Of a stretch of 64,000 nt of DNA, positions 1 through 64,000 are shown in pieces. Under the pieces are notes generated by a model that ran no database searches, had not been told where the DNA came from, and saw only the letters and a list, made by a program, of their open reading frames with translations. The translations under genes were made by a program, and so were the position numbers. The stretch is from Psychroserpens sp. NJDZ02. Its GTDB lineage: Bacteria; Bacteroidota; Bacteroidia; Flavobacteriales; Flavobacteriaceae. Where the stretch lies: the NCBI RefSeq assembly GCF_004843725.1, contig NZ_CP039451.1, positions 2,672,001 through 2,736,000 on the forward strand, in the 5' to 3' direction. The number at the start of each line of letters is the position of its first letter. Within the stretch, counting starts at the first letter, position 1.

Positions 1-1
1 T

Positions 2-379
2 GGTGTTCTTGGTGCAATGGAAACGATGTACCAACGTAGTAAAATACAAGAGGAAAGTTTATACTACGAAACGTTGAAGCATAACGGAAAGTTCCCAATT
101 GTTGGGGTAAATACGTTCTTAAGTTCTAAGGGATCTCCTACGGTTGTTCCTGCGGAAGTGATTAGAGCAACAGAAGAAGAGAAGCAGTTTCAAATTAAAA
201 CCTTGGCAAATCTCCATGATGCAAATGATACTAAAGCATTATTAAAAGAACTTCAAGTAAAAGCTATTAATAACGAAAATATCTTTGAAGCTTTAATGGA
301 TGTTTGTAAAGTCTGTAGTTTAGGAGAAATTACATCCTCTTTATTTGAAGTAGGGGGACAATATCGTCGTAACATGTAA
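2..379 (+). CDS. icmF: Fused isobutyryl-CoA mutase IcmF, C-terminal fragment
   Basis: This is the 3' end of a gene that begins before the window; the frame is open from base 2. The visible residues match the end of IcmF, the adenosylcobalamin-dependent mutase fused to its G-protein chaperone, which interconverts isobutyryl-CoA and n-butyryl-CoA. Diagnostic stretches are [20 protein letters not shown], the following RATEEEK helix, and the terminal GGQYRRNM, which belong to the substrate-binding mutase barrel. The B12-binding and GTPase domains must lie upstream and cannot be checked. The end is intact. Methylmalonyl-CoA mutase is a related alternative, but this C-terminus fits IcmF better. Confidence 0.85.
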
Positions 380-391
380 GCAGAGAACCAC

Positions 392-478
392 TTTTCGTTT
401 TTTACGAAAAATGAGTGAATCGCTTATCCCAAACTAGATTTGGGATCTCAATTATTGATTTTTTCGTTTTAACGAAAA
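392..478. other. Three short hairpins downstream of icmF
   Basis: Three inverted repeats follow the icmF stop: TTTTCGT/ACGAAAA (392-410), ATCCCAAA/TTTGGGAT (426-446) and TTTTCGTT/AACGAAAA (461-478). None has a clear U-tract, so they may be a processed 3' end or remnants of an intergenic repeat rather than terminators. Confidence 0.4.
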
Positions 479-586
479 GAGTTAACATTTAAAAGTACTA
501 TTTCACATTTAGAGTACTATTTAAATTAAAATATGTTGTGATTGAAAATACCTAAACTTAGTTTAAATAATCTCAATACATAAAAC

Positions 587-619
587 AAAAAAAGCGTTTC
601 AATCTGAAACGCTTTTTTT
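587..619. terminator. Rho-independent terminator, palindromic
   Basis: The stem GCGTTTC/GAAACGC is flanked by seven A and seven T, so it can work in both directions. It probably ends icmF transcription. It lies only 17 bp before the osmC-like start, leaving very little room for that gene's promoter. Confidence 0.85.
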
Positions 620-636
620 ATATTCAATAAAAAAAT

Positions 637-1110
637 ATGTCTATCAAACACACCTTCAAAGCAAGCATTAATTGGAATATAAATGAAGGCGAAAGCACGA
701 AAAACCCAAGAACCTTCAGTCGGAATCATGAAGTTGTCATAGAGAACAAAGCAACGCCTTTAAAAGTATCCGCAGCAAAACCATTTAGGGGTGATGACGC
801 ATTATACAATCCAGAAGATTTATTGCTATCTGCCTTAACATCGTGTCACATGATGTCTTATTTATATGTTTGTGCTCAAAATAATATAGAAGTATTAAGC
901 TATACAGATGATGCTGAAGGTGATTTAGAAGTCAATATTTCAGGTAGTGGTAGTTTTAAAACGGTACGACTAAAACCAATAGTGACCATAAAAGACGCTA
1001 GTCAAAAAGACTTAGCGTTAAGTTTACATAAAAAGGCAAACAGCTTATGTTTTATAGCTAATTCATGTCATTTTCCAATTGTTCATGAGGCTACTATAGT
1101 GATCCAATAA
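637..1110 (+). CDS. OsmC family peroxiredoxin
   Basis: A 157-residue protein of the OsmC/Ohr fold, thiol peroxidases that reduce organic hydroperoxides. The peroxidatic cysteine is in LLLSALTSCHMMSY near residue 72 and the resolving cysteine in CFIANSCHFPI near residue 145; both are present. The length is normal and there is no signal peptide, so it is cytoplasmic. It stands alone, followed by a cysteine-rich micropeptide and a SigZ-type sigma factor, which hints at a shared redox or metal-stress theme. The exact subfamily (OsmC, Ohr or YhfA) is not certain. Confidence 0.88.
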   Translation: MSIKHTFKASINWNINEGESTKNPRTFSRNHEVVIENKATPLKVSAAKPFRGDDALYNPEDLLLSALTSCHMMSYLYVCAQNNIEVLSYTDDAEGDLEVNISGSGSFKTVRLKPIVTIKDASQKDLALSLHKKANSLCFIANSCHFPIVHEATIVIQ

Positions 1111-1194
1111 TCAAGTGTTAAAAAATAATTCACATGTTTTGCATCTTTTTTAATGGTATCACGTCTATTATATGAACATAAAAAAATAGATATC

Positions 1195-1296
1195 ATGAAA
1201 AATAAAGACTGTACTTGTAACTGTGAAGGTTGCTCAAAAGGAAATTGTCAAAACTGTACTTGCGATACTTGTACTTGTACAAATTACAACTGTTAA
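1195..1296 (+). CDS. Cysteine-rich micropeptide, metallothionein-like (33 aa)
   Basis: A 33-codon reading frame with ten cysteines spaced as CTC, CNC, CEGC-like and CTCDTC patterns; key segments are DCTCNCEGC and NCTCDTCTC. Such spacing would suit metal-thiolate clusters as in metallothioneins, but no family was recognised. It has ATG and TAA, no signal peptide, and ends 79 bp before the sigZ-like gene on the same strand. The regular TGT-ACT-TGT repetition could inflate the apparent pattern, but the open frame, start and stop are clean. Function in metal buffering or redox sensing is inference. Confidence 0.6.
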   Translation: MKNKDCTCNCEGCSKGNCQNCTCDTCTCTNYNC

Positions 1297-1320
1297 GCAA
1301 CACTTAAAAGAAGTGACAAT

Positions 1321-1358
1321 AACGCTAGTTTTGGTAACTTTATACTAAGATTAGCGTT
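1321..1358. promoter_or_regulatory. Inverted repeat before sigZ-like gene
   Basis: AACGCTA (1321-1327) and TAGCGTT (1352-1358) form a 7-bp inverted repeat 17 bp before the sigma-factor start, followed by TTTCTTTT. It could be an operator or a weak terminator for the micropeptide. Confidence 0.35.
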
Positions 1359-1375
1359 TCTTTTAATACATCGAT

Positions 1376-1915
1376 ATGGATACTCAAGACATTTGGAAAT
1401 TACATGCAGACGACATCAGATATTTTATTTTTAGTAAAGTAAAAGATGCTGTGGTAGCGGACGATTTATTGCAAGAAACGTTTATAAAAGTGCACACTAA
1501 GCTAAAGACCTTAAAAGATGAAGATAAGATGAAGTCTTGGGTATTCTCTATAGCAAGATATACGGTTCTAGATTATTTTAGAAGTAAAAAAATAGTGTAT
1601 GAAACTACGGATGAAGATTTTATTTTTGAAGAACAAAAACTAGAGCATACAGAAGTTGATTGTTTGCATGGGATTATTAAAAGTTTGCCTAAAAAGTATC
1701 GTGATCCTTTGTTTTTAAGTGATATAAAAGGCTTGAAACAAAAGCAAATAGCGGAACAGTTAAACTTGCCTTTGCCAACCATAAAATCGCAAATACAACG
1801 GGGAAGAAAACTAATTGCTCAAGGTTTTGTTGATTGTTGTGATTTTATAATAAATGACGATGGTTTTTTGGTTGGAGAAATCAAAGACAAAGCAGACTGT
1901 AAAATGTGTCATTAA
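1376..1915 (+). CDS. sigZ: RNA polymerase sigma factor, SigZ family (ECF)
   Basis: A 179-residue ECF sigma factor. Region 2 includes DDLLQETFIKVHTKL and WVFSIARYTVLDYFR; region 4 is the HTH GLKQKQIAEQLNLPLPTIKS with RGRK. After region 4 there is a C-terminal tail with CC (near residue 155) and CKMCH at the very end, as in SigZ proteins, which suggests direct thiol or metal sensing. No anti-sigma gene is adjacent, so control may be through this tail. The preceding cysteine-rich micropeptide on the same strand is a natural partner candidate. Family assignment is from motif recognition; the regulon is unknown. Confidence 0.82.
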   Translation: MDTQDIWKLHADDIRYFIFSKVKDAVVADDLLQETFIKVHTKLKTLKDEDKMKSWVFSIARYTVLDYFRSKKIVYETTDEDFIFEEQKLEHTEVDCLHGIIKSLPKKYRDPLFLSDIKGLKQKQIAEQLNLPLPTIKSQIQRGRKLIAQGFVDCCDFIINDDGFLVGEIKDKADCKMCH

Positions 1916-1919
1916 TTAG

Positions 1920-1927
1920 TATCTTTG
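1920..1927 (+). promoter_or_regulatory. Candidate -7 box (TATCTTTG) for the helicase-like gene
   Basis: TATCTTTG matches the Bacteroidota -7 consensus TAnnTTTG, five bases after the sigZ stop and 50 bp before the next start. No clear -33 TTTG was found. Confidence 0.45.
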
Positions 1928-1977
1928 CAATCTACTAGTTTACAAGTAGTCTCATTATATCTTATTTATATACATAA

Positions 1978-2592
1978 ATGTCGTTCAAAAAATACCATCC
2001 TTCATTAAAAGAAAATATTGAAAAAGCAGGTTTAGAAACTACTAATGCGTTTCAAAAACAAGTAATGCCTTTAATAAAAGGAGGAAGCGATTTATATGCT
2101 ATCGGTCCAAAAGGCTGTGGTAAAACGACAGCTATGATTATTAGCACGATTCAAAAATTAGGAGCAGAGGCTTATGAGGATTCTCCTAGAGCATTAATTG
2201 TAGTAAAAGATAAACAAACAACTTTAGATTTAAAGGAGCGTTTTGAAGTCTTTACTAAAAGAACCGATTTACGTATTTATTGTGCTTATGAAGAGTATGA
2301 TTTAGAAAAGCAACGTGAAGAGGTGTATTATGGTGTTGATATTTTAATCACGACACCAAAACGTTTAAGTAAATTATATCATTTAAATAGTTTGCATTTA
2401 GGCGAATTACAATTGTTTATGATACATGATGCTGACTTTATTGCCAGAAATAATTATCATAATTATGTATTGCGATTAAGTGAAAGCGCACCTAAAGCAA
2501 AGTTTGTTATTTACTCGGAGACTTTTAATGCTAAAATTAAAGCGTTCCAAGACTCATTTATGTATAACGCAAGAATAGTAGATTTTACTTAA
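1978..2592 (+). CDS. DEAD/DEAH-box helicase-like protein, single RecA domain
   Basis: A 204-residue protein matching only the first RecA-like domain of DEAD-box RNA helicases. It has a Q-motif-like region (ETTNAFQKQVMPLI), a Walker A-like GPKGCGKTT near residue 45, TTPKR resembling motif Ib, and a Walker B position degenerate to HDAD. The SAT motif is replaced by YSE and the second RecA domain with motifs IV-VI is missing. The start and stop are normal and the sequence is well kept, so it looks like a genuine short protein rather than a recent truncation. It cannot unwind RNA alone by the usual mechanism; an RNA-binding or regulatory role is inference. Confidence 0.75.
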   Translation: MSFKKYHPSLKENIEKAGLETTNAFQKQVMPLIKGGSDLYAIGPKGCGKTTAMIISTIQKLGAEAYEDSPRALIVVKDKQTTLDLKERFEVFTKRTDLRIYCAYEEYDLEKQREEVYYGVDILITTPKRLSKLYHLNSLHLGELQLFMIHDADFIARNNYHNYVLRLSESAPKAKFVIYSETFNAKIKAFQDSFMYNARIVDFT

Positions 2593-2595
2593 AAT

Positions 2596-2991
2596 CTACA
2601 GTGTTAACATCCAAGTAGTTTGTAGCTTTCTAAACTTTCTGATTTCTCTTTTTAATATTGGTAAATAGTCTTTACCATTACTATTGCAAGATTCTAATCG
2701 ACTACAGTTTCTATACAATCTATTTGTTAATCTGTTTACAGAGGCTATATGTCTGTATCTTTTATGGTGACAGTGTTCTAGTTCTGCATTAATAATTTCG
2801 GGTGCTAAAGATTCTGAATGTTGCACAAGATCGCCAGAAAAGTAAATGTTAGCATCTTCCGTTCCATCTTCATATAAATGGGATAAATCATGACTTAAAT
2901 AGGTCGAGATATTTCTAGATAGCATGAAAATCTGCATTGCTTGCTTGTATATTGGCAAGTCTGAAAGATGCGAAGGCGGTTGTACAGACAT
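2596..2991 (-). CDS. Hypothetical protein, four-helix-bundle-like
   Basis: A soluble, helix-rich protein of about 131 residues with many His, Arg and Asn. The pattern IYKQAMQIFMLSRNISTYL resembles four-helix-bundle proteins of the 23S rRNA intervening-sequence type, but the likeness is weak. I chose the internal ATG at 2991 (MSVQPPSHL) rather than 3012, because the first seven residues of the longer form are an uninformative Lys/Arg run. It converges with the helicase-like gene (3 bp apart) and diverges from the Lrp gene, so its promoter shares the 3012-3106 region. Confidence 0.65.
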   Translation of the reverse strand: MSVQPPSHLSDLPIYKQAMQIFMLSRNISTYLSHDLSHLYEDGTEDANIYFSGDLVQHSESLAPEIINAELEHCHHKRYRHIASVNRLTNRLYRNCSRLESCNSNGKDYLPILKREIRKFRKLQTTWMLTL

Positions 2992-3039
2992 TTTAATTTT
3001 TCTTTTTATCAAAAATAATCACTAGACTGTATATTTAAC

Positions 3040-3069
3040 TTTTGATTTTAAATCAAAAAGCTATATTTG
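3040..3069 (+). promoter_or_regulatory. Lrp promoter with overlapping operator palindrome
   Basis: TTTG (3041-3044), 17 bp, then TATATTTG (3062-3069) match the Bacteroidota promoter TTTG/TAnnTTTG. A palindrome with 9-bp arms, TTTTGATTT/AAATCAAAA (3040-3058), covers the -33 element, as expected for autoregulation by the Lrp-family protein that follows. Confidence 0.6.
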
Positions 3070-3106
3070 CTTTAATAATTAAATTATTTTTTAATTTTAC
3101 TTTAAT

Positions 3107-3547
3107 ATGAGCATTGATACCCTTAATTGGAAAATTTTAAAGTGTTTGCAGCAAAATGCAAGACAATCTAATGCCGAAATTGGTAGGCAAGTAGGAATCA
3201 CCTCACCTGCAGTTTCTGAGCGTATCAGAAAAATGGAAGACCTAGGAATAATCCAAAACCATATTACTCTAATTTCTCCTTATGAAGTGGGGTATCAATT
3301 AAAAGCATTGATTACTTTACAAGCATTTATGGGAAAACTAAAACCTTTTTTAGAGAAAGTAAAAACCTTTGATGAAGTCATTAATTGTTACCGAATTACA
3401 GGTAACGAGAATATCGTTATGGAAGTCATTTTAAAAAACCACAAACATTTAGAAGCTTTTATAGACCAGTTAATTGTTTATGGCGAATGTAAAACACAAA
3501 TTATCTTGTCGCATGTGGTTAAAAATAATGCGATTACGAAGCATTAA
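3107..3547 (+). CDS. Lrp/AsnC family transcriptional regulator
   Basis: A 146-residue one-domain-plus-RAM regulator. The N-terminal winged HTH spans about residues 5-55 (ILKCLQQNARQSNAEIGRQV, SPAVSERIRKMEDLGII), followed by the RAM ligand-binding domain (ITLQAFM, FDEVINCYRITGNENIVMEV). The length is normal. These proteins bind DNA as dimers to octamers and sense amino acids. The palindrome over its own promoter suggests autoregulation, possibly also of the divergent gene ending at 2596. The stop codon abuts that of the convergent DJ-1 gene. The effector is not predictable. Confidence 0.92.
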   Translation: MSIDTLNWKILKCLQQNARQSNAEIGRQVGITSPAVSERIRKMEDLGIIQNHITLISPYEVGYQLKALITLQAFMGKLKPFLEKVKTFDEVINCYRITGNENIVMEVILKNHKHLEAFIDQLIVYGECKTQIILSHVVKNNAITKH

Positions 3548-4309
3548 TTAGTCTACAATTAAATGCGGAATCTTAGTAACATCCCAATCGATAACCAAAC
3601 CTCCAGCTAAAGATTTCGCGACGTCTTTTCCGTAAAGATACTCGCATAAATACAAAGCAGCTTCAAAGCTTTTAGCACCTCCAGCCGATGTAATGTATTT
3701 ACCATCATGCACAAAAAGCACGTCTTTTTTAATATCTAAATTAGGATAGCGTTTACGCATCGTATCTATATCACTGGGAAAAGTTGTAGAAACTTTGTTA
3801 TTTAAAAGACCAGCTTCTGCTAATACAAAAGCACCATCGCAATGTGAGGTTATAAATTTTGCAGTTTTAGCCACTTGCTTAACAAAATTGAGCATTACCA
3901 TATCGTCTAAATCACTATCTAAATGATGTTCTGCACTTGGGACAACTAAAATGTCAATTTTAGGTAAACTATCCGTAACATAATTATAATCGGGTAGTAA
4001 TCGCATCCCTTCAAAAGTAGTGATTGCGTGGTCTGTATTAGCAACTGTAAATACATTCATAGCTTTAATACTATCTCTAAATATAGTGTGCTGAAAAATA
4101 TCAAAAGGGGCAGTTAGTTCCGTATTAAATGTGCCATCCATGATTAAAAACGCGACATTATAGCGGTCAGGTTTTAAATCAGGGAATTGTTTTGCTTTTT
4201 GTATCTGCGTTGTGTTGGTACTTGTATTAGTCTGAATTTCTTTTTTAGTTTCAGAAGAATTGCAGCTTACAACAAGTACTACAGTAAAAAGGTATAATAG
4301 GTGTTTCAT
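3548..4309 (-). CDS. DJ-1/PfpI family lipoprotein
   Basis: A 253-residue protein with a lipoprotein signal (LVVSC, Cys at about residue 16) and a DJ-1/PfpI class I glutamine amidotransferase-like domain. The nucleophile elbow SHCDGAFVLAEAG carries the conserved cysteine near residue 157; the acidic residue that normally precedes catalysis may be the Glu in FNTELTAPFDIF. Family members include ThiJ-like chaperones, isonitrile hydratase-like enzymes and AraC-regulator sensor domains. Here the domain is exported and membrane-anchored, which is less usual. It is the last gene of the MFS-VOC-DJ-1 cluster, two bases beyond the VOC stop. Substrate unknown. Confidence 0.82.
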   Translation of the reverse strand: MKHLLYLFTVVLVVSCNSSETKKEIQTNTSTNTTQIQKAKQFPDLKPDRYNVAFLIMDGTFNTELTAPFDIFQHTIFRDSIKAMNVFTVANTDHAITTFEGMRLLPDYNYVTDSLPKIDILVVPSAEHHLDSDLDDMVMLNFVKQVAKTAKFITSHCDGAFVLAEAGLLNNKVSTTFPSDIDTMRKRYPNLDIKKDVLFVHDGKYITSAGGAKSFEAALYLCEYLYGKDVAKSLAGGLVIDWDVTKIPHLIVD

Positions 4310-4312
4310 AGT

Positions 4313-4690
4313 TTAGTTAATGCGCCAAGGTGGATTTTTTCGATTGTCACCAGCTTTAAATAATATAATTTTATTTCCGTCAGGATCTAGTAAATGAGTT
4401 TCGGCCCAAAGCCATGACTTGTGTTCTAATTCTGATATAAATGTAATACCTTTTTGTTTCAGTTGAAAAACTAAAGCTTCTAAATTTTTATCTTCAAAAT
4501 AAACGATAGTGTTATTGTGTTGTTGTTTATTTTCATTAAAATGAATAGAAAAAGTAGCGTCGCCTTCAGGACATTCAAACCTAGCATAACGCGGTAAAGC
4601 ATCTACGATCAGTTTGAGTCCTAATAGGATGTAAAAATCTACCGCTTTTTTTAGATTAGTAGATGATATGGTAACTTGGTTTAAATTCAT
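4313..4690 (-). CDS. VOC (glyoxalase/bleomycin-resistance) family protein
   Basis: A 125-residue VOC fold protein with the two beta-alpha-beta-beta-beta modules: LNQVTISSTNLKKAVDFYILLGLKL at the start and LLDPDGNKIILFKAG at the end. The metal-ligand pattern is partial. Members include glyoxalase I, dioxygenases and drug-sequestering proteins. Its ATG overlaps the TGA of the upstream MFS gene (ATGA), so the two are translationally coupled; the pairing of an exporter with a VOC protein fits a detoxification cassette, but the compound is unknown. Confidence 0.82.
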   Translation of the reverse strand: MNLNQVTISSTNLKKAVDFYILLGLKLIVDALPRYARFECPEGDATFSIHFNENKQQHNNTIVYFEDKNLEALVFQLKQKGITFISELEHKSWLWAETHLLDPDGNKIILFKAGDNRKNPPWRIN

Positions 4691-5898
4691 TTAGCATTTT
4701 TTTTTCCTTTCATAAATTGATTCAAGAGGTATAACAGTAACATACATAAACCTCCTAATAAAGTCATAATATACCACGTATTATCATAACCAACCCCTTC
4801 GACAAGTTCCATTCCTGTTTTATGACCAAAAATATGAGCAAAAGAAAAGGCTATAGAATATAAGGCCATATACTCGCCTTGATTTCCTTTTTTTGCTTGC
4901 TGCAATGCAAAAGCATTTGCGAATGGAAAGGCTATCATTTCGCCAACCGTCATTAAAAACATGGCGAAAATCAAAATTCCTGACCAACTAGAAAAGTTAA
5001 GAATTAGAAAACTAATAGCCGTTAAAAATGCACCAAATAATATCAATGCTATTTTTGAAAAGCGCGTATTTTCTAAGTACTTAATTAATGGCATTTCTAA
5101 TAAAAAGATAAAAAAGCCATTGGCACCAAGTAGTAAACCAATTTCTAATTCGCTTAACAAGTGACGTTCTCTGTAATATAAAGGCATGGTAGAAAAGTAT
5201 TGTAAGAATATAAATCCAAACAAAAACAACGCAAATAAAAAGAGTATAAACGGTTTATCCTTATATGCAGAGTAGGGGTTGTCCACTTTAATGTCATCCT
5301 GTACCCGCGTCTTCTTAGGGTTTAACACTTTTATTAAAAGTACGGTAGCAGCAATACAAGTAATGCCGTCTACCCAAAATAGACCACCGTAACCTAAGCT
5401 TACAATTATTAAGCCTCCAACAGCGGGACCTGCAGAAAATCCTAAATTAATAGCTAATCTGATTAAAGTAACACTTCTAGTTTTGTTTTCTGGTTTACTA
5501 TAGGCGCTTAATGCCACAAACATGGCTGGTCTAAACATATCTGCAACAACCATCAACGCAAAAATACCTAAGGACAACGTGTAAATAGTTTTTAGGTATT
5601 GTAAACCAATAAACATGAAACCAGATATAAATAAACTGAAAACCATGATTTTATAGTAACCAATCTTATCGGTTAATTTTCCACCTAACCATGATCCGAT
5701 GACAGAACCTAATCCAAAAGCGGTCATTATTGTACCGACGTTTGACAATGTAAAACCTAAGTCTGCTGTTAAATACAAAGACAGAAAAGGAATAACCATA
5801 GTACCAGCTCTGTTAATTAAGGTAATTAAAGACAGCCACCAGACTTCTTTTGACAGGCCATCAAAAGTGCTTACGTAATTTTTTAGTAGTTTTTTCAT
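4687..5898 (-). CDS. MFS transporter, drug-efflux (DHA1) type
   Basis: A 403-residue, 12-helix major facilitator. The loop 2-3 signature is GSWLGGKLTDKIGYYKIMVF and the N-terminal region VWWLSLITLINRAGTMVIPF is typical of MdtH/YttB-type multidrug exporters. It is first in a coupled cluster with VOC (ATGA overlap) and DJ-1 genes. Its 5' leader holds a 25-codon ORF, a strong terminator ending 24 bp before the ATG, and a mutually exclusive pairing segment, which suggests control by attenuation. That regulation supports export of a ribosome-acting compound, but the substrate is not known. Confidence 0.9.
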   Translation of the reverse strand: MKKLLKNYVSTFDGLSKEVWWLSLITLINRAGTMVIPFLSLYLTADLGFTLSNVGTIMTAFGLGSVIGSWLGGKLTDKIGYYKIMVFSLFISGFMFIGLQYLKTIYTLSLGIFALMVVADMFRPAMFVALSAYSKPENKTRSVTLIRLAINLGFSAGPAVGGLIIVSLGYGGLFWVDGITCIAATVLLIKVLNPKKTRVQDDIKVDNPYSAYKDKPFILFLFALFLFGFIFLQYFSTMPLYYRERHLLSELEIGLLLGANGFFIFLLEMPLIKYLENTRFSKIALILFGAFLTAISFLILNFSSWSGILIFAMFLMTVGEMIAFPFANAFALQQAKKGNQGEYMALYSIAFSFAHIFGHKTGMELVEGVGYDNTWYIMTLLGGLCMLLLYLLNQFMKGKKNAK

Positions 5899-5922
5899 TG
5901 GTTTGTTAGTTAGTATAAATGT

Positions 5923-5953
5923 AAAAAGTCCAACGGTTAGGTTGGACTTTTTT
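5923..5953 (-). terminator. Leader terminator (attenuator) before MFS gene
   Basis: On the minus-strand transcript this is AAAAAGTCCAAC, a 6-nt loop, then GTTGGACTTTTT: a 12-bp stem ending in a U-tract, 24 bp before the MFS start. No gene ends here on either strand, so it is a premature terminator of the MFS leader rather than a 3' terminator. Confidence 0.75.
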
Positions 5954-5980
5954 GTATTGTATAAATTGATATCTAGATCA

Positions 5981-6058
5981 TCATAACATATAACAGGTCC
6001 AACTACTCGTATGTCTACAAGAGGTTTGTTTAGTTAAATATGTAATGACTAGATTCAT
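5981..6058 (-). CDS. Putative 25-aa leader peptide of the MFS operon
   Basis: ATG at 6058 and TGA at 5981 enclose 25 codons in the MFS leader; the peptide begins MNLVITYLTKQT and ends SSWTCYML. Codons 19-21 (end of Ser, Trp, start of Thr) contain GTTGGAC, identical to the 3' arm of the downstream terminator, so this segment can pair with the terminator's 5' arm. The layout is that of a ribosome-sensing attenuator. It is short, so translation is a prediction. Confidence 0.5.
   Translation of the reverse strand: MNLVITYLTKQTSCRHTSSWTCYML
5997..6003 (-). promoter_or_regulatory. Candidate antiterminator segment
   Basis: The transcript has GUUGGAC here, which can pair with GUCCAAC at 5947-5941, the 5' arm of the terminator. 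If a ribosome stalls early in the leader ORF this pair could form and prevent termination; if the leader is fully translated the ribosome covers it and the terminator forms. Confidence 0.45.
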
Positions 6059-6156
6059 TTTTTATTAATTTGTTGAGGTCAAAGCTAAACAAAATTTTGA
6101 ATTAGTTGTATTTTTGAAATGAATTTTTAAAGCATTCATATTAAATTAGATACCAT

Positions 6157-6765
6157 ATGAGATATTTTGTTCTTCTTTTAGTAATGGTCACGACCTTAGG
6201 TTGTGGGCAAGATAAATTACCACTATTAGGGGATACTGAATACCAACGGAAGATGAATGCTGATTTTAAAGATGCAGCAAAATCACCGTTAACAGATCGT
6301 GATCGTAAGGTTTTTAGAAGTTTAGATTTTTTTAAGCACGATAGTACTTATAGTGTTACTGCGGATTTTAAAAGAACACCAAATGAAGTGTCTTTTAAGA
6401 TGAAAACGACAACAGATAGATTAGTTGATTACGTAAAATATGGTGAAGCCACTTTTAAAATTAAAGACAAAGCATTAAAGTTAAATGTGTATCAAGACTT
6501 AGACATGGCTAAAGAAGTCGGTCAGGAGGAAGCTTTGTTTTTGCCATTTATGGATAATACAAATGGAACAGAGAGTTACAAAGGCGGGCGCTATATTGAA
6601 GTTAAATTACCAGAAAACAATCAAATAATTATAGATTTTAATAAAGCTTATAATCCATATTGTGCTTACAACAAAAGATATTCTTGTCCCATTGTTCCAA
6701 ACGAAAATATTTTATATGTGCGTATTGAAGCGGGAATCAAAAAGTACCAAAAGTTGGAAGATTAA
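6157..6765 (+). CDS. DUF1684 domain lipoprotein
   Basis: A 202-residue lipoprotein (lipobox TLGC, Cys near residue 16) with a DUF1684 domain: residues about 75-200 include the ending YNPYCAYNKRYSCPIVPNEN, a well-conserved cysteine-containing motif, and the GGRYIEVKLPENN strand. The biochemical role of the family is unknown. It diverges from the MFS operon. Between them ATGAAT/ATTCAT (6119-6139) forms an inverted repeat that could be an operator. Its stop overlaps the crcB stop by 3 bases on the opposite strand. Confidence 0.85.
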   Translation: MRYFVLLLVMVTTLGCGQDKLPLLGDTEYQRKMNADFKDAAKSPLTDRDRKVFRSLDFFKHDSTYSVTADFKRTPNEVSFKMKTTTDRLVDYVKYGEATFKIKDKALKLNVYQDLDMAKEVGQEEALFLPFMDNTNGTESYKGGRYIEVKLPENNQIIIDFNKAYNPYCAYNKRYSCPIVPNENILYVRIEAGIKKYQKLED

Positions 6766-7133
6766 AACTGCTTAGCCAACCACATCCCAAAGAAAACAGC
6801 CAAAAAACCAAGTATAAAACTAGTAATAGTATATAATGCAAAACTAGTAAAATCACCAGCTTTTAAAAACATATGGTTTTCGTAAGCAAAGGTTGAAAAC
6901 GTTGTAAAACCACCACAAAATCCTGTTGCTAATAATAGCGTTTGATTATTATTAAGCGTGTCGTTTTTTAGGGCTAAGCCTAGAATAATTCCAATTAGTA
7001 AACTACCTAATATATTGGCAGCAAAGGTTCCGTATGGAATTCCGTTTTCTGTATTGTTAAGTGCTTTTCCGATAATATAACGAAGTACACTTCCAAAACC
7101 ACCACCTACAAAAACTAATACTAGTTGTTTCAT
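6762..7133 (-). CDS. crcB: Fluoride efflux channel CrcB (Fluc)
   Basis: A 123-residue protein with four membrane helices, the standard Fluc length. Family motifs are GGGFGSVLRYIIG near the start, YGTFAANILGSLLIG, and GFCGGFTTFSTFAYE, which carries the central Na-binding and Phe-box residues. A single gene suggests a homodimeric dual-topology channel exporting fluoride. It starts directly at the stop of the preceding SRPBCC gene, so the two are co-transcribed; no fluoride riboswitch was seen in front of the pair. Confidence 0.95.
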   Translation of the reverse strand: MKQLVLVFVGGGFGSVLRYIIGKALNNTENGIPYGTFAANILGSLLIGIILGLALKNDTLNNNQTLLLATGFCGGFTTFSTFAYENHMFLKAGDFTSFALYTITSFILGFLAVFFGMWLAKQF

Positions 7134-8180
7134 TTAAAGCTTAGAGGTTAGTGTGTCTGTTAATGTAATAGGAATGTAAATTTCAGTCTTCCAAAGTGAA
7201 GGGTTAGGTACTTTTTTGGAGTCATTGATATAAATCTCAAAAGGTTTGTCTTGTGATCGTTCTAATTTTAATTCCGTAATAGCTTTATAAGCTGTGTCCC
7301 ATGCTTTTGGTAGATACGTGTAATTTCCTGTTAAAGTCGTTTTTAATGCAGTTGTTTTTGGCATGTACCCACAAAGGATTTCACTAGTGTTATCATTAAT
7401 AACATTATTCATAACAGGGATTGCTTGCGTCATGATAACATTTCCGGTACTTGGATTCATATCATTATAAATAGTAAAAGGCATTCCTGCTTGAATAATA
7501 GTGTTTTTTGACATATAGTTTATAATTTCTTCATGCTGACGTGCTACTATTTTACTTATATTTTTACCCGATGCCGATGTTGTTTTGTATAGATAAAAGC
7601 CACCACCATACTCTGTAAGACCATCAACTTTGGTGCTATGTTGTTTCATACTTTCTACAACTTTTCTGTCTAAAAGTTCTAAACTACGCTCGTAGTATGG
7701 TCCAATTTGTTTATCCATTCCTCCAGAATAGGCACTGTAGGCTTTAAAACCAAAGGGTAAGTCATGGCCAGAAATAGTCCATGTTACTTCTGTACTGCCA
7801 TCTTCATTTGGAGTAAACGACCAATCTACTTGCGCGCTAGGTTGGTCTCCAAATTGCATATTTTGGGTGATACTTGTATTGGGTTTGGCAGCAATAGTTG
7901 TCATTCTGCCTGTTTCACCTTTATTTAACCAAGTATAAGAGCCATCAATGTCTTTTGTTTGTTCAGGATAAGTAATAATCATTTCAGGATTCTCTTCAAT
8001 CCAAGCATTCCAATCTTTCCAGTTTTTAAAATCAATAACTTCGTCATAAATTAGACTAGCAGGCGCCTCGATAGTTTTGCTTCTAGTGACTGTATACTCA
8101 TTAGGTTGTACTGCAATATAAATTGCTATAGCTATAAATGCAATTAATAAAAGAAACAAGAGGTACTTTATATATTTCAT
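7134..8180 (-). CDS. SRPBCC domain plus GyrI-like effector-binding domain, membrane-anchored
   Basis: A 348-residue protein with one N-terminal membrane helix (residues about 5-25), an SRPBCC/START-like domain (about 30-175; TRSKTIEAPASLIYDEV, VTWTISGHDLPFG) and a C-terminal GyrI-like domain (about 195-345) of the sort that binds small ligands in AraC/MerR regulators. Both folds form hydrophobic ligand cavities. There is no DNA-binding domain, so it is likely a periplasmic-side ligand-binding protein. It is co-transcribed with crcB with no gap, but a link to fluoride is not established. Confidence 0.82.
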   Translation of the reverse strand: MKYIKYLLFLLLIAFIAIAIYIAVQPNEYTVTRSKTIEAPASLIYDEVIDFKNWKDWNAWIEENPEMIITYPEQTKDIDGSYTWLNKGETGRMTTIAAKPNTSITQNMQFGDQPSAQVDWSFTPNEDGSTEVTWTISGHDLPFGFKAYSAYSGGMDKQIGPYYERSLELLDRKVVESMKQHSTKVDGLTEYGGGFYLYKTTSASGKNISKIVARQHEEIINYMSKNTIIQAGMPFTIYNDMNPSTGNVIMTQAIPVMNNVINDNTSEILCGYMPKTTALKTTLTGNYTYLPKAWDTAYKAITELKLERSQDKPFEIYINDSKKVPNPSLWKTEIYIPITLTDTLTSKL

Positions 8181-8274
8181 TCTAAGGAAAATTAAAAGTT
8201 AGTTATTTCAAAGATAATCAATTTTGAAATTCTTAAATTCTTATCTTTAAAGACTTTTAAAAAACTATTTAATT

Positions 8275-10314
8275 ATGAAATTAAAATCAATATTAAGTGC
8301 TGCATTTATTGCAACACTATTAGTGTCTTGCGGTAATGATAAGGTCGAAAAACCTAAAACCGAAGTGGCACCAAAAGTAGAGACTGCTTTTGACTTTAAT
8401 GTCGAGCAATTTGCTGACATTAAGATACTGCGTTACCAAATTCCAGGATGGGAAAACCTAACGTTAAAAGAACAAAAATTAGTTTATTATTTAACACAAG
8501 CAGGATTGTCAGGTCGCGATATTATGTGGGATCAAAATTACAGACATAACCTAAAAATTAGAAAAGCTTTAGAAAACGTTTATACTAATTATAAAGGCGA
8601 TAAAAAGTCAGATAATTGGGCTGCTTTTGAAAGTTATGTAAAGCGTGTATGGTTTAGTAATGGAATTCATCATCATTATTCTAATGACAAGCTTAAGCCG
8701 GAATTCTCTCAAGAGTATTTAAAGGAAATTATGTCGGCTACCAACACAACTTTAGTTGGCGAAGCATTTGATGTTTTATTTAACGATAAGGATAGCAAAA
8801 AAGTAAATCTATCTAAAGGTGTCGATAACGTTGGTTTGTCTGCTGTTAATTTTTATGGGCCAAATGTAACGAATGCTGATGTGGAATCATTTTATAAAAA
8901 AATGAAATCTCCAAATCCAGAAAAGCCACTATCATATGGTTTAAACTCTCAGTTAGTTAAAGAAGATGGTGTGTTAAAAGAGCGTGTGTATAAATCAGGA
9001 GGTTTATATGGTGCTGCAATTGATGAGATTGTAAAATGGTTAGAATTAGCACAAGGTGTTGCAGAAAATGAAGCACAAGGTAATGCTTTAGGACTTTTAG
9101 TTAACTATTATAAAACTGGAGATTTACAAACATGGGACGATTATAACGTTGCTTGGACAGCAGCAACTGCCGGAAATGTAGATTATATTAACAGTTTTAT
9201 CGAAGTTTATAATGACCCTTTAGGATATAGAGGATCTTACGAAACGGTTGTACAAATCAACGATTTTGATATGTCAGCAAAAATGGCTGTATTATCTGAA
9301 AATGCACAATGGTTTGAAGATAACTCACCTTTAATGGATGCGCATAAAAAGAAAAGTGTTGTAGGCGTAACTTATAAAGTTGTAAATGTTGCAGGAGAAG
9401 CAGGAGATGCATCACCAAGCACGCCAATTGGTGTTAACTTACCAAACGCAAACTGGATTCGTGCAGCTGTTGGTAGCAAGTCTGTATCTTTAGGTAATAT
9501 CATTCATGCTTATAATAATGCAGGAAGTACAGGTCGTTTAAAAGAATTTGTAAATGATGATGAAGAATATGAGTTAGAAGAAAAATACGGACAAGTAGCA
9601 GATAAATTACATACAGCATTACACGAAGTTATTGGTCATGCTTCAGGACAATTAAATCCAGGAGTAGGAGAGACTAAAGAGACACTAAAAAATTACGCTT
9701 CAACTTTAGAAGAAGGTCGTGCAGATTTAGTAGGGTTATACTATTTATACAACCCGAAATTACAAGATTTAGGATTGGTAGACGATTGGAAAAAAGTGGG
9801 TATGGCTGCTTATGATGGTTACATCCGTAATGGGTTAATGACACAATTAATTAGATTAAATCTGGGTGATGATGTGGAAGAAGCGCATATGCGTAACAGA
9901 CAATGGGTAAGTGCTTGGGTCTTTGAAAAAGGTCAAGCAGATAACGTTATCGAAAAAATTACTCGTGATGGTAAAACATACTTTAACATCAACGATTACG
10001 AGAAACTACACGGACTTTTTGGACAATTATTAAGAGAAACTCAACGTATTAAGTCTGAAGGCGATTATAAAGCTGTAGAAGATTTAGTAGAAGGTTATGG
10101 TGTAAAAGTAGATAAAGCTATTCATAACGAAGTTTTAGAACGTAATAAGCAATTTACATCTCCAGCATATAGCGGTTTTGTAAATCCAGTATTAGTTCCA
10201 GAAACTAATGCAGCTGGAGAGATTACTGCAATTAAAGTAACACAACCAGAAAGTTTTGAAGGACAAATGTTAGACTATAGTAAAAACCATAGCTTTTTAC
10301 CCGAAGTAAACTAA
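8275..10314 (+). CDS. Dipeptidyl-peptidase III-like zinc metallopeptidase (M49), lipoprotein
   Basis: A 679-residue lipoprotein (LLVSCGND, Cys near residue 19). The M49 signature is HEVIGHASGQL near residue 451, a HEXXGH zinc site, and EEGRADL near residue 481 supplies the third ligand. DPP III enzymes release N-terminal dipeptides; bacterial members differ from the eukaryotic HELLGH form by having five residues or fewer in the motif, as here. The lipid anchor places it in the cell envelope. It is monocistronic, ending at a strong bidirectional terminator. A near -7 box (TATCTTTA, 8242-8249) lies 25 bp before the start. Confidence 0.92.
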   Translation: MKLKSILSAAFIATLLVSCGNDKVEKPKTEVAPKVETAFDFNVEQFADIKILRYQIPGWENLTLKEQKLVYYLTQAGLSGRDIMWDQNYRHNLKIRKALENVYTNYKGDKKSDNWAAFESYVKRVWFSNGIHHHYSNDKLKPEFSQEYLKEIMSATNTTLVGEAFDVLFNDKDSKKVNLSKGVDNVGLSAVNFYGPNVTNADVESFYKKMKSPNPEKPLSYGLNSQLVKEDGVLKERVYKSGGLYGAAIDEIVKWLELAQGVAENEAQGNALGLLVNYYKTGDLQTWDDYNVAWTAATAGNVDYINSFIEVYNDPLGYRGSYETVVQINDFDMSAKMAVLSENAQWFEDNSPLMDAHKKKSVVGVTYKVVNVAGEAGDASPSTPIGVNLPNANWIRAAVGSKSVSLGNIIHAYNNAGSTGRLKEFVNDDEEYELEEKYGQVADKLHTALHEVIGHASGQLNPGVGETKETLKNYASTLEEGRADLVGLYYLYNPKLQDLGLVDDWKKVGMAAYDGYIRNGLMTQLIRLNLGDDVEEAHMRNRQWVSAWVFEKGQADNVIEKITRDGKTYFNINDYEKLHGLFGQLLRETQRIKSEGDYKAVEDLVEGYGVKVDKAIHNEVLERNKQFTSPAYSGFVNPVLVPETNAAGEITAIKVTQPESFEGQMLDYSKNHSFLPEVN

Positions 10315-10350
10315 TCTGAGTCAATCGTTAGAATTAGCTACGTAAAACTA

Positions 10351-10386
10351 AAAAAGCCTTAATCTAAATTTAGATTAAGGCTTTTT
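10351..10386. terminator. Bidirectional terminator
   Basis: A nearly perfect palindrome, AAAAAGCCTTAATCTAAA followed by its complement and a T-run, lies between the convergent peptidase and DUF5723 genes and serves both. Confidence 0.92.
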
Positions 10387-10401
10387 TTATGATATCAATT
10401 T

Positions 10402-11724
10402 TTAGTTTTTACTTTGATAAATTGGAATTTTTAAACCAAGATACAAATCAGCCGTTTTAGATTCTTTAGATATCATGTTTGATAATATAGATCCAGAGCC
10501 TAAAGTTAAAGGGCCTAATCTAAAACCTGCTCCCCAAGCAAAATCTTCATATTGTCTAAAACTAACAGGAGAATAAAAACTAAACCATTTGGTTTCTAAT
10601 CGTGGTGCAATAGTTACAGCATTATTTATTTTGTTAGTGTATTCAGTGTTATTTTGAACTAGCGAAAAAGCACCTAATAAACTCAAATATATTGACTTGT
10701 GTATATTGTAATCTGCGGATAAGCGCAGCGCAGTAGGTAAATTCACTTTTTGTTTACTTGTTGTTTCCACTGAAGTGTAATTGTTATCTAAAAATTCTTC
10801 AGCATCATCATATCCAACAGTGCTTGCTGTTCGATTATTTAAGTCAAAACTATATTGAGTCACATTATCATACGTGATGGAGCCAATATCAGTAATTGAT
10901 AGTCCAACTTTTAAAAGATATTTGTTAAGCCCTTTATTATCTGTGGTATTATCTCTTCGCCATTCATAAGTTATTCCGATATCAGCTCCAAATCCTGTGT
11001 GTAAATCATTAAAGTCGAAATCATCATCATTATTAATATCAATTGTACTTCCATAATTAATACTACCATTAGTGGAAATGGTTTCTGTAGACGCATTATA
11101 GCTACCAGAAAACCCTGGACTATTAAAATAATTAACACCAGCACCTTGTAATAATTTAAGGGTAATACCTCCTTTTAAAAAGTGATCAACGTCATCATAT
11201 AAAACACGACCATAAGCAAAACCAATCTCAGCCCAAGCGTGAGTATTAGTAATCAGATTACTAGAGTCAAAAGAGAAATCTGATACACCATCAAATTCTT
11301 CATTTAAGGTTTCGTATAAACCACCATTAATATTATTTACATTAGCAAAAGCACGGACTCTAGTGATAATACCAACACTGTTTTTGTCGTTGATGTTAAA
11401 CATGAAAGATGGTCCGACAAATTCAGCATTTGAGAAAAAGTTATTCTTATCAGAAGGGAAAAGGTTAGTATTATCATCAATATCTAGATTCTCATCAAAG
11501 ATGTTACTAAAGTCCAGAGCATAATAATCACTACCAACAAAAACGCTTCCTGACATTATATTAATATCTGTTTTAAATCTAGAATCAACAATGTTTGAAG
11601 GGTTGTCTATTACGCCGTGTATACCAGAATAATTATCTACGGCATATCCAACATAGCTTTGTGCGAAAGAAAAAGAAGACAATAAAAGTGCTACAAAAGT
11701 AGCAGTAGGTTTTAAAATATTCAT
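10402..11724 (-). CDS. DUF5723 family outer-membrane beta-barrel protein
   Basis: About 440 residues from the ATG at 11724, chosen because the next residues (MNILKPTATFVALLLSSFSF then AQS) form a clean signal peptide; the longer frame to 11751 adds nine residues before it. The mature part begins SYVGYAVDNYSGIHGVIDNP, typical of DUF5723 barrels with a conserved NPSN region, and has alternating beta-strand composition to the end. Such proteins are predicted outer-membrane channels of unknown cargo in Bacteroidota. It is a single gene facing the bidirectional terminator. Confidence 0.8.
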   Translation of the reverse strand: MNILKPTATFVALLLSSFSFAQSYVGYAVDNYSGIHGVIDNPSNIVDSRFKTDINIMSGSVFVGSDYYALDFSNIFDENLDIDDNTNLFPSDKNNFFSNAEFVGPSFMFNINDKNSVGIITRVRAFANVNNINGGLYETLNEEFDGVSDFSFDSSNLITNTHAWAEIGFAYGRVLYDDVDHFLKGGITLKLLQGAGVNYFNSPGFSGSYNASTETISTNGSINYGSTIDINNDDDFDFNDLHTGFGADIGITYEWRRDNTTDNKGLNKYLLKVGLSITDIGSITYDNVTQYSFDLNNRTASTVGYDDAEEFLDNNYTSVETTSKQKVNLPTALRLSADYNIHKSIYLSLLGAFSLVQNNTEYTNKINNAVTIAPRLETKWFSFYSPVSFRQYEDFAWGAGFRLGPLTLGSGSILSNMISKESKTADLYLGLKIPIYQSKN

Positions 11725-11782
11725 ACTTAAATGGATTTGGTTTAAGTACAAATAAAAGCATTTTATTTAATTATGATAGTTA

Positions 11783-11968
11783 TTATTTAAAAATAACTTT
11801 AATAGCTACAATCATTCCTATAAAACCAAGAAACGCCAAAAGGACCCAAAGCACACCTTTAAAATGGACTTTATGTAAGTTTAAATCCTTTCTGTACATT
11901 CTAATGAGCACAAAAATAAAAGCAATAGCGAATAAAACTCCAAAAACCATTTGTCCTTTACTAAACAT
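11783..11968 (-). CDS. Small two-helix membrane protein (61 aa)
   Basis: A 61-residue protein with two hydrophobic segments (residues about 7-24 and 40-58) separated by a basic loop MYRKDLNLHKVHFKG. No family name recognised; small proteins of this form are common in Flavobacteriaceae. It is upstream of the DUF5723 gene on the same strand with about 58 bp between, and diverges from the MazG-like gene. Confidence 0.65.
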   Translation of the reverse strand: MFSKGQMVFGVLFAIAFIFVLIRMYRKDLNLHKVHFKGVLWVLLAFLGFIGMIVAIKVIFK

Positions 11969-12032
11969 AATTTATTTTTAAGCAAAATTACTAAAACTGA
12001 GGACTAACATCAAGGAATAAAACAACAATTAC

Positions 12033-12419
12033 ATGCAAGATAAAATTGAAGCAGTAAAAGCTTTTCATACAGCTTTTAAAATAGGACATAAAGAGGCACC
12101 AAAGGCAGATTTGGGTGATGCAAAAAACAAATTACGTTTCGAGTTAATGCGAGAGGAAAATGCCGAATATTTGGAGGCTGCTCAAAATAATGACTTAGTG
12201 GAAGTTGCAGATGCTTTAGGGGATATGCTTTATATTTTATGTGGTACAATTATCGAGCATGGTATGCAACATAAAATTGAAGAGGTCTTTGCAGAAATAC
12301 AGCGTAGCAACATGAGTAAATTAGGAGAAGATGGCGAACCAATTTATCGTGAAGACGGAAAAGTATTAAAAGGGCCCAATTACTTTAAGCCAAATATTAA
12401 AGGGATATTAGATAAATAG
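12033..12419 (+). CDS. MazG-like nucleotide pyrophosphohydrolase
   Basis: A 128-residue all-alpha NTP pyrophosphatase. The metal-binding signature is REENAEYLEA near residue 42 (EExxE form) and EVADALGDMLYILCG near residue 62 (ExxD form). Length and spacing suit MazG-like/HisE-like proteins that cleave noncanonical or surplus NTPs to NMP and pyrophosphate. There is no neighbouring histidine gene, so a housecleaning role is more likely than a HisE role. Confidence 0.85.
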   Translation: MQDKIEAVKAFHTAFKIGHKEAPKADLGDAKNKLRFELMREENAEYLEAAQNNDLVEVADALGDMLYILCGTIIEHGMQHKIEEVFAEIQRSNMSKLGEDGEPIYREDGKVLKGPNYFKPNIKGILDK

Positions 12420-12440
12420 TCTAGTGACAAATAAGTACAA

Positions 12441-12469
12441 AAAAAAGCAACCATTTGGTTGCTTTTTTT
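12441..12469. terminator. Bidirectional terminator
   Basis: AAAAAAGCAACC, a short loop and GGTTGCTTTTTT between the convergent MazG-like gene and ilvE. Confidence 0.9.
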
Positions 12470-12502
12470 ATATCTAAAATTAGACAAAACGATACACTTA
12501 AA

Positions 12503-13570
12503 TTAAAGTTTAACTCGCCATCCAAAAGGATCTTCTACTTTATTAGTTTGTATAGCAACAATACGATTTTTTAATTGTGATGCAAAAGAATTTTCTTGTT
12601 CCGGAATTTCAAAATCTTCATCTCTAAATCCAAAACCAGAAATTGGCGAAATTACTGCAGCAGTACCAGCGCCAAACATTTCTTTTAAACTTCCGTTTTT
12701 AGAAGCTTCAACCAGTTCGCTAACTTTTACTTTTCTTACTTCAGTTTTTAAACCTTCAGCTTCGGCCAGTTGTAAAATACTTTTTCTGGTGATACCATCT
12801 AAAATACGATCACTGGTAGGAGACGTTAATAAGGTGTCATTGATACGTATAAAAACGTTCATTGCTCCCGCTTCTTCTATAAATTCGTGAGTAGTATCAT
12901 CCGTCCAAATCACTTGTTGATATCCTTTAGCTTTAGCTAACTGCGTTGGGTAAAATTGACCAGCATAATTACCTCCAGCTTTTGCAAAACCAACACCTCC
13001 ATTAGCACTACGTGAATATTTTTCTTCAATTAATACATTTACTTTTCCAGAAAAATATGCTCCAGAAGGGGCCGTACAAATTATAAATTTATATTCATCT
13101 GCAGGTGAGGCATGAAACCCATTACCTGATGCAAAAATAAAAGGTCTAATATATAATGAACTTCCTTCAGCTGTAGGAATCCAATCTTTTTCTACTTCTA
13201 AAAGTGCTTTTAAACCTTCGTAAAAATAATCTTCTGGTAACTCAGGAATTGATAATCGGTTAGCTGATAAGTTTAAACGTTTCACGTTTTCAAGTGGTCT
13301 AAACATAAAAACATCCTCATTTGCATCTTTGTAGGCTTTCATTCCTTCAAAAATAGATTGCCCGTAATGAAAAATCTTAGCCGATGGGTCTAAAGTTATA
13401 GGGCTGTAAGGAATGATTTCTGGAATTTGCCATTTACCATCTTTATAGTCACACGTCAACATATGATCAGAAAACACCTGTCCGAAAGCTAAATTGTTAA
13501 AATCAATAGAACTGATTTTAGACGTTTCAGTTCTTGTAATTTTTATATCGTTTTTGGTTAAAGTTGCCAT
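12503..13570 (-). CDS. ilvE: Branched-chain amino acid aminotransferase
   Basis: A 355-residue class IV PLP aminotransferase of the longer BCAT type. The PLP lysine is in GVGFAKAGGNYAGQF near residue 195, followed by QQVIWTDDTTHEFIEEAGAMN and the phosphate-binding region TSPTSDRILDGITR. It transfers the amino group between Leu, Ile or Val and 2-oxoglutarate, the last step of synthesis and first of breakdown. The gene stands alone; no ilv genes are near. Start at 13570 gives MATLTKND, normal for the family. Confidence 0.95.
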   Translation of the reverse strand: MATLTKNDIKITRTETSKISSIDFNNLAFGQVFSDHMLTCDYKDGKWQIPEIIPYSPITLDPSAKIFHYGQSIFEGMKAYKDANEDVFMFRPLENVKRLNLSANRLSIPELPEDYFYEGLKALLEVEKDWIPTAEGSSLYIRPFIFASGNGFHASPADEYKFIICTAPSGAYFSGKVNVLIEEKYSRSANGGVGFAKAGGNYAGQFYPTQLAKAKGYQQVIWTDDTTHEFIEEAGAMNVFIRINDTLLTSPTSDRILDGITRKSILQLAEAEGLKTEVRKVKVSELVEASKNGSLKEMFGAGTAAVISPISGFGFRDEDFEIPEQENSFASQLKNRIVAIQTNKVEDPFGWRVKL

Positions 13571-13643
13571 ATATTGTGGTTAAAATTTAGATACAAAAAT
13601 ACAGAATATTATATTAGAAAGTATACTATTGCACTTAAAATAC

Positions 13644-13651
13644 TATCTTTG
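13644..13651 (+). promoter_or_regulatory. Candidate -7 box (TATCTTTG)
   Basis: A perfect TAnnTTTG 26 bp before the DUF4920 gene, which places transcription start shortly before the ATG. No convincing -33 box at the usual spacing. Confidence 0.45.
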
Positions 13652-13677
13652 ATTAACAAAATTTAACAGAGAACAAC

Positions 13678-14196
13678 ATGAGAAATTATTTTATCTTATT
13701 TGCATTATTGTTGGTTATAGTAGGGTGTAAAACCGAAACTAAAAAAGACGAAGCGGTTGAAGCGGCGGAAGAGAGAGCAAAAGAAATTAGTTATAAACCT
13801 TTTGGAAAAGAGATTATAGCTAACGATGCTATGGCTTCTAAATCCATGATTGCTAAATATAGAACCTTAAAAGCAGGAGATAGTATACCTGCAAAAGTAA
13901 CTTTAAAAGTAAAAGAAGTTTGTCAAGCTAAAGGTTGTTGGATGACAGCAGATTTAGGAGATGGTAATGAGGTTATGGTCAAATTTAAAGATTATGGTTT
14001 TTTTATGCCTAAAGATATTGCGGGTGAGTTAGTGATTGTTAATGGTATGGCTTATGTTAAAGAAGTACCAGTAGAGGAGCAACGTCACTATGCAGAAGAT
14101 AAAGGCGCTTCTAAAGAAGAAATAGAAGCTATTACAGAACCAAAACGCACGTATTCTTTTGAAGCCGATGGTGTGTTATTAGTAGATACAAAATAG
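13678..14196 (+). CDS. DUF4920 domain lipoprotein
   Basis: A 172-residue lipoprotein (LVIVGCKTE, Cys near residue 17). The DUF4920 domain has the conserved VCQAKGCWMTADLGDGNEVM with two cysteines, then VKFKDYGFFMPKD and an acidic C-terminal helix. The two-cysteine motif suggests metal or haem-related or redox function, but none is established. The last base of its TAG is the first base of the GTG start of mnmD, so the genes are coupled although the functions look unrelated. Confidence 0.85.
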   Translation: MRNYFILFALLLVIVGCKTETKKDEAVEAAEERAKEISYKPFGKEIIANDAMASKSMIAKYRTLKAGDSIPAKVTLKVKEVCQAKGCWMTADLGDGNEVMVKFKDYGFFMPKDIAGELVIVNGMAYVKEVPVEEQRHYAEDKGASKEEIEAITEPKRTYSFEADGVLLVDTK

Positions 14197-14882
14197 TGAA
14201 ACCACAAATTGAATTAACAAAAGACGGATCTTCAACCTTATTGCATCCAAAGTATAATGCTTTATATCATTCTACTTACGGCGCAATAGAAGAGTCTAAT
14301 TTTGTCTATATAAACGCAGGATTGTTTGCTGTTTTGTCTTCGGAAACGGAACAAGATGTAAAACAACCCTGTTCTATTTTAGAAGTCGGTTTTGGCTCAG
14401 GTCTTAATGCTTTTAATACGTTTTTGAAAACAGAAGCATTGCCTGTTGATATAAATTATGTTGGTATTGAAACCTTTCCAGTAGGACTAGATATTGTGGA
14501 AAAACTAAATTATCCTGAATTGTTTTTGAAAAAGGATAAGCAAGATATTTTTAACACAATGCATGAAGTCTCTTGGGAAGAAGCACATCAGATTTCAAAT
14601 CAGTTTACTTTAGAGAAACGCAATCATGATATTTTTAATTTAAAAATAAAGAATCATTTTGATGTCATTTATTATGATGCATTTGGTCCGGGGGCTCAGC
14701 CAGAGTTATGGACAGCGCCTATTTTCGAAATCATGTATGAAGCGCTTAAAAAAAATGGTGTATTAATTACTTATTGTGCGCAAGGCGCAGCAAGGCGTGC
14801 TATGATAAGTGTGGGTTTTAAGGTCGAAAGATTGCCAGGGCCACCAAATAAACGTCATATTTTAAGAGCAGTAAAGGTTTAG
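14196..14882 (+). CDS. mnmD: tRNA (mnm5s2U34) methyltransferase MnmD
   Basis: A 228-residue Methyltransf_30 domain protein. SAM-binding motif is ILEVGFGSGLNAFNTF near residue 65; YYDAFGPGAQPELWTAPIFE and the final GFKVERLPGPPNKRHILRA are diagnostic of MnmD. It adds the last methyl group to 5-aminomethyl-2-thiouridine at the tRNA wobble position; here it is the free MnmD form without the fused MnmC oxidase. Start is GTG overlapping the upstream stop by one base. Confidence 0.93.
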   Translation: MKPQIELTKDGSSTLLHPKYNALYHSTYGAIEESNFVYINAGLFAVLSSETEQDVKQPCSILEVGFGSGLNAFNTFLKTEALPVDINYVGIETFPVGLDIVEKLNYPELFLKKDKQDIFNTMHEVSWEEAHQISNQFTLEKRNHDIFNLKIKNHFDVIYYDAFGPGAQPELWTAPIFEIMYEALKKNGVLITYCAQGAARRAMISVGFKVERLPGPPNKRHILRAVKV

Positions 14883-15034
14883 CTAGCTAGTCGTTTCTTA
14901 AATAAGATTCAATATTTGTCTATAACACTATCGGTTTTATTTTCAATGACTCAGAATTCATTTTATTTAGTGTTAAACCTTACTTAAACAGGATATTAGT
15001 CACTGTCTAAAATTGTATTTTTAAATAAAAAACA

Positions 15035-15937
15035 ATGCGCATATTAATTACAGGAGCAACAGGATTAATTGGTACTGAAATTGTAAAGCAATGTCAAAAA
15101 AATAATATTGCTGTTAACTATTTAACCACTAGTAAATCCAAATTATCTAATTCCGAAAACTATAAAGGGTTTTACTGGGATCCATCAAATAACCAAATTG
15201 ATAAAGACTGTTTAGATGAGGTAGATGCCATTATTCATTTAGTAGGAGCAAGTATTTCTAAATGTTGGACAGAGGCTTATAAAAAGACGATTTTGTTAAG
15301 TCGTATCCAAACGTCTCAATTATTATTTGACACGCTTAAAAACACGACTAATCAAGTCAAGCACATCATATCTGCTAGTGCAATTGGTATTTACCCTAAT
15401 TCCTTAACCAATTATTATACAGAGGACACCACTGAGGTCAGTACCTCTTTTTTAGGGCAAGTCGTTAAACAATGGGAACAAGCAGTGGATGCTTTCTCTA
15501 CTTTAAATATAATGGTCTCTAAAGTTAGGATTGGTTTAGTATTATCCTCTAAAGGAGGCGCACTGCCAGAAATGGCCAAACCCATTAAATTTGGTATGGG
15601 GGCGGCATTTGGTTCTGGAAAACAATGGCAATCCTGGATACATGTTACTGATTTGGCTAGTTTGTTTTTACATATATTAATTAATGAATTAGAAGGTGTT
15701 TATAATGGTGTGGCACCCAATCCAGAAACTAATAGCTATTTAACCAAGGCTATTGCAAAACAATTAAAACGCCCATTACTTTTACCTAATATTCCAGAAT
15801 TTGCAATGAATTTAATATTAGGCGAAATGCATATTTTATTATTTGAAAGTCAAAGGGTCAGTTCTCAAAAAACAGAAGACACCGGATTTAACTTTATTCA
15901 TTATAATTTGCAGAGTGCTTTGCAAGCCGAGTATTAA
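15035..15937 (+). CDS. TIGR01777 family NAD-dependent epimerase
   Basis: A 300-residue extended short-chain dehydrogenase-like protein. The Rossmann start is ILITGATGLIGTEIVKQC; IIHLVGASISKCWTEAYK and the ending with ESQRVSSQK are family marks (YfcH, and SulA-like proteins of plants). The catalytic YxxxK is modified. It may act on nucleotide sugars, but no substrate is known. It is a single gene with a near -7 box TATTTTTA before the start. Confidence 0.88.
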   Translation: MRILITGATGLIGTEIVKQCQKNNIAVNYLTTSKSKLSNSENYKGFYWDPSNNQIDKDCLDEVDAIIHLVGASISKCWTEAYKKTILLSRIQTSQLLFDTLKNTTNQVKHIISASAIGIYPNSLTNYYTEDTTEVSTSFLGQVVKQWEQAVDAFSTLNIMVSKVRIGLVLSSKGGALPEMAKPIKFGMGAAFGSGKQWQSWIHVTDLASLFLHILINELEGVYNGVAPNPETNSYLTKAIAKQLKRPLLLPNIPEFAMNLILGEMHILLFESQRVSSQKTEDTGFNFIHYNLQSALQAEY

Positions 15938-16007
15938 TATTATGTTGCTGATTTACTGTGAATAAAAAATGATATGGATTCTTGTAAAAGACAAGTAAGC
16001 TTCACCT

Positions 16008-18146
16008 TTATTTTTTTATCAAAGTTTTTGTGCTTACTCCATTTGCTGTATTGAATTTTATAAAATAAACGCCAGTAATCAGTTGAGATACATCTAAATT
16101 TATCGTGTTATTTAAATTTGACACACTTTTAATTAATTGACCTGTGACATTAAAAATTGAAATGTCCTTTACATTGGACATGTTTTCTAAAACTAATATG
16201 TCAATGACAGGATTAGGATACATGTTAATATCAGAATTTACAAAACTGCTATTAGATAGTTGATTATCATTAGAGAAATCGAATTCATATGCACCAATAT
16301 CAAAATGATCGCCATTAGGTTTAACCACACCATTGGCATCGTTTTTTATGTTTAATCCGTAAAGCGTTTCGTATAATTGATAAGTAGAATGTTCTATACC
16401 AGCATCTATTGCGGGCGAATTTGATTGTAATCTAAAATTAATATTTTCAGAATTTTCAAATAATGGGTAGGCTTCAATACTACCAGCTCCTTTGCTTGTA
16501 TTGGTCATAAATTGACTAAGTGTATATGAGTTTGATCCCCATTCTATATTAGAAATGCCATCAGGTTGATAAAAAAGATTATTTTCAAAAACGGAATTAG
16601 ACATATGAGCTGATCCTCCAATGGACATATGATAACCATTAGGACTTACATTTGAAACAATATTATTAACTGCAAATAGTGTTGCAGTTGGATTACTAAT
16701 ACTAGAATTTATACCATTATCGATATTAAAAAACGTATTATTAATCATATAAACCATTTGACTTGACCAAGATATATAACCTTTTGCAGTATTGGAATCG
16801 TTATGTATATCATGAATTAAATTTCCAATGATATAGACATCATGTACTTGATCACCACCAACCTGAATACCGGTGGAAGTACATTCAAAGATCTCATTAT
16901 TTAAAATCCATACATTTTTTGGCGATAATGTTGGACCATAATGCATGACCATTGCAGAACCATCACTACCCGATGACCAACCATTATAGTCAAACATAAC
17001 ATTTTCCGAAACAATGACTTTATCCACTTCTTTGATATCTATAGCATTCTCTCCGCAGGTATACATTATATTTCTTCCAACATAATAATTTTTTGCTGTA
17101 TAATTTGCAGCATGCCCATTTCCTACAGCATCACCTCCAGCTCTTGTTATTATATTGTCAATGATCCATATTCCATTAGAATTACCATTAATACCTATTC
17201 CCATACTATCGGCTTCAGAAAAAGTTCCATCTGCAGGATCAAAAGCATTAGAGTTGTTATAGTTGCAGTAAAACACAATATCTTCAGACGACTCACCGTC
17301 TTCCCAAGAAAGAGCAGATAATGCTTTTGTATTACAGTTTCTAACAGCTACGTGATGTGCTTGTTTAATATTATAAGAACGAACAGTTAAACTCATTTCA
17401 AATTCTAAATTTTCCATAATAACATATGCGCTATTCATGTAAAAAGGTGTGTTGCCAGAAAAAGTGACACGTTGATCAGCTGATGCTCCACGAATAAATA
17501 TTGGTCTTTCCACAGTTCCTGTTAGTGCAAGTACTGTATAACCTCTCGGGTATGATACACCATGGTATTCTATTACAGAACCTGGAGGTATATTACTAGC
17601 GCTTGGCAATGATGTTCTTGGAACAGCTAAAGACCCATAATTGTTATTAGAGTTAGTTGCATTAGGATCTGTATTATCTATATAGTGTGTGTAGTAGCCG
17701 CCTTCCGTATTTTGATTATAAGTCAGTTCGGGATTACGATTAGCGACAGCATCATACATACGGTAATTTTCAAAAACACCAAATTCTGGAACTGGTATTC
17801 CTGTGGCAGGTTCCCATACTTCGTAAACAGCGGTAACTGTTTTGTTACCCGTCATAGTAATATCCGCAATAAGTCTATTTCCAGAAATATCGCCAGTCCA
17901 ATGTGAAAATTTATATCCTACAGCAGGACGAGTTATCAGTCTAATTGTAGTGTTTTCTTCAAATACGTCTTGGTCTATTATGTTGTCTTCAAGTAGTTTT
18001 AAAACAGAGCCATTGGTAACATTAATGGTAAGAGTATATGCTGTAGGTAGATTTTCCGATAATAGAGAATTACAGTTTTTATCGGTCTTTGCAAATGTGT
18101 TTAAGGTGAAAAAAAATACAAAAATGAGGGAGATTACTTTTTTCAT
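16008..18146 (-). CDS. Secreted right-handed beta-helix protein with T9SS sorting domain
   Basis: A 712-residue exported protein. Residues 1-19 are a signal peptide (SLIFVFFFTLNTFA). About 38-108 is an InlB-like bacterial repeat (YKFSHWTGDISGN, VTAVYEV). About 120-620 is a right-handed parallel beta-helix with many Asn ladders (NNIVSNVS, IWIIDNIITRAGG), as in pectate-lyase-like and alginate-lyase-like proteins. About 640-712 is a type A T9SS C-terminal domain (NMYPNP, GVYFIKF, TLIKK). It is probably exported by the gliding/T9SS system and either released or held on the surface. A polysaccharide substrate is likely by fold, but no catalytic residues were assigned. Confidence 0.88.
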   Translation of the reverse strand: MKKVISLIFVFFFTLNTFAKTDKNCNSLLSENLPTAYTLTINVTNGSVLKLLEDNIIDQDVFEENTTIRLITRPAVGYKFSHWTGDISGNRLIADITMTGNKTVTAVYEVWEPATGIPVPEFGVFENYRMYDAVANRNPELTYNQNTEGGYYTHYIDNTDPNATNSNNNYGSLAVPRTSLPSASNIPPGSVIEYHGVSYPRGYTVLALTGTVERPIFIRGASADQRVTFSGNTPFYMNSAYVIMENLEFEMSLTVRSYNIKQAHHVAVRNCNTKALSALSWEDGESSEDIVFYCNYNNSNAFDPADGTFSEADSMGIGINGNSNGIWIIDNIITRAGGDAVGNGHAANYTAKNYYVGRNIMYTCGENAIDIKEVDKVIVSENVMFDYNGWSSGSDGSAMVMHYGPTLSPKNVWILNNEIFECTSTGIQVGGDQVHDVYIIGNLIHDIHNDSNTAKGYISWSSQMVYMINNTFFNIDNGINSSISNPTATLFAVNNIVSNVSPNGYHMSIGGSAHMSNSVFENNLFYQPDGISNIEWGSNSYTLSQFMTNTSKGAGSIEAYPLFENSENINFRLQSNSPAIDAGIEHSTYQLYETLYGLNIKNDANGVVKPNGDHFDIGAYEFDFSNDNQLSNSSFVNSDINMYPNPVIDILVLENMSNVKDISIFNVTGQLIKSVSNLNNTINLDVSQLITGVYFIKFNTANGVSTKTLIKK

Positions 18147-18369
18147 TAGACTAAAATTAGTTGTTGGTTATGTTTTATGCTGTGGTTAATACATAAGTAT
18201 TGCTCTTTTTTAGCCTATTTTGTTTTCTTATGAAACAATAATAGTCTAAAAAAAAGTAATGCTTACAGAGAGCTAAAGTATGGATTAAAAATCATTCGGT
18301 ATTGATAATAGTGTTTTTTTACCACTTATACTATTGTAAGTTTTAGAATCAAGTTGATTTTTAGATTTC

Positions 18370-19116
18370 TTATCGGCTAATTGTTTTTCTTTGATTATAT
18401 CTTCTACGCGCCATTATTAGTCTATATCTAACATCATCATAAACGATGCTTGTCAATAGAATAAAGGCACCGATAATTAAAGTGTTCAATTTAAAATTTA
18501 GTCTAGAATATAAAAAACCAGCCATTAATCCTCCTGCAAAAAAGAATAAAATGATATAAATTCTAAGTTTGATATTTGCTTTCAATTTTTCTTTTTGTTG
18601 CTCTGATTTAGGGAATAATATTAAAGAGAGATCAATCCCTAAGTCGGTAAAAAGGCCAGTAAGGTGTGTTGTTCTGACGACAGCATTTGATATTTTGGTT
18701 ACAAAAGAGTTTTGAAGTCCCATTGCAAAAAGGAGTAAGCAAATAATTAAATTGGGGTAATTAATTACTGTAAAATCGCTTAAAAGACCAACAGTGATTA
18801 AGATAAGACATTCTATAATTGTTGGTACAACAAAGACATTTAGTTTTTTGTTTTTTCTATATTTTTCAATTAAGAAACTAGACATAAACGAACCAAATAG
18901 AAACGAAAAGATATAAAGAAAAAAAATAGTGCCTTTCCAAAAATCCAAATTAGCGACGTCATTAATAAATAATGCAAAATGCCCCGTAACATTGGTGGTC
19001 AATTGTTTAAATGCTAAAAAACCGGAAACATTTACTATACCGGCAACAAAAGATAAAATCGTAGCAATTCGCAGATTATGTTTTAAAGTTCTGCTTTTGC
19101 CTTGATGTCTGAACAT
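18370..19116 (-). CDS. YoaK/DUF1275 family membrane protein
   Basis: A 248-residue membrane protein with six hydrophobic segments. Diagnostic: SFVAGIVNVSGFLAF followed by TNVTGHFALF, and MGLQNSFVTKISNAVVRTTHLTG. Members are predicted transporters of unknown substrate. The C-terminal tail is very basic (RRRYNQRK). It stands apart from its neighbours, with 223 bp before the beta-helix gene start that hold no other gene. Confidence 0.88.
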   Translation of the reverse strand: MFRHQGKSRTLKHNLRIATILSFVAGIVNVSGFLAFKQLTTNVTGHFALFINDVANLDFWKGTIFFLYIFSFLFGSFMSSFLIEKYRKNKKLNVFVVPTIIECLILITVGLLSDFTVINYPNLIICLLLFAMGLQNSFVTKISNAVVRTTHLTGLFTDLGIDLSLILFPKSEQQKEKLKANIKLRIYIILFFFAGGLMAGFLYSRLNFKLNTLIIGAFILLTSIVYDDVRYRLIMARRRYNQRKTISR

Positions 19117-19186
19117 GATTTTTATTTTAATTATTTAACTTTAGTTAAAGTACAGGTTGTTAGTTTTTTTAGTGTTGTAGATTTAC

Positions 19187-19993
19187 TTAATTCATTATCC
19201 ATTTGAAGGCTTTTTCTTTTGTCGCTCTAAAAATGGTATTATGTGCTTCGTTAGGTTCGTCGGAATATTTCCAATTTAAATGTTTAGCTGCACTCGATTT
19301 TAATAACTCGGCAAATGTGTTTGTTGCAACTGATATATCCTCTGCATTGGATCCTGCAAACCATAATTTTAGGTCCTTATCTGGAAATGTTTGGAAACGT
19401 GATGTTGCCGTTTTTACTAAATGCATATCGTTCCACCATAACGAGGGATCCATTGCAATATAAAAATCAAAAGCATTAGGCTGTAATAATAATGTTTCCA
19501 CAACAAATAGACCAGCTAGAGACTCACCCACAATTCCTTTTTTTGCAGTTGTACGGTAGCGTTTATTTATTTCTAAAAATAACTCGTCAGTTATAAATGC
19601 TCTAAAATTTTTAGCACCATCAGTTAATGGGCAATAATCTTCATCTGCTTTAATTTTAGAAAAACCAGATAAATCTTTTCTTCGGTCCGTGTTTTCTATA
19701 CCGACTAAGATAATGGGAGGGATACTTTTGGAATCTATAAGTTTTGATAGGGTATTGGCTATGTGCGGGAAATCTTCTTTAATTCCGCCATCAGGCATAT
19801 ATAAAACGGGGAATGTTGCAGTGGATTCTTTATATTTTGGAGGTGTCCAAACGGTTATGACTCGAGTTTCGTTTACTGCTTTAGAATCTATTGTAAACGT
19901 ATCGTGGTTTGGAATTATATCTGTAATTTGTGCATTGTCTTTGCACCCAAAAAGGACCACACATAAGATTAAGTAATAGCTGATTTTTTTCAT
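19187..19993 (-). CDS. Alpha/beta-hydrolase (esterase D/Fes-like) lipoprotein
   Basis: A 268-residue lipoprotein (LFGCKDN, Cys near residue 16) with an esterase-D-type hydrolase fold. The nucleophile elbow is VGESLAGLFV near residue 157 (GxSxxG), and FPVLYMPDGG carries the oxyanion strand. The final His is in EAHNTIF. Family members include enterochelin esterase-like and acyl-ester hydrolases; here it is in the cell envelope. No siderophore genes are near, so the substrate is open. Confidence 0.88.
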   Translation of the reverse strand: MKKISYYLILCVVLFGCKDNAQITDIIPNHDTFTIDSKAVNETRVITVWTPPKYKESTATFPVLYMPDGGIKEDFPHIANTLSKLIDSKSIPPIILVGIENTDRRKDLSGFSKIKADEDYCPLTDGAKNFRAFITDELFLEINKRYRTTAKKGIVGESLAGLFVVETLLLQPNAFDFYIAMDPSLWWNDMHLVKTATSRFQTFPDKDLKLWFAGSNAEDISVATNTFAELLKSSAAKHLNWKYSDEPNEAHNTIFRATKEKAFKWIMN

Positions 19994-20041
19994 AGTACCG
20001 ATTTAACTACAAGTTAAAACAAAAATTAAACAGGGATTATT

Positions 20042-21274
20042 TTATTGACTTAAATTTTTAATACGTTCTAGTAATGTCGGATGAGAATAATGCATAAATA
20101 CATAAGCGGGATGTGGTGTTAAATTGCTTAAACTATTTTTAGATAATTTTTTAAGCGATGTAATCAAAGGTTCTGCTTTATATGTTTTTTTTGCATAATC
20201 ATCGGCTTGGTATTCAAATTTTCTCGAAAACCAATGCATTAATAAGCCTGTCAATTCTGATAAAGGTGAATATAAAATTCCGAAAGCAATTAGTCCAATA
20301 TGAAAACTAGGCATTGACACCCCTAATGCATCACTTAATAAAGGATTTTCAATTAATAAGGATAGAATAAACAGGGTTAATCCTGTTAGTAAAACGGAAG
20401 TTATTAAATTAAAAACAATATGTTTCTTTTTGTAATGACCAATCTCGTGTGCTAATACGGCAACAATTTCATCTTCCTCTAAATCGTTAATTAATGTATC
20501 GTAAAGTGTTACTCGTTTTTCGCTTCCAAAACCAGAAAAATAAGCATTCGCTTTTGTACTTCGTTTAGAGCCGTCAATAACAAAAATTTTATCTAAATTA
20601 AAACCTACAGTTTTAGCATATTCGGAGATGGCGGTGCGTAAAGTTCCGTCTTCTAATGGACTTTGTTTATTAAAAAGAGGGACAATTATTCTAGAATAAA
20701 ACAGGTTTGCAATTACTGTAAATAGCGTTACTAATGCCCAGGCATATAACCAAAATTGTGGTCCTGTAGTTTGATAAAACCAGGTTAATGCCGCAAGAAT
20801 GGCGCCTCCAACAATAATGGTCATAAACCAACCTTTAATTTTATCAAAAATAAAAGTCTGTTTTGTTGTTTTATTAAATCCAAATTGCTCTTCAATAACA
20901 AAGGTTTTATAATAGGAAAACGGCGTGGTTAAGATATCGCTACCTAACATTATTATCCCAAAGAAAATTAGCGTGACCACAATAGAATTATCTGTTAACT
21001 GTCTCGCGATTTGATCGATAAATGCAAAACCATCTAAAAAGAAGAAGGCTAAAGTTAGTACTAAAGAAAAACCAGAAGTTAGTAATCCAAATTTATAGTT
21101 TTTAGCTTTATAACGTTGCGATTTACTATAGTCTTCGTCATCATATACATCTTGTAAATCTAATGGTAAGACATCATTATAATGTTTCGCGTTAAGCGCA
21201 TCTAAAATAGTATCCATTATAAAACTGATAATTATAATGGTTATAATGATATAAAAAAGAGTGTTAGGAGTCAT
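20042..21274 (-). CDS. M48 family metallopeptidase, Ste24/CAAX protease type
   Basis: A 410-residue integral membrane protease. The zinc motif VLAHEIGHYKKKH (HEXXH) is near residue 275 and the third ligand lies in EYQADDYAKK. There are several membrane helices before and after the motif, and the N-terminal peptidase_M48_N region has LLGSDILTTPFSYY-like sequence. Length equals Ste24-type enzymes. In bacteria these help control membrane-protein quality. It follows the TrmH-type gene by five bases, so the two are co-transcribed. Confidence 0.93.
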   Translation of the reverse strand: MTPNTLFYIIITIIIISFIMDTILDALNAKHYNDVLPLDLQDVYDDEDYSKSQRYKAKNYKFGLLTSGFSLVLTLAFFFLDGFAFIDQIARQLTDNSIVVTLIFFGIIMLGSDILTTPFSYYKTFVIEEQFGFNKTTKQTFIFDKIKGWFMTIIVGGAILAALTWFYQTTGPQFWLYAWALVTLFTVIANLFYSRIIVPLFNKQSPLEDGTLRTAISEYAKTVGFNLDKIFVIDGSKRSTKANAYFSGFGSEKRVTLYDTLINDLEEDEIVAVLAHEIGHYKKKHIVFNLITSVLLTGLTLFILSLLIENPLLSDALGVSMPSFHIGLIAFGILYSPLSELTGLLMHWFSRKFEYQADDYAKKTYKAEPLITSLKKLSKNSLSNLTPHPAYVFMHYSHPTLLERIKNLSQ

Positions 21275-21279
21275 AAGTT

Positions 21280-22077
21280 TTATTTAAAATCGCGTTGACG
21301 CTTAGCTTCAAAAATTAAAATTCCAGCAGCAACAGAGACATTCATAGAATCTATAGCACCTTGCATAGGTATTTTTATATTCTGTTTAGAGGCTTCTCGC
21401 CAAGCAGTGCTTAGTCCGTCAGCTTCTGTGCCAACAACAATAGCAGAAGCTTGCGTGTAATCTTGTTTATGATATGGGACAGCGTCTTGTAAAATAGCAC
21501 TGTAAATAGCAACGTTGTTTTTATTTAAAAAAGTAATAATAGCATCTGTAGTGCCTGTTGCAATTTGATTGGTAAATACACAACCAACACTAGAACGTAC
21601 AATGTTGGGATTATATAAATCTGTTTTAGGATTAGCAATAATTACGGCATCTACATTGGCCGCATCCGCAGTACGTAAAATAGCACCGATGTTTCCAGGT
21701 TTTTCAGGCGCTTCGGCAATTAATATTAACGGCTTTTTATTGGTAAAACTAATGCTTTCTAAATGATGAGGTTTGCTTTTTACAATAGCTATAATCCCTT
21801 CAGTAGTGGCACGATAAGCAATTTTCTGATACACCTCTTTTGAAACTTCAATACAATCTATTGTTTCTGGAAACGTATTCAGTTTGCTGACATCATAAAT
21901 GTCAGGAAAATAAAAAATGGTTTCAATAACGTATTGACCAGTTATAGCTAATTGTATTTCGCGTTCGCCTTCAATAATAAAAGTTCCTGTTTTTTTTCGT
22001 TCGCGCGATTTCTCTTTTAATAAAACGATATGTTTAATTAATTGATTTTGAGTACTACTAATCTGTTTGTTTGCCAT
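21280..22077 (-). CDS. TrmH/SpoU family RNA 2'-O-methyltransferase
   Basis: A 265-residue SPOUT methyltransferase. The N-terminal substrate-binding region starts with ISSTQNQLIKHIVLLKEKSRE; the catalytic part has NIGAILRTADAANVDAVI, NPNIVRSSVGCVF and the knot motif IDSMNVSVAAGILIFE. It methylates 2'-O-ribose of rRNA or tRNA; RlmB-like by architecture, but the exact nucleotide is not deducible. It is first in a pair with the M48 protease. Confidence 0.92.
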   Translation of the reverse strand: MANKQISSTQNQLIKHIVLLKEKSRERKKTGTFIIEGEREIQLAITGQYVIETIFYFPDIYDVSKLNTFPETIDCIEVSKEVYQKIAYRATTEGIIAIVKSKPHHLESISFTNKKPLILIAEAPEKPGNIGAILRTADAANVDAVIIANPKTDLYNPNIVRSSVGCVFTNQIATGTTDAIITFLNKNNVAIYSAILQDAVPYHKQDYTQASAIVVGTEADGLSTAWREASKQNIKIPMQGAIDSMNVSVAAGILIFEAKRQRDFK

Positions 22078-22260
22078 TTATATTTTGTAATGAAGAGTGC
22101 AAATTTAAGGTAAATCTCGCAGTATACATAGTTATAGAGGTTTGTCCTTGAAAAGAATAGAGTTAGATGTGTAAAATCAATAAAAAAAGTGCTAAAACAT
22201 AAGTGATTCTACAAAAATTAGTGTCTATATTTTAATATAAGTTTGTTCGTTTTTTTGTGT

Positions 22261-22278
22261 AAGTAATTATAATTACTT
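22261..22278. promoter_or_regulatory. Palindromic operator upstream of DUF6503 gene 1
   Basis: AAGTAATTATAATTACTT is a perfect 18-bp palindrome 38 bp before the start. It is followed by TCGAC and repeated, with one change, before the second paralogue (23194-23211). The shared block is TGTAAGTAAWTATAATTACTT plus KCGAC. Confidence 0.6.
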
Positions 22279-22316
22279 TCGACTTAGTATAGAATACTAA
22301 AAACCAAATTTTTAAA

Positions 22317-23135
22317 ATGAAACATTTATTTTACACATTATCTCTAGCCTTAATTTTGTTTTCATGTAAAACGGAAACAAAACCAGAAGTAAAAACGGAA
22401 ACTAAAGTTGAAGCCGATACGACTAAAAAGAAGGTAGAGGTTAAAACAAAAACGTACCCAGAAAACTTAACGAAAGTGTTTAATGCTCATGGAGGAGTAG
22501 ATTTATGGAAGTCTATGAAATCTTTAGAGTATACTCAAGATAAGCCTGACGGAAAAGAAGTGACAATTACAGATTTGAACAATAGAAAAGCGTTGCTTGA
22601 ATCTGAAAATTATACTATTGGCTTTGATGGAACAAAACCTTGGTTTTTAAATAAAACAGGTAAAGAATTTAAAGGTTACGATCCTAAATTTGGATATAAT
22701 TTGATGTTTTATTTTTATACAATGCCTTTTATTTTGTCTGACGACGGAATTAAATTTTCTGAAGCTGAAGCACTTGTTTTTGAAGGAGTCACTTATCCAG
22801 GGATTAAAATATCTTATGATAATGGAGTAGGAGCAACACCTGAAGATATTTATGTTTTATATTATAATGCGGAGACTTTTAAAATGGAATGGTTAGGGTA
22901 TACAGTAAATTTTGTGCCAGGAATTGATACTAAAGAATTACATTTTAGACGTTATAGTGACTGGCAAGACGTTAATGGATTACTATTGCCTAAAACGATT
23001 ACAGGTTATGGATTTAAAGATGATAAACCAACAACACCTAAAACACCGAATACGTTTACGGATGTGAAAATCACAAAAATGGCACCTGAAGCTTCGCAAT
23101 TTGTTAAGCCTGAAAAAGCAACATTTGTAGAGTAA
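22317..23135 (+). CDS. DUF6503 family lipoprotein, copy 1
   Basis: A 272-residue lipoprotein (LFSCKTE, Cys near residue 17), then a Lys/Glu/Thr-rich linker to about residue 45, then a beta-rich domain containing HGGVDLWKSMKSLEY, MFYFYTMPF, YPGIKISYDNGVG and KMEWLGYTV, marks of DUF6503. The fold resembles LolA/LppX-like lipoprotein carriers in layout, which is inference. The gene is followed by its own terminator and by a paralogue (copy 2) with the same upstream palindrome, so both likely answer to the same regulator. Confidence 0.8.
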   Translation: MKHLFYTLSLALILFSCKTETKPEVKTETKVEADTTKKKVEVKTKTYPENLTKVFNAHGGVDLWKSMKSLEYTQDKPDGKEVTITDLNNRKALLESENYTIGFDGTKPWFLNKTGKEFKGYDPKFGYNLMFYFYTMPFILSDDGIKFSEAEALVFEGVTYPGIKISYDNGVGATPEDIYVLYYNAETFKMEWLGYTVNFVPGIDTKELHFRRYSDWQDVNGLLLPKTITGYGFKDDKPTTPKTPNTFTDVKITKMAPEASQFVKPEKATFVE

Positions 23136-23157
23136 TACAGACTATAATATTATATAT

Positions 23158-23191
23158 AAAAAAGCTTCAGTTAAATACTGAGGCTTTTTTT
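23158..23191 (+). terminator. Terminator of DUF6503 copy 1
   Basis: AAAAAAGCTTCAG, loop, CTGAGGCTTTTTTT (one G-T pair). Its T-run directly joins the conserved upstream block of copy 2. Confidence 0.85.
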
Positions 23192-23193
23192 GT

Positions 23194-23211
23194 AAGTAAA
23201 TATAATTACTT
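23194..23211. promoter_or_regulatory. Palindromic operator upstream of DUF6503 gene 2
   Basis: AAGTAAATATAATTACTT, the same palindrome as at 22261-22278 with one mismatch, 37 bp before the start of copy 2, again followed by CGAC. Confidence 0.6.
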
Positions 23212-23248
23212 GCGACATAAATCAGAATTCTAAAAAACAATAATTTAA

Positions 23249-24052
23249 ATGAAACATTTATTTTACACTTTATGTATCGGACTACTTTTTATTTCATGTA
23301 AAAATGAAACTAAAACAACAACCGAAAAAGCTTCAGAGCTACCTAAGGCAACAACTGTAGTTGCTAAGTCAAATTATCCTGAAAATATTTCAAAAGTATT
23401 TGAAGCGCATGGAGGCATTGATAATTGGAATCAAATGCAGTCATTGGCTTTTACAATGACTAAGCCTGATGGAAAAGAAATAACGACTGTAAATTTAAAA
23501 TCTAGACAGTCTTTAATTACAATGCCAGCTCATGTGTTAGGTTACGATGGTAAGACCGTATGGTTAGATAATAAAAGTGATGCGGTGTATAAAGGTAACC
23601 CAAAGTTTTATTATAATTTAATGTTCTATTTTCATACTATGCCATTTGTGCTAGCTGATAAAGGCGTTAATTATGAGGACGCAAAACCTTTAAGTTTTGA
23701 TGGTGTCGATTATCCAGGAATTAAAATTAGTTATGATAATGGTGTAGGAGAGTCGTCTGATGATGAGTATGTTTTGTATTACAATCCAACAACATTTAAA
23801 ATGGAATGGTTAGCCTATACTGTTACTTTTAATAGTAAAGCTAAAAGTGAAAAATGGTCGTTTATCAAATATGGTAAATGGCATACCATTGAAGGTATAG
23901 CATTACCTGATACTTTAACATGGTATATTGTTGAAGATAATTTACCAGTTAAAAAACGTAACGATTTACAGTTTACAGATGTTACTTTGTCTAAGCAAGC
24001 ATTACCTGCTAGTACATTTGCAAAACCAGAAACTGGAACTGTAGTAGAGTAA
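23249..24052 (+). CDS. DUF6503 family lipoprotein, copy 2
   Basis: A 267-residue paralogue of the preceding gene with nearly the same signal (MKHLFYTL, lipobox Cys at 17) and matching domain landmarks: HGGIDNWNQMQSLAFTMTKP, MFYFHTMPF, YPGIKISYDNGVG and KMEWLAYTV. The mature parts have diverged well beyond the signal and core motifs, so the duplication is old. It has its own promoter block and terminator, so the two are separate transcription units under probably common control. Confidence 0.8.
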   Translation: MKHLFYTLCIGLLFISCKNETKTTTEKASELPKATTVVAKSNYPENISKVFEAHGGIDNWNQMQSLAFTMTKPDGKEITTVNLKSRQSLITMPAHVLGYDGKTVWLDNKSDAVYKGNPKFYYNLMFYFHTMPFVLADKGVNYEDAKPLSFDGVDYPGIKISYDNGVGESSDDEYVLYYNPTTFKMEWLAYTVTFNSKAKSEKWSFIKYGKWHTIEGIALPDTLTWYIVEDNLPVKKRNDLQFTDVTLSKQALPASTFAKPETGTVVE

Positions 24053-24075
24053 GTATTAGTTATAAAATTTTAAAT

Positions 24076-24106
24076 AAAAAAAGCGACCCGTTGGGTCGCT
24101 TTTTTT
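24076..24106 (+). terminator. Terminator of DUF6503 copy 2
   Basis: AAAAAAAGCGACCC, loop GTT, GGGTCGCTTTTTTT. Confidence 0.92.
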
Positions 24107-24915
24107 ATTTAAGGTTATTTGTAAATTTAATTGTCACACTGAGCGCAGTCGAAGTACATCTTTAGTATTATATTTTTGAGTTTTTAAGGACTTCGACTGC
24201 GCTCAGCCTGACATCGGTAATAAAAGGATGCTTATTAGTATTGTTGTCACACTGAGCAGAGTCGAAGTGCTTATTTAGTATTATGTTTCTTGTTTACAAG
24301 GACTTCGACTGCGCTCAGCCTGACATTAGTAATAAAAAGATGATTATTAGTGTTGTTGTCACACTGAGCGCAGTCGAAGTGCTTATTTAGTATTATGCTT
24401 TTTAATTTCAAGGACTTCGACTGCGCTCAGCCTGACATTAGTAATAAAAAGATGATTATTAGTGTTTTTGTCACACTGAGCACAGTCGAAGTGTTTCTTT
24501 AGTACTATGTTTCTTGTTTACAAGGTCTTCGACTGCGCTCAGCCTGACATTAGTAATAAAAAGATGATTATTAGTGTTGTTGTCACACTGAGCGCAGTCG
24601 AAGTGCTTATTTAGTATTATGCTTTTTAATTTCAAGGACTTCGACTGCGCTCAGCCTGACATTAGTAATAAAAGGATGCTTAGTAATATTATTGTCACAC
24701 TGAGCGTAGTCGAAGTGTTTATTTAGTATTATGCTTTTTAGTTTTAAGGTCTTCGACTGCGCTCAGCCTGACATTGGTAATAAAATGATAATTAGTAGTA
24801 TTGCTGTCACACTGAGCGGAGTCGAAGTGTTTATTTAGTATTATGTTTCTTGTTTACAAGGACTTCGACTGCGCTCAGCCTGACATTAGTAATAAAAAGA
24901 TGATTATTAGTGTTG

Positions 24916-25316
24916 TTGTCACACTGAGCGCAGTCGAAGTGTTTATTTTATCGATTTAGATACCATTGTATTTATAATGTGTTGCATTCCTGCATTCAGA
25001 TAAAATTTTAAGTAAATCAAAGTCCTTATTAATTAGAGCTTCTTTTTTAGATTTTGTCCAACCTTTAATTTTCTTTTCAAAATAAATGGCTTGGATTACA
25101 TCATTAAATTCTTGGTGAAATTGACAAATGACAGGTCTTCTTTTGAATGTGTAACTATTTCTGTTTTTACCAGATTGGTGTTCATTAAGTCGTTTTTCGA
25201 GGTTATTTGTTATTCCTGTGTAGAACGAATTATCTGAGCATTTTAATATGTAAACAAAATAGAAATGCATTTGTGTTTGTTTAGTTTTAATGACTTCGAC
25301 TGCGCTCAGCCTGACA
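24916..25316 (-). mobile_element. Gene-bearing hairpin unit (GIY-YIG between repeat arms)
   Basis: The left arm at 24916-24941 and the right arm at 25292-25316 enclose only the GIY-YIG gene. The edges of its loop match those of the short units: GTGTTTATTT after the left arm and TTTAGTTTTAA before the right arm. The short units therefore look like internally deleted forms of this one, as non-autonomous elements are to their parent. Mobility itself is inference. Confidence 0.65.
24956..25270 (-). CDS. GIY-YIG nuclease domain protein
   Basis: A 104-residue single-domain protein of the UvrC/URI type. Catalytic marks are FVYILKC (GIY strand) near residue 5, FYTGITNNLEKRLNEHQSG with YTG and the Arg, and YFEKKIKGWTKSKKEALI with the Glu near residue 68. 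Small GIY-YIG proteins of this size are common in Bacteroidota. The special point is position: its stop is 14 bp from one repeat arm and its start 21 bp from the other, so it occupies the loop of one unit of the hairpin array. A role in making or moving the repeats is a strong hypothesis, not shown. Confidence 0.9.
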   Translation of the reverse strand: MHFYFVYILKCSDNSFYTGITNNLEKRLNEHQSGKNRNSYTFKRRPVICQFHQEFNDVIQAIYFEKKIKGWTKSKKEALINKDFDLLKILSECRNATHYKYNGI

Positions 25317-25614
25317 TTAGTAATAAAAAGATGCTTAGTAATATTATTGTCACACTGAGCGCAGTCGAAGTGTTTATTTAGTATTATGCTTTTTAGTTTT
25401 AAAGGACTTCGACTGCGCTTAGCCTGACATTAGTAATAAAAAGATGATTATTAGTATTATTGTCACACTGAGCGGAGTCGAAGTGCATATTTAGTATTAT
25501 GTTTCTTGATTACAAGGACTTCGACTGCGGTCAGCTTGACATTGGTAATAAAAAGATGATTATTAGTATTGTTGTCATACTGAACTCAGTCGAAATATCT
25601 TTATAGTGTTAACT

Positions 25615-26910
25615 CTATTTATTCTTATACTTCTCAGAGTAACGCTTGTACAATTCTGTTTGGTGTGTTTCTAAGCTAATTTTACGACCTTGGATAAAAG
25701 CTTGATCCAATTTGTTAGTTCTCATGTCTAAAGCATCGCCTTGGCTAATAAAAAGGGTAGCATCTTTACCAACTTCTAGAGAGCCTACTGAGTCGTCTAT
25801 ACCTAATATTTTGGCAGTATTTAAAGTAATTAAACTTAAGGCCTGAGCTTTAGTTAGACCATAAGCAACAGTTGTGCCGGCTAAAAACGGAAGGTTTCTG
25901 GTGTTCATACGCTCCATGTCTCCCGAATTTTCTAAACCAACTAACACACCAGCATTTACTAATTGCGCGGCTAATTTATAAGGTAAATCATAATCATGAT
26001 CGTCTCCTTTAGGTCTAGAGTGCGTGCGTTGTACTAATACAGGAATATTATTTTGCTTAAGTAAGTTAGTGACATTATTAGCTTCATAACCACCAACAAT
26101 AATCATACTCTTTATCTTTTCCGTTGTAGCAAAATTTATAGCATCCGTAATCCCTTTTTCGTTATCCACATGTATAAATAGTTTTTTAGAGCCATCCATT
26201 AAGCCATGTAAAGCTTCAAAAGGCAAATCTTTTGGAGAGGTCTTATTAGCATTATAGGCTTTGCTTTGTGCAAAGTAGCTCGTTAGCTCGTCAACCTCCT
26301 TTGCATAGTTTTTGTTTTCTTTTAAAACATTAGGTTCTCCTAACCACCAACGTCCTCTAGAGTAGTTGCTTGGCCAGTTTAGATGTATACCATCATCTTC
26401 CTTAATAACGGCATCTTCCCAGTTCCAAGCATCTAATTGTACAACACTTGATGTTCCAGAAATTCGTCCACCACGAGGTGTGATTTGCGCCATTAAGACT
26501 CCGTTTGGTCTCATGGATTCTACGATCTTAGATTCTGTATTATATGCAATTAAACTTCTAATATGCGGATTCATAGCACCAACTTCATCTTCGTCATCAC
26601 TTGCTCTAACAGCATCAACTTCTACTAATCCTAAAGTAGAATTTGGAGCAATAAAACCAGGATATACATGTTTACCTTTAGCATCAATAACAGTTCCTTG
26701 TCTTGCAATTTTTGTGTTGGCACTACCAACAAACGTTAGTGTACCGTTTTCAAACATTATTAAAGCATTTTCAATAACGTCACCGTTTCCTAAATGTACT
26801 GTTGCACCTTCAATAGTAATGGCTTGGGTTTGTTTATCTCCAGGCGTTTGTTGGGCAAAACTAATTGCCGAAACACATAACGTCAGGATTAATATTTTAA
26901 GTGTTCTCAT
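25615..26910 (-). CDS. Amidohydrolase-like periplasmic protein, metal site degenerate
   Basis: A 431-residue protein with signal peptide (LTLCVSAISFAQQ) and an amidohydrolase fold ending in the beta-sandwich VGSLEVGKDATLFISQGD. The usual HxH motif after strand 1 is missing: the site reads VYPGFIAPNSTLGLVE. Later ligand positions are also altered (LENSGD in place of a catalytic Asp context). It is the downstream partner of the 994-residue amidohydrolase (75 bp apart). It may be an inactive subunit or chaperone for it. Related to imidazolonepropionase-like enzymes. Confidence 0.85.
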   Translation of the reverse strand: MRTLKILILTLCVSAISFAQQTPGDKQTQAITIEGATVHLGNGDVIENALIMFENGTLTFVGSANTKIARQGTVIDAKGKHVYPGFIAPNSTLGLVEVDAVRASDDEDEVGAMNPHIRSLIAYNTESKIVESMRPNGVLMAQITPRGGRISGTSSVVQLDAWNWEDAVIKEDDGIHLNWPSNYSRGRWWLGEPNVLKENKNYAKEVDELTSYFAQSKAYNANKTSPKDLPFEALHGLMDGSKKLFIHVDNEKGITDAINFATTEKIKSMIIVGGYEANNVTNLLKQNNIPVLVQRTHSRPKGDDHDYDLPYKLAAQLVNAGVLVGLENSGDMERMNTRNLPFLAGTTVAYGLTKAQALSLITLNTAKILGIDDSVGSLEVGKDATLFISQGDALDMRTNKLDQAFIQGRKISLETHQTELYKRYSEKYKNK

Positions 26911-26985
26911 GATTTATTATCGTTTTATTTCCGCTTAAGCGAAAAATTTATGAGTGTATATTTTATGTTTTACTTTAGGTATTGA

Positions 26986-29970
26986 CTAGTGTTGGTGATC
27001 AATAGAATCACAATGTAATAGTTCTTTTTCTTTTTTCTCAATAGGTTTAGTTTTTAACCCTTTGTTTTTAGCTTGAAGCATTAGCATTGTTAATTCGTTT
27101 TTCTCCTTTTTAATCGTTTCTCTAAGTTTAGCATCACGTTCTAAATCAAAATAGATTTTTCCTTCTATGATTGTTTTTTCAGCTTTAGCGTAAATAGATA
27201 AAGGATTATCCGTCCATAATACTACATCTGCATCTTTTCCAACTTTAATACTACCCACACGATCATCAATATGTAATAATTTAGCAGGATTTAGAGTCAC
27301 AAATTTCCAAGCGTCTTCTTCGCTAATATCTCCATATTTTACAGATTTAGCAGCTTCTTGGTTTAGACGTCTTGACATCTCTGCATCATCACTATTAATA
27401 GCAACTAATACACCAGCATTGTGCATGATTGGTGCGTTAAAAGGGATGGCGTCATTTACTTCATATTTATAAGCCCACCAGTCAGAGAATGTAGAACCTC
27501 CTGCACCATGTTCCACCATTTTATCAGCTAGTTTGTAACCTTCTAAAATATGTGTGAATGTGTTGATTCTAAAGTCGAACTTTTCAGCCACTTTCATTAA
27601 CATGTTAATCTCGCTTTGCACGTAAGAGTGGCATGAGACAAAACGTTCTTTATTTAAAATTTCGGCAAGCGTTTCTAGTTCTAAATCTTTTCTGTACGGT
27701 TTACCACTTTTCTTTAAAGCATCATATTCTTTACCACGTTGGAAGTAATCCGTATAAACTTGCTCAACACCCATTCTGGTTTGCGGAAAACGAGTTTTAG
27801 CATTATCTCCCCAATTAGATTGTTTTACATTTTCACCTAAGGCAAACTTGATAAATTTAGGACTGTTTTTGTAGACTAAATTATCGGCTTTTTCTCCCCA
27901 TTTTAATTTGATGATGGCAGAACGTCCTCCAATTGGATTGGCAGATCCGTGTAATATTTGAATACTAGTCACACCACCAGCAAGATTACGGTAAATGTCA
28001 ACATCCTCGGCATCTAGTACATCTTCAATAGTTACTTCCGCAGTACTGTTTTGCCCAGCTTCATTCACACTTTCTGTCGCAATATGCGAGTGCTCGTCAA
28101 TTATTCCAGCAGTTAGATGTTTTCCTGTTCCGTCAATAACGGTAGCATTACCAGCACTTAAATTAATGCCCATTTTAGCTATTTTTCCATTTTTAATTAG
28201 GACGTCCGTATTTTTAATAATACCATCTTTCTCGTTAGTCCAAACCGTTACATTTTTAAACAATAATGTTTCTTGCTGTGGTAGGCTTTCCATACCATAT
28301 GCCATATTTGGATAGGTTACAGGATATATTGTAGGTGTTTTATCGTCTTTATCCTCGCTATCTTTTTTATCTCCTTTTTTAGCGTCTTTTGCCTGCTTAG
28401 TAGCCAAAAATGGCCCCTCGTTACCATTAGGGTAAAACAATTTACCGCTTAATGTTTTTGGGTTGGTAACGTTAGTAACGACTCTAACAAATTCCTTTTT
28501 AGTACTATCTGCAGCAGCAAAGGTTAATTGCATCCAATTAGCACTAAAGCTTATTTTAGAACCATATTCTTTAGTCTTTGTTTTAACCTTAGATTTTAGT
28601 TTTTCAATGTCACCAGAAATCTCTAACTCATAATCTGTATTGTCAAAATTAAAAGTGTAACTACCACGTAAATCTGCAGTATTCATAGGTGTTAATTCAT
28701 CTTTGATACCCGTCACCCAGTTTTCATAAATAGTAGTTTCTTTCTCAAAAACATCACCAGAAGTAATTAAAAAGTTAGCATAAGCACCAGATTTAAGATG
28801 ACCAAGTTCTGATGATTTTCCAATAATTCCGGCAGGAATAGTCGTTAAAGCTTCTAAAGCCTTTGTTTTGTCTAAACCATAGGCAATAGCTTTTATAATA
28901 TTCGGCATTAATTCTTTCGCCTCTTTTAATTTGTGCGTCGTTAACGCAAACTGAATATTGTTTTCGGCTAAAACTTTAGGGTTAGCAGGACTTTGGTTCC
29001 ATGCTTTTAAATCCTCAAGGCTAACAGACTGGGCTAATAATGGATCTTCCATATCATAAGCATCCGGAAAATCTAATGGTAAGATAAATTTAGCATTGGT
29101 ATTTTTAATATCACTAATCAACTCATACTCGTCACCACCACCAACAAATACATATTGGATCCCAAATTGATCTCCTAATTTGTCAAAACGTAACGCATTT
29201 ATCTTTTTACCAGCATCAAAAAACTGAACCAGATTTTTATTAGCTATATAAGCTTCTAAAGCGCGATCTTTTTCTTTAATATTACCTTTAGCATACCAAT
29301 CTGCATCATGGTTTACCTGGCGTAATAAAGCCATAGTCCCCATTAAGGATGTTGGATAAGCCTGTCTAGAGGTTTTACTTTTAGACGTCCCAGAAAACTG
29401 ACCAACTCTGTCGTCTAATAATCTAGTAGCATCACTACCCGAAGCTGCTAGTGTTACTAATACACCAGTCCCTTGGATAATACCATCATCAATATGTGAG
29501 TTGACAACTCCAAAACCAGCCTTACGTAATGCTTCCGCTTTTTTGCTATCAAACTTAAAATGGTCTATTGCATTTTGGTCAGGTCTAATATGGTCATTCC
29601 AATAAAAACCTTCGCGACTAGCGTCATATTGTGGATTTCTTCTATTGCCAGAAGCGCTACTCGGTTTTTTAATACCAAAATCTGAATAAATATCAATAAA
29701 AGAAGGGTAAATAGATTTACCAGTCACATCAATAACAACAGCGTTTTTCGGGATAGTAACAGACGCTCCAGAAGACACGACTTTACCATCTTTAATAAGC
29801 AAGGTTCCTTTTTCAATAATTTGATTAGGAGTGACATAAATTTTAGCGTTTGTTAAGGCTGTGTAATTAGACGTGTTGGTTTTTACACCATCGTTTTTTG
29901 GAACATACTCTTGTGCAAAAGAAAAATAACCGCACAACAGCAGGCTTAATGCTGCCCATTTTTTAATCAT
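26986..29970 (-). CDS. Two-module amidohydrolase, secreted
   Basis: A 994-residue protein with signal peptide (LSLLLCGYFSFAQE) and two amidohydrolase modules. The first (about 30-430) lacks HxH (IYPSFIDIYSDFGI), so it is likely non-catalytic. A linker with a beta domain and a charged KDAKKGDKKDSEDKDDK stretch follows at about 530-545. The second module (about 570-960) keeps IIDEHSHI, SCHSYVQ, FTHILEG and INSDDAEM, a full metal site. It ends with a Lys/Glu helix and His-rich DSIDHQH. Substrate unknown; by family a cyclic amide or dipeptide is likely. Confidence 0.88.
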   Translation of the reverse strand: MIKKWAALSLLLCGYFSFAQEYVPKNDGVKTNTSNYTALTNAKIYVTPNQIIEKGTLLIKDGKVVSSGASVTIPKNAVVIDVTGKSIYPSFIDIYSDFGIKKPSSASGNRRNPQYDASREGFYWNDHIRPDQNAIDHFKFDSKKAEALRKAGFGVVNSHIDDGIIQGTGVLVTLAASGSDATRLLDDRVGQFSGTSKSKTSRQAYPTSLMGTMALLRQVNHDADWYAKGNIKEKDRALEAYIANKNLVQFFDAGKKINALRFDKLGDQFGIQYVFVGGGDEYELISDIKNTNAKFILPLDFPDAYDMEDPLLAQSVSLEDLKAWNQSPANPKVLAENNIQFALTTHKLKEAKELMPNIIKAIAYGLDKTKALEALTTIPAGIIGKSSELGHLKSGAYANFLITSGDVFEKETTIYENWVTGIKDELTPMNTADLRGSYTFNFDNTDYELEISGDIEKLKSKVKTKTKEYGSKISFSANWMQLTFAAADSTKKEFVRVVTNVTNPKTLSGKLFYPNGNEGPFLATKQAKDAKKGDKKDSEDKDDKTPTIYPVTYPNMAYGMESLPQQETLLFKNVTVWTNEKDGIIKNTDVLIKNGKIAKMGINLSAGNATVIDGTGKHLTAGIIDEHSHIATESVNEAGQNSTAEVTIEDVLDAEDVDIYRNLAGGVTSIQILHGSANPIGGRSAIIKLKWGEKADNLVYKNSPKFIKFALGENVKQSNWGDNAKTRFPQTRMGVEQVYTDYFQRGKEYDALKKSGKPYRKDLELETLAEILNKERFVSCHSYVQSEINMLMKVAEKFDFRINTFTHILEGYKLADKMVEHGAGGSTFSDWWAYKYEVNDAIPFNAPIMHNAGVLVAINSDDAEMSRRLNQEAAKSVKYGDISEEDAWKFVTLNPAKLLHIDDRVGSIKVGKDADVVLWTDNPLSIYAKAEKTIIEGKIYFDLERDAKLRETIKKEKNELTMLMLQAKNKGLKTKPIEKKEKELLHCDSIDHQH

Positions 29971-30054
29971 TGGTTGATAGTTTTAGGTTGTTTAAAAACT
30001 AAATATAAGCATAAGCCAATATGCCAAACAAACCTCAAATAAGTTTTAACGTTT

Positions 30055-31122
30055 TTAAAAAGTTTTGTCTTCCAAATAATTAACCAATAAAGCTACGACG
30101 TAACTGTAGCTATCCATACCTTTAGCTTGGTTGTTGGCTTTTAGATACGTCGTGTAGGTCGATCTAAAAAAAGGTTCTAACGGATTTTGATAAGCATTCC
30201 AAAACTTACTGACCTCTTGATAGTTTTTTATAATCCCTGTATTAATAGTCGGTAATAATTGGTCATATAAATCAGGATCACGTTTAAAAATTTCGCCAAG
30301 ACAATGCCTTAAACCAAATGTGTAACCCGAATATTTAAAATAGATATTTTCGTTGCTAATAGTGGCTAAAAAACCAATAAAATTAGCCTCGTTTTCTTTA
30401 GCATAACCCAATTGGTGTGCGACTTCATGCGCAGCAGTCGTCGGGAATTTATACACCGGAATCATATCATCCACCTGAGCCTCGTTAGTAATTGGATTTA
30501 AATACCCACTAAAACCCATGTAGGTTAATGGATAACTAAATAACGATTTTTTTAAACTTTTAGGATGGTATTCCAAATGCGGAAAATCGGTTTTTAAAGC
30601 CTCATAACTTTTAGGCGTTAATGCTAAAATTTCGGATTTAGTAAACGGTAATTCGACCTTTAAACTATCATTTTTAGTGATTTCTAATTGAATAGCATTA
30701 GATTTTTTAATCAAGTTTTTGGTCACCGTAACTAATTGCTCAGTCGTGTAATCATCCTCTAAATTTAAATTTTTATGCAAAGGATTTCGGTAATAATTAA
30801 ACCCCCAAAATAAATGAAACGCCATAAAAATAACGCTAACAGCAGCAAAGACATCAATTAGCCAACGTACGGTATCTTTCCAGATGCGTTTTACATTTAA
30901 AATTAGCCAACGGATAATAAAAATTATAGTAAAAGCATATAATAAATCGCCAAAACTAAAAGGTAACCAACCCAAAGTATACCTAAATAATTTAGAAATA
31001 AAGGGATACAAACCATTACTATATACAACCTCGACCGTGTCCGGGAATTTAGCCGAAACTTTCACTAATATATACATTGGTATAATCAGTAAGGCAATCC
31101 ACAGTTTTTTGTTTTTTAGCAT
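30055..31122 (-). CDS. DUF3810 family membrane protein with HEXXH motif
   Basis: A 355-residue protein with three membrane helices in the first 125 residues and a soluble C-terminal part. The motif AAHEVAHQLGYAKENEANF near residue 235 is a zincin-like HEXXH with a downstream Glu, as in DUF3810 proteins, which are predicted metallopeptidases. FSYPLTYMGFSGYLNP is another family mark. It is upstream of, and in line with, the amidohydrolases (85 bp), possibly the same unit. Confidence 0.88.
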   Translation of the reverse strand: MLKNKKLWIALLIIPMYILVKVSAKFPDTVEVVYSNGLYPFISKLFRYTLGWLPFSFGDLLYAFTIIFIIRWLILNVKRIWKDTVRWLIDVFAAVSVIFMAFHLFWGFNYYRNPLHKNLNLEDDYTTEQLVTVTKNLIKKSNAIQLEITKNDSLKVELPFTKSEILALTPKSYEALKTDFPHLEYHPKSLKKSLFSYPLTYMGFSGYLNPITNEAQVDDMIPVYKFPTTAAHEVAHQLGYAKENEANFIGFLATISNENIYFKYSGYTFGLRHCLGEIFKRDPDLYDQLLPTINTGIIKNYQEVSKFWNAYQNPLEPFFRSTYTTYLKANNQAKGMDSYSYVVALLVNYLEDKTF

Positions 31123-31393
31123 AACTCAAAAATAATTAAAAATTAGGACCAATCGCTTAGGTTTGTTTAAAAGGTTTCTACCTGCTGTCCGTTATATCTT
31201 TTTTTGCAAAAAAGGATGCCACTACCATCAGGAGTATGGACTGAGGTTGTTTTTTGTTTATAAAGGAATAAGAAATGTTTTAAAATTGTGAAAATCAGTT
31301 GTTATTGAGGGAAACCGTAAAGTAAAATCAATTTATATTTATACATTTATGAATTAAAGGAAAGTATTTGCAGAGAATAGTTAATATGAAATT

Positions 31394-32950
31394 ATGGCAT
31401 TAGAAGAAAAAATATATGACATAGAAGCTAATAATGATTGGGCTAAAAACGTAAAAGGAGAACATTTGTACATTGACAATGCTCCAAGTGGACGTCAGGG
31501 GTATTTCTGCATTGGTTGTGATAAACAAATGGAAGCTGTAAAAAGAAAGAATAGGAATCATAAATCTTACTTTAGACATGTGCCTGTTGATGTTAAAAAA
31601 GATTTAGTGCCCTGTACTTTTAGTAATAGAGAGTATAGAGAAATATTAGCTGCCGACATTCTACAAAGACTAAAATCTATTAAAGTACCAACGGTGTATA
31701 AGTACCCTCCATACAAAGAAGATGGTGCGCCTATACTTTTAGAGCAGTCAAAATTTATATACGCTGATAAGGTTAAATCTCAACTTACATTTTTTGAAGA
31801 CGAAGATGGGACTATTGGGTATGGTAAAAATGTAGATGTTGAAGAAAGGTATTTACTTATGAAACCAGATATTGTTTTTTTTGATGTTGAGAACAAACCA
31901 ATATTATTTATAGAATTAGTAGATAAGCATAAAGTTACAGAAGAAAAAAAGATAAATTTAAGACGATTAGGGATTGATACGGTAAGTATTATAGTGCCTA
32001 AATCATCAGAAAAAGAAATAGAAGATAATTTTAAGTCAACACAACGTGTAAAGTGGGAATTTAATGGAAAAGAAGCAAACACCAAATATGTATCAGTTTC
32101 CGATGGATCTTCAGAAGGAATACTGGAACCTGATGAATACCAAAGAAGAGTTTTTGAAGAATCGATCAATTGCCGTAAAGCAAGACTTAATAACACGTTA
32201 CGTACTATTGAAAAATGCTTGGGAACGGAATATTACAGAAGAGCAGAACAATATTTTGAGTCAGAAAGATCTAGAATTGAGGAGTCTACAAGATCAGCTA
32301 GGGAGAGATTGGGATCTATGGAGTCAGAATATGAAAAATATGTATTTGAAGAGCTTGGAGGACAATTTCAAGAGTTTGAAACAAGAGGAGAGGCTTTTGG
32401 AAGAAAGAAAGCAAAGTTTTCAGAATACGTTAGAGGCTTGGAAAAAAGATATTTATCAGAAGCTAGACGAATTGACAGCGAGCAAAAGTCAATTCAAAAC
32501 GAGTATGAAGTCCAACGAGAGCATGGTCAGTCTGAAAATGCGATTAGAAAAGAATTCGAAGATATTGAAGACGGATTTAAACGCCACTTTAATGAGCGAA
32601 AAGGAGAAGTTACCAGGCTTAATGAAGCTGAAAAAAGAGAAATTGAAGAAATTGAACGAGAAACAAACCAATTTCAACCAAGATATTCAAGAGCTGAGTC
32701 TAAAATACGAAACGATTTTAATAAAGAAGAAGCAGAAATTGAAGAGCGACGAAGAACTTTACAGAAAAGAGTTGATAACGAACTTGCAAAACAAATCAGG
32801 CAAGGAACCACCGAAGGATTACCCGAAGGAATTAATCCCTTATTGGAAGCAGAAAGAATGGGAAACGATTTCAAAATTGCTGCAAGCAAAGAAAATAGTT
32901 ATAAGAGGGCACGGGAATTACTTAAAACGGGAGCTTGGAAAGCATGGTAA
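31394..32950 (+). CDS. CoiA-like nuclease-domain protein with long coiled coil
   Basis: A 518-residue protein. N-terminal part (about 1-75) has a zinc-finger-like GYFCIGCDKQM with HKSYFRH, as in CoiA-family proteins. About 155-220 shows a PD-(D/E)xK-like core: MKPDIVFFD, ILFIELVDKH. From about 245 to 480 it is an extremely charged Glu/Arg/Lys coiled coil. It is a single gene with no competence or phage genes near, so the role is open; a DNA-processing role follows from family only. A second frame is open for 305 codons across the coiled coil; its codon use (AAG, TTG, CAG) is unlike neighbours, so I take the 518-residue frame as real. Confidence 0.75.
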   Translation: MALEEKIYDIEANNDWAKNVKGEHLYIDNAPSGRQGYFCIGCDKQMEAVKRKNRNHKSYFRHVPVDVKKDLVPCTFSNREYREILAADILQRLKSIKVPTVYKYPPYKEDGAPILLEQSKFIYADKVKSQLTFFEDEDGTIGYGKNVDVEERYLLMKPDIVFFDVENKPILFIELVDKHKVTEEKKINLRRLGIDTVSIIVPKSSEKEIEDNFKSTQRVKWEFNGKEANTKYVSVSDGSSEGILEPDEYQRRVFEESINCRKARLNNTLRTIEKCLGTEYYRRAEQYFESERSRIEESTRSARERLGSMESEYEKYVFEELGGQFQEFETRGEAFGRKKAKFSEYVRGLEKRYLSEARRIDSEQKSIQNEYEVQREHGQSENAIRKEFEDIEDGFKRHFNERKGEVTRLNEAEKREIEEIERETNQFQPRYSRAESKIRNDFNKEEAEIEERRRTLQKRVDNELAKQIRQGTTEGLPEGINPLLEAERMGNDFKIAASKENSYKRARELLKTGAWKAW

Positions 32951-33063
32951 GGATTTAGATTGGTTTATGAGTAAAATGTGATCATATTTTTCAGCTACAA
33001 TCAAAGAGCAACACCTAATGTTATTTCTAACTTAAAAAGGTTTTTTAATGCATCTGCAATTTG

Positions 33064-33071
33064 TACTTTTG
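33064..33071 (+). promoter_or_regulatory. Candidate -7 box (TACTTTTG) of pepD
   Basis: A perfect TAnnTTTG 22 bp before the chosen ATG at 33094. It lies inside the longer TTG-initiated frame, which argues against the upstream start. Confidence 0.55.
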
Positions 33072-33093
33072 TAATTCAATTAAAACTATACAA

Positions 33094-34554
33094 ATGAGTC
33101 AAGACGTTAGAGCTTTAGAGCCAAAAGCATTATGGAATAAATTCGCAGATTTAAACGCAGTACCAAGACCTTCAAAAAAGGAGGAGCGTGTGATTAAATT
33201 TATGAAAGACTTTGGTACCAATTTAGGTTTAGAAGTTATAGAAGATGAGGTTGGAAATGTAATTATCAAAAAACCTGCAACTGCAGGTATGGAGGACCGT
33301 GTGACTATTGTAATGCAATCGCATTTAGATATGGTACACCAAAAAAATGCAGATACCGATTTTGATTTTGACACACAAGGGATCCAAATGGTAGTGGAAG
33401 GTGACTGGGTAAAAGCAAAAGGAACAACGCTTGGTGCAGATAACGGATTAGGAGTGGCGACTATTATGGCACTTTTAGAAAGTACAGACATACCACATCC
33501 AGCAATAGAGGCGTTATTTACTATTGACGAAGAAACCGGTATGACGGGTGCAATGGGATTAAAAGGTGGTTTATTAACTGGCGGAATCTTATTAAACTTA
33601 GATACGGAAGAAGATGACGAGATTGGTGTTGGTTGTGCAGGAGGTATTGATGTTACCGCAACTAGAACTTACGAGCAAGAAGAAACTCCAGAATTTAAAA
33701 TAGGATTTGAAGTAAAAGTAAAAGGCTTACAAGGTGGACATTCTGGTATGCAAATACACGAAGGTTTAGGTAATGCTAATAAAATAATGAATCGTGTATT
33801 ATTTGATGGTTTTGAAAACTTTGGTTTACGTATTTCGGAAATTGATGGTGGAAGTTTACGTAACGCTATTCCAAGAGAAAGTAGAGCAGTAGTTGTAATA
33901 GATGCTGTACACGAAGCTGCTTTTATCAGCGAAATGGAAGAGTTGGGTAACAGTATTAAAACCGAACTGAAAACTATGGAGCCAGATTTAGTGATTGAAG
34001 TGTCTAAAACAGAGACTCCAGAACTAATAATGGAACTTGGTGTGCAAGAAGGATTAACACGTGCTATTTATGCCGCTTTAAACGGTGTGTTCCGTATGAG
34101 TGCAGATATTCCAGAATTGGTAGAAACGTCTAATAACATTGCACGAGTAATTATTAAGGATGGTCACGTAAAAATAGGGTGTTTAACACGTAGCTCTGTC
34201 GAAAGTAGTAAAATGGACTTAGCTAATACGTTACGTTCAGCATTTGAGCTTACAGGTTGCGAGGTTGAGTTGTCAGGAGATTATCCAGGATGGACACCAA
34301 ACATGGATAGCTCGATATTAAAAGTGTTAGATAATTTATACCAAAAATTAAATGGCGAAAAAGCACATATTGCTGCTTGTCACGCTGGTTTAGAATGTGG
34401 TATTTTAGGTCAAAACTATCCAGATATGGAAATGATTAGTTTTGGACCAAACATCAAAGGAGCACATAGTCCTGATGAGCGTGCACAAATATCATCTGCT
34501 CAAAAATACTGGAACTTTGTATTAGAGATATTAAAGGAGATTCCTAAAAAGTAA
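33094..34554 (+). CDS. pepD: Aminoacyl-histidine dipeptidase (cytosol nonspecific dipeptidase)
   Basis: A 486-residue M20 family metallopeptidase. Metal ligands: MQSHLDMVHQ near residue 80, LGADNGLGVA near 118, DEETGMTGAMG near 148, and the C-terminal CHAGLECG/GPNIKGAHSPDE. It cleaves Xaa-His and many other dipeptides in the cytoplasm. The ATG at 33094 (MSQDVRALEPK) was chosen over TTG at 33061 since the family starts here and the -7 box lies between them. The last 45 bases plus terminator recur, decayed, at 35728 and 38449. Confidence 0.95.
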   Translation: MSQDVRALEPKALWNKFADLNAVPRPSKKEERVIKFMKDFGTNLGLEVIEDEVGNVIIKKPATAGMEDRVTIVMQSHLDMVHQKNADTDFDFDTQGIQMVVEGDWVKAKGTTLGADNGLGVATIMALLESTDIPHPAIEALFTIDEETGMTGAMGLKGGLLTGGILLNLDTEEDDEIGVGCAGGIDVTATRTYEQEETPEFKIGFEVKVKGLQGGHSGMQIHEGLGNANKIMNRVLFDGFENFGLRISEIDGGSLRNAIPRESRAVVVIDAVHEAAFISEMEELGNSIKTELKTMEPDLVIEVSKTETPELIMELGVQEGLTRAIYAALNGVFRMSADIPELVETSNNIARVIIKDGHVKIGCLTRSSVESSKMDLANTLRSAFELTGCEVELSGDYPGWTPNMDSSILKVLDNLYQKLNGEKAHIAACHAGLECGILGQNYPDMEMISFGPNIKGAHSPDERAQISSAQKYWNFVLEILKEIPKK

Positions 34555-34582
34555 TCTTTTTAAGTAGTATTATATAAAATAG

Positions 34583-34614
34583 AAAAAGCACAATCTTAGG
34601 ATTGTGCTTTTTTT
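34583..34614 (+). terminator. pepD terminator
   Basis: AAAAAGCACAAT, loop CTTAGG, ATTGTGCTTTTTTT. Related hairpins at 35813-35841 and 38540-38570. Confidence 0.92.
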
Positions 34615-34690
34615 ATAGCGTTAGTTTAATGGTTTGTATAATTAGGAGGTCGTTTTGAAATGCTAAACTTTTAATTTAGCGATAGTTTAT

Positions 34691-35449
34691 CTATTTTTTT
34701 AAAACTTTATTAGTAAAAGTTTTCCCTTCCAATGTTGTTGTTTTTATTAAATATAATCCACTAGGTAAATTTGATATGTCTAAAATATTTTCTCCTATAT
34801 TCAAACTTCCGTTTTGTAATAACTGACCGTTAATATTAAATAACGAGTAGTTTCCCGAATAATTTAAATTCATTAGAAGTGAGCCATTTGTCGGGTTTGG
34901 AGATATAATTAATGCCTCTTTTAATTTATAATTAGTTACAGATAATGTATTTGTAATACCTAAACTTACACCATCGATAAAAAACTGTGATTTAGGTATC
35001 GTTATTCTTAATTGATAGTCCCCAGAACTCAAATTAGAAAAAACTAAAGTGGTTTTTTTAGGGTTTGGCCAATCTGCACATGTACCAGTAATAGTGTTAT
35101 TTGTTGAAGCACTAAGAACAGTACTATTATCATCTAATAATTCAAATACTGCAGCAGTTGTAGAATAAATTACGCCATACTCTAATTCTAACTCATAATC
35201 ACCAGGTGATCCAATATTAAAAAGAGGTGATGTAATAATTGCTGTTTGGGTATTTGGAAGATTATCAACAAACATTGATTGACAACCTCCATCAAACCAA
35301 GATTTAGATACTGTATTTGGTAAAATAGTCCAATCATCAACGTCTGATGCTACATTAAAACTTCCAGAAGGTATAGGTGTGTTTTGACTAAAAGAAAATT
35401 CAAAACACAACAGTCCAATTAAAAAAAAGAAAAGTATTTTTAATTTCAT
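34691..35449 (-). CDS. Secreted protein with T9SS type A sorting domain
   Basis: A 252-residue exported protein: signal peptide (FFLIGLLCFEFSFSQ), a beta-sandwich of about 140 residues that resembles MAM or carbohydrate-binding jelly rolls (WFDGGCQSMFVDN, FFIDGVSLGI), then a T9SS tail of about 70 residues (ALIISPNPTNGSL, GLYLIKTTT, KVLKK). No enzyme domain is present, so a binding or adhesive role on the surface is the best guess. Confidence 0.85.
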   Translation of the reverse strand: MKLKILFFFLIGLLCFEFSFSQNTPIPSGSFNVASDVDDWTILPNTVSKSWFDGGCQSMFVDNLPNTQTAIITSPLFNIGSPGDYELELEYGVIYSTTAAVFELLDDNSTVLSASTNNTITGTCADWPNPKKTTLVFSNLSSGDYQLRITIPKSQFFIDGVSLGITNTLSVTNYKLKEALIISPNPTNGSLLMNLNYSGNYSLFNINGQLLQNGSLNIGENILDISNLPSGLYLIKTTTLEGKTFTNKVLKK

Positions 35450-35727
35450 AAAGAAAATATTTTTAGATTAAAATTAATATGTCGTTTTAAAAGTAACGAC
35501 TTAATTTTTTTATTAAAAACACTAATTGAATAAACCTTAATTTGATTTGATTAAACCACGTTTTGATTAGATAAAGTAAATCTATGATTACTAATTTCAG
35601 GTTAATTAAGGCTTTTTTTTAGACAGTATTTACTGCTTTTATCTGTAATCTTGTTGTTTGTTTTCGCTATTGCTCTAATGATTATGACTCCTTTTTAATG
35701 AGTTATATTCTCAGTATAGCGAAGTGT

Positions 35728-35845
35728 GGGGAACTTTGTATTAGAGAATTTAAAAGGGAGTCCTGAAAATAAGAGGGGTTATAATTAATGTGACTTTTCC
35801 CAAAATAAATAAAGCACAATCTTAAGATTGTGCTTTATTTATTTA
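35728..35845 (+). pseudogene. Decayed copy of pepD 3' end with terminator
   Basis: Bases 35729-35747 repeat GGAACTTTGTATTAGAGA of the pepD end exactly, followed by a similar TTAAAAGGGAGTCCTGAAAA and, 40 bp on, by the same terminator core (AAAGCACAATCTT/AAGATTGTGCTTT, 35813-35841). The rest of the 35450-35955 gap, about 500 bp, shows no other gene. Confidence 0.7.
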
Positions 35846-35955
35846 GTCAGTTATATGTTTAGTTATGAGGATTCTAGGAGATAAAATACTAATAAACTGA
35901 AAGCTAACTTTGGTTTTGCTAAAAGGATCTTTTTTTTATTAGGAGTTAGTCGTTA

Positions 35956-36486
35956 TTATTTTGGCATAAATTTACTATGGTCAGAAGGTTCTAGCTCTTT
36001 TTTGATTGAGTTTTCTTTTTTCAATTCAGAAATAATTTCACTCGAATTGTTTATTTTATTTTCCTCTGAATATGTGGTTTTCGTTTTTATTTCAGATTTA
36101 GGTTTTTGAATAATAAAAGGTATTACTATAAAAGCTAATAAAATAAAAGTTGTAATAACTCCAAAAAGTACAGAATTTTGAAAAAGGATTATTATTCCAA
36201 GAGTCGAAAATATAATTCCGCAATATTGCATTGGTATCCAAAATAATGTATGATTATTCTTGATTTTTAATTGCTGTTCTGATTTTTTATCAATTACAAT
36301 TAGTTCATTTTTTGTATTCCATTTCCCTCCAAAATACCAGCTAAAAATTCCAGTAACAAAAGCGGTGATAATAAAACTATAGTCTGCGTTTTCAGTGGAA
36401 AAGATGGAAACGCATATAAATAATGTAATTAATAAAACAATAACTGATAGATAACCTCTACCTGACCATACAATCATATAATTCAA
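35956..36486 (-). CDS. Hypothetical membrane protein
   Basis: A 176-residue protein with four hydrophobic segments (about 12-30, 38-52, 84-100 and 104-126) and a hydrophilic tail of about 45 residues rich in Lys, Glu and Ser (SEIISELKKENS). No family recognised. A GGKWNTKNELIVIDKKS loop separates the helix pairs. It is isolated between long gaps in an accessory region. Confidence 0.6.
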   Translation of the reverse strand: MNYMIVWSGRGYLSVIVLLITLFICVSIFSTENADYSFIITAFVTGIFSWYFGGKWNTKNELIVIDKKSEQQLKIKNNHTLFWIPMQYCGIIFSTLGIIILFQNSVLFGVITTFILLAFIVIPFIIQKPKSEIKTKTTYSEENKINNSSEIISELKKENSIKKELEPSDHSKFMPK

Positions 36487-36562
36487 TTTTAGTATAATGC
36501 CTACTTTTGTTTTTAGTCCTTTTTCGGCTTATTTGGACTTTTTTAAATTATCGTCAATATAC

Positions 36563-36612
36563 ATTAGAGACCAAACGAAATTAGTTTAAAAAAACGACAA
36601 CGTCAAACAGGT
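36563..36612. repeat. Intergenic repeat, copy 1
   Basis: TTAGAGACCAAACGAAATTA and the following GTCAAACAGGTAATTA resemble 38329-38385 (TTAGAGAGCAAACGAAGTTA, GTCAAATAAGTAATTA). The 36487-36818 gap otherwise shows no gene. Confidence 0.5.
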
Positions 36613-36818
36613 AATTAATGCTTTCTTTTATTTCATACTCTCATTTAAGTATAGACACTAGTTGGAGTATTGTAATACTTTTTGTGGCAGGATTAATTAA
36701 TATTCATTGTCTTTAGATTTATCTAATGTTATATATTCGCTTTGAAGTAAAGATTTTAGTTAAAAGGATAGGTCGTTTGTGTACTATTTAACTTCATTAT
36801 TTGATTTAGGATGTATTT

Positions 36819-37694
36819 ATGAGGTATTTATTTGGAGTGACTATTATTTGGGCGTTTTCATTTAGTTTAATCGGTGTCTATCTTTCTGGGCATGTGGATG
36901 CTTGGTTTTCTGTATTGATGCGTATAGGTATCGCAACACTATTATTTTTGCCTTTTTTAAGGCTTAATAAAATTAAAGCAGAAACAATTTTTAAACTTAT
37001 TGCAATTGGAGCCGTTCAATTGGGTTTGATGTATTGTTTTTATTTTCAATCGTTTAATTTTTTGACTGTTCCTGAGGTATTACTGTTTAGCGTATTTACG
37101 CCTATTTACATAACGTTATTAAATGATATTTTAAGCAAGCAATTTCATAAAGGCTATTTACTAACGGCTTTGATAGCTGTTTTGGGTGCTGCTTATATTC
37201 AATACTCAAGCATTAGTCAAAATGTAGTTTTAGGTTTTTTAATCATCCAAGGTGCTAATTTATGTTTTGCTGTTGGTCAAGTAGCTTACAAGCACTTATT
37301 AAAATCTACACCAGAATTAGAAAGTACACCAAAGCATACTATTTTTGGCTTATTTTTTATTGGTGCATTTATAGTGTCGTTAATTGCTTTTTTTATGTTT
37401 GGCTCAACCAAAAAAATGCCAACCACACCAGTACAGTGGGGTGTGTTATTATATTTGGGAGCTGTGGCTTCAGGTTTAGGCTACTTTTTTTGGAACCAAG
37501 GTGTAATTAGAGTAAATACAGGGGCGTTAGCAATTATGAATAATGCGTTGATTCCGTTAGGATTAATTGTCAACCTTCTTATATGGAATAAAGAGGCCGA
37601 TATTATTAAAATTTTAATTGGTGGTAGTCTTATTTTCGCGTCTCTGGCAGTTAACCAATACTTAAATAAAAGAAACAAATATATAAAAGAGTAA
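36819..37694 (+). CDS. EamA (DMT) family transporter
   Basis: A 291-residue protein with ten hydrophobic segments in two EamA repeats, each ending in a typical SLAVNQYLN or AAYIQYSS-like region. Marks: WAFSFSLIGVYLSGHVDAWF at the start, VPEVLLFSVFTPIY and ALAIMNNALIPLGLIVNLL. Such transporters (YddG, RhaT-like relatives) move amino acids, amines or carboxylates. No substrate clue from neighbours; the flanking gaps hold decayed DNA. Confidence 0.88.
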   Translation: MRYLFGVTIIWAFSFSLIGVYLSGHVDAWFSVLMRIGIATLLFLPFLRLNKIKAETIFKLIAIGAVQLGLMYCFYFQSFNFLTVPEVLLFSVFTPIYITLLNDILSKQFHKGYLLTALIAVLGAAYIQYSSISQNVVLGFLIIQGANLCFAVGQVAYKHLLKSTPELESTPKHTIFGLFFIGAFIVSLIAFFMFGSTKKMPTTPVQWGVLLYLGAVASGLGYFFWNQGVIRVNTGALAIMNNALIPLGLIVNLLIWNKEADIIKILIGGSLIFASLAVNQYLNKRNKYIKE

Positions 37695-37732
37695 TTTTAA
37701 GTCGTTTTTTTGACAAAGCTCGGGTTGCCTAA

Positions 37733-38278
37733 TTAAATATTACTGATTATTTTTTTATACTTATACAACAAGTCTAAAGGAATGTGGCAATAAGAATAGT
37801 CACTAGGATGCAAGGTTAATCTATCTTGATGTTCTGCGTCACTTGGGATAAAATTTGTTAAAGGCAACACTTCAATAGCGATCTCTTTTTTCGTTTTATT
37901 TTTATCATTTAGCGCCTGTTCTATTTTAGTAATACAATTTTTGGCCTTTAATAGGTGGTTTTGATCAGTGCTGTAGAGGCCTGTACGGTATTTTTCTCCT
38001 ACATCATTTCCTTGTTTATTGATACTATAAGGATCAATGATTTCTAAAAAGTAATGTATTAAATCTTCAATTGTAACAATGGTGGTATCAAAGACTGTTT
38101 TGACGCATTCCGCATAACCGTCATAGTCTGTGTTAGTAGATGTAGTAAGGCCATTAGCTCTGCCAGCTTCAGTATTAATAACGCCAGGTAGGTGTTTTAA
38201 AAACTCTTGTACGCCCCAAAGACAGCCGCCTGCAAGATATATGGTTTCTATTGATACTGATTGTTCTTTTTTTGTCAT
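37733..38278 (-). CDS. msrA: Peptide-methionine (S)-S-oxide reductase MsrA
   Basis: A 181-residue MsrA. The catalytic cysteine is in LAGGCLWGVQEF (family usual GCFWG, with Leu for Phe here), plus VINTEAGRANG, YDGYAECVKTVFD, IDPYSINKQGNDVGEKYRTG and AEHQDRL. It reduces methionine-S-sulfoxide in proteins using thioredoxin. No signal peptide, no fused MsrB. The resolving cysteines of longer forms are absent apart from YSYCHIP. The Phe to Leu change at the active site loop is unusual but conservative. Confidence 0.92.
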   Translation of the reverse strand: MTKKEQSVSIETIYLAGGCLWGVQEFLKHLPGVINTEAGRANGLTTSTNTDYDGYAECVKTVFDTTIVTIEDLIHYFLEIIDPYSINKQGNDVGEKYRTGLYSTDQNHLLKAKNCITKIEQALNDKNKTKKEIAIEVLPLTNFIPSDAEHQDRLTLHPSDYSYCHIPLDLLYKYKKIISNI

Positions 38279-38328
38279 TATTAATTAGTGCCGGCGTATG
38301 GCGAATTTGATTCCATTCTAATGAATTA

Positions 38329-38385
38329 TATTAGAGAGCAAACGAAGTTAATTTAAAATTTTGGTAAAGTCAAATAAGTAATTAC
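38329..38385. repeat. Intergenic repeat, copy 2
   Basis: See 36563-36612; here TTAGAGAGCAAACGAAGTTA is followed by TTTTGGTAAAGTC and AAATAAGTAATTA. A shorter echo (ACGAAGTTGACAGG then TTTTGGTAAAGTC) is at 41160-41190. Confidence 0.45.
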
Positions 38386-38448
38386 TGATGTATCAAAAGA
38401 AGAGTAAATATTAAGTTGATCAAAATACTTAATTATCATTTGCTAAAA

Positions 38449-38570
38449 AAATACAGGAGCGTTGTATTATAAATATTAACAGAGGGTCATAAAAAAATTA
38501 AGAGTTTTTTTAATTAAGGTTACTTATTCTATAATAGAAAAAGCACAATTTTTAAGACTGTGCTTTTTTA
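38449..38570 (+). pseudogene. Second decayed copy of pepD 3' end with terminator
   Basis: TACAGGAGC, TTGTATTATAAATATTAA and CATAAAAA align with the pepD end (TACTGGAAC, TTGTATTAGAGATATTAAA, CCTAAAAA). It is followed, as in pepD, by ATAGAAAAAGCACAAT and a hairpin (38540-38570). More diverged than the 35728 copy. The rest of 38279-38782 has no gene; an AAACACC/GGTGTTT hairpin is at 38627-38649. Confidence 0.5.
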
Positions 38571-38782
38571 AGTGATTTATTGCGGCTATTTAACGTTTAG
38601 TATAAGAAACGTAGAGTAGGTGATAAAACACCTTTCGAATTGGTGTTTAGCGAAATAGAATAGTTTGCTTTTATCTTTTTTTTTAACACTCAACGTTGTA
38701 TTTGACTAAATATATAAATAAACAGTCTCCTTTAGTAAAGCCTAAATTACTATATGTTTTTAGGCATTGTTAAACGGTGTCT

Positions 38783-40240
38783 TTATTTTGTTATCAAATT
38801 AATTGTAAAGTTTAGCTGTGTGTCTTTTCTGTCAAGAAAATCCTTGTAAGATTGTGTAACTAAATAGTCAGGTTTAACGCCATCCCCATATTTTTCATCA
38901 GTTAATTGTTTTACATCTTGTTCTAAATCGACGATGGAGAAATGTAGAATTAACTTAGAGTTTGGTAATTCATAATTTACAGGAATATGTCCTGTATGTC
39001 CATAATATCCGCCGCAAGTTTCTTCTCCAATGACTATGGTGTTGTCATCACTTTTTGCTAAGCTAGCAAATAATGAGCCTGCCGACGCAACAAATGGGTT
39101 AACTAATAAGTAAACAGAACCGTTAAAGGCATTTTTATTAGGTTCCCAAATTTTATTAAAAGTATCGTTTTGATAGTATTTACCATTTTTTTCTATAGAA
39201 TGCTCTTCTTTTAAGCTTATAGGTAATTCTTCTATGTCATCATCGATATAATATTCAGGAAAAGGGATGTCTTGAAAAATAGTATAAGCTGATGTGTTTT
39301 CTCTAAAATTTCTTTGTGTTACATAAGAATATAATAGTAAATCATTTGGGTCATTACCACCTCCATTATTACGAATGTCTACAATTAAATTTGGTGCTTT
39401 GATTTTATTTAAATGCTTAAAAATTGAATCTATAAATTTAGCATATTTTTTATGACCTTTAGATTCGGGACCACCCATACCAAAGGTTGTAACTTTTAGA
39501 TAGCCTGTATTTATAGAATCAATATATTGGTATTGATACTCTTCCTCTTTCTTCTTTTGTTTTGTATGTCTGAGGTTGTAATTATTTACAAAAGAAGCTT
39601 TATCAACCGCATTAATTTGTTGTTTTTTTATTGAAGAATTTTCTGTCTTATATTCAATATTAAACTCGTTTTGTTTCCCAAAAACATAGTACATGAGCCT
39701 GGCCAAACTAGATGTCTCTAGAAAAGCATATTTACCTGTTTTATTATGTCCATCTGTACTTATGTAATGTGCTAATAGAGAGGAAAGTTTTTTACTAGCT
39801 ATACCATTTACCGACACAATTTCACTACCAACAGCAATGCCTTTATGTGCGTAATTTATGTAGAGTTTGTTATTTAGATGTTTAAGCGGAATTGGAAAGA
39901 ATATTTTTTCTTTATTTAATGTTTTATTTAACGAGTCAGGGTGAAATAATTCATTATGACAGCTTCCTGTATAATCAATGACATTCCATAAAACAGTCTG
40001 ATATTTTCGGAAAGGGAGATTGTTGTTTATAAGTTTTTCATTTGCTGTAAATACACTATCTATTTCTGCTTTTGTGTGGTATTTATATAAACCAGCATTA
40101 GCTTTTTCAAAAATGTTTCTAAACAATTGGTAGTCTTCTAACATTGCTTCTTGTGATAGCGTGTATTCTTTTTTTTCTGTGTTACAAGAAAATAAAAAGA
40201 TTAAAAATGAGAGTGTCGTCAGTTTGGTTATTAAGTGCAT
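38783..40240 (-). CDS. S41 family peptidase, lipoprotein
   Basis: A 485-residue lipoprotein (IFLFSCNTE, Cys near residue 19). The S41 catalytic core has VDIRNNGGGNDPNDLLL near residue 290 and the serine nucleophile in FVASAGSLFASLAKSDDN near 390, followed by IGEETCGGYYGHTG. A short PDZ-like region (VGSEIVSVNGIAS) is at about 140. C-terminal processing protease relatives of this exported type have unknown targets. It is preceded by an AraC gene on the same strand. Confidence 0.88.
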   Translation of the reverse strand: MHLITKLTTLSFLIFLFSCNTEKKEYTLSQEAMLEDYQLFRNIFEKANAGLYKYHTKAEIDSVFTANEKLINNNLPFRKYQTVLWNVIDYTGSCHNELFHPDSLNKTLNKEKIFFPIPLKHLNNKLYINYAHKGIAVGSEIVSVNGIASKKLSSLLAHYISTDGHNKTGKYAFLETSSLARLMYYVFGKQNEFNIEYKTENSSIKKQQINAVDKASFVNNYNLRHTKQKKKEEEYQYQYIDSINTGYLKVTTFGMGGPESKGHKKYAKFIDSIFKHLNKIKAPNLIVDIRNNGGGNDPNDLLLYSYVTQRNFRENTSAYTIFQDIPFPEYYIDDDIEELPISLKEEHSIEKNGKYYQNDTFNKIWEPNKNAFNGSVYLLVNPFVASAGSLFASLAKSDDNTIVIGEETCGGYYGHTGHIPVNYELPNSKLILHFSIVDLEQDVKQLTDEKYGDGVKPDYLVTQSYKDFLDRKDTQLNFTINLITK

Positions 40241-40307
40241 TATGAATAAATTATTTTTTCAAATGTAATTACATAATGAGAGTAAAGACTTGTATAATAT
40301 TGGCAAT

Positions 40308-41078
40308 TTATATAGTGCTCTCTTTGTATTCTTTAGGAGAAATTCCAATAAACCGTTTAAAGGTTTTAGAATAGTGAGACATATCTGTGAAGTTATATTG
40401 ATAGGCTATATCAGTGAGGTTCGTGGTTGAATCAATTAATTTTTTACTAGAAAATACTTTTCTCATCAATATATAGTTAATAGGTGACATCCCCGTTATT
40501 GCTTTGAATTTTTTTGCAAAGCCGTATTTATTGATGTTAACTATTCTAGATAATTCATCTAAGCAAAATTTTTGTTGAATATGATTTTCAATATAGATGT
40601 TGACTTCATTGAAGTTGTTAAAGTCTACATTTGAATATTCATTTTTGTTTTCTTCTGAATATTTTTTTAGAGCATAAACAAATTTAAAAAAATGATATTC
40701 AATTGCTTTATTTTTTTTTGAATCTAGCGCCTCTTTTAATTCTAAAAATAAGGTATTGGTCTTATTGCTTTTTATTTTCCTATTTCCATTTATAAACTGT
40801 ATGTTTTCACCATTTAACGCCAGTTTCATAAGTTTATTAGGAACGTAGATAGTGTCGAATTTTAAATAAGAACTTTTGTCAATCAGTGGATTTGAATGTA
40901 TTTCATAAGGATTGGTAATTGAAATGCTATTGGCTTCACTAAAAAGGCTTTGATTCTCAAAATCAATTTGTTCAGTTCCTTTGTGTATAAGTGAAATACA
41001 AAACGTTTCGTGAAAATGTTTAGGAAATTCAGTGGTTTGATTTTCAATAGATATATATTCTAATTTATCGAATGACAT
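40308..41078 (-). CDS. AraC family transcriptional regulator
   Basis: A 256-residue regulator with an N-terminal cupin-like sensor (about 1-140; FPKHFHETFCISLIHKGTEQ) and a C-terminal double HTH (about 155-256; LDELSRIVNINKYGFAKKFK, GMSPINYILMRKV, LTDIAYQYNFTDMSHYSKTF and FKRFIGISPKEY). The sensor has the usual His-rich start. It may control the adjacent S41 gene 67 bp downstream. Ligand unknown. Confidence 0.9.
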   Translation of the reverse strand: MSFDKLEYISIENQTTEFPKHFHETFCISLIHKGTEQIDFENQSLFSEANSISITNPYEIHSNPLIDKSSYLKFDTIYVPNKLMKLALNGENIQFINGNRKIKSNKTNTLFLELKEALDSKKNKAIEYHFFKFVYALKKYSEENKNEYSNVDFNNFNEVNIYIENHIQQKFCLDELSRIVNINKYGFAKKFKAITGMSPINYILMRKVFSSKKLIDSTTNLTDIAYQYNFTDMSHYSKTFKRFIGISPKEYKESTI

Positions 41079-41227
41079 TCTTGCTTGTATAGTTATTTTT
41101 AATAATACCTAAGGTGATGGAGATCTGATTTTGTCGTAATAAATGATATCTTTAGTTATACGAAGTTGACAGGAAATTTTGGTAAAGTCGGTCAATAGGA
41201 TTAAAACAGCAATTATTGGCACCTGTT

Positions 41228-41983
41228 TTAAGTATTAGTTTTTTCTACAAAATTATTACTTATCCAACCTCTTAGTTTTTGTCCTTTAAATCCATAGTCT
41301 ATTGGGTTTGTACATTGTGTATCGTTTAAATCTTCACTATCAATTTCAACAAATAACCAAATTCGATTTCCTTTAATTAATTCAGATAAAACCTTTGTTG
41401 TGCTATCTTTTTTTAACTTACCAATGACATTAGTTTTTGTTTCACAGGCAAACATAGATTCGTCTTCATCGTACACTCTTATATTAGGCGAAAATCTGAC
41501 ATTATAATTATTGTTAATAATCTTTACATTATAAGCGTTAGATAAGTAGGAATTAGGTTCTAAAAGTTCATAACTATCATTGAAAATGACATAATTTTCT
41601 TTAATAATTGTTTTGTCTAAATGAAAATTAAAAATTCTATTTGATGTAAATGGACTCTCTCCACAACAATGATTCTGTTTTACTACTAAATCCTTGCTTA
41701 CCCCGTTATATAAATAATAATTATAGCAGAATTCAGATATTACTTTTTCTAGTTTTTGATTTACATTTAAATAAACTTCTATACATTTTGGTTCAGAACA
41801 TTGGTATAAGTATATGTAATCTAAATCATTATCGTTATCTAAGTCTGTCTCAAGTTTTTGAAAATCAGACATACTATTTGATTTAATATTTTGTTCTATT
41901 AATTCAATCTGTTTTTTTAATTGATTTTGTGATAAGCTACAAAACGAAATTAAAAATAAAATTAGTGTTGTAATTAGTTTCAT
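41228..41983 (-). CDS. Exported protein with SH3-like C-terminal domain
   Basis: A 251-residue protein with a signal peptide (LILFLISFCSLSQ). Middle region has paired cysteines (CSEPKCIEVY, NHCCGESPF). The last 85 residues (FSPNIRVYDEDES, VIGKLKKDSTTKVL, KLRGWISNNFVE) look like a bacterial SH3 domain, as in cell-wall-associated proteins. No family assigned to the rest. A stretch LDNDNDLDYIYLYQC suggests a VCBS/FG-GAP-like strand. Confidence 0.65.
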   Translation of the reverse strand: MKLITTLILFLISFCSLSQNQLKKQIELIEQNIKSNSMSDFQKLETDLDNDNDLDYIYLYQCSEPKCIEVYLNVNQKLEKVISEFCYNYYLYNGVSKDLVVKQNHCCGESPFTSNRIFNFHLDKTIIKENYVIFNDSYELLEPNSYLSNAYNVKIINNNYNVRFSPNIRVYDEDESMFACETKTNVIGKLKKDSTTKVLSELIKGNRIWLFVEIDSEDLNDTQCTNPIDYGFKGQKLRGWISNNFVEKTNT

Positions 41984-42034
41984 TGTTGGTCTAAATTATT
42001 GTTTATACGGGACTACCTTGCATTTTTTTTTCTC

Positions 42035-42356
42035 TCATCGCAAATATATAATCAATGGTAATCCAGGTCTTAAATCAAATGATTTCCCCTGAATGTCATT
42101 ATCAAAATGAAGTTCCATTATATGTTGGTTGCCATTTTTAACAGTCAAGTTTTTAATTTCGTTTACTGCTTTAATGGTTTTTGTGTTTAAATTCAAATCG
42201 TTTGAAGTAATGATGATTTTAGTGATTTTTTGTTGTCCATTTGGATGCTTATAAAACGCTCTCCAAATGGCATATTCTTTTGGGATACGTTTTAAGTCTG
42301 ATAATGCTGAGATCTAAAATTAAAACTAGAATTAAAATGTGATTACGTATATTCAT
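42035..42356 (-). pseudogene. Frameshifted small exported protein
   Basis: Starting at ATG 42356 the frame gives a signal-like MNIRNHILILVLIL and stops early. A one-base shift continues in good coding sense for about 85 residues (SDLKRIPKEYAIWRAFYKH, HIMELHFDNDIQGKSFDL, PGLPLIIYL) to TGA at 42035. This looks like a small gene with one frameshift. No family recognised. Confidence 0.5.
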
Positions 42357-42372
42357 TTTAAATGTTTAATAG

Positions 42373-42433
42373 CGATTTTGTGTTTGGATAATTGCGCGGT
42401 CAAACAACTAATTTACTAAATAAATACTAGATA
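42373..42433. repeat. Flavobacterial intergenic repeat, partial copy
   Basis: TTGCGCGGTCAAACAACTAA then TTTACTAAATAAATA matches part of the repeat intact at 58891-58972 and split at 54941/56411. Confidence 0.5.
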
Positions 42434-42544
42434 GAATATTCCGCAGGACTGTTGCTAGATAGTATGGGGTTTGCCATAAATTAGATACGTTGTGCCTGTT
42501 GCATAACGTACTGTTAAATATATAGAAATTTAGTATGTTTAGTA

Positions 42545-43006
42545 ATGCAAGGCACAAAAATATATCAAGATAAATTATTCAACAATTTTTAGTTGAATAT
42601 TCGGATTCCGCAAGACAACTTTTATAGACGATTATCTTCTGTTTTAGATTTAGAATTTCTAATAAATCAGACAAAAACCTTTTGCCGAAACGGTGAGCAA
42701 AAACGTTTAGATATAGTGGTGTTTCTCAAATAAAGGAAGCTATATAAAAGGAAAACGACAAAGCAGATAGCCCCCGTATTTGGAACACTAACCCAGTTTT
42801 TAGGCATGGGAAAAGTGAATCCCCTTGGGATTAAACAAGCTAATAAGTGTATGCATCTATCCGTAACAGCCTATAATCTTAAAAAGTATTTAAAATATAT
42901 GAAAAACCTACCAGAAAGTATAGCGGGACTACTTGCTTTTATTAAAAGCATCAAAAACTACTTAATAAGCCTTCGAATACTATGTTTTAAGCCACTTGCA
43001 TTTTAG
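42545..43006 (+). pseudogene. IS1182-family transposase remnant
   Basis: Both ends of an IS1182 transposase are joined with the middle deleted. N-terminal part: MQGTKIYQDKLFNNF, an in-frame stop, then IRIPQDNFYRRLSSVLDLEF. C-terminal part: PVFGTLTQFLGMGKVNPLGI, then KQANKCMHLSVTAYNLKKYL. At least two stops and a frameshift intervene. About 150 of some 500 residues are left. It is dead, and a palindromic terminator follows. Confidence 0.82.
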
Positions 43007-43030
43007 AGAAAAAATGACGTATTAAAATTA

Positions 43031-43066
43031 AAAACAGCTTAAAATCAAAGATTTTAAGCTGTTTTT
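43031..43066. terminator. Palindromic terminator
   Basis: AAAACAGCTTAAAATC, AAA, GATTTTAAGCTGTTTTT. Lies between the transposase remnant and the convergent lipoprotein gene at 43113. Confidence 0.88.
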
Positions 43067-43112
43067 ATGCTTTTTTAAGGGGTTGTGCAACGGTTACCGG
43101 TGTTGTAGCACG

Positions 43113-43676
43113 TTATTTTTTGTTTTTATACAGTTCAATCGCTTTTAAATAATTCATTCCGCCACTCTTTGTTTGGTCGTTCAAAAATCCATCCAATTCA
43201 GGTTGATTTTCCGCAATCCAATTTACAAGTTCTTCTCTGTTTTTAACAAATTCCTCAACGTTAAACGAGGCAGAAGTCCTATTGATATTCTTTATTTTAT
43301 TATTCTCAAATTGTATAATTTCATCTGTAATAATAGGTTCGTGATGAAGAAAGGAAATTCGCTTGTCCGTTTTTGAAATTTTAGCTTTTACAATTCCATT
43401 TTCTTTTTCGATTTTGAGTATTTCGTAAATCGGTTGGAATACAGAATCCCACTTTACCCATTGAGCGTATTCATTTCCACTATATTTCTGCTCAAATCCG
43501 TCGTCAATGGTCATAAATCTCTCGGTAATTAATTTAGTCATTTTTGAAGGATTTGAATGGTCAATTGCAATGTAGAATTTTTTAGCAATTTCCAGTTTGT
43601 CAGATTCCTTTTCAGGATTTTTACAGGAAATAATTCCGATTGCTAAAAAGAATAAAAAAACTATGATTTTGTTCAT
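43113..43676 (-). CDS. Hypothetical lipoprotein, possibly NTF2-like
   Basis: A 187-residue lipoprotein (IGIISCKNP, Cys near residue 18). The start of the mature part (KLEIAKKFYIAIDHSNPSKM) resembles the first helix of NTF2/SnoaL-like proteins, followed by beta strands (ENGIVKAKISKTDKR). No definite family. It lies between an IS wreck and an inverted-repeat element that hosts a group II intron, so it is accessory DNA. Confidence 0.62.
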   Translation of the reverse strand: MNKIIVFLFFLAIGIISCKNPEKESDKLEIAKKFYIAIDHSNPSKMTKLITERFMTIDDGFEQKYSGNEYAQWVKWDSVFQPIYEILKIEKENGIVKAKISKTDKRISFLHHEPIITDEIIQFENNKIKNINRTSASFNVEEFVKNREELVNWIAENQPELDGFLNDQTKSGGMNYLKAIELYKNKK

Positions 43677-43891
43677 TCGTATGTTGGTTGGTTTTAATGT
43701 GCTACAACGGTTAGTATAAGAATAGTAAGGGATTAAAAAGCACTGACTTTCAGTTTAGCACTTAGCCAAATCTTTGATTTGGTATTTTACTTTTTCACTA
43801 TACTAAATGCCAAATCAAAGATTTGGCGGACTTCATTAATATGCACCAACTTTGGGTCTGGCACTTAACCCTTATTATTTTTATACAGTGT

Positions 43892-45746
43892 GTGTGCCCA
43901 GCATGGGCATCTTTTTATTTACCTAAAGGTAGATAATTAATCTAGAGGGTGCAAGTCCCTTATGCGCAGGAGTAACGTCTTGAAGCATTAGTAAGTCGCA
44001 AGGGTGAAAACCGTGAGGTTTTATCTGAAGGAAGCGAGACTACAAAACTCGGTACTGACGAACAGAAATCGTATACAGAGGCATAGTTATTCGGGTAAGC
44101 AAGCACATCATTGTAACGCCCAAACAGTAACAAAAGGGTAACTATGTAGATACGGCAGTGATTGAGTGAAAGAAGATGCCATTACCTGGGGAGGTCTCCA
44201 AAGTTACGAGTTGACTATATGGAGAAGTCAGCAGAAGTCATAGTACTTACAGGAAACGAGTTGAGGCAATACCTCAGAAGGTCTCACAAGTAAGGAAGGA
44301 CTGAACATTAAATTACGTTGTCATTCAATTAGGATGCTTAGCTAGCCTAGTTTTAGAGCAACAGGAGTACACGTATTATTAACCCTATGATTGAAAATGT
44401 ATTAGCAGCAACAAACCTTTATAAAGCAACACGACAAGTGGAGCGCAATAAAGGTGCGAGCGGTGTAGATGGTATGAAAACAACGAGGCTTTCTAAATAT
44501 ATATTAGAAAACCGTTCAATACTACTATCCACCATTCGAGAAAACCGCTATACTCCAAAACCAATATTAGGGGTAACTATTCCAAAAGGAGAAGGTAAAA
44601 CTAGACTTTTAGGAATACCGACGGTAGTAGATAGATGGCTACAACAGGCGGTAAGTCAGCAATTAATGGTTCATTTTGAGTATGATTTTGAACCTGTTAG
44701 TTACGGTTTTCGTCCACAAAATAATATCCAAAAAGCAGTACTACAAGCTCAAAGGTATATCAATTCAGGTTACCAAGATATTGTAGATATTGATTTAAAA
44801 GGATTCTTTGATCAAGTAGACCACTGTATTTTACTGCAACTTATTTACCACAAGGTAAAATGTCCAACCACCTTACGGTTAATCCGAAAATGGCTAAGAG
44901 TTCCCATTTTAATAAATGGAAGACTCAAAAAGCGCAGAAAAGGAATCCCGCAAGGCAGTCCAATAAGTCCCTTATTATCTAATATTATGTTAGATGTATT
45001 GGACAAAGAAATGAAAAGTATGGGCTTGCGTTATGTGCGCTATGCTGACGATTTTAGCGTTTACGCTAAAAGTAAAAGCGAGGCGAAACAAATAGGAAAC
45101 AAACTGTTTGTCTTTTTAAGAGACAGACTTAAATTACCTATAAATAAAGCCAAAAGTGGCCTGCGTAGACCTGTAAATTTTGAGTTACTCGGACATGGTT
45201 TTGTGCCCATTTATAAAAAGGGAGTGAAAGGACAATATGCATTAGTGGTAGCTAAGAACAGTTGGGCAAAGTTTAAACGTAATCTAAAAAGTATCACCAA
45301 GAAAACCAAACCGATGTCGTTGTTAGAACGTCTTGAACGGCTTAACCAAGTCTGCCGAGGCTGGATGACTAATTATCGCTTAACAAACATCTATGCAAAA
45401 AGTAAAAAGCTAGATGAATGGTTAAGAAATCGATTACGCTATTGTATTTGGCACGATTGGAAGAAACTAGAACGCAAGCGTAAAAACTTGATTCAATTAG
45501 GTATAGAGGCAGGACAAGCTTATGCTTGGAGTAGAACAAGAATGGGAGGTTGGGCAGTAGCTCAAAGTCCTATTTTAAAGACTACTATCACAACTTCTAG
45601 GCTTAAACGAAAAGGGTATAAACCTTTGTTAGATTATATTAATAATACGCAAACTTCAATTTGGTGAACCGCCGTATACGAGACCCGTACGTGCGGTGGT
45701 GTGAGAGGCGCACTCCGGCTATTTTAGTCGGAGCCGTCTACTCGAT
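43892..45746 (+). mobile_element. Group II intron with reverse transcriptase
   Basis: The RNA begins GTGTGCCCAGCATGGGCAT, a typical group II 5' end, runs through domain I-III with AGAGGGTGCAAGTCCCTTA and similar conserved segments, carries the maturase gene in domain IV, and ends with domain V (GAACCGCCGTATACGAGACC) and VI to CTACTCGAT at 45746. Both ends agree with the second copy at 56469. The 5' exon is TATACAGTGT; the second copy has TATACGGTGT, so both used nearly the same target. The boundaries may be off by two bases because GT repeats at the 5' end. Confidence 0.88.
44387..45667 (+). CDS. ltrA: Group II intron reverse transcriptase/maturase
   Basis: A 426-residue intron-encoded protein. 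RT domains from about 25 to 290: NKGASGVDGM (RT0), LLGIPTVVDRWLQQAV, YGFRPQNN, DIDLKGFFDQVDH, GIPQGSPISPLLSNIMLD and the catalytic YADD near residue 219. The maturase (X) domain follows (LNQVCRGWMTNYRL), and the C-terminus is GWAVAQSPILKTTI; no HNH endonuclease is present. It helps the intron splice and retrohome, likely into single-stranded DNA. Frame is intact, so this copy may be active and may serve the ORF-less copy in trans. Confidence 0.95.
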   Translation: MIENVLAATNLYKATRQVERNKGASGVDGMKTTRLSKYILENRSILLSTIRENRYTPKPILGVTIPKGEGKTRLLGIPTVVDRWLQQAVSQQLMVHFEYDFEPVSYGFRPQNNIQKAVLQAQRYINSGYQDIVDIDLKGFFDQVDHCILLQLIYHKVKCPTTLRLIRKWLRVPILINGRLKKRRKGIPQGSPISPLLSNIMLDVLDKEMKSMGLRYVRYADDFSVYAKSKSEAKQIGNKLFVFLRDRLKLPINKAKSGLRRPVNFELLGHGFVPIYKKGVKGQYALVVAKNSWAKFKRNLKSITKKTKPMSLLERLERLNQVCRGWMTNYRLTNIYAKSKKLDEWLRNRLRYCIWHDWKKLERKRKNLIQLGIEAGQAYAWSRTRMGGWAVAQSPILKTTITTSRLKRKGYKPLLDYINNTQTSIW

Positions 45747-45941
45747 TGTGCATAGTGCTTTTTACGTACAGCTTGGTTTTCCGATGTTTGTTGTTTAGTT
45801 CAGATGCGAGCGTTGGCAAGACATACTCTTTTACAGTTTTGGCGAAGCTTGGATGATGCGACTGTAAATGTGTATGGCTTAAGCGTTGGCATTTCGGTTA
45901 TCGATTTTTCAATTTAGCACCAAATTTTTACGCAATGTTAC

Positions 45942-47894
45942 TCAATCCCAATTCATTTTCTGTAATCTAACTGCATTTAAAATTGCTAAAAGTGCCACAC
46001 CAACATCAGCAAATACCGCTTCCCACATTGTAGCTAATCCACCTGCTCCTAAAATCAACACAATCACTTTCACTCCAAATGCCAAGCCTATATTCTGCCA
46101 TACGATTTTTCGAGTGGAACGACTTATTTGTATTGCTCTTATAACTTTTGATGGTTGGTCTGTTTGAATAATCACATCTGCGGTTTCAATCGCAACATCA
46201 CTTCCTAATCCACCCATTGCAATTCCAACATCACTTGCTGCCAAAACTGGCGCATCATTTATTCCATCGCCAATAAAAGCAATTTTGTTTTCGGGATTTT
46301 GTTTTAAAATTTCAACTTCATTAAATTTGTCTTCGGGCAATAATCCACCTTTGGCTTGTTTGATATTTAATTCGGATGCAACCTTTTGGGTAATGGAATC
46401 TTTATCGCCCGAAAGCATCATAATAGTTGTTATTCCTATCTTACGTAAATTAATAATTGTTTCTTTTGCATCTTCCTTTAATTCATCTGCAATAACTACA
46501 TAACCAGCAAATTTTTTATCGATAGCAACTAAAACAATCGATTCTACAATAGAGTTGGTTTCTTTTGCGACTTCAATATTATTGGCAGTCATCAAAGTCT
46601 TGTTCCCAACTAAAACAGATTTTCCGTTAACGATTCCTTTCAAACCTTTTCCAGCGATTTCTGAAACTTCGGTTGCATTAAAATCTACGCCATCTGCTTT
46701 GTATTCTAAAATAGCTTTGGCGATAGGATGTGTGGATTGTTCTTCCATTGCCATTAAATACTTCATAAATTCAGTTTCTTCCCAACCGATTGCTTTTACT
46801 TCTTTTATTTTGAAAACGCCTTTTGTAACTGTTCCCGTTTTGTCCATAACCAACGTGTTTATTTTGGTCATTGCATCGAGAAATGAAGCACCTTTAAATA
46901 AAATTCCATTTTTTGAAGCTGCACCCAATCCACCAAAATATCCTAACGGAATTGAGATTACCAACGCACAAGGACACGAAATCACAAGAAAAATCAAGGC
47001 ACGATACAACCAATCTCTAAATACATAATCATCTACAAAAAAGTATGGTAAAAACGTAACTCCAATTGCCAAGAATACAACGATTGGTGTGTAAATTCTT
47101 GCGAATTTTCTAATGAACAATTCCGTTTTCGACTTTCGAGCTGTCGCATTTTGGACCATATCCAGAATTCGGGCAATAGAACTGTCTTTAAATTCTTTAG
47201 TGGTTTCAATTTCAATCACACCATCGAGATTAATACTTCCTGCAAAAACTTTTTCACTTTTGGAAATCGTATTAGGTTTGCTTTCGCCTGTTAAAGCTGC
47301 TGTGTTAAACGAACCTTTATCAGAAAGTAAAATACCATCTAATGGCACTTTTTCGCCAACACGAACTTGAACTTTTTCGCCAATTTCTACAGTCTCAGGA
47401 TTAACAGAAACGTAATCGTTATTACGATATACTATAGCTTCATTTGGTCTTACATCAAGCAAAGCTTTAATATTTGACTTTGCTCTGTTGACTGCTGCAT
47501 TTTGAAACAATTCGCCAACTGCGTAAAATAACATTACCGCAACACCTTCGGGATATTCGCCAATGATAAACGCGCCAATAGTGGCGATTGACATTAAAAA
47601 GAACTCCGTAAAAACATCGCCCTTTTTTATACTATTCCAACCTTCTTTTAAAACTGGAAATCCAACTGGTAAATAAGCGATGCTATACCAAATAATGCGA
47701 ATCCAATCTTTAAAAAATGCAACATCAAAGTAATCTAAAGCAATACCAATAATGAGCATAGAAAAACTTATTATCGCAGGAATATAGGCTTTAAAATTAT
47801 TTGATTCTCCACTATGGTCGTGACCATCATCGTGATTATGCTCTTTTTCAGCACTCGGTTTTATATCTCTTAAATTGAGTTTCTTTTTTTTCAT
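45942..47894 (-). CDS. Heavy-metal P-type ATPase (Zn/Cd/Pb type)
   Basis: A 650-residue P1B ATPase. CPC motif in SCPCALVISIPLG near residue 305, phosphorylation site MDKTGT near 350, TGES in the actuator domain, HP in STHPIAKA and GDGINDAPVLA for the hinge. No CxxC heavy-metal domain; instead a His/Asp-rich start (EHNHDDGHDHSGES) may bind Zn or Cd. It exports divalent soft metals from the cytoplasm. Its ATG overlaps the end of the DUF3703 gene (ATGA). Last gene of the metal operon. Confidence 0.93.
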   Translation of the reverse strand: MKKKKLNLRDIKPSAEKEHNHDDGHDHSGESNNFKAYIPAIISFSMLIIGIALDYFDVAFFKDWIRIIWYSIAYLPVGFPVLKEGWNSIKKGDVFTEFFLMSIATIGAFIIGEYPEGVAVMLFYAVGELFQNAAVNRAKSNIKALLDVRPNEAIVYRNNDYVSVNPETVEIGEKVQVRVGEKVPLDGILLSDKGSFNTAALTGESKPNTISKSEKVFAGSINLDGVIEIETTKEFKDSSIARILDMVQNATARKSKTELFIRKFARIYTPIVVFLAIGVTFLPYFFVDDYVFRDWLYRALIFLVISCPCALVISIPLGYFGGLGAASKNGILFKGASFLDAMTKINTLVMDKTGTVTKGVFKIKEVKAIGWEETEFMKYLMAMEEQSTHPIAKAILEYKADGVDFNATEVSEIAGKGLKGIVNGKSVLVGNKTLMTANNIEVAKETNSIVESIVLVAIDKKFAGYVVIADELKEDAKETIINLRKIGITTIMMLSGDKDSITQKVASELNIKQAKGGLLPEDKFNEVEILKQNPENKIAFIGDGINDAPVLAASDVGIAMGGLGSDVAIETADVIIQTDQPSKVIRAIQISRSTRKIVWQNIGLAFGVKVIVLILGAGGLATMWEAVFADVGVALLAILNAVRLQKMNWD

Positions 47895-48253
47895 TGTGTA
47901 TTCATTAATTGTTCAATATCACTAGGAAATGGTATCTTTTTCAATGGTGGTACATTGGCACCACCAGTATTGCCAAGAGGTACGTGGTTTATAAAAGACT
48001 TCCAACCACCAACAGCCAATCTTAACAGTTGTCCAAATACTTCTTTTATATCTTTTTGCTTCAATCCAAATTTTAACATTAACCAATGCGAATAGGTATG
48101 TTGAATTGGATAAGATTGACCAATTATATGGGTTCTCTCCAAATGATACCAAGCATTACAATAGTCTTGATTAGCTATAGCTATTCTATACAAATCAACC
48201 TCTTTGGAATAGGCAGTTTTTAGATGGTATGGTATTTTAAAATTTAATTTCAC
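47891..48253 (-). CDS. DUF3703 domain protein
   Basis: A 120-residue protein of DUF3703: YHLERTHIIGQSYPIQHTYS is the core motif with two His, then LAVGGWKSFINHVPLGNTGG. The family is always near metal-resistance genes in my knowledge and may bind metal, but its role is not defined. It is coupled to the ATPase (ATGA) and 55 bp after the Fur-type gene. Confidence 0.85.
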   Translation of the reverse strand: MKLNFKIPYHLKTAYSKEVDLYRIAIANQDYCNAWYHLERTHIIGQSYPIQHTYSHWLMLKFGLKQKDIKEVFGQLLRLAVGGWKSFINHVPLGNTGGANVPPLKKIPFPSDIEQLMNTQ

Positions 48254-48308
48254 TTTTTTTTATTTGGAATATAAAAATATCTCTTTAATGGATGCAATGG
48301 AAGTGCAT

Positions 48309-48725
48309 TTATTGACCACTACATTTATCGCAAATACCTTTTACTACCAAATTTATATCTTCGGAAATAAACCCGTTTGGCACTTTAATCTGTGGGATTT
48401 TATGTTCTGTTAAACAAACGGTTTCATTGCAATTATTGCAATGGAAATGTAAATGTAAATCGGTTTCAATTTCGCAATTACAACCTTTTTCGCAAAGTGC
48501 ATATTTGGTAATTCCTGTGCCATCATCTATTTGATGAACGATTGCTTTTTCTTCAAATGTCTTTACCGTTCTGTACAAAGTTGTTCTATCTGCTTTTTCA
48601 AAAGCGTTTTCAATATCGCTTAATGTTACCGCTACTTGCTTTTGTGCAAGAAACTTATAAATAAGTAATCGCATTGCCGTAACTCGTATATCTTTTGACT
48701 CTAATAATTGTTCTATTGTTTGCAT
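48309..48725 (-). CDS. Fur family transcriptional regulator
   Basis: A 138-residue Fur-superfamily protein: winged HTH at about 5-80 (VTLSDIENAFEKADRTTLYRTVKTFEE) and a dimer/metal domain with LHLHFHCNNCNETVCL and a last ICDKCSG, giving two CxxC pairs for a structural zinc. EKGCNCEIETD adds further thiols. Zur, PerR or a metal-excess sensor are all possible. It starts two bases after the CzcB stop, so is part of the operon it may control. Confidence 0.88.
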   Translation of the reverse strand: MQTIEQLLESKDIRVTAMRLLIYKFLAQKQVAVTLSDIENAFEKADRTTLYRTVKTFEEKAIVHQIDDGTGITKYALCEKGCNCEIETDLHLHFHCNNCNETVCLTEHKIPQIKVPNGFISEDINLVVKGICDKCSGQ

Positions 48726-48727
48726 AA

Positions 48728-49933
48728 TTAATGTGCGTGTTCTGCTTCGCCCTTTTTCATTTCTGCAATTAGGTAGTACGCATTGTTATAAGCAAACTTT
48801 GTATTTGTTGCTATTTCTTCGGAAAATTGAATTGCTACCCAATCGCCATCTTTATCTCCCAAAATAACCTCAATTGGTTTAAAACTCCAATCCACATTTT
48901 CTTTTTCAACTGAAAACACATAAAATTTGTCGCCTTCTTTTACAATAGCACTTTCTGGCAATGCCATTGTTTTAGTGCTTTCTGTCTGTATTCTACCTTG
49001 AATGTACATTCCTGGAATTAAATTTCCTTTTTTGTTTTCAATTTCTGCGTGAACGTGAACCGCTTTTGGGTTATCCTCAAAAGTTTTGCTTACTGAATAT
49101 ATTTCTGCACTCAATTCATCATCTTCAATAGATTGTATATTAAAGGTAACTTTTTGACCTTTTTTTACTTTGTAAACGTCTTTTTCAAAAACCATTAAAT
49201 CTGCGTGAACGTGATGCGTATCTACAATTTCAAAGAGTTCGGTTTGTGGTTCAACATATTGTCCTGTTTTCACTTCCACCTTTTGCACATAACCTTCAAT
49301 GGGACTGCGTAATGCCACACGTTGCGCTATCGTACCATTTGCGACTGAATTTGAATTAATATTCAACAATTTTAACTGTGCTGCCATTCCATTAACCATA
49401 GCTTTTGATGCGTCATATTCTGCTTCTGCTTTTTGAAAATTTGCACCAGAGCCTACACCTGCATTATATAATTTTTGTTGTCGTTCATAGTTTTTCTTTA
49501 GAAAAGTGCTGTTGCTATACGCATTCAAATAATCGGTTTGCATTTGTATAATATTGGGATGTGAAAGGTATGCAACAACTTGACCTTTGTTTACTTTGTC
49601 GCCTTCAATCACTTCAATAGAAACCACATTTGCACCAACAACCGAAGTTATGGCAGCTTCATTTTGTGGTGGCACTTCCAAAGTTCCGTTTGCTTCTACA
49701 TAGCCACTCATATTGCGTGAGGTAATGGTGTCAATTTTCATTTTTAAGGCTTCAAATTGTTGTGATGATAACATAACTTCTTCTCCTTCGTGATGTTCTT
49801 CTTTAGGATTAGTACTGGTTTCCTCATCGTGTGCGTGTCCATCTTCTTCATTGTGATTTTCTTTGTTGCCACAAGAGGCAGCTGAAAATGACAATATTAA
49901 AATTGTCAAGATGATATATAGTGTGTTTTTCAT
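48728..49933 (-). CDS. CzcB/CusB periplasmic adaptor of RND metal efflux
   Basis: About 401 residues from the ATG at 49933, which gives a lipoprotein signal (ILSFSAASCGNK); the longer frame starts inside the CzcA gene. A metal-rich start (HNEEDGHAHDEE, HHEGEE) precedes the adaptor: lipoyl/hairpin (EVIEGDKVNKGQVVAYLSHP) and RND beta-barrel (YVQKVEVKTGQYVEPQTELF). It bridges the pump to the outer-membrane factor. Four bases follow the CzcA stop. Confidence 0.92.
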   Translation of the reverse strand: MKNTLYIILTILILSFSAASCGNKENHNEEDGHAHDEETSTNPKEEHHEGEEVMLSSQQFEALKMKIDTITSRNMSGYVEANGTLEVPPQNEAAITSVVGANVVSIEVIEGDKVNKGQVVAYLSHPNIIQMQTDYLNAYSNSTFLKKNYERQQKLYNAGVGSGANFQKAEAEYDASKAMVNGMAAQLKLLNINSNSVANGTIAQRVALRSPIEGYVQKVEVKTGQYVEPQTELFEIVDTHHVHADLMVFEKDVYKVKKGQKVTFNIQSIEDDELSAEIYSVSKTFEDNPKAVHVHAEIENKKGNLIPGMYIQGRIQTESTKTMALPESAIVKEGDKFYVFSVEKENVDWSFKPIEVILGDKDGDWVAIQFSEEIATNTKFAYNNAYYLIAEMKKGEAEHAH

Positions 49934-49937
49934 AGTT

Positions 49938-52900
49938 CTAATTTTTAAAATATTGTAATTCAAAAGTGCTTTCTAAATAATTTGCCAAAGCTGTTTGTGC
50001 TTCAATTTCGCTCTGAATAGCTTCTTTTATAAGTTGTGTAAATGCCGAATAATCAATCTCGCCTTCTTTGTAAGCGAATAATGCGCCTGTTTTTTGGTCT
50101 TTTGTAAGTGGTAATACTTGTTCTTTATAAAAGAGCCACGATGTTTTCCACTTTAGATAGTTTTCTTTGGCTTGAATAAATTTAGATTCAACTTCGTTTT
50201 GTCTGAATTGAATATTAGTTTCGGCAATTTGTTTGTCAATTTTTGCAGTTCTAATATTCGCTTTTGTTGTGCCAGATAGAAATGGAATTGATATACCAGC
50301 TTGATAGGTGTAAAAACCAGAATTACCATTTACGTTTTGCAAACCACCTTGAAGATTGAATTTGGGTAGATTTTCGGCTTTTGCAACTTTGTAATTTGCT
50401 TCTGCTTCATCTATTTGAATTTGCGCAAGGTTATATAAAGGATGTTCTTTTGCATTGAAATCGTTTATATCAATTTCATTAGTGATATCCAATTCGTCTG
50501 GTACGTTATAAAATTCATCCGAAACGAGCCATAGATTCAACTGCTGTAATGCAATTAGATAGTTGCTCTTTGTTTGCAAAAACTTGTTTTGAATTTGTAA
50601 AGCTTGGTTTTTAGCTGCGGAATATTCCAGTTTCGAAATGGCTTCCACTTCATAATTTAATTCCACCGCTTTTTCAAAATTGGTGTAAATGGAATCCAAT
50701 GCTGCATACAGATTATAATTTTGTTTACTCTGAAAGGCATTTGACCACGCTTTTTTAACTTCCAATTCCAATTCTAATTCTGAAAGTTGAAAGGCTTTTT
50801 GCGCTAATAAAATACGCTGCTCCTGTAATTTTCGTTTTGGCGCAATACCAAAGACATCAATATTTGATTGTCCAATACCAACTGTGGTATAAATTCCTGT
50901 TCCATTATTGATTTCTTCGCCACCTGTAAAAATTTGAGTTGTGCCAAAATCATAAGCGGTACCTTTTAATTGTTGCTGTTTTTCAATTTCCAACTGCCTT
51001 TGTTTTAAACTTGGATAGTTTTCTTTTGAAATCTTTACAGCTTCATCCATTGAAACAGTCGGCAACGTATCATTTACTTGTTGTGCATTTCCTGTTATTG
51101 GCAATAAGAACAAAAATGCTACCATTGCAGTAACTGTTACCACTTTTTTATTAGGTCTGAACGTGAACGATTTATTTTCCACCCAATGATATAAAATTGG
51201 TAAAACGAATAAGGTTAATAATGTAGATGTCAACAATCCACCAATAACTACTGTTGCTAAAGGTCGTTGTACTTCTGCGCCTGCTGATGCTGAAATTGCC
51301 ATTGGTAAAAATCCCAAAACATCTGTAAAAGCAGTTAGCATAATAGGTCTTATTCTTCGTTTTGTACCTTCAATAATTCTGTCTTTAAGATTGGTAACGC
51401 CTTCATCTTTTAGCTCGTTTAATCCGCTAATCATTACCAAGCCATTTAAAACAGCAACACCAAACAAGACAATAAAACCGACACCTGCCGAAATGCTGAA
51501 AGGCATATCACGTAACCACAATGCAAAAACACCTCCAATGGTTGCCATTGGGATAGCGATGTAAATCATTAAAGTTTGTGGAAGTGATTTTAGTGCAAAA
51601 TAGATTAACACAAAAATCAACAGTAGCGCAATTGGTACAACGGTTTGTAAACGGTTGCTTGCACGTTCCAAATTTTCAAAAGCACCACCATACCGAATAA
51701 AATATCCTGATGGCAGTTCGAGGTTGGCATCCAGTTTTGATTTAATTTCAGTTACCAACGATTTTACATCACGACCTCTCACGTTAATACCTACGTAGGT
51801 TCTTCGGTTGGTATTATCTCTACTTATTTGCATTGGACCAGCTTTGTAGCTGATGTCTGCAACTTCACGTAGCGGAATTTGAGTTCCTGATGGTAAATTG
51901 ATATACAAATTCTGAACATCTGAAATATCTGTTCGATTTTGAGAATTTAAACGCACCACCAAATCAAAACGTTTTTCGCCTTCAAAAATAACGCCTGCTG
52001 TTCCACCTGCAAATGCAGATTGTACGATTTGGTTTAAAGTATTTATTTGAAGTCCGTATTGTGCTAATTTACTTCGGTTATAGGTAATTGTCATTTGTGG
52101 TAAGCCTGTGGTTGCTTCCGCTTTCATATCGCCAATACCTTCAGTTCCTGCGATTATTTTGGTAATTTCTTCTGCTTTTTGTGACAGTATATTTATATCT
52201 TCTCCATAAATTTTTATGGCAATATCTTCACGGACACCTTCGAGTAATTCATTAAAACGCATTTCTATGGGTTGGGTAAATTCATAGTTTACTCCAGGAA
52301 TTATCTCAACTGCTTTCTTTATTTCTTCAATGAGTTCATCTTTTGTCGAAACAGTAGTCCATTCGCTTTTAGGTTTTAGAATTACAAAAACATCTGCTAA
52401 ATCCATTGGCATTGGGTCGGTTGGAATTTCGGCAACACCAATTTTACTGACTATTTTTTCAACTTCAGGAAATTTCGCTTTTATAATTTGCTCAACTTTA
52501 GTTGTTGTTTCAATCGTTTCTGTAAGTGAACTACCTGGTTTTAAAATAGCGTGAAAAGCAATATCGCCTTCATCAAGTTGTGGTATAAATTCGCCACCCA
52601 TTTTGCTGAACGTAAACAAAGCAATTCCAAAGAGAACTACCGAAATACTTATTATTAGTTTTCCTTTAGATAAAGATTTTTCTAATAAAGGTTGGTATTT
52701 ACGTTCTACCCAATGCACAAATTTATCTCCATAAGATTTTTTATCAGATTTTGGTGCTCGCAGAATTAATGCAGACATCATTGGCACATACGTTAAACAA
52801 AGTACCATTGCGCCAATCATTGCGAAAATGAACGTTAATGCCATTGGCTTGAACATTTTACCTTCAATCCCTTCCAAAGCTAAAATGGGAAGGAATACAA

Positions 52901-54272
52901 TCAATATGATAAGTTGCCCAAAAAACGCAGCGTTCATCATCTTTTTTGATGCGCTGGAAGCGACGCCATCACGTTCTTTAGATGTCAATTTTTTCTTCTT
53001 ATAGAGTTGGGAAGCTATTAGGAAAACGGTGCTTTCTACAATAATTACAGCACCATCAACAATAATCCCGAAATCTATTGCGCCCAAACTCATTAGGTTT
53101 GCCCAAACATCAAAAACATTCATTAATATAAATGCGAATAATAAGGATAATGGAATCGTTGAAGCTACTATTAAACCACCTCGCCAATTTCCTAAAAGGA
53201 AAATAAGAACGAAAATTACTATTAAAGCACCTTCAATAAGATTGGTTGAGACGGTTGATGTGGTTTCTGCAATTAGTTTACTTCGGTCTAATAAGGGTTC
53301 GATGGTAACACCTTCTGGTAAGGACTTTTCAATTTGAGCAATTCGGGTTTTTACATTTTTAATTACTTTGTTTGAATTGGCACCATTTAGCATCATAACC
53401 ATTCCGCCAACCACTTCGCCATCGCCATCTTGCGTCATTGCACCATAACGGATTGCAGCACCATATTGAACTGTCGCAATGTCGCCAACGGTAATGGGAA
53501 TGTTGTTTAAATTCTTTATAGTAATACTTTTAATATCCTCCAAACTACGCACCAAGCCTTCTCCACGAATAAAATTAGCTTGATGGTTTTTTTCGATATA
53601 TGCACCACCTGTATTTTGGTTGTTGGCTTCCAAAGCTTCAAAAACATCGGTAATTGTTATTCCAATTGCCTTTAATTCGTTTGGGTCAACAGCAACTTCG
53701 TACTGCTTGATTTTACCACCAATGGCGTTAACTTCAACAACACCTTCTACCATTGCCATTTGGCGTTGGATAATCCAATCTTGCATCGTTCGCAAATCTG
53801 TAATGGAATATTTGTCTTTATATTCTGGATTTACTTTAAGTGTGTATTGGTAAATTTCTCCCAATCCCGAAGATATTGGACCCATTGTTGGTTTGCCAAA
53901 ACCATTTGGGATTTCTTCCTTGACTTCGTTTAATTTTTCAGACACTAATTGACGAGGTAAATATGTTCCCATAGCATCATCAAAAACTATGGTTACAACA
54001 GATAAGCCAAAGCGCGAAATAGAACGGATTTCCTTGACATCAGGCAAATTACTCATTGCAACTTCTACAGGATAGGTTACAAATTGCTCAATGTCCTCTG
54101 TTCCTAAATTTGGTGCTTGTGTAATGACTTGTACTTGATTGTTGGTAATGTCTGGAACAGCATCAATTGGTACTTGGGTCATACTCCAAATACCTGCTGC
54201 CACAATGGTTAGCGTTAGCAAACCAATAATGAATTTGTTATTGATTGAAAAATCAATGATTTTATTAATCAT
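49938..54272 (-). CDS. CzcA/CusA heavy-metal RND pump fused to TolC-family outer-membrane factor
   Basis: A 1444-residue fusion. Residues 1-1040 are an RND pump of the HME family: QVPIDAVPDITNNQVQVITQ at the N-terminus, GAIDFGIIVDGAVIIVE in helix 4 with the proton-relay acids, PLATVVIGGLLTSTLLTLFV near the end. Around 1040-1060, VTAMVAFLFLLPITGNAQQ looks like a signal peptide. Residues about 1060-1444 are a TolC/CzcC outer-membrane factor (LELEVKKAWSNAFQSKQNYN, ENYLKWKTSWLFYKE). The joint lies at the inner-membrane side, so cleavage after GNA would free the factor. First large gene of the metal operon. Confidence 0.93.
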   Translation of the reverse strand: MINKIIDFSINNKFIIGLLTLTIVAAGIWSMTQVPIDAVPDITNNQVQVITQAPNLGTEDIEQFVTYPVEVAMSNLPDVKEIRSISRFGLSVVTIVFDDAMGTYLPRQLVSEKLNEVKEEIPNGFGKPTMGPISSGLGEIYQYTLKVNPEYKDKYSITDLRTMQDWIIQRQMAMVEGVVEVNAIGGKIKQYEVAVDPNELKAIGITITDVFEALEANNQNTGGAYIEKNHQANFIRGEGLVRSLEDIKSITIKNLNNIPITVGDIATVQYGAAIRYGAMTQDGDGEVVGGMVMMLNGANSNKVIKNVKTRIAQIEKSLPEGVTIEPLLDRSKLIAETTSTVSTNLIEGALIVIFVLIFLLGNWRGGLIVASTIPLSLLFAFILMNVFDVWANLMSLGAIDFGIIVDGAVIIVESTVFLIASQLYKKKKLTSKERDGVASSASKKMMNAAFFGQLIILIVFLPILALEGIEGKMFKPMALTFIFAMIGAMVLCLTYVPMMSALILRAPKSDKKSYGDKFVHWVERKYQPLLEKSLSKGKLIISISVVLFGIALFTFSKMGGEFIPQLDEGDIAFHAILKPGSSLTETIETTTKVEQIIKAKFPEVEKIVSKIGVAEIPTDPMPMDLADVFVILKPKSEWTTVSTKDELIEEIKKAVEIIPGVNYEFTQPIEMRFNELLEGVREDIAIKIYGEDINILSQKAEEITKIIAGTEGIGDMKAEATTGLPQMTITYNRSKLAQYGLQINTLNQIVQSAFAGGTAGVIFEGEKRFDLVVRLNSQNRTDISDVQNLYINLPSGTQIPLREVADISYKAGPMQISRDNTNRRTYVGINVRGRDVKSLVTEIKSKLDANLELPSGYFIRYGGAFENLERASNRLQTVVPIALLLIFVLIYFALKSLPQTLMIYIAIPMATIGGVFALWLRDMPFSISAGVGFIVLFGVAVLNGLVMISGLNELKDEGVTNLKDRIIEGTKRRIRPIMLTAFTDVLGFLPMAISASAGAEVQRPLATVVIGGLLTSTLLTLFVLPILYHWVENKSFTFRPNKKVVTVTAMVAFLFLLPITGNAQQVNDTLPTVSMDEAVKISKENYPSLKQRQLEIEKQQQLKGTAYDFGTTQIFTGGEEINNGTGIYTTVGIGQSNIDVFGIAPKRKLQEQRILLAQKAFQLSELELELEVKKAWSNAFQSKQNYNLYAALDSIYTNFEKAVELNYEVEAISKLEYSAAKNQALQIQNKFLQTKSNYLIALQQLNLWLVSDEFYNVPDELDITNEIDINDFNAKEHPLYNLAQIQIDEAEANYKVAKAENLPKFNLQGGLQNVNGNSGFYTYQAGISIPFLSGTTKANIRTAKIDKQIAETNIQFRQNEVESKFIQAKENYLKWKTSWLFYKEQVLPLTKDQKTGALFAYKEGEIDYSAFTQLIKEAIQSEIEAQTALANYLESTFELQYFKN

Positions 54273-54301
54273 ATAAAAGGTGTTAATTCAGTTAAACATA
54301 T

Positions 54302-54322
54302 CATTTTGCGCGAAGCGCAAAA
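54302..54322. other. Hairpin before CzcA
   Basis: CATTTTGCGC, GAA, GCGCAAAAT, followed by shorter GCGAAGC/GCTTGC-like repeats; within 120 bp between DUF6660 and the pump gene. Possible mRNA processing or attenuation site. Confidence 0.35.
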
Positions 54323-54391
54323 TAAAAGCGAAGCAACGCTTGCATTAAAAAGCGTTACGTTTGGATATAGATATCCTTAAAAAAAACTGAA

Positions 54392-54703
54392 TTATGCCCT
54401 TGGTGGCTGTAAAATGGAAGTGGTAAAATCTTTTTCTGTACCGTTTAGGTGTAGAAAATCTTGAGTAGAAATAAGAGTTATATCGAGTGTTAAATCTGCA
54501 AAGTGCAAATATGTTGCGCTAATATGGCAACATTGGCAAATACAAAAAGGGGAACATAAATCTGAATCTTGGTGCTGATGGTCATTATCCATAGCTTGTG
54601 AGATTTCAGTTTTAACATCATTATCAGACACAACGTAATCTGCACAAGGTGTTAGATTAAGTGCGAAAATGTAAATTGACAATATGAATGCTAAATGTTT
54701 CAT
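54392..54703 (-). CDS. DUF6660 family exported Cys/His-rich protein
   Basis: A 103-residue protein with a signal peptide (ILSIYIFALNLTPCAD) and a Cys/His cluster DNDHQHQDSDLCSPFCICQCCH in two parts near 40-62, fit for metal binding. This matches DUF6660, found with Czc-type systems in Bacteroidota. It likely binds metal in the periplasm as a sensor or buffer. First in the operon; a -7 box lies only five bases before its ATG, so its message may be almost leaderless. Confidence 0.78.
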   Translation of the reverse strand: MKHLAFILSIYIFALNLTPCADYVVSDNDVKTEISQAMDNDHQHQDSDLCSPFCICQCCHISATYLHFADLTLDITLISTQDFLHLNGTEKDFTTSILQPPRA

Positions 54704-54708
54704 TGATG

Positions 54709-54716
54709 CAAATATA
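54709..54716 (-). promoter_or_regulatory. -7 box (TATATTTG) of the metal operon
   Basis: TATATTTG on the minus strand, five bases before the DUF6660 ATG. Transcription would begin at or just inside the start codon region, giving a leaderless or nearly leaderless mRNA. Confidence 0.4.
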
Positions 54717-54940
54717 TGAATTTATTAATGCAATGGTGTTGCAAAGATGTTCATTGGTTTGTTCGGATTTGTGCGGTGGGAAGAAACAGCTCTTTTATTT
54801 TTTAGAGCGTTGGCTTTTTTGAGCGTTGGGAAAAAATGAATGTGCTGTTTGCGCGTTGGCTTTTTTAGTTCAAATGTTTAATTTTAGCACGATTTCCGCA
54901 TTATGCACAACGTGTTTGTATATGGTTTGTTGCGTGGTTT

Positions 54941-54978
54941 AAGCAACTAATTTAGTAAATAATTACCGACCAAGAAAG
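54941..54978. repeat. Flavobacterial intergenic repeat, left half
   Basis: AAGCAACTAATTTAGTAAAT then AATTACCGACCAAGAAAG equals the left half of 58891-58972. The right half resumes at 56411 after the IS3 element. The 54720-54940 stretch is non-coding with GCGTTGG-type short repeats. Confidence 0.7.
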
Positions 54979-55012
54979 TGAAGTGCACCCAAATGTTTAG
55001 ACAAATTTATAA

Positions 55013-55855
55013 TTAATTTTGATAATAATTAGCTCGATATTCAATCGGGCTCATTCCATTTAAATTTTGTTTAATTCTCTCATTATTATAATATTTTATA
55101 TACACTTTAATCTCTTTTTTTAACTGAGATATCGACTTATATTTATTTATATAAAACAATTCAGATTTTAGAATACCGAAGAAATTTTCTATCACAGCGT
55201 TATCTAAACAATTTCCTTTACGAGACATGCTCTGAGTAATTCCTTTTTCTGTTAATAATCTTCGATACTGTTTCATTTGATACTGCCATCCTTGATCTGA
55301 ATGTAATATTAAATTTGTTTGATCTGGTATTTTCTTAAAAGACTTTTTCAGCATAATAGTTACTTGTTTAAAATCAGGTTTTTCAGATAATTGATAACTT
55401 ATTATTTCTCTATTAAAGAGGTCAATTATTGGAGATAGATATAGTTTTTTTCCTAAAACTTTAAATTCTGTAATATCGGTAGCCCATTTTTTATTTGGCC
55501 TAATAGCTTTAAAATTTCGTTGTAATATATTAGGAGCTGTTTCTCCTATTTGCCCTTTATAAGACTTGTATCTTTTAGCTCTGACTAAACTTTTCAAACC
55601 TAATTCACGCATTAACTTGAGTACTGTTTTATGATTTATTAGAGTGCCTATTTTGTTGATTTCTAAAGAGATTCTTCTATAGCCTTATCTTCCTTTGTGA
55701 CGATGATATATTTGATGAATCAATAGTTTTATCTCTTTATATTTATCAACTAAAAGCCTTCTTTTATGATGATAATAATAACTACTTCTTGCCATGTTCG
55801 TATGATATAATAAAATGACTAAATCATACTTATGCCTTAATTCTGTTATGGCTTT
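55013..55855 (-). pseudogene. IS3 transposase OrfB (integrase), nonsense mutation
   Basis: OrfB in the -1 frame relative to OrfA starts near KAITELRHKYDLVILLYH and runs to 55013. A TAA at 55685-55687 interrupts it: KGR, stop, GYRRISLE where the family has a Tyr. The rest keeps the DDE triad: WATDITEFKV, LHSDQGWQYQ and CLDNAVIENFFGILKSE. If the mutation is real the IS cannot move alone. Confidence 0.85.
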
Positions 55856-56367
55856 TGCTTTTTGTTTTGCTCTTGTTGAATTAAGGCCTGTAACTTTTTT
55901 AGCAAGTCCAGTTCTGCGCGTAATGATTCATTTTCTAATAAAAGTTCCTCTTCTCTTGTTAAAGGTTTATTAGACTTTTTTTTAGCCCTCTTAAATTGCA
56001 TAGATTTTGGTTTACCTCTAGGTTTAATGTTTAAGCCTACAATACCCTCTTTTTTATAATTACGTTGCCACTTCATAATTACAGATTTAGTAGGAATATT
56101 AAATTCTAAACAAGCTTGACTGAAAGATAATGAATCTTTGTCAATAGCTTTTAAAACTTTAAGTTTAAAAGGAATGCTATACACTTTGGTTTTTCTTGGT
56201 AATAGTGCTTTTTTACCATATTTTTCATAAAATCGAATCCAATCATGAAGGGTTGTATGATGACAACCATATGACTTAGACACATCTTCAACTGTTTGGT
56301 GATTTTTTAAAACTTGCTTTACACATCGAAGTTTAAATGCGTAATCATACTTGACTTTTCTTCCCAT
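55846..56367 (-). CDS. IS3-family transposase OrfA
   Basis: A 173-residue OrfA of the IS150 type with two helix-turn-helix motifs (TVEDVSKSYGCHHTTLHDWIRF and SFSQACLEFNIPTKSVIMKW, each in under 25 residues) and a C-terminal leucine-zipper coiled coil (LENESLRAELDLLKKLQAL). An A-rich stretch near its end (CAAAACAAAAAGC) is a fitting site for the -1 frameshift that makes the OrfAB fusion. Confidence 0.92.
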   Translation of the reverse strand: MGRKVKYDYAFKLRCVKQVLKNHQTVEDVSKSYGCHHTTLHDWIRFYEKYGKKALLPRKTKVYSIPFKLKVLKAIDKDSLSFSQACLEFNIPTKSVIMKWQRNYKKEGIVGLNIKPRGKPKSMQFKRAKKKSNKPLTREEELLLENESLRAELDLLKKLQALIQQEQNKKQKP

Positions 56368-56410
56368 AATAATACCCTCAAATAGTGTCTAACTTTTTGG
56401 GAGCAGTTCA

Positions 56411-56455
56411 AAGTCCGCGAGGACTTTCGTAAGTTGGTGAGAAGCCAGCAATAAA
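56411..56455. repeat. Flavobacterial intergenic repeat, right half
   Basis: AAGTCCGCGAGGACTTTCGT, AAGTTGGTGAGAAGCCAGCA then ATAAATTA: matches 58925-58972. The group II intron copy 2 follows 13 bp later. Confidence 0.7.
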
Positions 56456-56468
56456 TTATATACGGTGT

Positions 56469-57064
56469 GTGTGCCCAGCATGGGCATCTTTTTATTTACG
56501 GAAAGGTAAATAATTAATCTAGAGGGTGCAAGTCCCTTATGCGCAGGAGTAACGTCTTGAAGCATTAGTAAGTCGCAAGGGTGGTAATCGCGAGGTTACA
56601 TCTGAAGGAAGCGAGACTACAAAACTCGGTACTGACGAACAGAAATCGTATACAGAGGCATAGTTATTCGGGTAAGCAAGCACATCATTGTAACGCCCAA
56701 ACAGTAACAAAAGGGTAACTATGTAGATACGGCAGTGATTGAGTGAAAGAGGATGCCATTACCTGGGGAGGTCTCCAAAGTTACGAGTTGACTATATGGA
56801 GAAGTCAGCAGAAGTCATAGTACTTACAGGAAACGAGTTGAGGCAATACCTCAGAAGGTCTCACAAGTAAGGAAGGACTGAACGTAATTCTCTTCAAAAT
56901 TCGCATAGGAGCACTAGTGGTAGCCTATGCCTAAATTAGAAGATAGTGCCAAGGGTGAAAAGAGCTTTGGCGTGATGATTTACGAACCGCCGTATACGAG
57001 ACCCGTATGTACGGTGGTGTGAGAGGCGCACTCCGGCTATTTTAGTCGGAGCCGTCTACTCGAT
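56469..57064 (+). mobile_element. ORF-less group II intron (596 bp)
   Basis: Starts GTGTGCCCAGCATGGGCAT and ends CTACTCGAT as does copy 1, and is nearly identical to it in domains I-III, V and VI. Domain IV is about 110 bases with its own stems (GCATAGG/CCTATGC, GCCAA/TTGGC) and no reverse-transcriptase gene; its sequence is not a remnant of copy 1. Differences from copy 1 in two stems are compensatory (44007-44022 versus 56584-56599), which argues for a functional ribozyme. Confidence 0.85.
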
Positions 57065-57107
57065 TACCACACGTTTACATTATATTGACAAATTAAATTT
57101 CCTTCAT

Positions 57108-57629
57108 TTATTCATATGTACCTTTGTAACTTCCTGTTATAATTTCTCCATCTGGTCGTGTAAATTCAAAATCTAGATCTATTTCATCTATCGATATAGA
57201 TTTAATATTTACAGAACTAGAAATAGCTATGTTACTAACTCTTGGGTCATTATGTCTTAGAATTGTATTTCCTGCAAGAATTGAAAAATTCTCAAAATCT
57301 GCATTTTCACGTATCGAGTACTCGGGAACAGGTGTTATAGTTCCTTCTATTACGTTAGTTCCTTCAAATGCAAAATAAAAATAATTTACACCTCCCCATT
57401 TTGGAGTTGTTCTAGATGGGTTTACATTTGACAAAACTATAGCGATTTTAGAAGATTCATTATCTATAATATTAAAATCTTTTATAAAAGCTTTATCTAC
57501 AGAATAAAATGAGCCCTTATAGTTAAATCCATTTCCAGTTTGAATTATAGGTTCAGTGTCTTTATCTTCAGAACAAGAGCTAAACAATATTGCTATTGAA
57601 AGAACTATAATTAATTTTAATTTATTCAT
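57108..57629 (-). CDS. Hypothetical lipoprotein
   Basis: A 173-residue lipoprotein (LFSSCSEDK, Cys near residue 19). The mature part is beta-rich (FNYKGSFYSVDKAFIKDF, VNYFYFAFEGTNV, RPDGEIITGSYKGTYE), similar in plan to small immunoglobulin-like or lipocalin-like Bacteroidota lipoproteins. No family recognised. It is followed, at its 3' side, by the intron copy. Confidence 0.6.
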   Translation of the reverse strand: MNKLKLIIVLSIAILFSSCSEDKDTEPIIQTGNGFNYKGSFYSVDKAFIKDFNIIDNESSKIAIVLSNVNPSRTTPKWGGVNYFYFAFEGTNVIEGTITPVPEYSIRENADFENFSILAGNTILRHNDPRVSNIAISSSVNIKSISIDEIDLDFEFTRPDGEIITGSYKGTYE

Positions 57630-57829
57630 TTGTTTTTTAATTTATTCGATTTTTGTTATAAATAATATTTTTTCAGAATTGTTTTTTTAATGATTATATT
57701 CAATAACTATACCAGTTCTATTTTTCTTTAGATATTTTATGTGTGGTAACGTCTCTGTATATGAGCAGTGCGGAGGAAGAAAGACGATAGTGTCTTGTCC
57801 TGAAATATGAATACAGGTTAAAATTGAAT

Positions 57830-58035
57830 TAAGCTGATAATTTATATACCATATTAGGTGTTGTATAATCTAACATCGCTTTATAAATTAATTAAATTTT
57901 TTGCTGCTCTCTATGCGCGTGTCTCGTTGTCAAAGGTTTGGTCTAAGTAGAACTCATCTTTTAAGATGCCATTTATACGTTCAGCCATGGCATTTTCATA
58001 ACAATGATTGTCTTCTGTTATGCTGATATTTATCT
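57830..58035 (-). pseudogene. IS3-family OrfB C-terminal fragment
   Basis: The fragment reads SITEDNHCYENAMAERINGI, LKDEFYLDQTFDN, stop, RAAKNLINL, stop, and after a frameshift LDYTTPNMVYKLSA. This is the end of an IS3 transposase of another subgroup than 54979-56410. The remaining sequence of 57630-58205 shows only intergenic repeats. Confidence 0.8.
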
Positions 58036-58064
58036 TTTTGTTTTTTGAACTGTCTGTTTGTTGC

Positions 58065-58104
58065 CGACAGCTATGTGTATTTGTTGCGTGGATTAAGTTA
58101 CTAA
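58065..58104. repeat. Flavobacterial intergenic repeat, partial copy
   Basis: TTGTTGCGTGGATTAAGTTA and CTAACTTAGTAAATAA match the left part of the repeat at 54926-54963. Confidence 0.5.
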
Positions 58105-58205
58105 CTTAGTAAATAAAACCCGGGTTATTGGTGAAACCGAAGGATTTCCTAAACAAGCTAAAATTAACAATAAATGATATACTGTTTTTTGTAGTCGTGT
58201 TTTTT

Positions 58206-58844
58206 TTATGGATATTCAAAACCAAAGCTAAATTCAATTAGGTAACCATTCTTAAATACATAATTGGCATAGTAAATCGGCATATTATATTTTTTAAGGA
58301 ATTCAGAATTTTGAAAATCGTCAATTTTGTAATGAAACATAGTCGTTCCATTTTCAGTTATTATTTTAGGTTCTCCTTTTATTGATCTAACCTCTCCAGA
58401 AGTCATTCCAAGTTTTATTCCGCTTTCAGTTTTGAATTCTTTGTCGTTTGTAACCTGTTCTTTTCTGTTTTTATTCTCGTTGTAATTCACTTTAAATTCA
58501 GAAAATTCTTTAGCTGTATTTCCTGGATGAAAATAAAATGTCAAACGTTGTTTCCTATCGATTGAAGTAACACTAGAGTTTGGAAGTCCTTTAAAAATCA
58601 GTTTTTCCATGACATCTTTTCCAAGATATTTGTTTACGTTATCAGAATTATTAATACTGATTTCTCCAATTAAAGTATCAGGTTTAAATTTAGGTTTAAG
58701 TGAATCGGGTAATTTTAAATAGTCGTCACGAACATTTTTTTCAGGATTTGGAATAATTTCACGTTGACCTTGATTTGTGGCTGAATTATTACAACTTACT
58801 AAAAATAGAGTAAGACTAAATGTTATTATTATAATTTGTTTCAT
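58206..58844 (-). CDS. Hypothetical lipoprotein with BamE/SmpA-like motif
   Basis: A 212-residue lipoprotein (LFLVSCNNS, Cys near residue 18). The C-terminal half has IKLGMTSGEVRSIKGEPKII, the characteristic GMT-x-x-EV...G-x-P of BamE/SmpA-like small domains, then FHYKID and strands to the end. The N-terminal half is unassigned. Function unknown; not a core BamE by length or context. Confidence 0.65.
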   Translation of the reverse strand: MKQIIIITFSLTLFLVSCNNSATNQGQREIIPNPEKNVRDDYLKLPDSLKPKFKPDTLIGEISINNSDNVNKYLGKDVMEKLIFKGLPNSSVTSIDRKQRLTFYFHPGNTAKEFSEFKVNYNENKNRKEQVTNDKEFKTESGIKLGMTSGEVRSIKGEPKIITENGTTMFHYKIDDFQNSEFLKKYNMPIYYANYVFKNGYLIEFSFGFEYP

Positions 58845-58890
58845 GAGTGTCTTGGCATTTTGAACAACGTTGTTGTAGATGTCTGTTTTA

Positions 58891-58972
58891 AGCTACTAAT
58901 TTAGTAAATAATTACCGACCAAGAAAGTCTGTGAGGATTTTGGTAAGTGGACGAGATATCGGCAATAAATTA
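58891..58972. repeat. Flavobacterial intergenic repeat, intact copy
   Basis: AGCTACTAATTTAGTAAATA, ATTACCGACCAAGAAAGTCT, GTGAGGATTTTGGTAAGTGG, ACGAGATATCGGCAATAAAT. The full-length reference for copies at 42373, 54941/56411 and 58065. The region 58845-59187 has no convincing gene. Confidence 0.7.
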
Positions 58973-59187
58973 GGTCAAAATTTGTTGTCAAAAAAGAAGG
59001 TCTGTTTTATTTGTGTCCCTTATGTTTATTGTTACGGTTGGGAAACTAGTAGTGTTATTAAATATTTTTTTAGAAGTAAATTAGAAACAAGTAAATACAC
59101 GACTAGCTTTGGGTTGGGTCAGAGAGGAGAGGGGTTTGTTTTTGAAAAAGGAGTAACAATTACAACTTTTGTAGGGGCTGTGTTGCT

Positions 59188-59859
59188 TTAAACCTTAGCT
59201 TTAATTTGTTCATTTGAATATTCTATTCTACATTTTTTTTTGTCAATAATCGCCTCTAGTTCAAAGTCTGAAGAAAAAGCTTTATCGTCCATAGGGTACC
59301 AACCTTTAATGTTTTTATTTATCAGAACAAAAAGACCAGTTTCTGTTCCAACAGCACAAAATTTATCAAATCCACCGTCATAAACTGACAATCCAAAGGT
59401 TTTGTTTAAATAATCAAAGTCCTTTTTAATATTGGTTGTGGGTATACCAATTTCAGAGATTTCTAAGAAGCTATTTTGATTAAATGCTTTAGATGATTTG
59501 TTATTCAGATTTTTTCGAGCAATTAATTCAACAATATTATGATCTATATCATAAAAGTATACTGCTTTAGCATTCCAATTTTGGAAATATTGAATCTCAG
59601 TTTTATTCATTTTTAACACGTCAACTCTTTCTTTTAACCAATTGAGTGCCTCTTTTTCTTTATTTGAAGGAATGTTAATAGCAAAATGATATGGTGTTGT
59701 AATTGTAGTTCTTTTTACTATTTTCAAATTAGACTGGCCAATGTCAAATACAACAAATGTCTTAGAGTCATCTAATATCTTCAAACCTAAAACTTCTGAG
59801 TAAAATTGTTTTTGTTCTGTGAGTCGATTTGTGAAAATTATCAATTCTTGTATTTTCAT
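59188..59859 (-). CDS. VOC family protein, two-module
   Basis: A 223-residue protein with two VOC modules. First: IQELIIFTNRLTEQKQFYSE, VLGLKI, then AVYFYDIDHNIVELIARK with the metal-type Glu. Second: LEISEIGIPTTNIKKDFDYL, ending with a shortened strand set. Looks like glyoxalase-type or dioxygenase-like proteins without a known substrate. It stands alone. Confidence 0.82.
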   Translation of the reverse strand: MKIQELIIFTNRLTEQKQFYSEVLGLKILDDSKTFVVFDIGQSNLKIVKRTTITTPYHFAINIPSNKEKEALNWLKERVDVLKMNKTEIQYFQNWNAKAVYFYDIDHNIVELIARKNLNNKSSKAFNQNSFLEISEIGIPTTNIKKDFDYLNKTFGLSVYDGGFDKFCAVGTETGLFVLINKNIKGWYPMDDKAFSSDFELEAIIDKKKCRIEYSNEQIKAKV

Positions 59860-59988
59860 AATTATAATAAGATAGGATAAAGCGAATATAATCCTATTTC
59901 AATAAATTATATTTGAAGAGTAACGACGTTATAAATAAAGTATAACCCAAAAATGCTTTTTAAAAGAATTAAACAACAATATAGCGAG

Positions 59989-60852
59989 TTACTTTAAGGT
60001 GGTAAATAGTTTTTTAAACCGTTTTGGGAATGGGTCTATTTGATTTATATTTTTATTTGTAAACGGATGTACAAAGGTTAAAGCATACGCGTGTAGATAC
60101 ATCCCTTTTCCGTTTAAAATTAAGTGCTCTATTCCATAGTCTTTATCGCCTAAAATGGGATGTCCTATTCCTGATAGGTGTTTACGTAATTGGTGTCGTC
60201 GTCCTGTTTGTGGTTCTAATTTTACTAAGTTTAATGTGCTAAATCGCTCAGAAGGTACGGATTCGCATACCGTATAGTTGGATTCAGCTAGTTTACCATC
60301 TACTGTAGTCGATATAATCCCTTTAGCGGGCATATTGCCAATGGTTACGGCGTAGTATATTTTATTTACAACTCTTTGTTCAAATAGCTTATTTAAGGCC
60401 CGAATACTACTACTTGTTTTTCCGACCAATAAAACACCTGTTGTCCCAAAATCTAGGCGGTGTACTGGTTGCGGAATTGTAGCATCAGCATGTTGACTTT
60501 GTATTATGTTTTGTGGTAAGGCATTAGCCACGGTTTTAAAACTATTACCGCTAACTAAAATGCCAGCGGGCTTGTGGATTAGTGCTAAATAATCGTCTTC
60601 AAATAAAACCTCTAATTTAAAAACTAACTTTTTATTTTGACTAACTTCTTTTATAAGAGATAGTGTAATAGATTCTCCTCCATTTATAAACGTGGCAGAA
60701 GTGGCGATAACATTATTAACCGTTATCTGTTTTTTTTTTAGTGCCTTTTTTAAAGCAGATTTAGTTAAAACCGCATTAAATATTCCGATGCCATAATCTT
60801 GCAATCTAATAGGAGTGGAGCGTTTAGGGACAATATGGGTTTCGGTTGATAT
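59989..60852 (-). CDS. RluA-family pseudouridine synthase
   Basis: Catalytic motif HRLDFGTTG (HRLDxxTSG with Thr for Ser), an S4-like start (LKKALKKKQITVNNV), and PQTGRRHQLRKHLSGIGHPI with the RluA-type RxHQxR. It makes pseudouridine in 23S rRNA or tRNA. No ATG fits: TTG at 60804 is the first standard start, but family-like coding (THIVPKRSTPIRLQDYG) continues upstream to ATA at 60852 or ATC at 60855 before an in-frame stop. I extend to 60852; a mutated or non-AUG start is implied. Confidence 0.8.
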   Translation of the reverse strand: MSTETHIVPKRSTPIRLQDYGIGIFNAVLTKSALKKALKKKQITVNNVIATSATFINGGESITLSLIKEVSQNKKLVFKLEVLFEDDYLALIHKPAGILVSGNSFKTVANALPQNIIQSQHADATIPQPVHRLDFGTTGVLLVGKTSSSIRALNKLFEQRVVNKIYYAVTIGNMPAKGIISTTVDGKLAESNYTVCESVPSERFSTLNLVKLEPQTGRRHQLRKHLSGIGHPILGDKDYGIEHLILNGKGMYLHAYALTFVHPFTNKNINQIDPFPKRFKKLFTTLK

Positions 60853-61130
60853 GATGGCTTTTGTGTTTTAAGGAAAGTACTTTGTTATTGTAACTTCATT
60901 TTGCAACAGAACTACATTTAGTACAGGTCAATATATTAGAAGTTACACGAAGTTACCTGAAAAAAATGACACTATCAAATGACATTTTTATTGGAAACGA
61001 TTTAAATTTTTAAAGACATAAATAAGTCAATTTATAGAACGGCTATTACTTATAATTTGTAGGTTTGTTTTAATTGGACAGCATAGTTTTTGTATATAAT
61101 TAAGTTTTTTAATTGTAACATGTCGTATTT

Positions 61131-61802
61131 ATGGAGCATAAAAAGATAAGAAAAAATAAAGCACCTTGGCCAACAAAAGACGCTATGGAGCAAGTGTATA
61201 CAAATAAACTCTGGGGAAGTAATCAGTCTGGTTTTTATTCGGGAGATGGGTCACATCAACCGGAAATTGTAGTGCCTTATGTAGCTGTTTTAATTGATTT
61301 TTTAACGTCTTTTAAGAAGCCATTGGTTGTTTGCGATTTAGGTTGTGGTGATTTTAATATTGGTAAACAACTAGTCCAATATACTAAAAAGTATGAGGCA
61401 GTAGATATTGTTTCGGGGCTTATTGCATATAATAGAAAACAATTTGTAGCAGATAATTTACAATTTTATTGTTTAGATATCGCAGTCGCAGCTTTACCCT
61501 CAGGAGATTGTATTATTTTAAGGCAAGTATTGCAACATTTATCAAATGCTGAGATAAAAAGTGTGGTCCAAAAGTTAGCTAATTATAAGTATGTTATAAT
61601 AACCGAACATTTGCCTAATGGTGACTTTACGCCTAACAAGGATATTATTTCAGGACAAGGGATTAGGCTTAAAAAACAAAGCGGAGTTAACGTATTAGCG
61701 CCTCCATTTGATTTTAAAGTGTTCAAGGATACGCAGTTGCTATCTTATACTTTGGAAGCTAATAAAGGTCGGATTGTAACAACACTATATCAAGTGTTTT
61801 AA
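61131..61802 (+). CDS. SAM-dependent methyltransferase
   Basis: A 223-residue class I methyltransferase. Motif I is VVCDLGCGDFNIGKQL near residue 68, then VDIVSGLIAYN (motif II acid) and a QVLQHLSNAEIKSVV helix as in trans-aconitate or glycosyl-linked methyltransferases. The N-terminus NKLWGSNQSGFYSGDGSH is common to a group found in LPS/capsule clusters; no such cluster is near. Substrate unknown. Confidence 0.82.
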   Translation: MEHKKIRKNKAPWPTKDAMEQVYTNKLWGSNQSGFYSGDGSHQPEIVVPYVAVLIDFLTSFKKPLVVCDLGCGDFNIGKQLVQYTKKYEAVDIVSGLIAYNRKQFVADNLQFYCLDIAVAALPSGDCIILRQVLQHLSNAEIKSVVQKLANYKYVIITEHLPNGDFTPNKDIISGQGIRLKKQSGVNVLAPPFDFKVFKDTQLLSYTLEANKGRIVTTLYQVF

Positions 61803-61928
61803 ATTGTTATCAATTAATGAAGGTCTAATTTTTATAAAGCGTTATTGTGTATTCAATTTTAAAATGAAGTCATAGAATCATATTGGGAATTAGCAATAGG
61901 CTATGATAATCTACAATGTTATAAAACA

Positions 61929-61955
61929 AAAAAAGCACTCCGAAGAGTGCTTTTT
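61929..61955. terminator. Bidirectional terminator
   Basis: AAAAAGCACTC, CGAA, GAGTGCTTTTT between the methyltransferase and the convergent PPIase gene. Confidence 0.92.
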
Positions 61956-61974
61956 ATTATAATAATCTAATGGC

Positions 61975-63189
61975 TTATTTTGTTTCTAAACTAACAATTT
62001 CGATATCAAAAATTAAGTTAGCATTTGGTGGTACAGGACCACGACCAGCATCACCATATCCCAAATAACTTGGTACAAAAATTCTAGCTTTATCACCAAT
62101 ATTCATGTTTAACATCGCTTCTCTAAATCCTGGGACTAGAGTAGCAGACTCGTTATAAGGCATTGCAAATGCTTGGTAAGCACCTTGTTTTGCAGCGTCC
62201 TCACTATATTGATTGTATTTTTTAGCATCTGCTTCTGTCGTAGAAAAGAAAAAACTTCCATCCTCAAAAAGACCTGTACAATCTATTAAAACACGATCAG
62301 AAGATTTTGGTTTTACGCCGTTTGGTTTAGCATCAAGAATCATTACTAATCCTGTTGGGTATTCTTTTACTTCCCCTTTCATCTCAGCATTGGCTTTAAT
62401 AAAGTTATTAATAGCTTCTTTAGCTTTTTCTTTAATAAGCGCTTGCTCTTTAGCTTTTAGTTCGTCTAATTTTTTAGATAATAAAGGCTCTTGTTCTGTA
62501 AATACCTTAGGAGCATCAAAAGCTTTGGCAGCTTTCCCTTTACGAATAATATTGACTTTTTCTATAACCACATCTTCTACAGGTTTATTACTTCTTGGGA
62601 CTACAGCAACATTAGAGATCGTGTCTTGTACATCTAGACCTTGCACTAATTCTCCAAAAACAGAGTGACAACTTACACCACGTCCGCTACAGTTTTTTAA
62701 GCTACCGTCGGCATAAAAACCATCAAGATTTTGCTTTGCTACTTCTGTGATAAAAAACTGACTTCCGTTAGTATCATAACCACCAGAGTTTGCCATAGAC
62801 AAAATTCCAGCTTTGTCATGACTTAAACTAGTGTCAAACTCGCTAAAAAATTTGAATCCAGCACTTCCCATTCCTGTTCCTGTTGGGTCTCCACCTTGGA
62901 TCATAAATTTATCCATTACTCTGTGGAATATAATACCATTATAAAACGGTTTTCCTTTTAAAGAGTCCTCTAATTTTGGATGTGTACCTTCTGCTAATCC
63001 TACAAAGTTAGCAACCACTACAGGGACTTTATCGTAAAATAATTTAGCGACCATTGTCCCTTTATTAGTTACAATTTCAGCATATAATCCGTCTTCTAAG
63101 TCTGGATATTTTTCTTGACAAGAATTAGTTGTCAAACTTACCATTAAGGCTATTAGTAATAGTTTCATCGTGTTAATTAATTTATTCAT
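61975..63189 (-). CDS. Peptidyl-prolyl isomerase, cyclophilin-FKBP fusion lipoprotein
   Basis: A 404-residue lipoprotein (VSLTTNSCQEK; Cys near residue 24, or near 17 if the second Met is the start). Cyclophilin domain at about 35-215 (FHRVMDKFMIQGGDPTGTGM, GSQFFITE), a Lys/Glu helix at about 240-275, and an FKBP domain at about 290-402 (VPSYLGYGDAGRGPVPPNAN). Two isomerase folds in one envelope protein suggest a folding helper for exported proteins. It follows gldI by 18 bp, so both are co-transcribed. Confidence 0.93.
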   Translation of the reverse strand: MNKLINTMKLLLIALMVSLTTNSCQEKYPDLEDGLYAEIVTNKGTMVAKLFYDKVPVVVANFVGLAEGTHPKLEDSLKGKPFYNGIIFHRVMDKFMIQGGDPTGTGMGSAGFKFFSEFDTSLSHDKAGILSMANSGGYDTNGSQFFITEVAKQNLDGFYADGSLKNCSGRGVSCHSVFGELVQGLDVQDTISNVAVVPRSNKPVEDVVIEKVNIIRKGKAAKAFDAPKVFTEQEPLLSKKLDELKAKEQALIKEKAKEAINNFIKANAEMKGEVKEYPTGLVMILDAKPNGVKPKSSDRVLIDCTGLFEDGSFFFSTTEADAKKYNQYSEDAAKQGAYQAFAMPYNESATLVPGFREAMLNMNIGDKARIFVPSYLGYGDAGRGPVPPNANLIFDIEIVSLETK

Positions 63190-63207
63190 TGTGTTTAGGG
63201 TTTATAA

Positions 63208-63753
63208 CTATTCTTTTTGGGTTACCGAAAGTACAGAAACTTCGCAAATTATCGGAATGTTAGTTCCAATTTTATTTTCATCTCCATAATACCCATACGC
63301 TTTTTGTGACGGAAAAATAAACGTAGCAGTTTCTCCTGCATGCATTAATTTTAAACCTTCTCGAAGTCCGGAGAACAGCTCTTGCTGGTCCATAGCGTAA
63401 TTTTGAGTTTTAAGTTCTTCTTTGGTATAAATGGTAGTGCCGTTAAGCGCTTTAACATCATAATTAAATTTGACAAGATCTCCAAAAACAGGTTTTGGTA
63501 AACTATCGTTGTCTATTTTTGTATTAAAATGATACCAAAATCCATTTCCAGAAGTTTGATATTGTTGTTCTGGTTGCGAAGCTATAATGGTTTCGATAAC
63601 TTTGGTTTCTTTTTGGTATAAGGCTTTGTTTCTAGCGACAGAGGCATCTATAAGCGAACCAGAATTTACAGAAATTGGCTTTCTCGCTTCTGGAGTCTTG
63701 CAGCTTAATGCTGTGATGCACACCAATAATAGTAAGGCTAAATTACGATTCAT
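63208..63753 (-). CDS. gldI: Gliding-motility FKBP-type peptidyl-prolyl isomerase GldI
   Basis: A 181-residue lipoprotein from ATG 63753, giving MNRNLALLLLVCITALSCKT (lipobox Cys at 18); the longer frame to 63798 adds an unlikely hydrophobic stretch. FKBP-type domain ends FPSQKAYGYYGDENKIGTNI. GldI is needed for gliding and T9SS function in related species, which fits the T9SS cargo found in this window. Its start overlaps the end of the DHH gene by 11 bases, and the PPIase gene follows. Confidence 0.88.
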   Translation of the reverse strand: MNRNLALLLLVCITALSCKTPEARKPISVNSGSLIDASVARNKALYQKETKVIETIIASQPEQQYQTSGNGFWYHFNTKIDNDSLPKPVFGDLVKFNYDVKALNGTTIYTKEELKTQNYAMDQQELFSGLREGLKLMHAGETATFIFPSQKAYGYYGDENKIGTNIPIICEVSVLSVTQKE

Positions 63754-64000
63754 GTAATACGGTGTTATATTGAGGTAATATACTAATAAATTTTTCAATG
63801 GTCTGTTCTAGATTAGTATCACTTTTACCGCCAGCTGCATTGGTGTGTCCGCCGCCATGAAAATGTGATCTAGACATTTCGTTTACAGAAAAATCACCCT
63901 TAGAGCGTAATGATATTTTTATAATACCTTGCTGTAAGTCTTCAATAAAAATAGCCGCTAATACAACATTATTAAGGGACAAGGCATAATTGACAAAGCC
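63743..64000 (-). CDS. DHH family phosphoesterase (NrnA-like), C-terminal fragment
   Basis: The 3' end of a gene that runs past the window edge; open to base 64000. SHFHGGGHTNAAGGKSD is the DHHA1 motif of NrnA-like oligoribonuclease/pAp phosphatases. The catalytic DHH domain lies outside. It overlaps gldI by 11 bases, so they are co-transcribed. Confidence 0.9.
   Translation of the reverse strand, partial: GFVNYALSLNNVVLAAIFIEDLQQGIIKISLRSKGDFSVNEMSRSHFHGGGHTNAAGGKSDTNLEQTIEKFISILPQYNTVLHES

Follow-up and report, generated by a model that had tools for sequence, protein, structure and literature searches.

Small GIY-YIG nucleases are probably the cognate enzymes of the tagged hairpin repeats that flank their genes

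The closest described systems are the RAYT/REP elements with their REPINs and the CGTC-tagged REP superfamily. RAYTs are defined by flanking inverted REPs, by co-evolution with them and by REP abundance (Nunvar 2010, PMC2817692); the small gene encodes a Y1/HUH tyrosine transposase and lies between inverted REPs with a GTAG tag, each enzyme varies together with its REP, the number of REPs goes with the presence of the gene, and hairpin-forming REP pairs (REPINs) occur elsewhere in the genome (Nunvar 2010, PMC2817692; Bertels and Rainey 2011, PMC3116915). The CGTC-tagged superfamily consists of short palindromes with a CGTC or TGTC tag that also occur as inverted pairs; according to its description, these repeats "apparently lack a dedicated transposase", their mobiliser is left to future work, Sinorhizobium meliloti, Azospirillum lipoferum and Neisseriae are among their hosts, and the term GIY is not mentioned (Di Nocera 2013, PMC3733652). 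By title and abstract, no paper linking GIY-YIG proteins to REPs was found among the open-licence papers of PubMed Central, a collection without preprints. Here we describe a gene family in which the three features that define RAYTs, namely flanking REPs, co-variation and abundance, are all present with a different enzyme, a PF01541 GIY-YIG protein, and a different tag, TGTC/CGTC.

The window analysed is a 64,000-nucleotide stretch of Psychroserpens sp. NJDZ02 (NZ_CP039451.1, positions 2,672,001 to 2,736,000). It contains a tandem array of hairpin units at 24132..25597, flanked by converging genes at 23249-24052 (+) and 25615-26910 (-). The GTC of the left arms lies at 24133, 24246, 24358, 24470, 24582, 24694, 24806, 24918, 25349, 25462 and 25574, a spacing of 112-113 bp with the sole exception of the 431 bp across unit 8, which holds a GIY-YIG gene, and TRF reported two tandem stretches (24131-24948 and 25280-25594). 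The preliminary description had paired each of the eleven left arms with an inverted right arm; the eleven left arms and their step hold, but only 10 right arms were found in the array, so the degenerate left arm at 25574 (25573..25597, + strand) is unpaired. Seven gene-less units with their spacers occupy 24132..24916 and two more occupy 25348..25572. The unit at 24357-24438 folds into one long DNA hairpin (-26.2 kcal/mol, z -8.5) that none of 200 shuffles equalled, in agreement with the long hairpins first proposed. With up to two mismatches allowed, the arm pattern of this class (class A) occurs at 58 sites in the 4.32-Mb genome and its reversed control at none, indicating that the array arms are beyond chance. 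An Rfam search of 23900-25800 gave no matches. The two genes upstream of the array (22317-23135 and 23249-24052) are paralogues, 72% alike over 231 nt, and look lipoprotein-like by eye.

The GIY-YIG gene (24956..25270, - strand; 104 aa; PF01541, E=2.4e-18) lies, as had been claimed, in the loop of the eighth unit. The left arm of this unit (24917..24942, + strand), TGTC-tagged and with the stem ACACT/AGTGT, stands beside the 3' end of the gene, and the right arm (25293..25316, - strand), which reads TGTC and then AGGCT on the - strand, stands beside its 5' end. The edges of the loop, TGTTTATTT at 24940..24948, overlapping the end of the left arm, and TTTAGTTTTAA at 25280..25290, are common to the gene-less units at 24694 and 25349; the matching edges reported earlier are therefore a property of these two units, whereas the edges of the other gene-less units diverge more from unit 8. 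The gene-less window units retain both class A ends. The tandem arrays may have arisen by repeated copying of a unit together with its spacer.

Residues Y7, Y17, G19, R27, H31 and E65 of the window protein are invariant in a 34-sequence alignment, and the Tyr, Tyr, Arg and Glu to which we ascribe catalytic roles in the GIY-YIG domain are all present. The AlphaFold model of the 104 residues has a mean pLDDT of 87.2. Its nearest solved folds were two UPF0213 structures, 1zg2 (BH0048, E 4e-5) and 1ywl (EF2693, E 0.009), followed by Slx1 (4xlg, E 0.028) and the UvrC GIY-YIG domain (E 0.67); 1zg2 alone fell below E 0.001. The window protein resembles the UPF0213 GIY-YIG proteins in both sequence and fold, and in these comparisons no connection of 1zg2 or 1ywl to REPs came up. 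Slx1 is a branch-cutting nuclease, and the likeness of the model to it is a weak indication that the window protein may cut folded DNA. An NCBIfam search gave no matches, and weak TAL-effector matches in a PDB sequence search were treated as chance.

The Psychroserpens genome holds eight PF01541 matches, five of which are small genes, one of them broken. All five have arms of their own class within 200 nt on both sides: the nearest listed arms are at 37 and 23 nt for the window gene (class A), 149 and 73 nt for L004 (class C), 69 and 55 nt for L003 (class E), 75 and 55 nt for the broken L005 (class E) and 199 and 131 nt for L002 (class F). None of the other 15 gene/class combinations has an arm nearer than 7.9 kb by the class patterns, a search that takes in less degenerate arms. 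Exact arm copies number 56 for class A, 38 for C, 36 for E and 51 for F, and every reversed pattern gave 0. The other three PF01541 matches belong to longer frames (609, 480 and 458 aa); that in the 458-aa frame is partial and about 1.1 kb from class E arms. L005 (G000:C1:4183905-4184120) is a near-copy of the L003 gene, about 5 kb away from it and still between class E arms. Further arrays of classes F (periods of about 111, 102 and 155 bp), C (about 275 bp) and A (about 105 bp) lie at G000:C1 positions 442161-442938, 2888443-2888954, 3608196-3608971, 4225103-4227027 and 19463-20842, array formation being a habit of several classes in this genome.

The arms share a layout of TGTC tag, stem of about 5 bp, GA, loop, GA and second stem half, except that class F arms pair straight through and the second GA is missing. 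Taken alone, arms of classes A, B, E and G are no more stable than their shuffles (z 0.12, 0.05, -0.50 and -0.73, respectively), so the hairpin form of these arms rests on the complementary stem halves that recur from class to class (AGGTC/GACCT, AGTTC/GAACT, ATTGC/GCAAT, ATTCC/GGAAT, ACCCT/AGGGT). The tags mostly point outward from the gene and face inward at some loci, for example in a Neisseria record. The two ends of an element are distinct in class C, with 5' ACT and 3' AGT in 9 of the 12 genes (among 19) whose two sides could both be read, and in class A, with 5' AG[GT] and 3' ACA in five of seven such genes (among 14); classes B, D, E and F have no fixed 5'/3' end rule. In class A the CGTC/TGTC-type tag is unpaired in the single repeat, as it is in the CGTC superfamily. 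The families described there have an 8-9 bp stem starting with AT pairs, a 4-5 nt loop and a CCA-like tail (PMC3733652), whereas class A has a stem of about 5 bp starting AC or AG, the GA...GA motif, a longer loop and no CCA tail. Since it departs from the described stem, loop and tail features, we file class A beside the CGTC superfamily and not inside it.

Homologues of the window protein are present in 100 of 149 genomes of the family, with one genome taken per genus. We assembled 30 loci from the homologue search, 80 regions chosen among the matches listed and the 8 loci of the Psychroserpens genome, 123 genes in total; after removal of one duplicate (L001), of identical proteins and of genes whose flanks were cut, 117 were used in the inverted-repeat test and 116 in the tagged-hairpin and class tests. 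An inverted-repeat score of at least 14 within 150 nt was reached by 47 of the 117 genes, compared to 9 of 1150 displaced windows and 76 of 1159 cross-locus pairings. Listed arms stood within 200 nt on both sides of 75 of the 96 genes that scored at least 90 bits, a score line that does not guarantee an intact gene (some encode only 66-85 aa), compared to 14 of 1140 displaced windows; this count is partly circular because the class list was read from the same loci, a circularity that does not touch the plasmid-collection and separate-scan results given below. The class was the same on both sides at 74 of the 96 genes, and 84 had an arm on at least one side (128 of 1140 displaced windows had one on either side). 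Weaker or fragmentary genes were two-sided in 7 of 20 cases. Over all two-sided genes the two classes agreed in 81 of 82 (permuted mean 17.8, maximum 31). Flanking of small GIY-YIG genes beyond chance, which the proposed link between gene and arms entails, is thus borne out in the family and again in the separate scan.

A strict tagged-hairpin scanner found two-sided hairpins at 16 of 116 genes (control 0.1%), 13 of the 16 having stems that differ by at most one (permuted mean 4.5, maximum 10). Its yield was low because many arms are imperfect, and as the main test it was replaced by the class motifs and the separate scan. We also dropped the idea that the window-type arm is the sole relevant one: among the 30 loci it flanks mainly the nearest homologues, and other clades have other arms. 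Twelve of the 96 genes had no listed class on either side, and ten of these were inspected by eye. L079, L081 and L099 have TGTC...CTGAGC...GTCGAAG-like arms with a longer loop, L106, L108 and two genes in L109 have other hairpins, L135 has weak half-like stretches only, and L103 and L124 have no hairpin in their flanks; the end of the L103 protein, ...PEPVEG..., was taken as a putative translated REP.

Several loci carry unusual arrangements. L071 (G131:C1:321017-324325) encodes a close GIY-YIG homologue and a pyridoxal-phosphate enzyme (PF00291, E 1.7e-22) as one in-frame fusion, with a linker, LDSARPD, that by eye resembles a translated B-class hairpin. L098 has a similar frame of 411 aa, the second part of which has no Pfam match. 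L073 (G013) and L108 (G108) hold pairs of GIY-YIG genes with identical proteins, about 1 kb and 0.5 kb apart, respectively, which are doubled gene-bearing units.

To relate arm class to the enzyme, we used a tree, resting on only 103 columns, of 74 genes that scored at least 90 bits, had one and the same class on their two flanks and encoded no more than 160 aa. The 10 classes need 12 changes on this tree, against a minimum of 9 and a shuffled mean of 48.4, and none of 200 shuffles was as low, so that GIY-YIG phylogeny tracks arm sequence as the preliminary description had anticipated for a true link. Classes C, E and F each form one side of one starred branch, class A needs 5 changes and classes B, D, G, H and I need 2 each; one A label (L119) sits among class I genes. 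Paralogues of the same genome group with same-class genes of other genera, indicating that class follows the enzyme and not the host.

Arm number also follows the gene. The median number of A arms was 11 in the 23 genomes with an A-flanked gene vs. 0 in the other 126 (p 1e-13), an excess that persists when 4 arms per carrier are removed (p 8.8e-7), and the median number of B arms was 9 in genomes with a B-flanked gene vs. 0 (p 6.6e-12; p 1.2e-6 with 4 arms removed). Among the genomes without a flanked gene of the class in question in the fetched set, 6 of 126 hold at least 8 A arms and 12 of 126 at least 8 B arms, 18 genome/class cases in total; in one genome (G084) the B arms number 31, and a search for GIY-YIG proteins gave nothing at E<=1e-3. 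Arms can therefore persist, or move, without a detected gene of their class. Such arms resemble orphan REPs left after gene loss, a resemblance that is not proof. Arms without a GIY-YIG gene had been named as grounds for regarding the link as chance, and these cases do count partly against the link, but abundance otherwise follows the gene.

The same arrangement recurs outside the family. A tblastn search with the L003 protein matched 32 records of a plasmid collection, some of which are chromosomes filed there, and 14 of 16 fetched loci had matched inverted tagged repeats, by score or by eye; the loci of Rhizobium tumorigenes (L163) and Photobacterium (L164) had none. The repeat-flanked GIY-YIG loci include S. 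meliloti, A. lipoferum and a Neisseria record, in which the tagged repeats beside the gene are presumably dRS3. Tagged repeats therefore flank GIY-YIG genes in three of the host taxa listed for the CGTC superfamily (PMC3733652).

A separate scan of a species-genome collection used a protein pattern only. Its query alignment comprised 11 proteins, ten of which came from the 16 plasmid-collection loci and are each encoded by a gene flanked by REPs. From at least 574 relatives the 80 best were kept, and 75 loci, mostly proteobacterial, were used, 5 of the 80 being without full flanks. Among these best-scoring relatives, 62 of 75 had an inverted-repeat score of at least 16 (control, 1 of 450), and 46 of 75 had a [CT]GTC-tagged 8-bp hairpin on both sides, 43 of them with the same stem (control, 2 of 450). 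A tag-outward hairpin was present upstream in 44 and downstream in 54 of the same 75 loci, and many show CCA after the hairpin. A typical proteobacterial arm, CGTCATCCTCGGGCTTGACCCGAGGATCCA, folds strongly (-10.1 kcal/mol, z -4.7). By record title, two-sided loci occur in Erythrobacter colymbi, Sphingomonas sp. IC081, Bradyrhizobium mercantei, Rhodanobacter thiooxydans, Undibacterium curvum and Methylotenera, as well as in MAGs of Candidatus Uhrbacteria and Armatimonadota. In Caulobacter the inverted repeats are strong (35-46.5) and no strict two-sided tagged hairpin is present, and a few loci, L225, L235, L243 and L246 among them, have neither strong inverted repeats nor two-sided tagged hairpins.

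Related genomes differ in the presence of the element and in the number of units, a difference that had been proposed for checking among strains. At the window site, 2 of 10 genus genomes (G000 and G154) have array and gene, in one (G149) a gene-bearing unit stands alone without an array, and the other seven have no gene, unit or arm between the same neighbours; in G156 (L177), which is among these seven, a stretch resembling an arm lies on the far side of the neighbouring gene. In A. lipoferum 4B, sufB is separated from sufC by an element that has a REP pair at either side, and none of the four fetched relatives (A. ramasamyi, A. oryzae, strain B510 and A. thermophilum) has the gene or a REP pair there. 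Shinella H4-D48 is without an element present in WSC3-e. S. meliloti Ak57 has an element between gltA and lpxB where Sinorhizobium K101 has one REP and no gene, and Planktothrix agardhii No.66 has the gene among gene-less units where PCC7805 and NIES-204 have gene-less units only, a second case of the window layout, inside one species. The No.66 element (L152) lies between an MmeI-type restriction gene and DISARM drmA, in what looks like a defence island. The sites of relatives are too diverged for a base-exact empty site, junction or target duplication to be read, and whether the differences reflect gain or loss is not proved.

A short copy adjoins the intact element in S. meliloti Ak57. It consists of the REP and 5' edge (42/45 identical) joined, with a 3-nt overlap, to a segment that runs from the closing part of the GIY-YIG frame through the 3' edge into the beginning of the other REP (107/112 identical). 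The internally deleted offspring postulated for the gene-bearing unit thus exists in one instance with both ends kept. MITEs likewise are internally deleted derivatives that keep both ends of a parent transposon, whereas here the ends are short self-complementary REPs, and the diverged sites gave no target duplication to read.

The best explanation of these observations is that the gene belongs with the arm on either side of it to a single element, REP - GIY-YIG nuclease - REP, and we consider it quite probable that the small GIY-YIG nuclease is the cognate enzyme of its hairpin class in a RAYT-like system with an unrelated enzyme. Flanking, class match, tree tracking and site differences all support the REP-like system first suggested from the window. 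In such a system the GIY-YIG protein would bind, cleave and spread the hairpins: it would recognise the folded REP, as a single strand or cruciform, through the stem and cut adjacent to the tag, after which host repair or replication would copy or insert the REP-bounded segment. Gene-less pairs, REPIN-like and here in a tandem array, would be internally deleted derivatives that keep both ends and are acted on in trans. GIY-YIG enzymes hydrolyse DNA, so joining may rest on host repair; this is the weakest step of the proposed mechanism. Because GIY-YIG catalysis involves, to our knowledge, no covalent intermediate, a transposase-like path is not obvious.

Alternatively, the hairpins may be spread by another agent and the GIY-YIG gene may be a homing-like parasite that invades their loops by way of break repair, the hairpin being its cut site. 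GIY-YIG domains are known as homing nucleases, the gene-less units of P. agardhii PCC7805 and NIES-204 and the lone REP of Sinorhizobium K101 fit such invasion, and genomes with arms and without the gene exist. However, the seven genus genomes and four Azospirillum relatives that lack both gene and hairpins at the site suggest that hairpin and gene come together there, most class A and C genes keep one orientation relative to the two ends, and arm number follows the gene. We regard homing as unlikely, though worth keeping in mind.

The enzyme might instead limit the hairpins, cutting its own REP class during replication and being kept by addiction or housekeeping. Slx1 is among the nearest folds, at E 0.028 only, and the window array persists beside a gene with an intact frame, both of which would fit such a role. 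The higher, not lower, arm number in carriers runs counter to it, and element gain or loss and the deletion derivative fit mobility, which together make this explanation very improbable.

That a RAYT (Y1/HUH transposase) or another enzyme moves the hairpins, with the GIY-YIG gene as cargo, could be suspected from the three Y1_Tnp (RAYT-type) matches in the Psychroserpens genome and from the presence of such a match in 28 of 60 family genomes. We used Y1_Tnp loci as a control, 28 in all after 4 of 32 proved too short, with flanks taken from the domain match, which for long frames lie inside the gene. TGTC-type hairpins were on both sides at 0 of the 28 loci and on one side at 1; 7 of 28 had inverted repeats of other sequence with a score of at least 14. 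Y1 transposases were set aside as the mover on the 0/28 count. A cargo gene would not track hairpin class, and the description of the CGTC superfamily likewise reports no tyrosine transposase gene flanked by CGTC repeats (Di Nocera 2013, PMC3733652), so that we give this explanation hardly any credence. It is just as implausible that selection maintains the hairpins as terminators or mRNA stabilisers, with a GIY-YIG repair enzyme sitting there by chance: although the array lies between convergent genes and UPF0213-type GIY-YIG proteins occur also where such hairpins are unexpected, the class match (81/82), tree tracking, displaced controls and recurrence in other phyla speak against it.

Because the same pairing occurs in many other bacteria, the GIY-YIG family looks like the missing partner of this hairpin class, and it seems fairly likely that small GIY-YIG nucleases are the enzymes of a CGTC/TGTC-tagged REP superfamily that spans many phyla and is independent of HUH enzymes, with each clade matched to its own stem. 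A nuclease gene that lies between CGTC-type repeats, matches their class and is followed by their number makes the question of the mobiliser testable with one protein and a few oligonucleotides. If the cognate-enzyme reading is true, it would give a likely job to the many tiny open reading frames annotated only as "GIY-YIG nuclease family protein". REPIN-like genome hairpins would then have a second origin, through a second, HUH-independent kind of hairpin mobilisation, with a hydrolytic, structure-selective nuclease standing in for the transposase.
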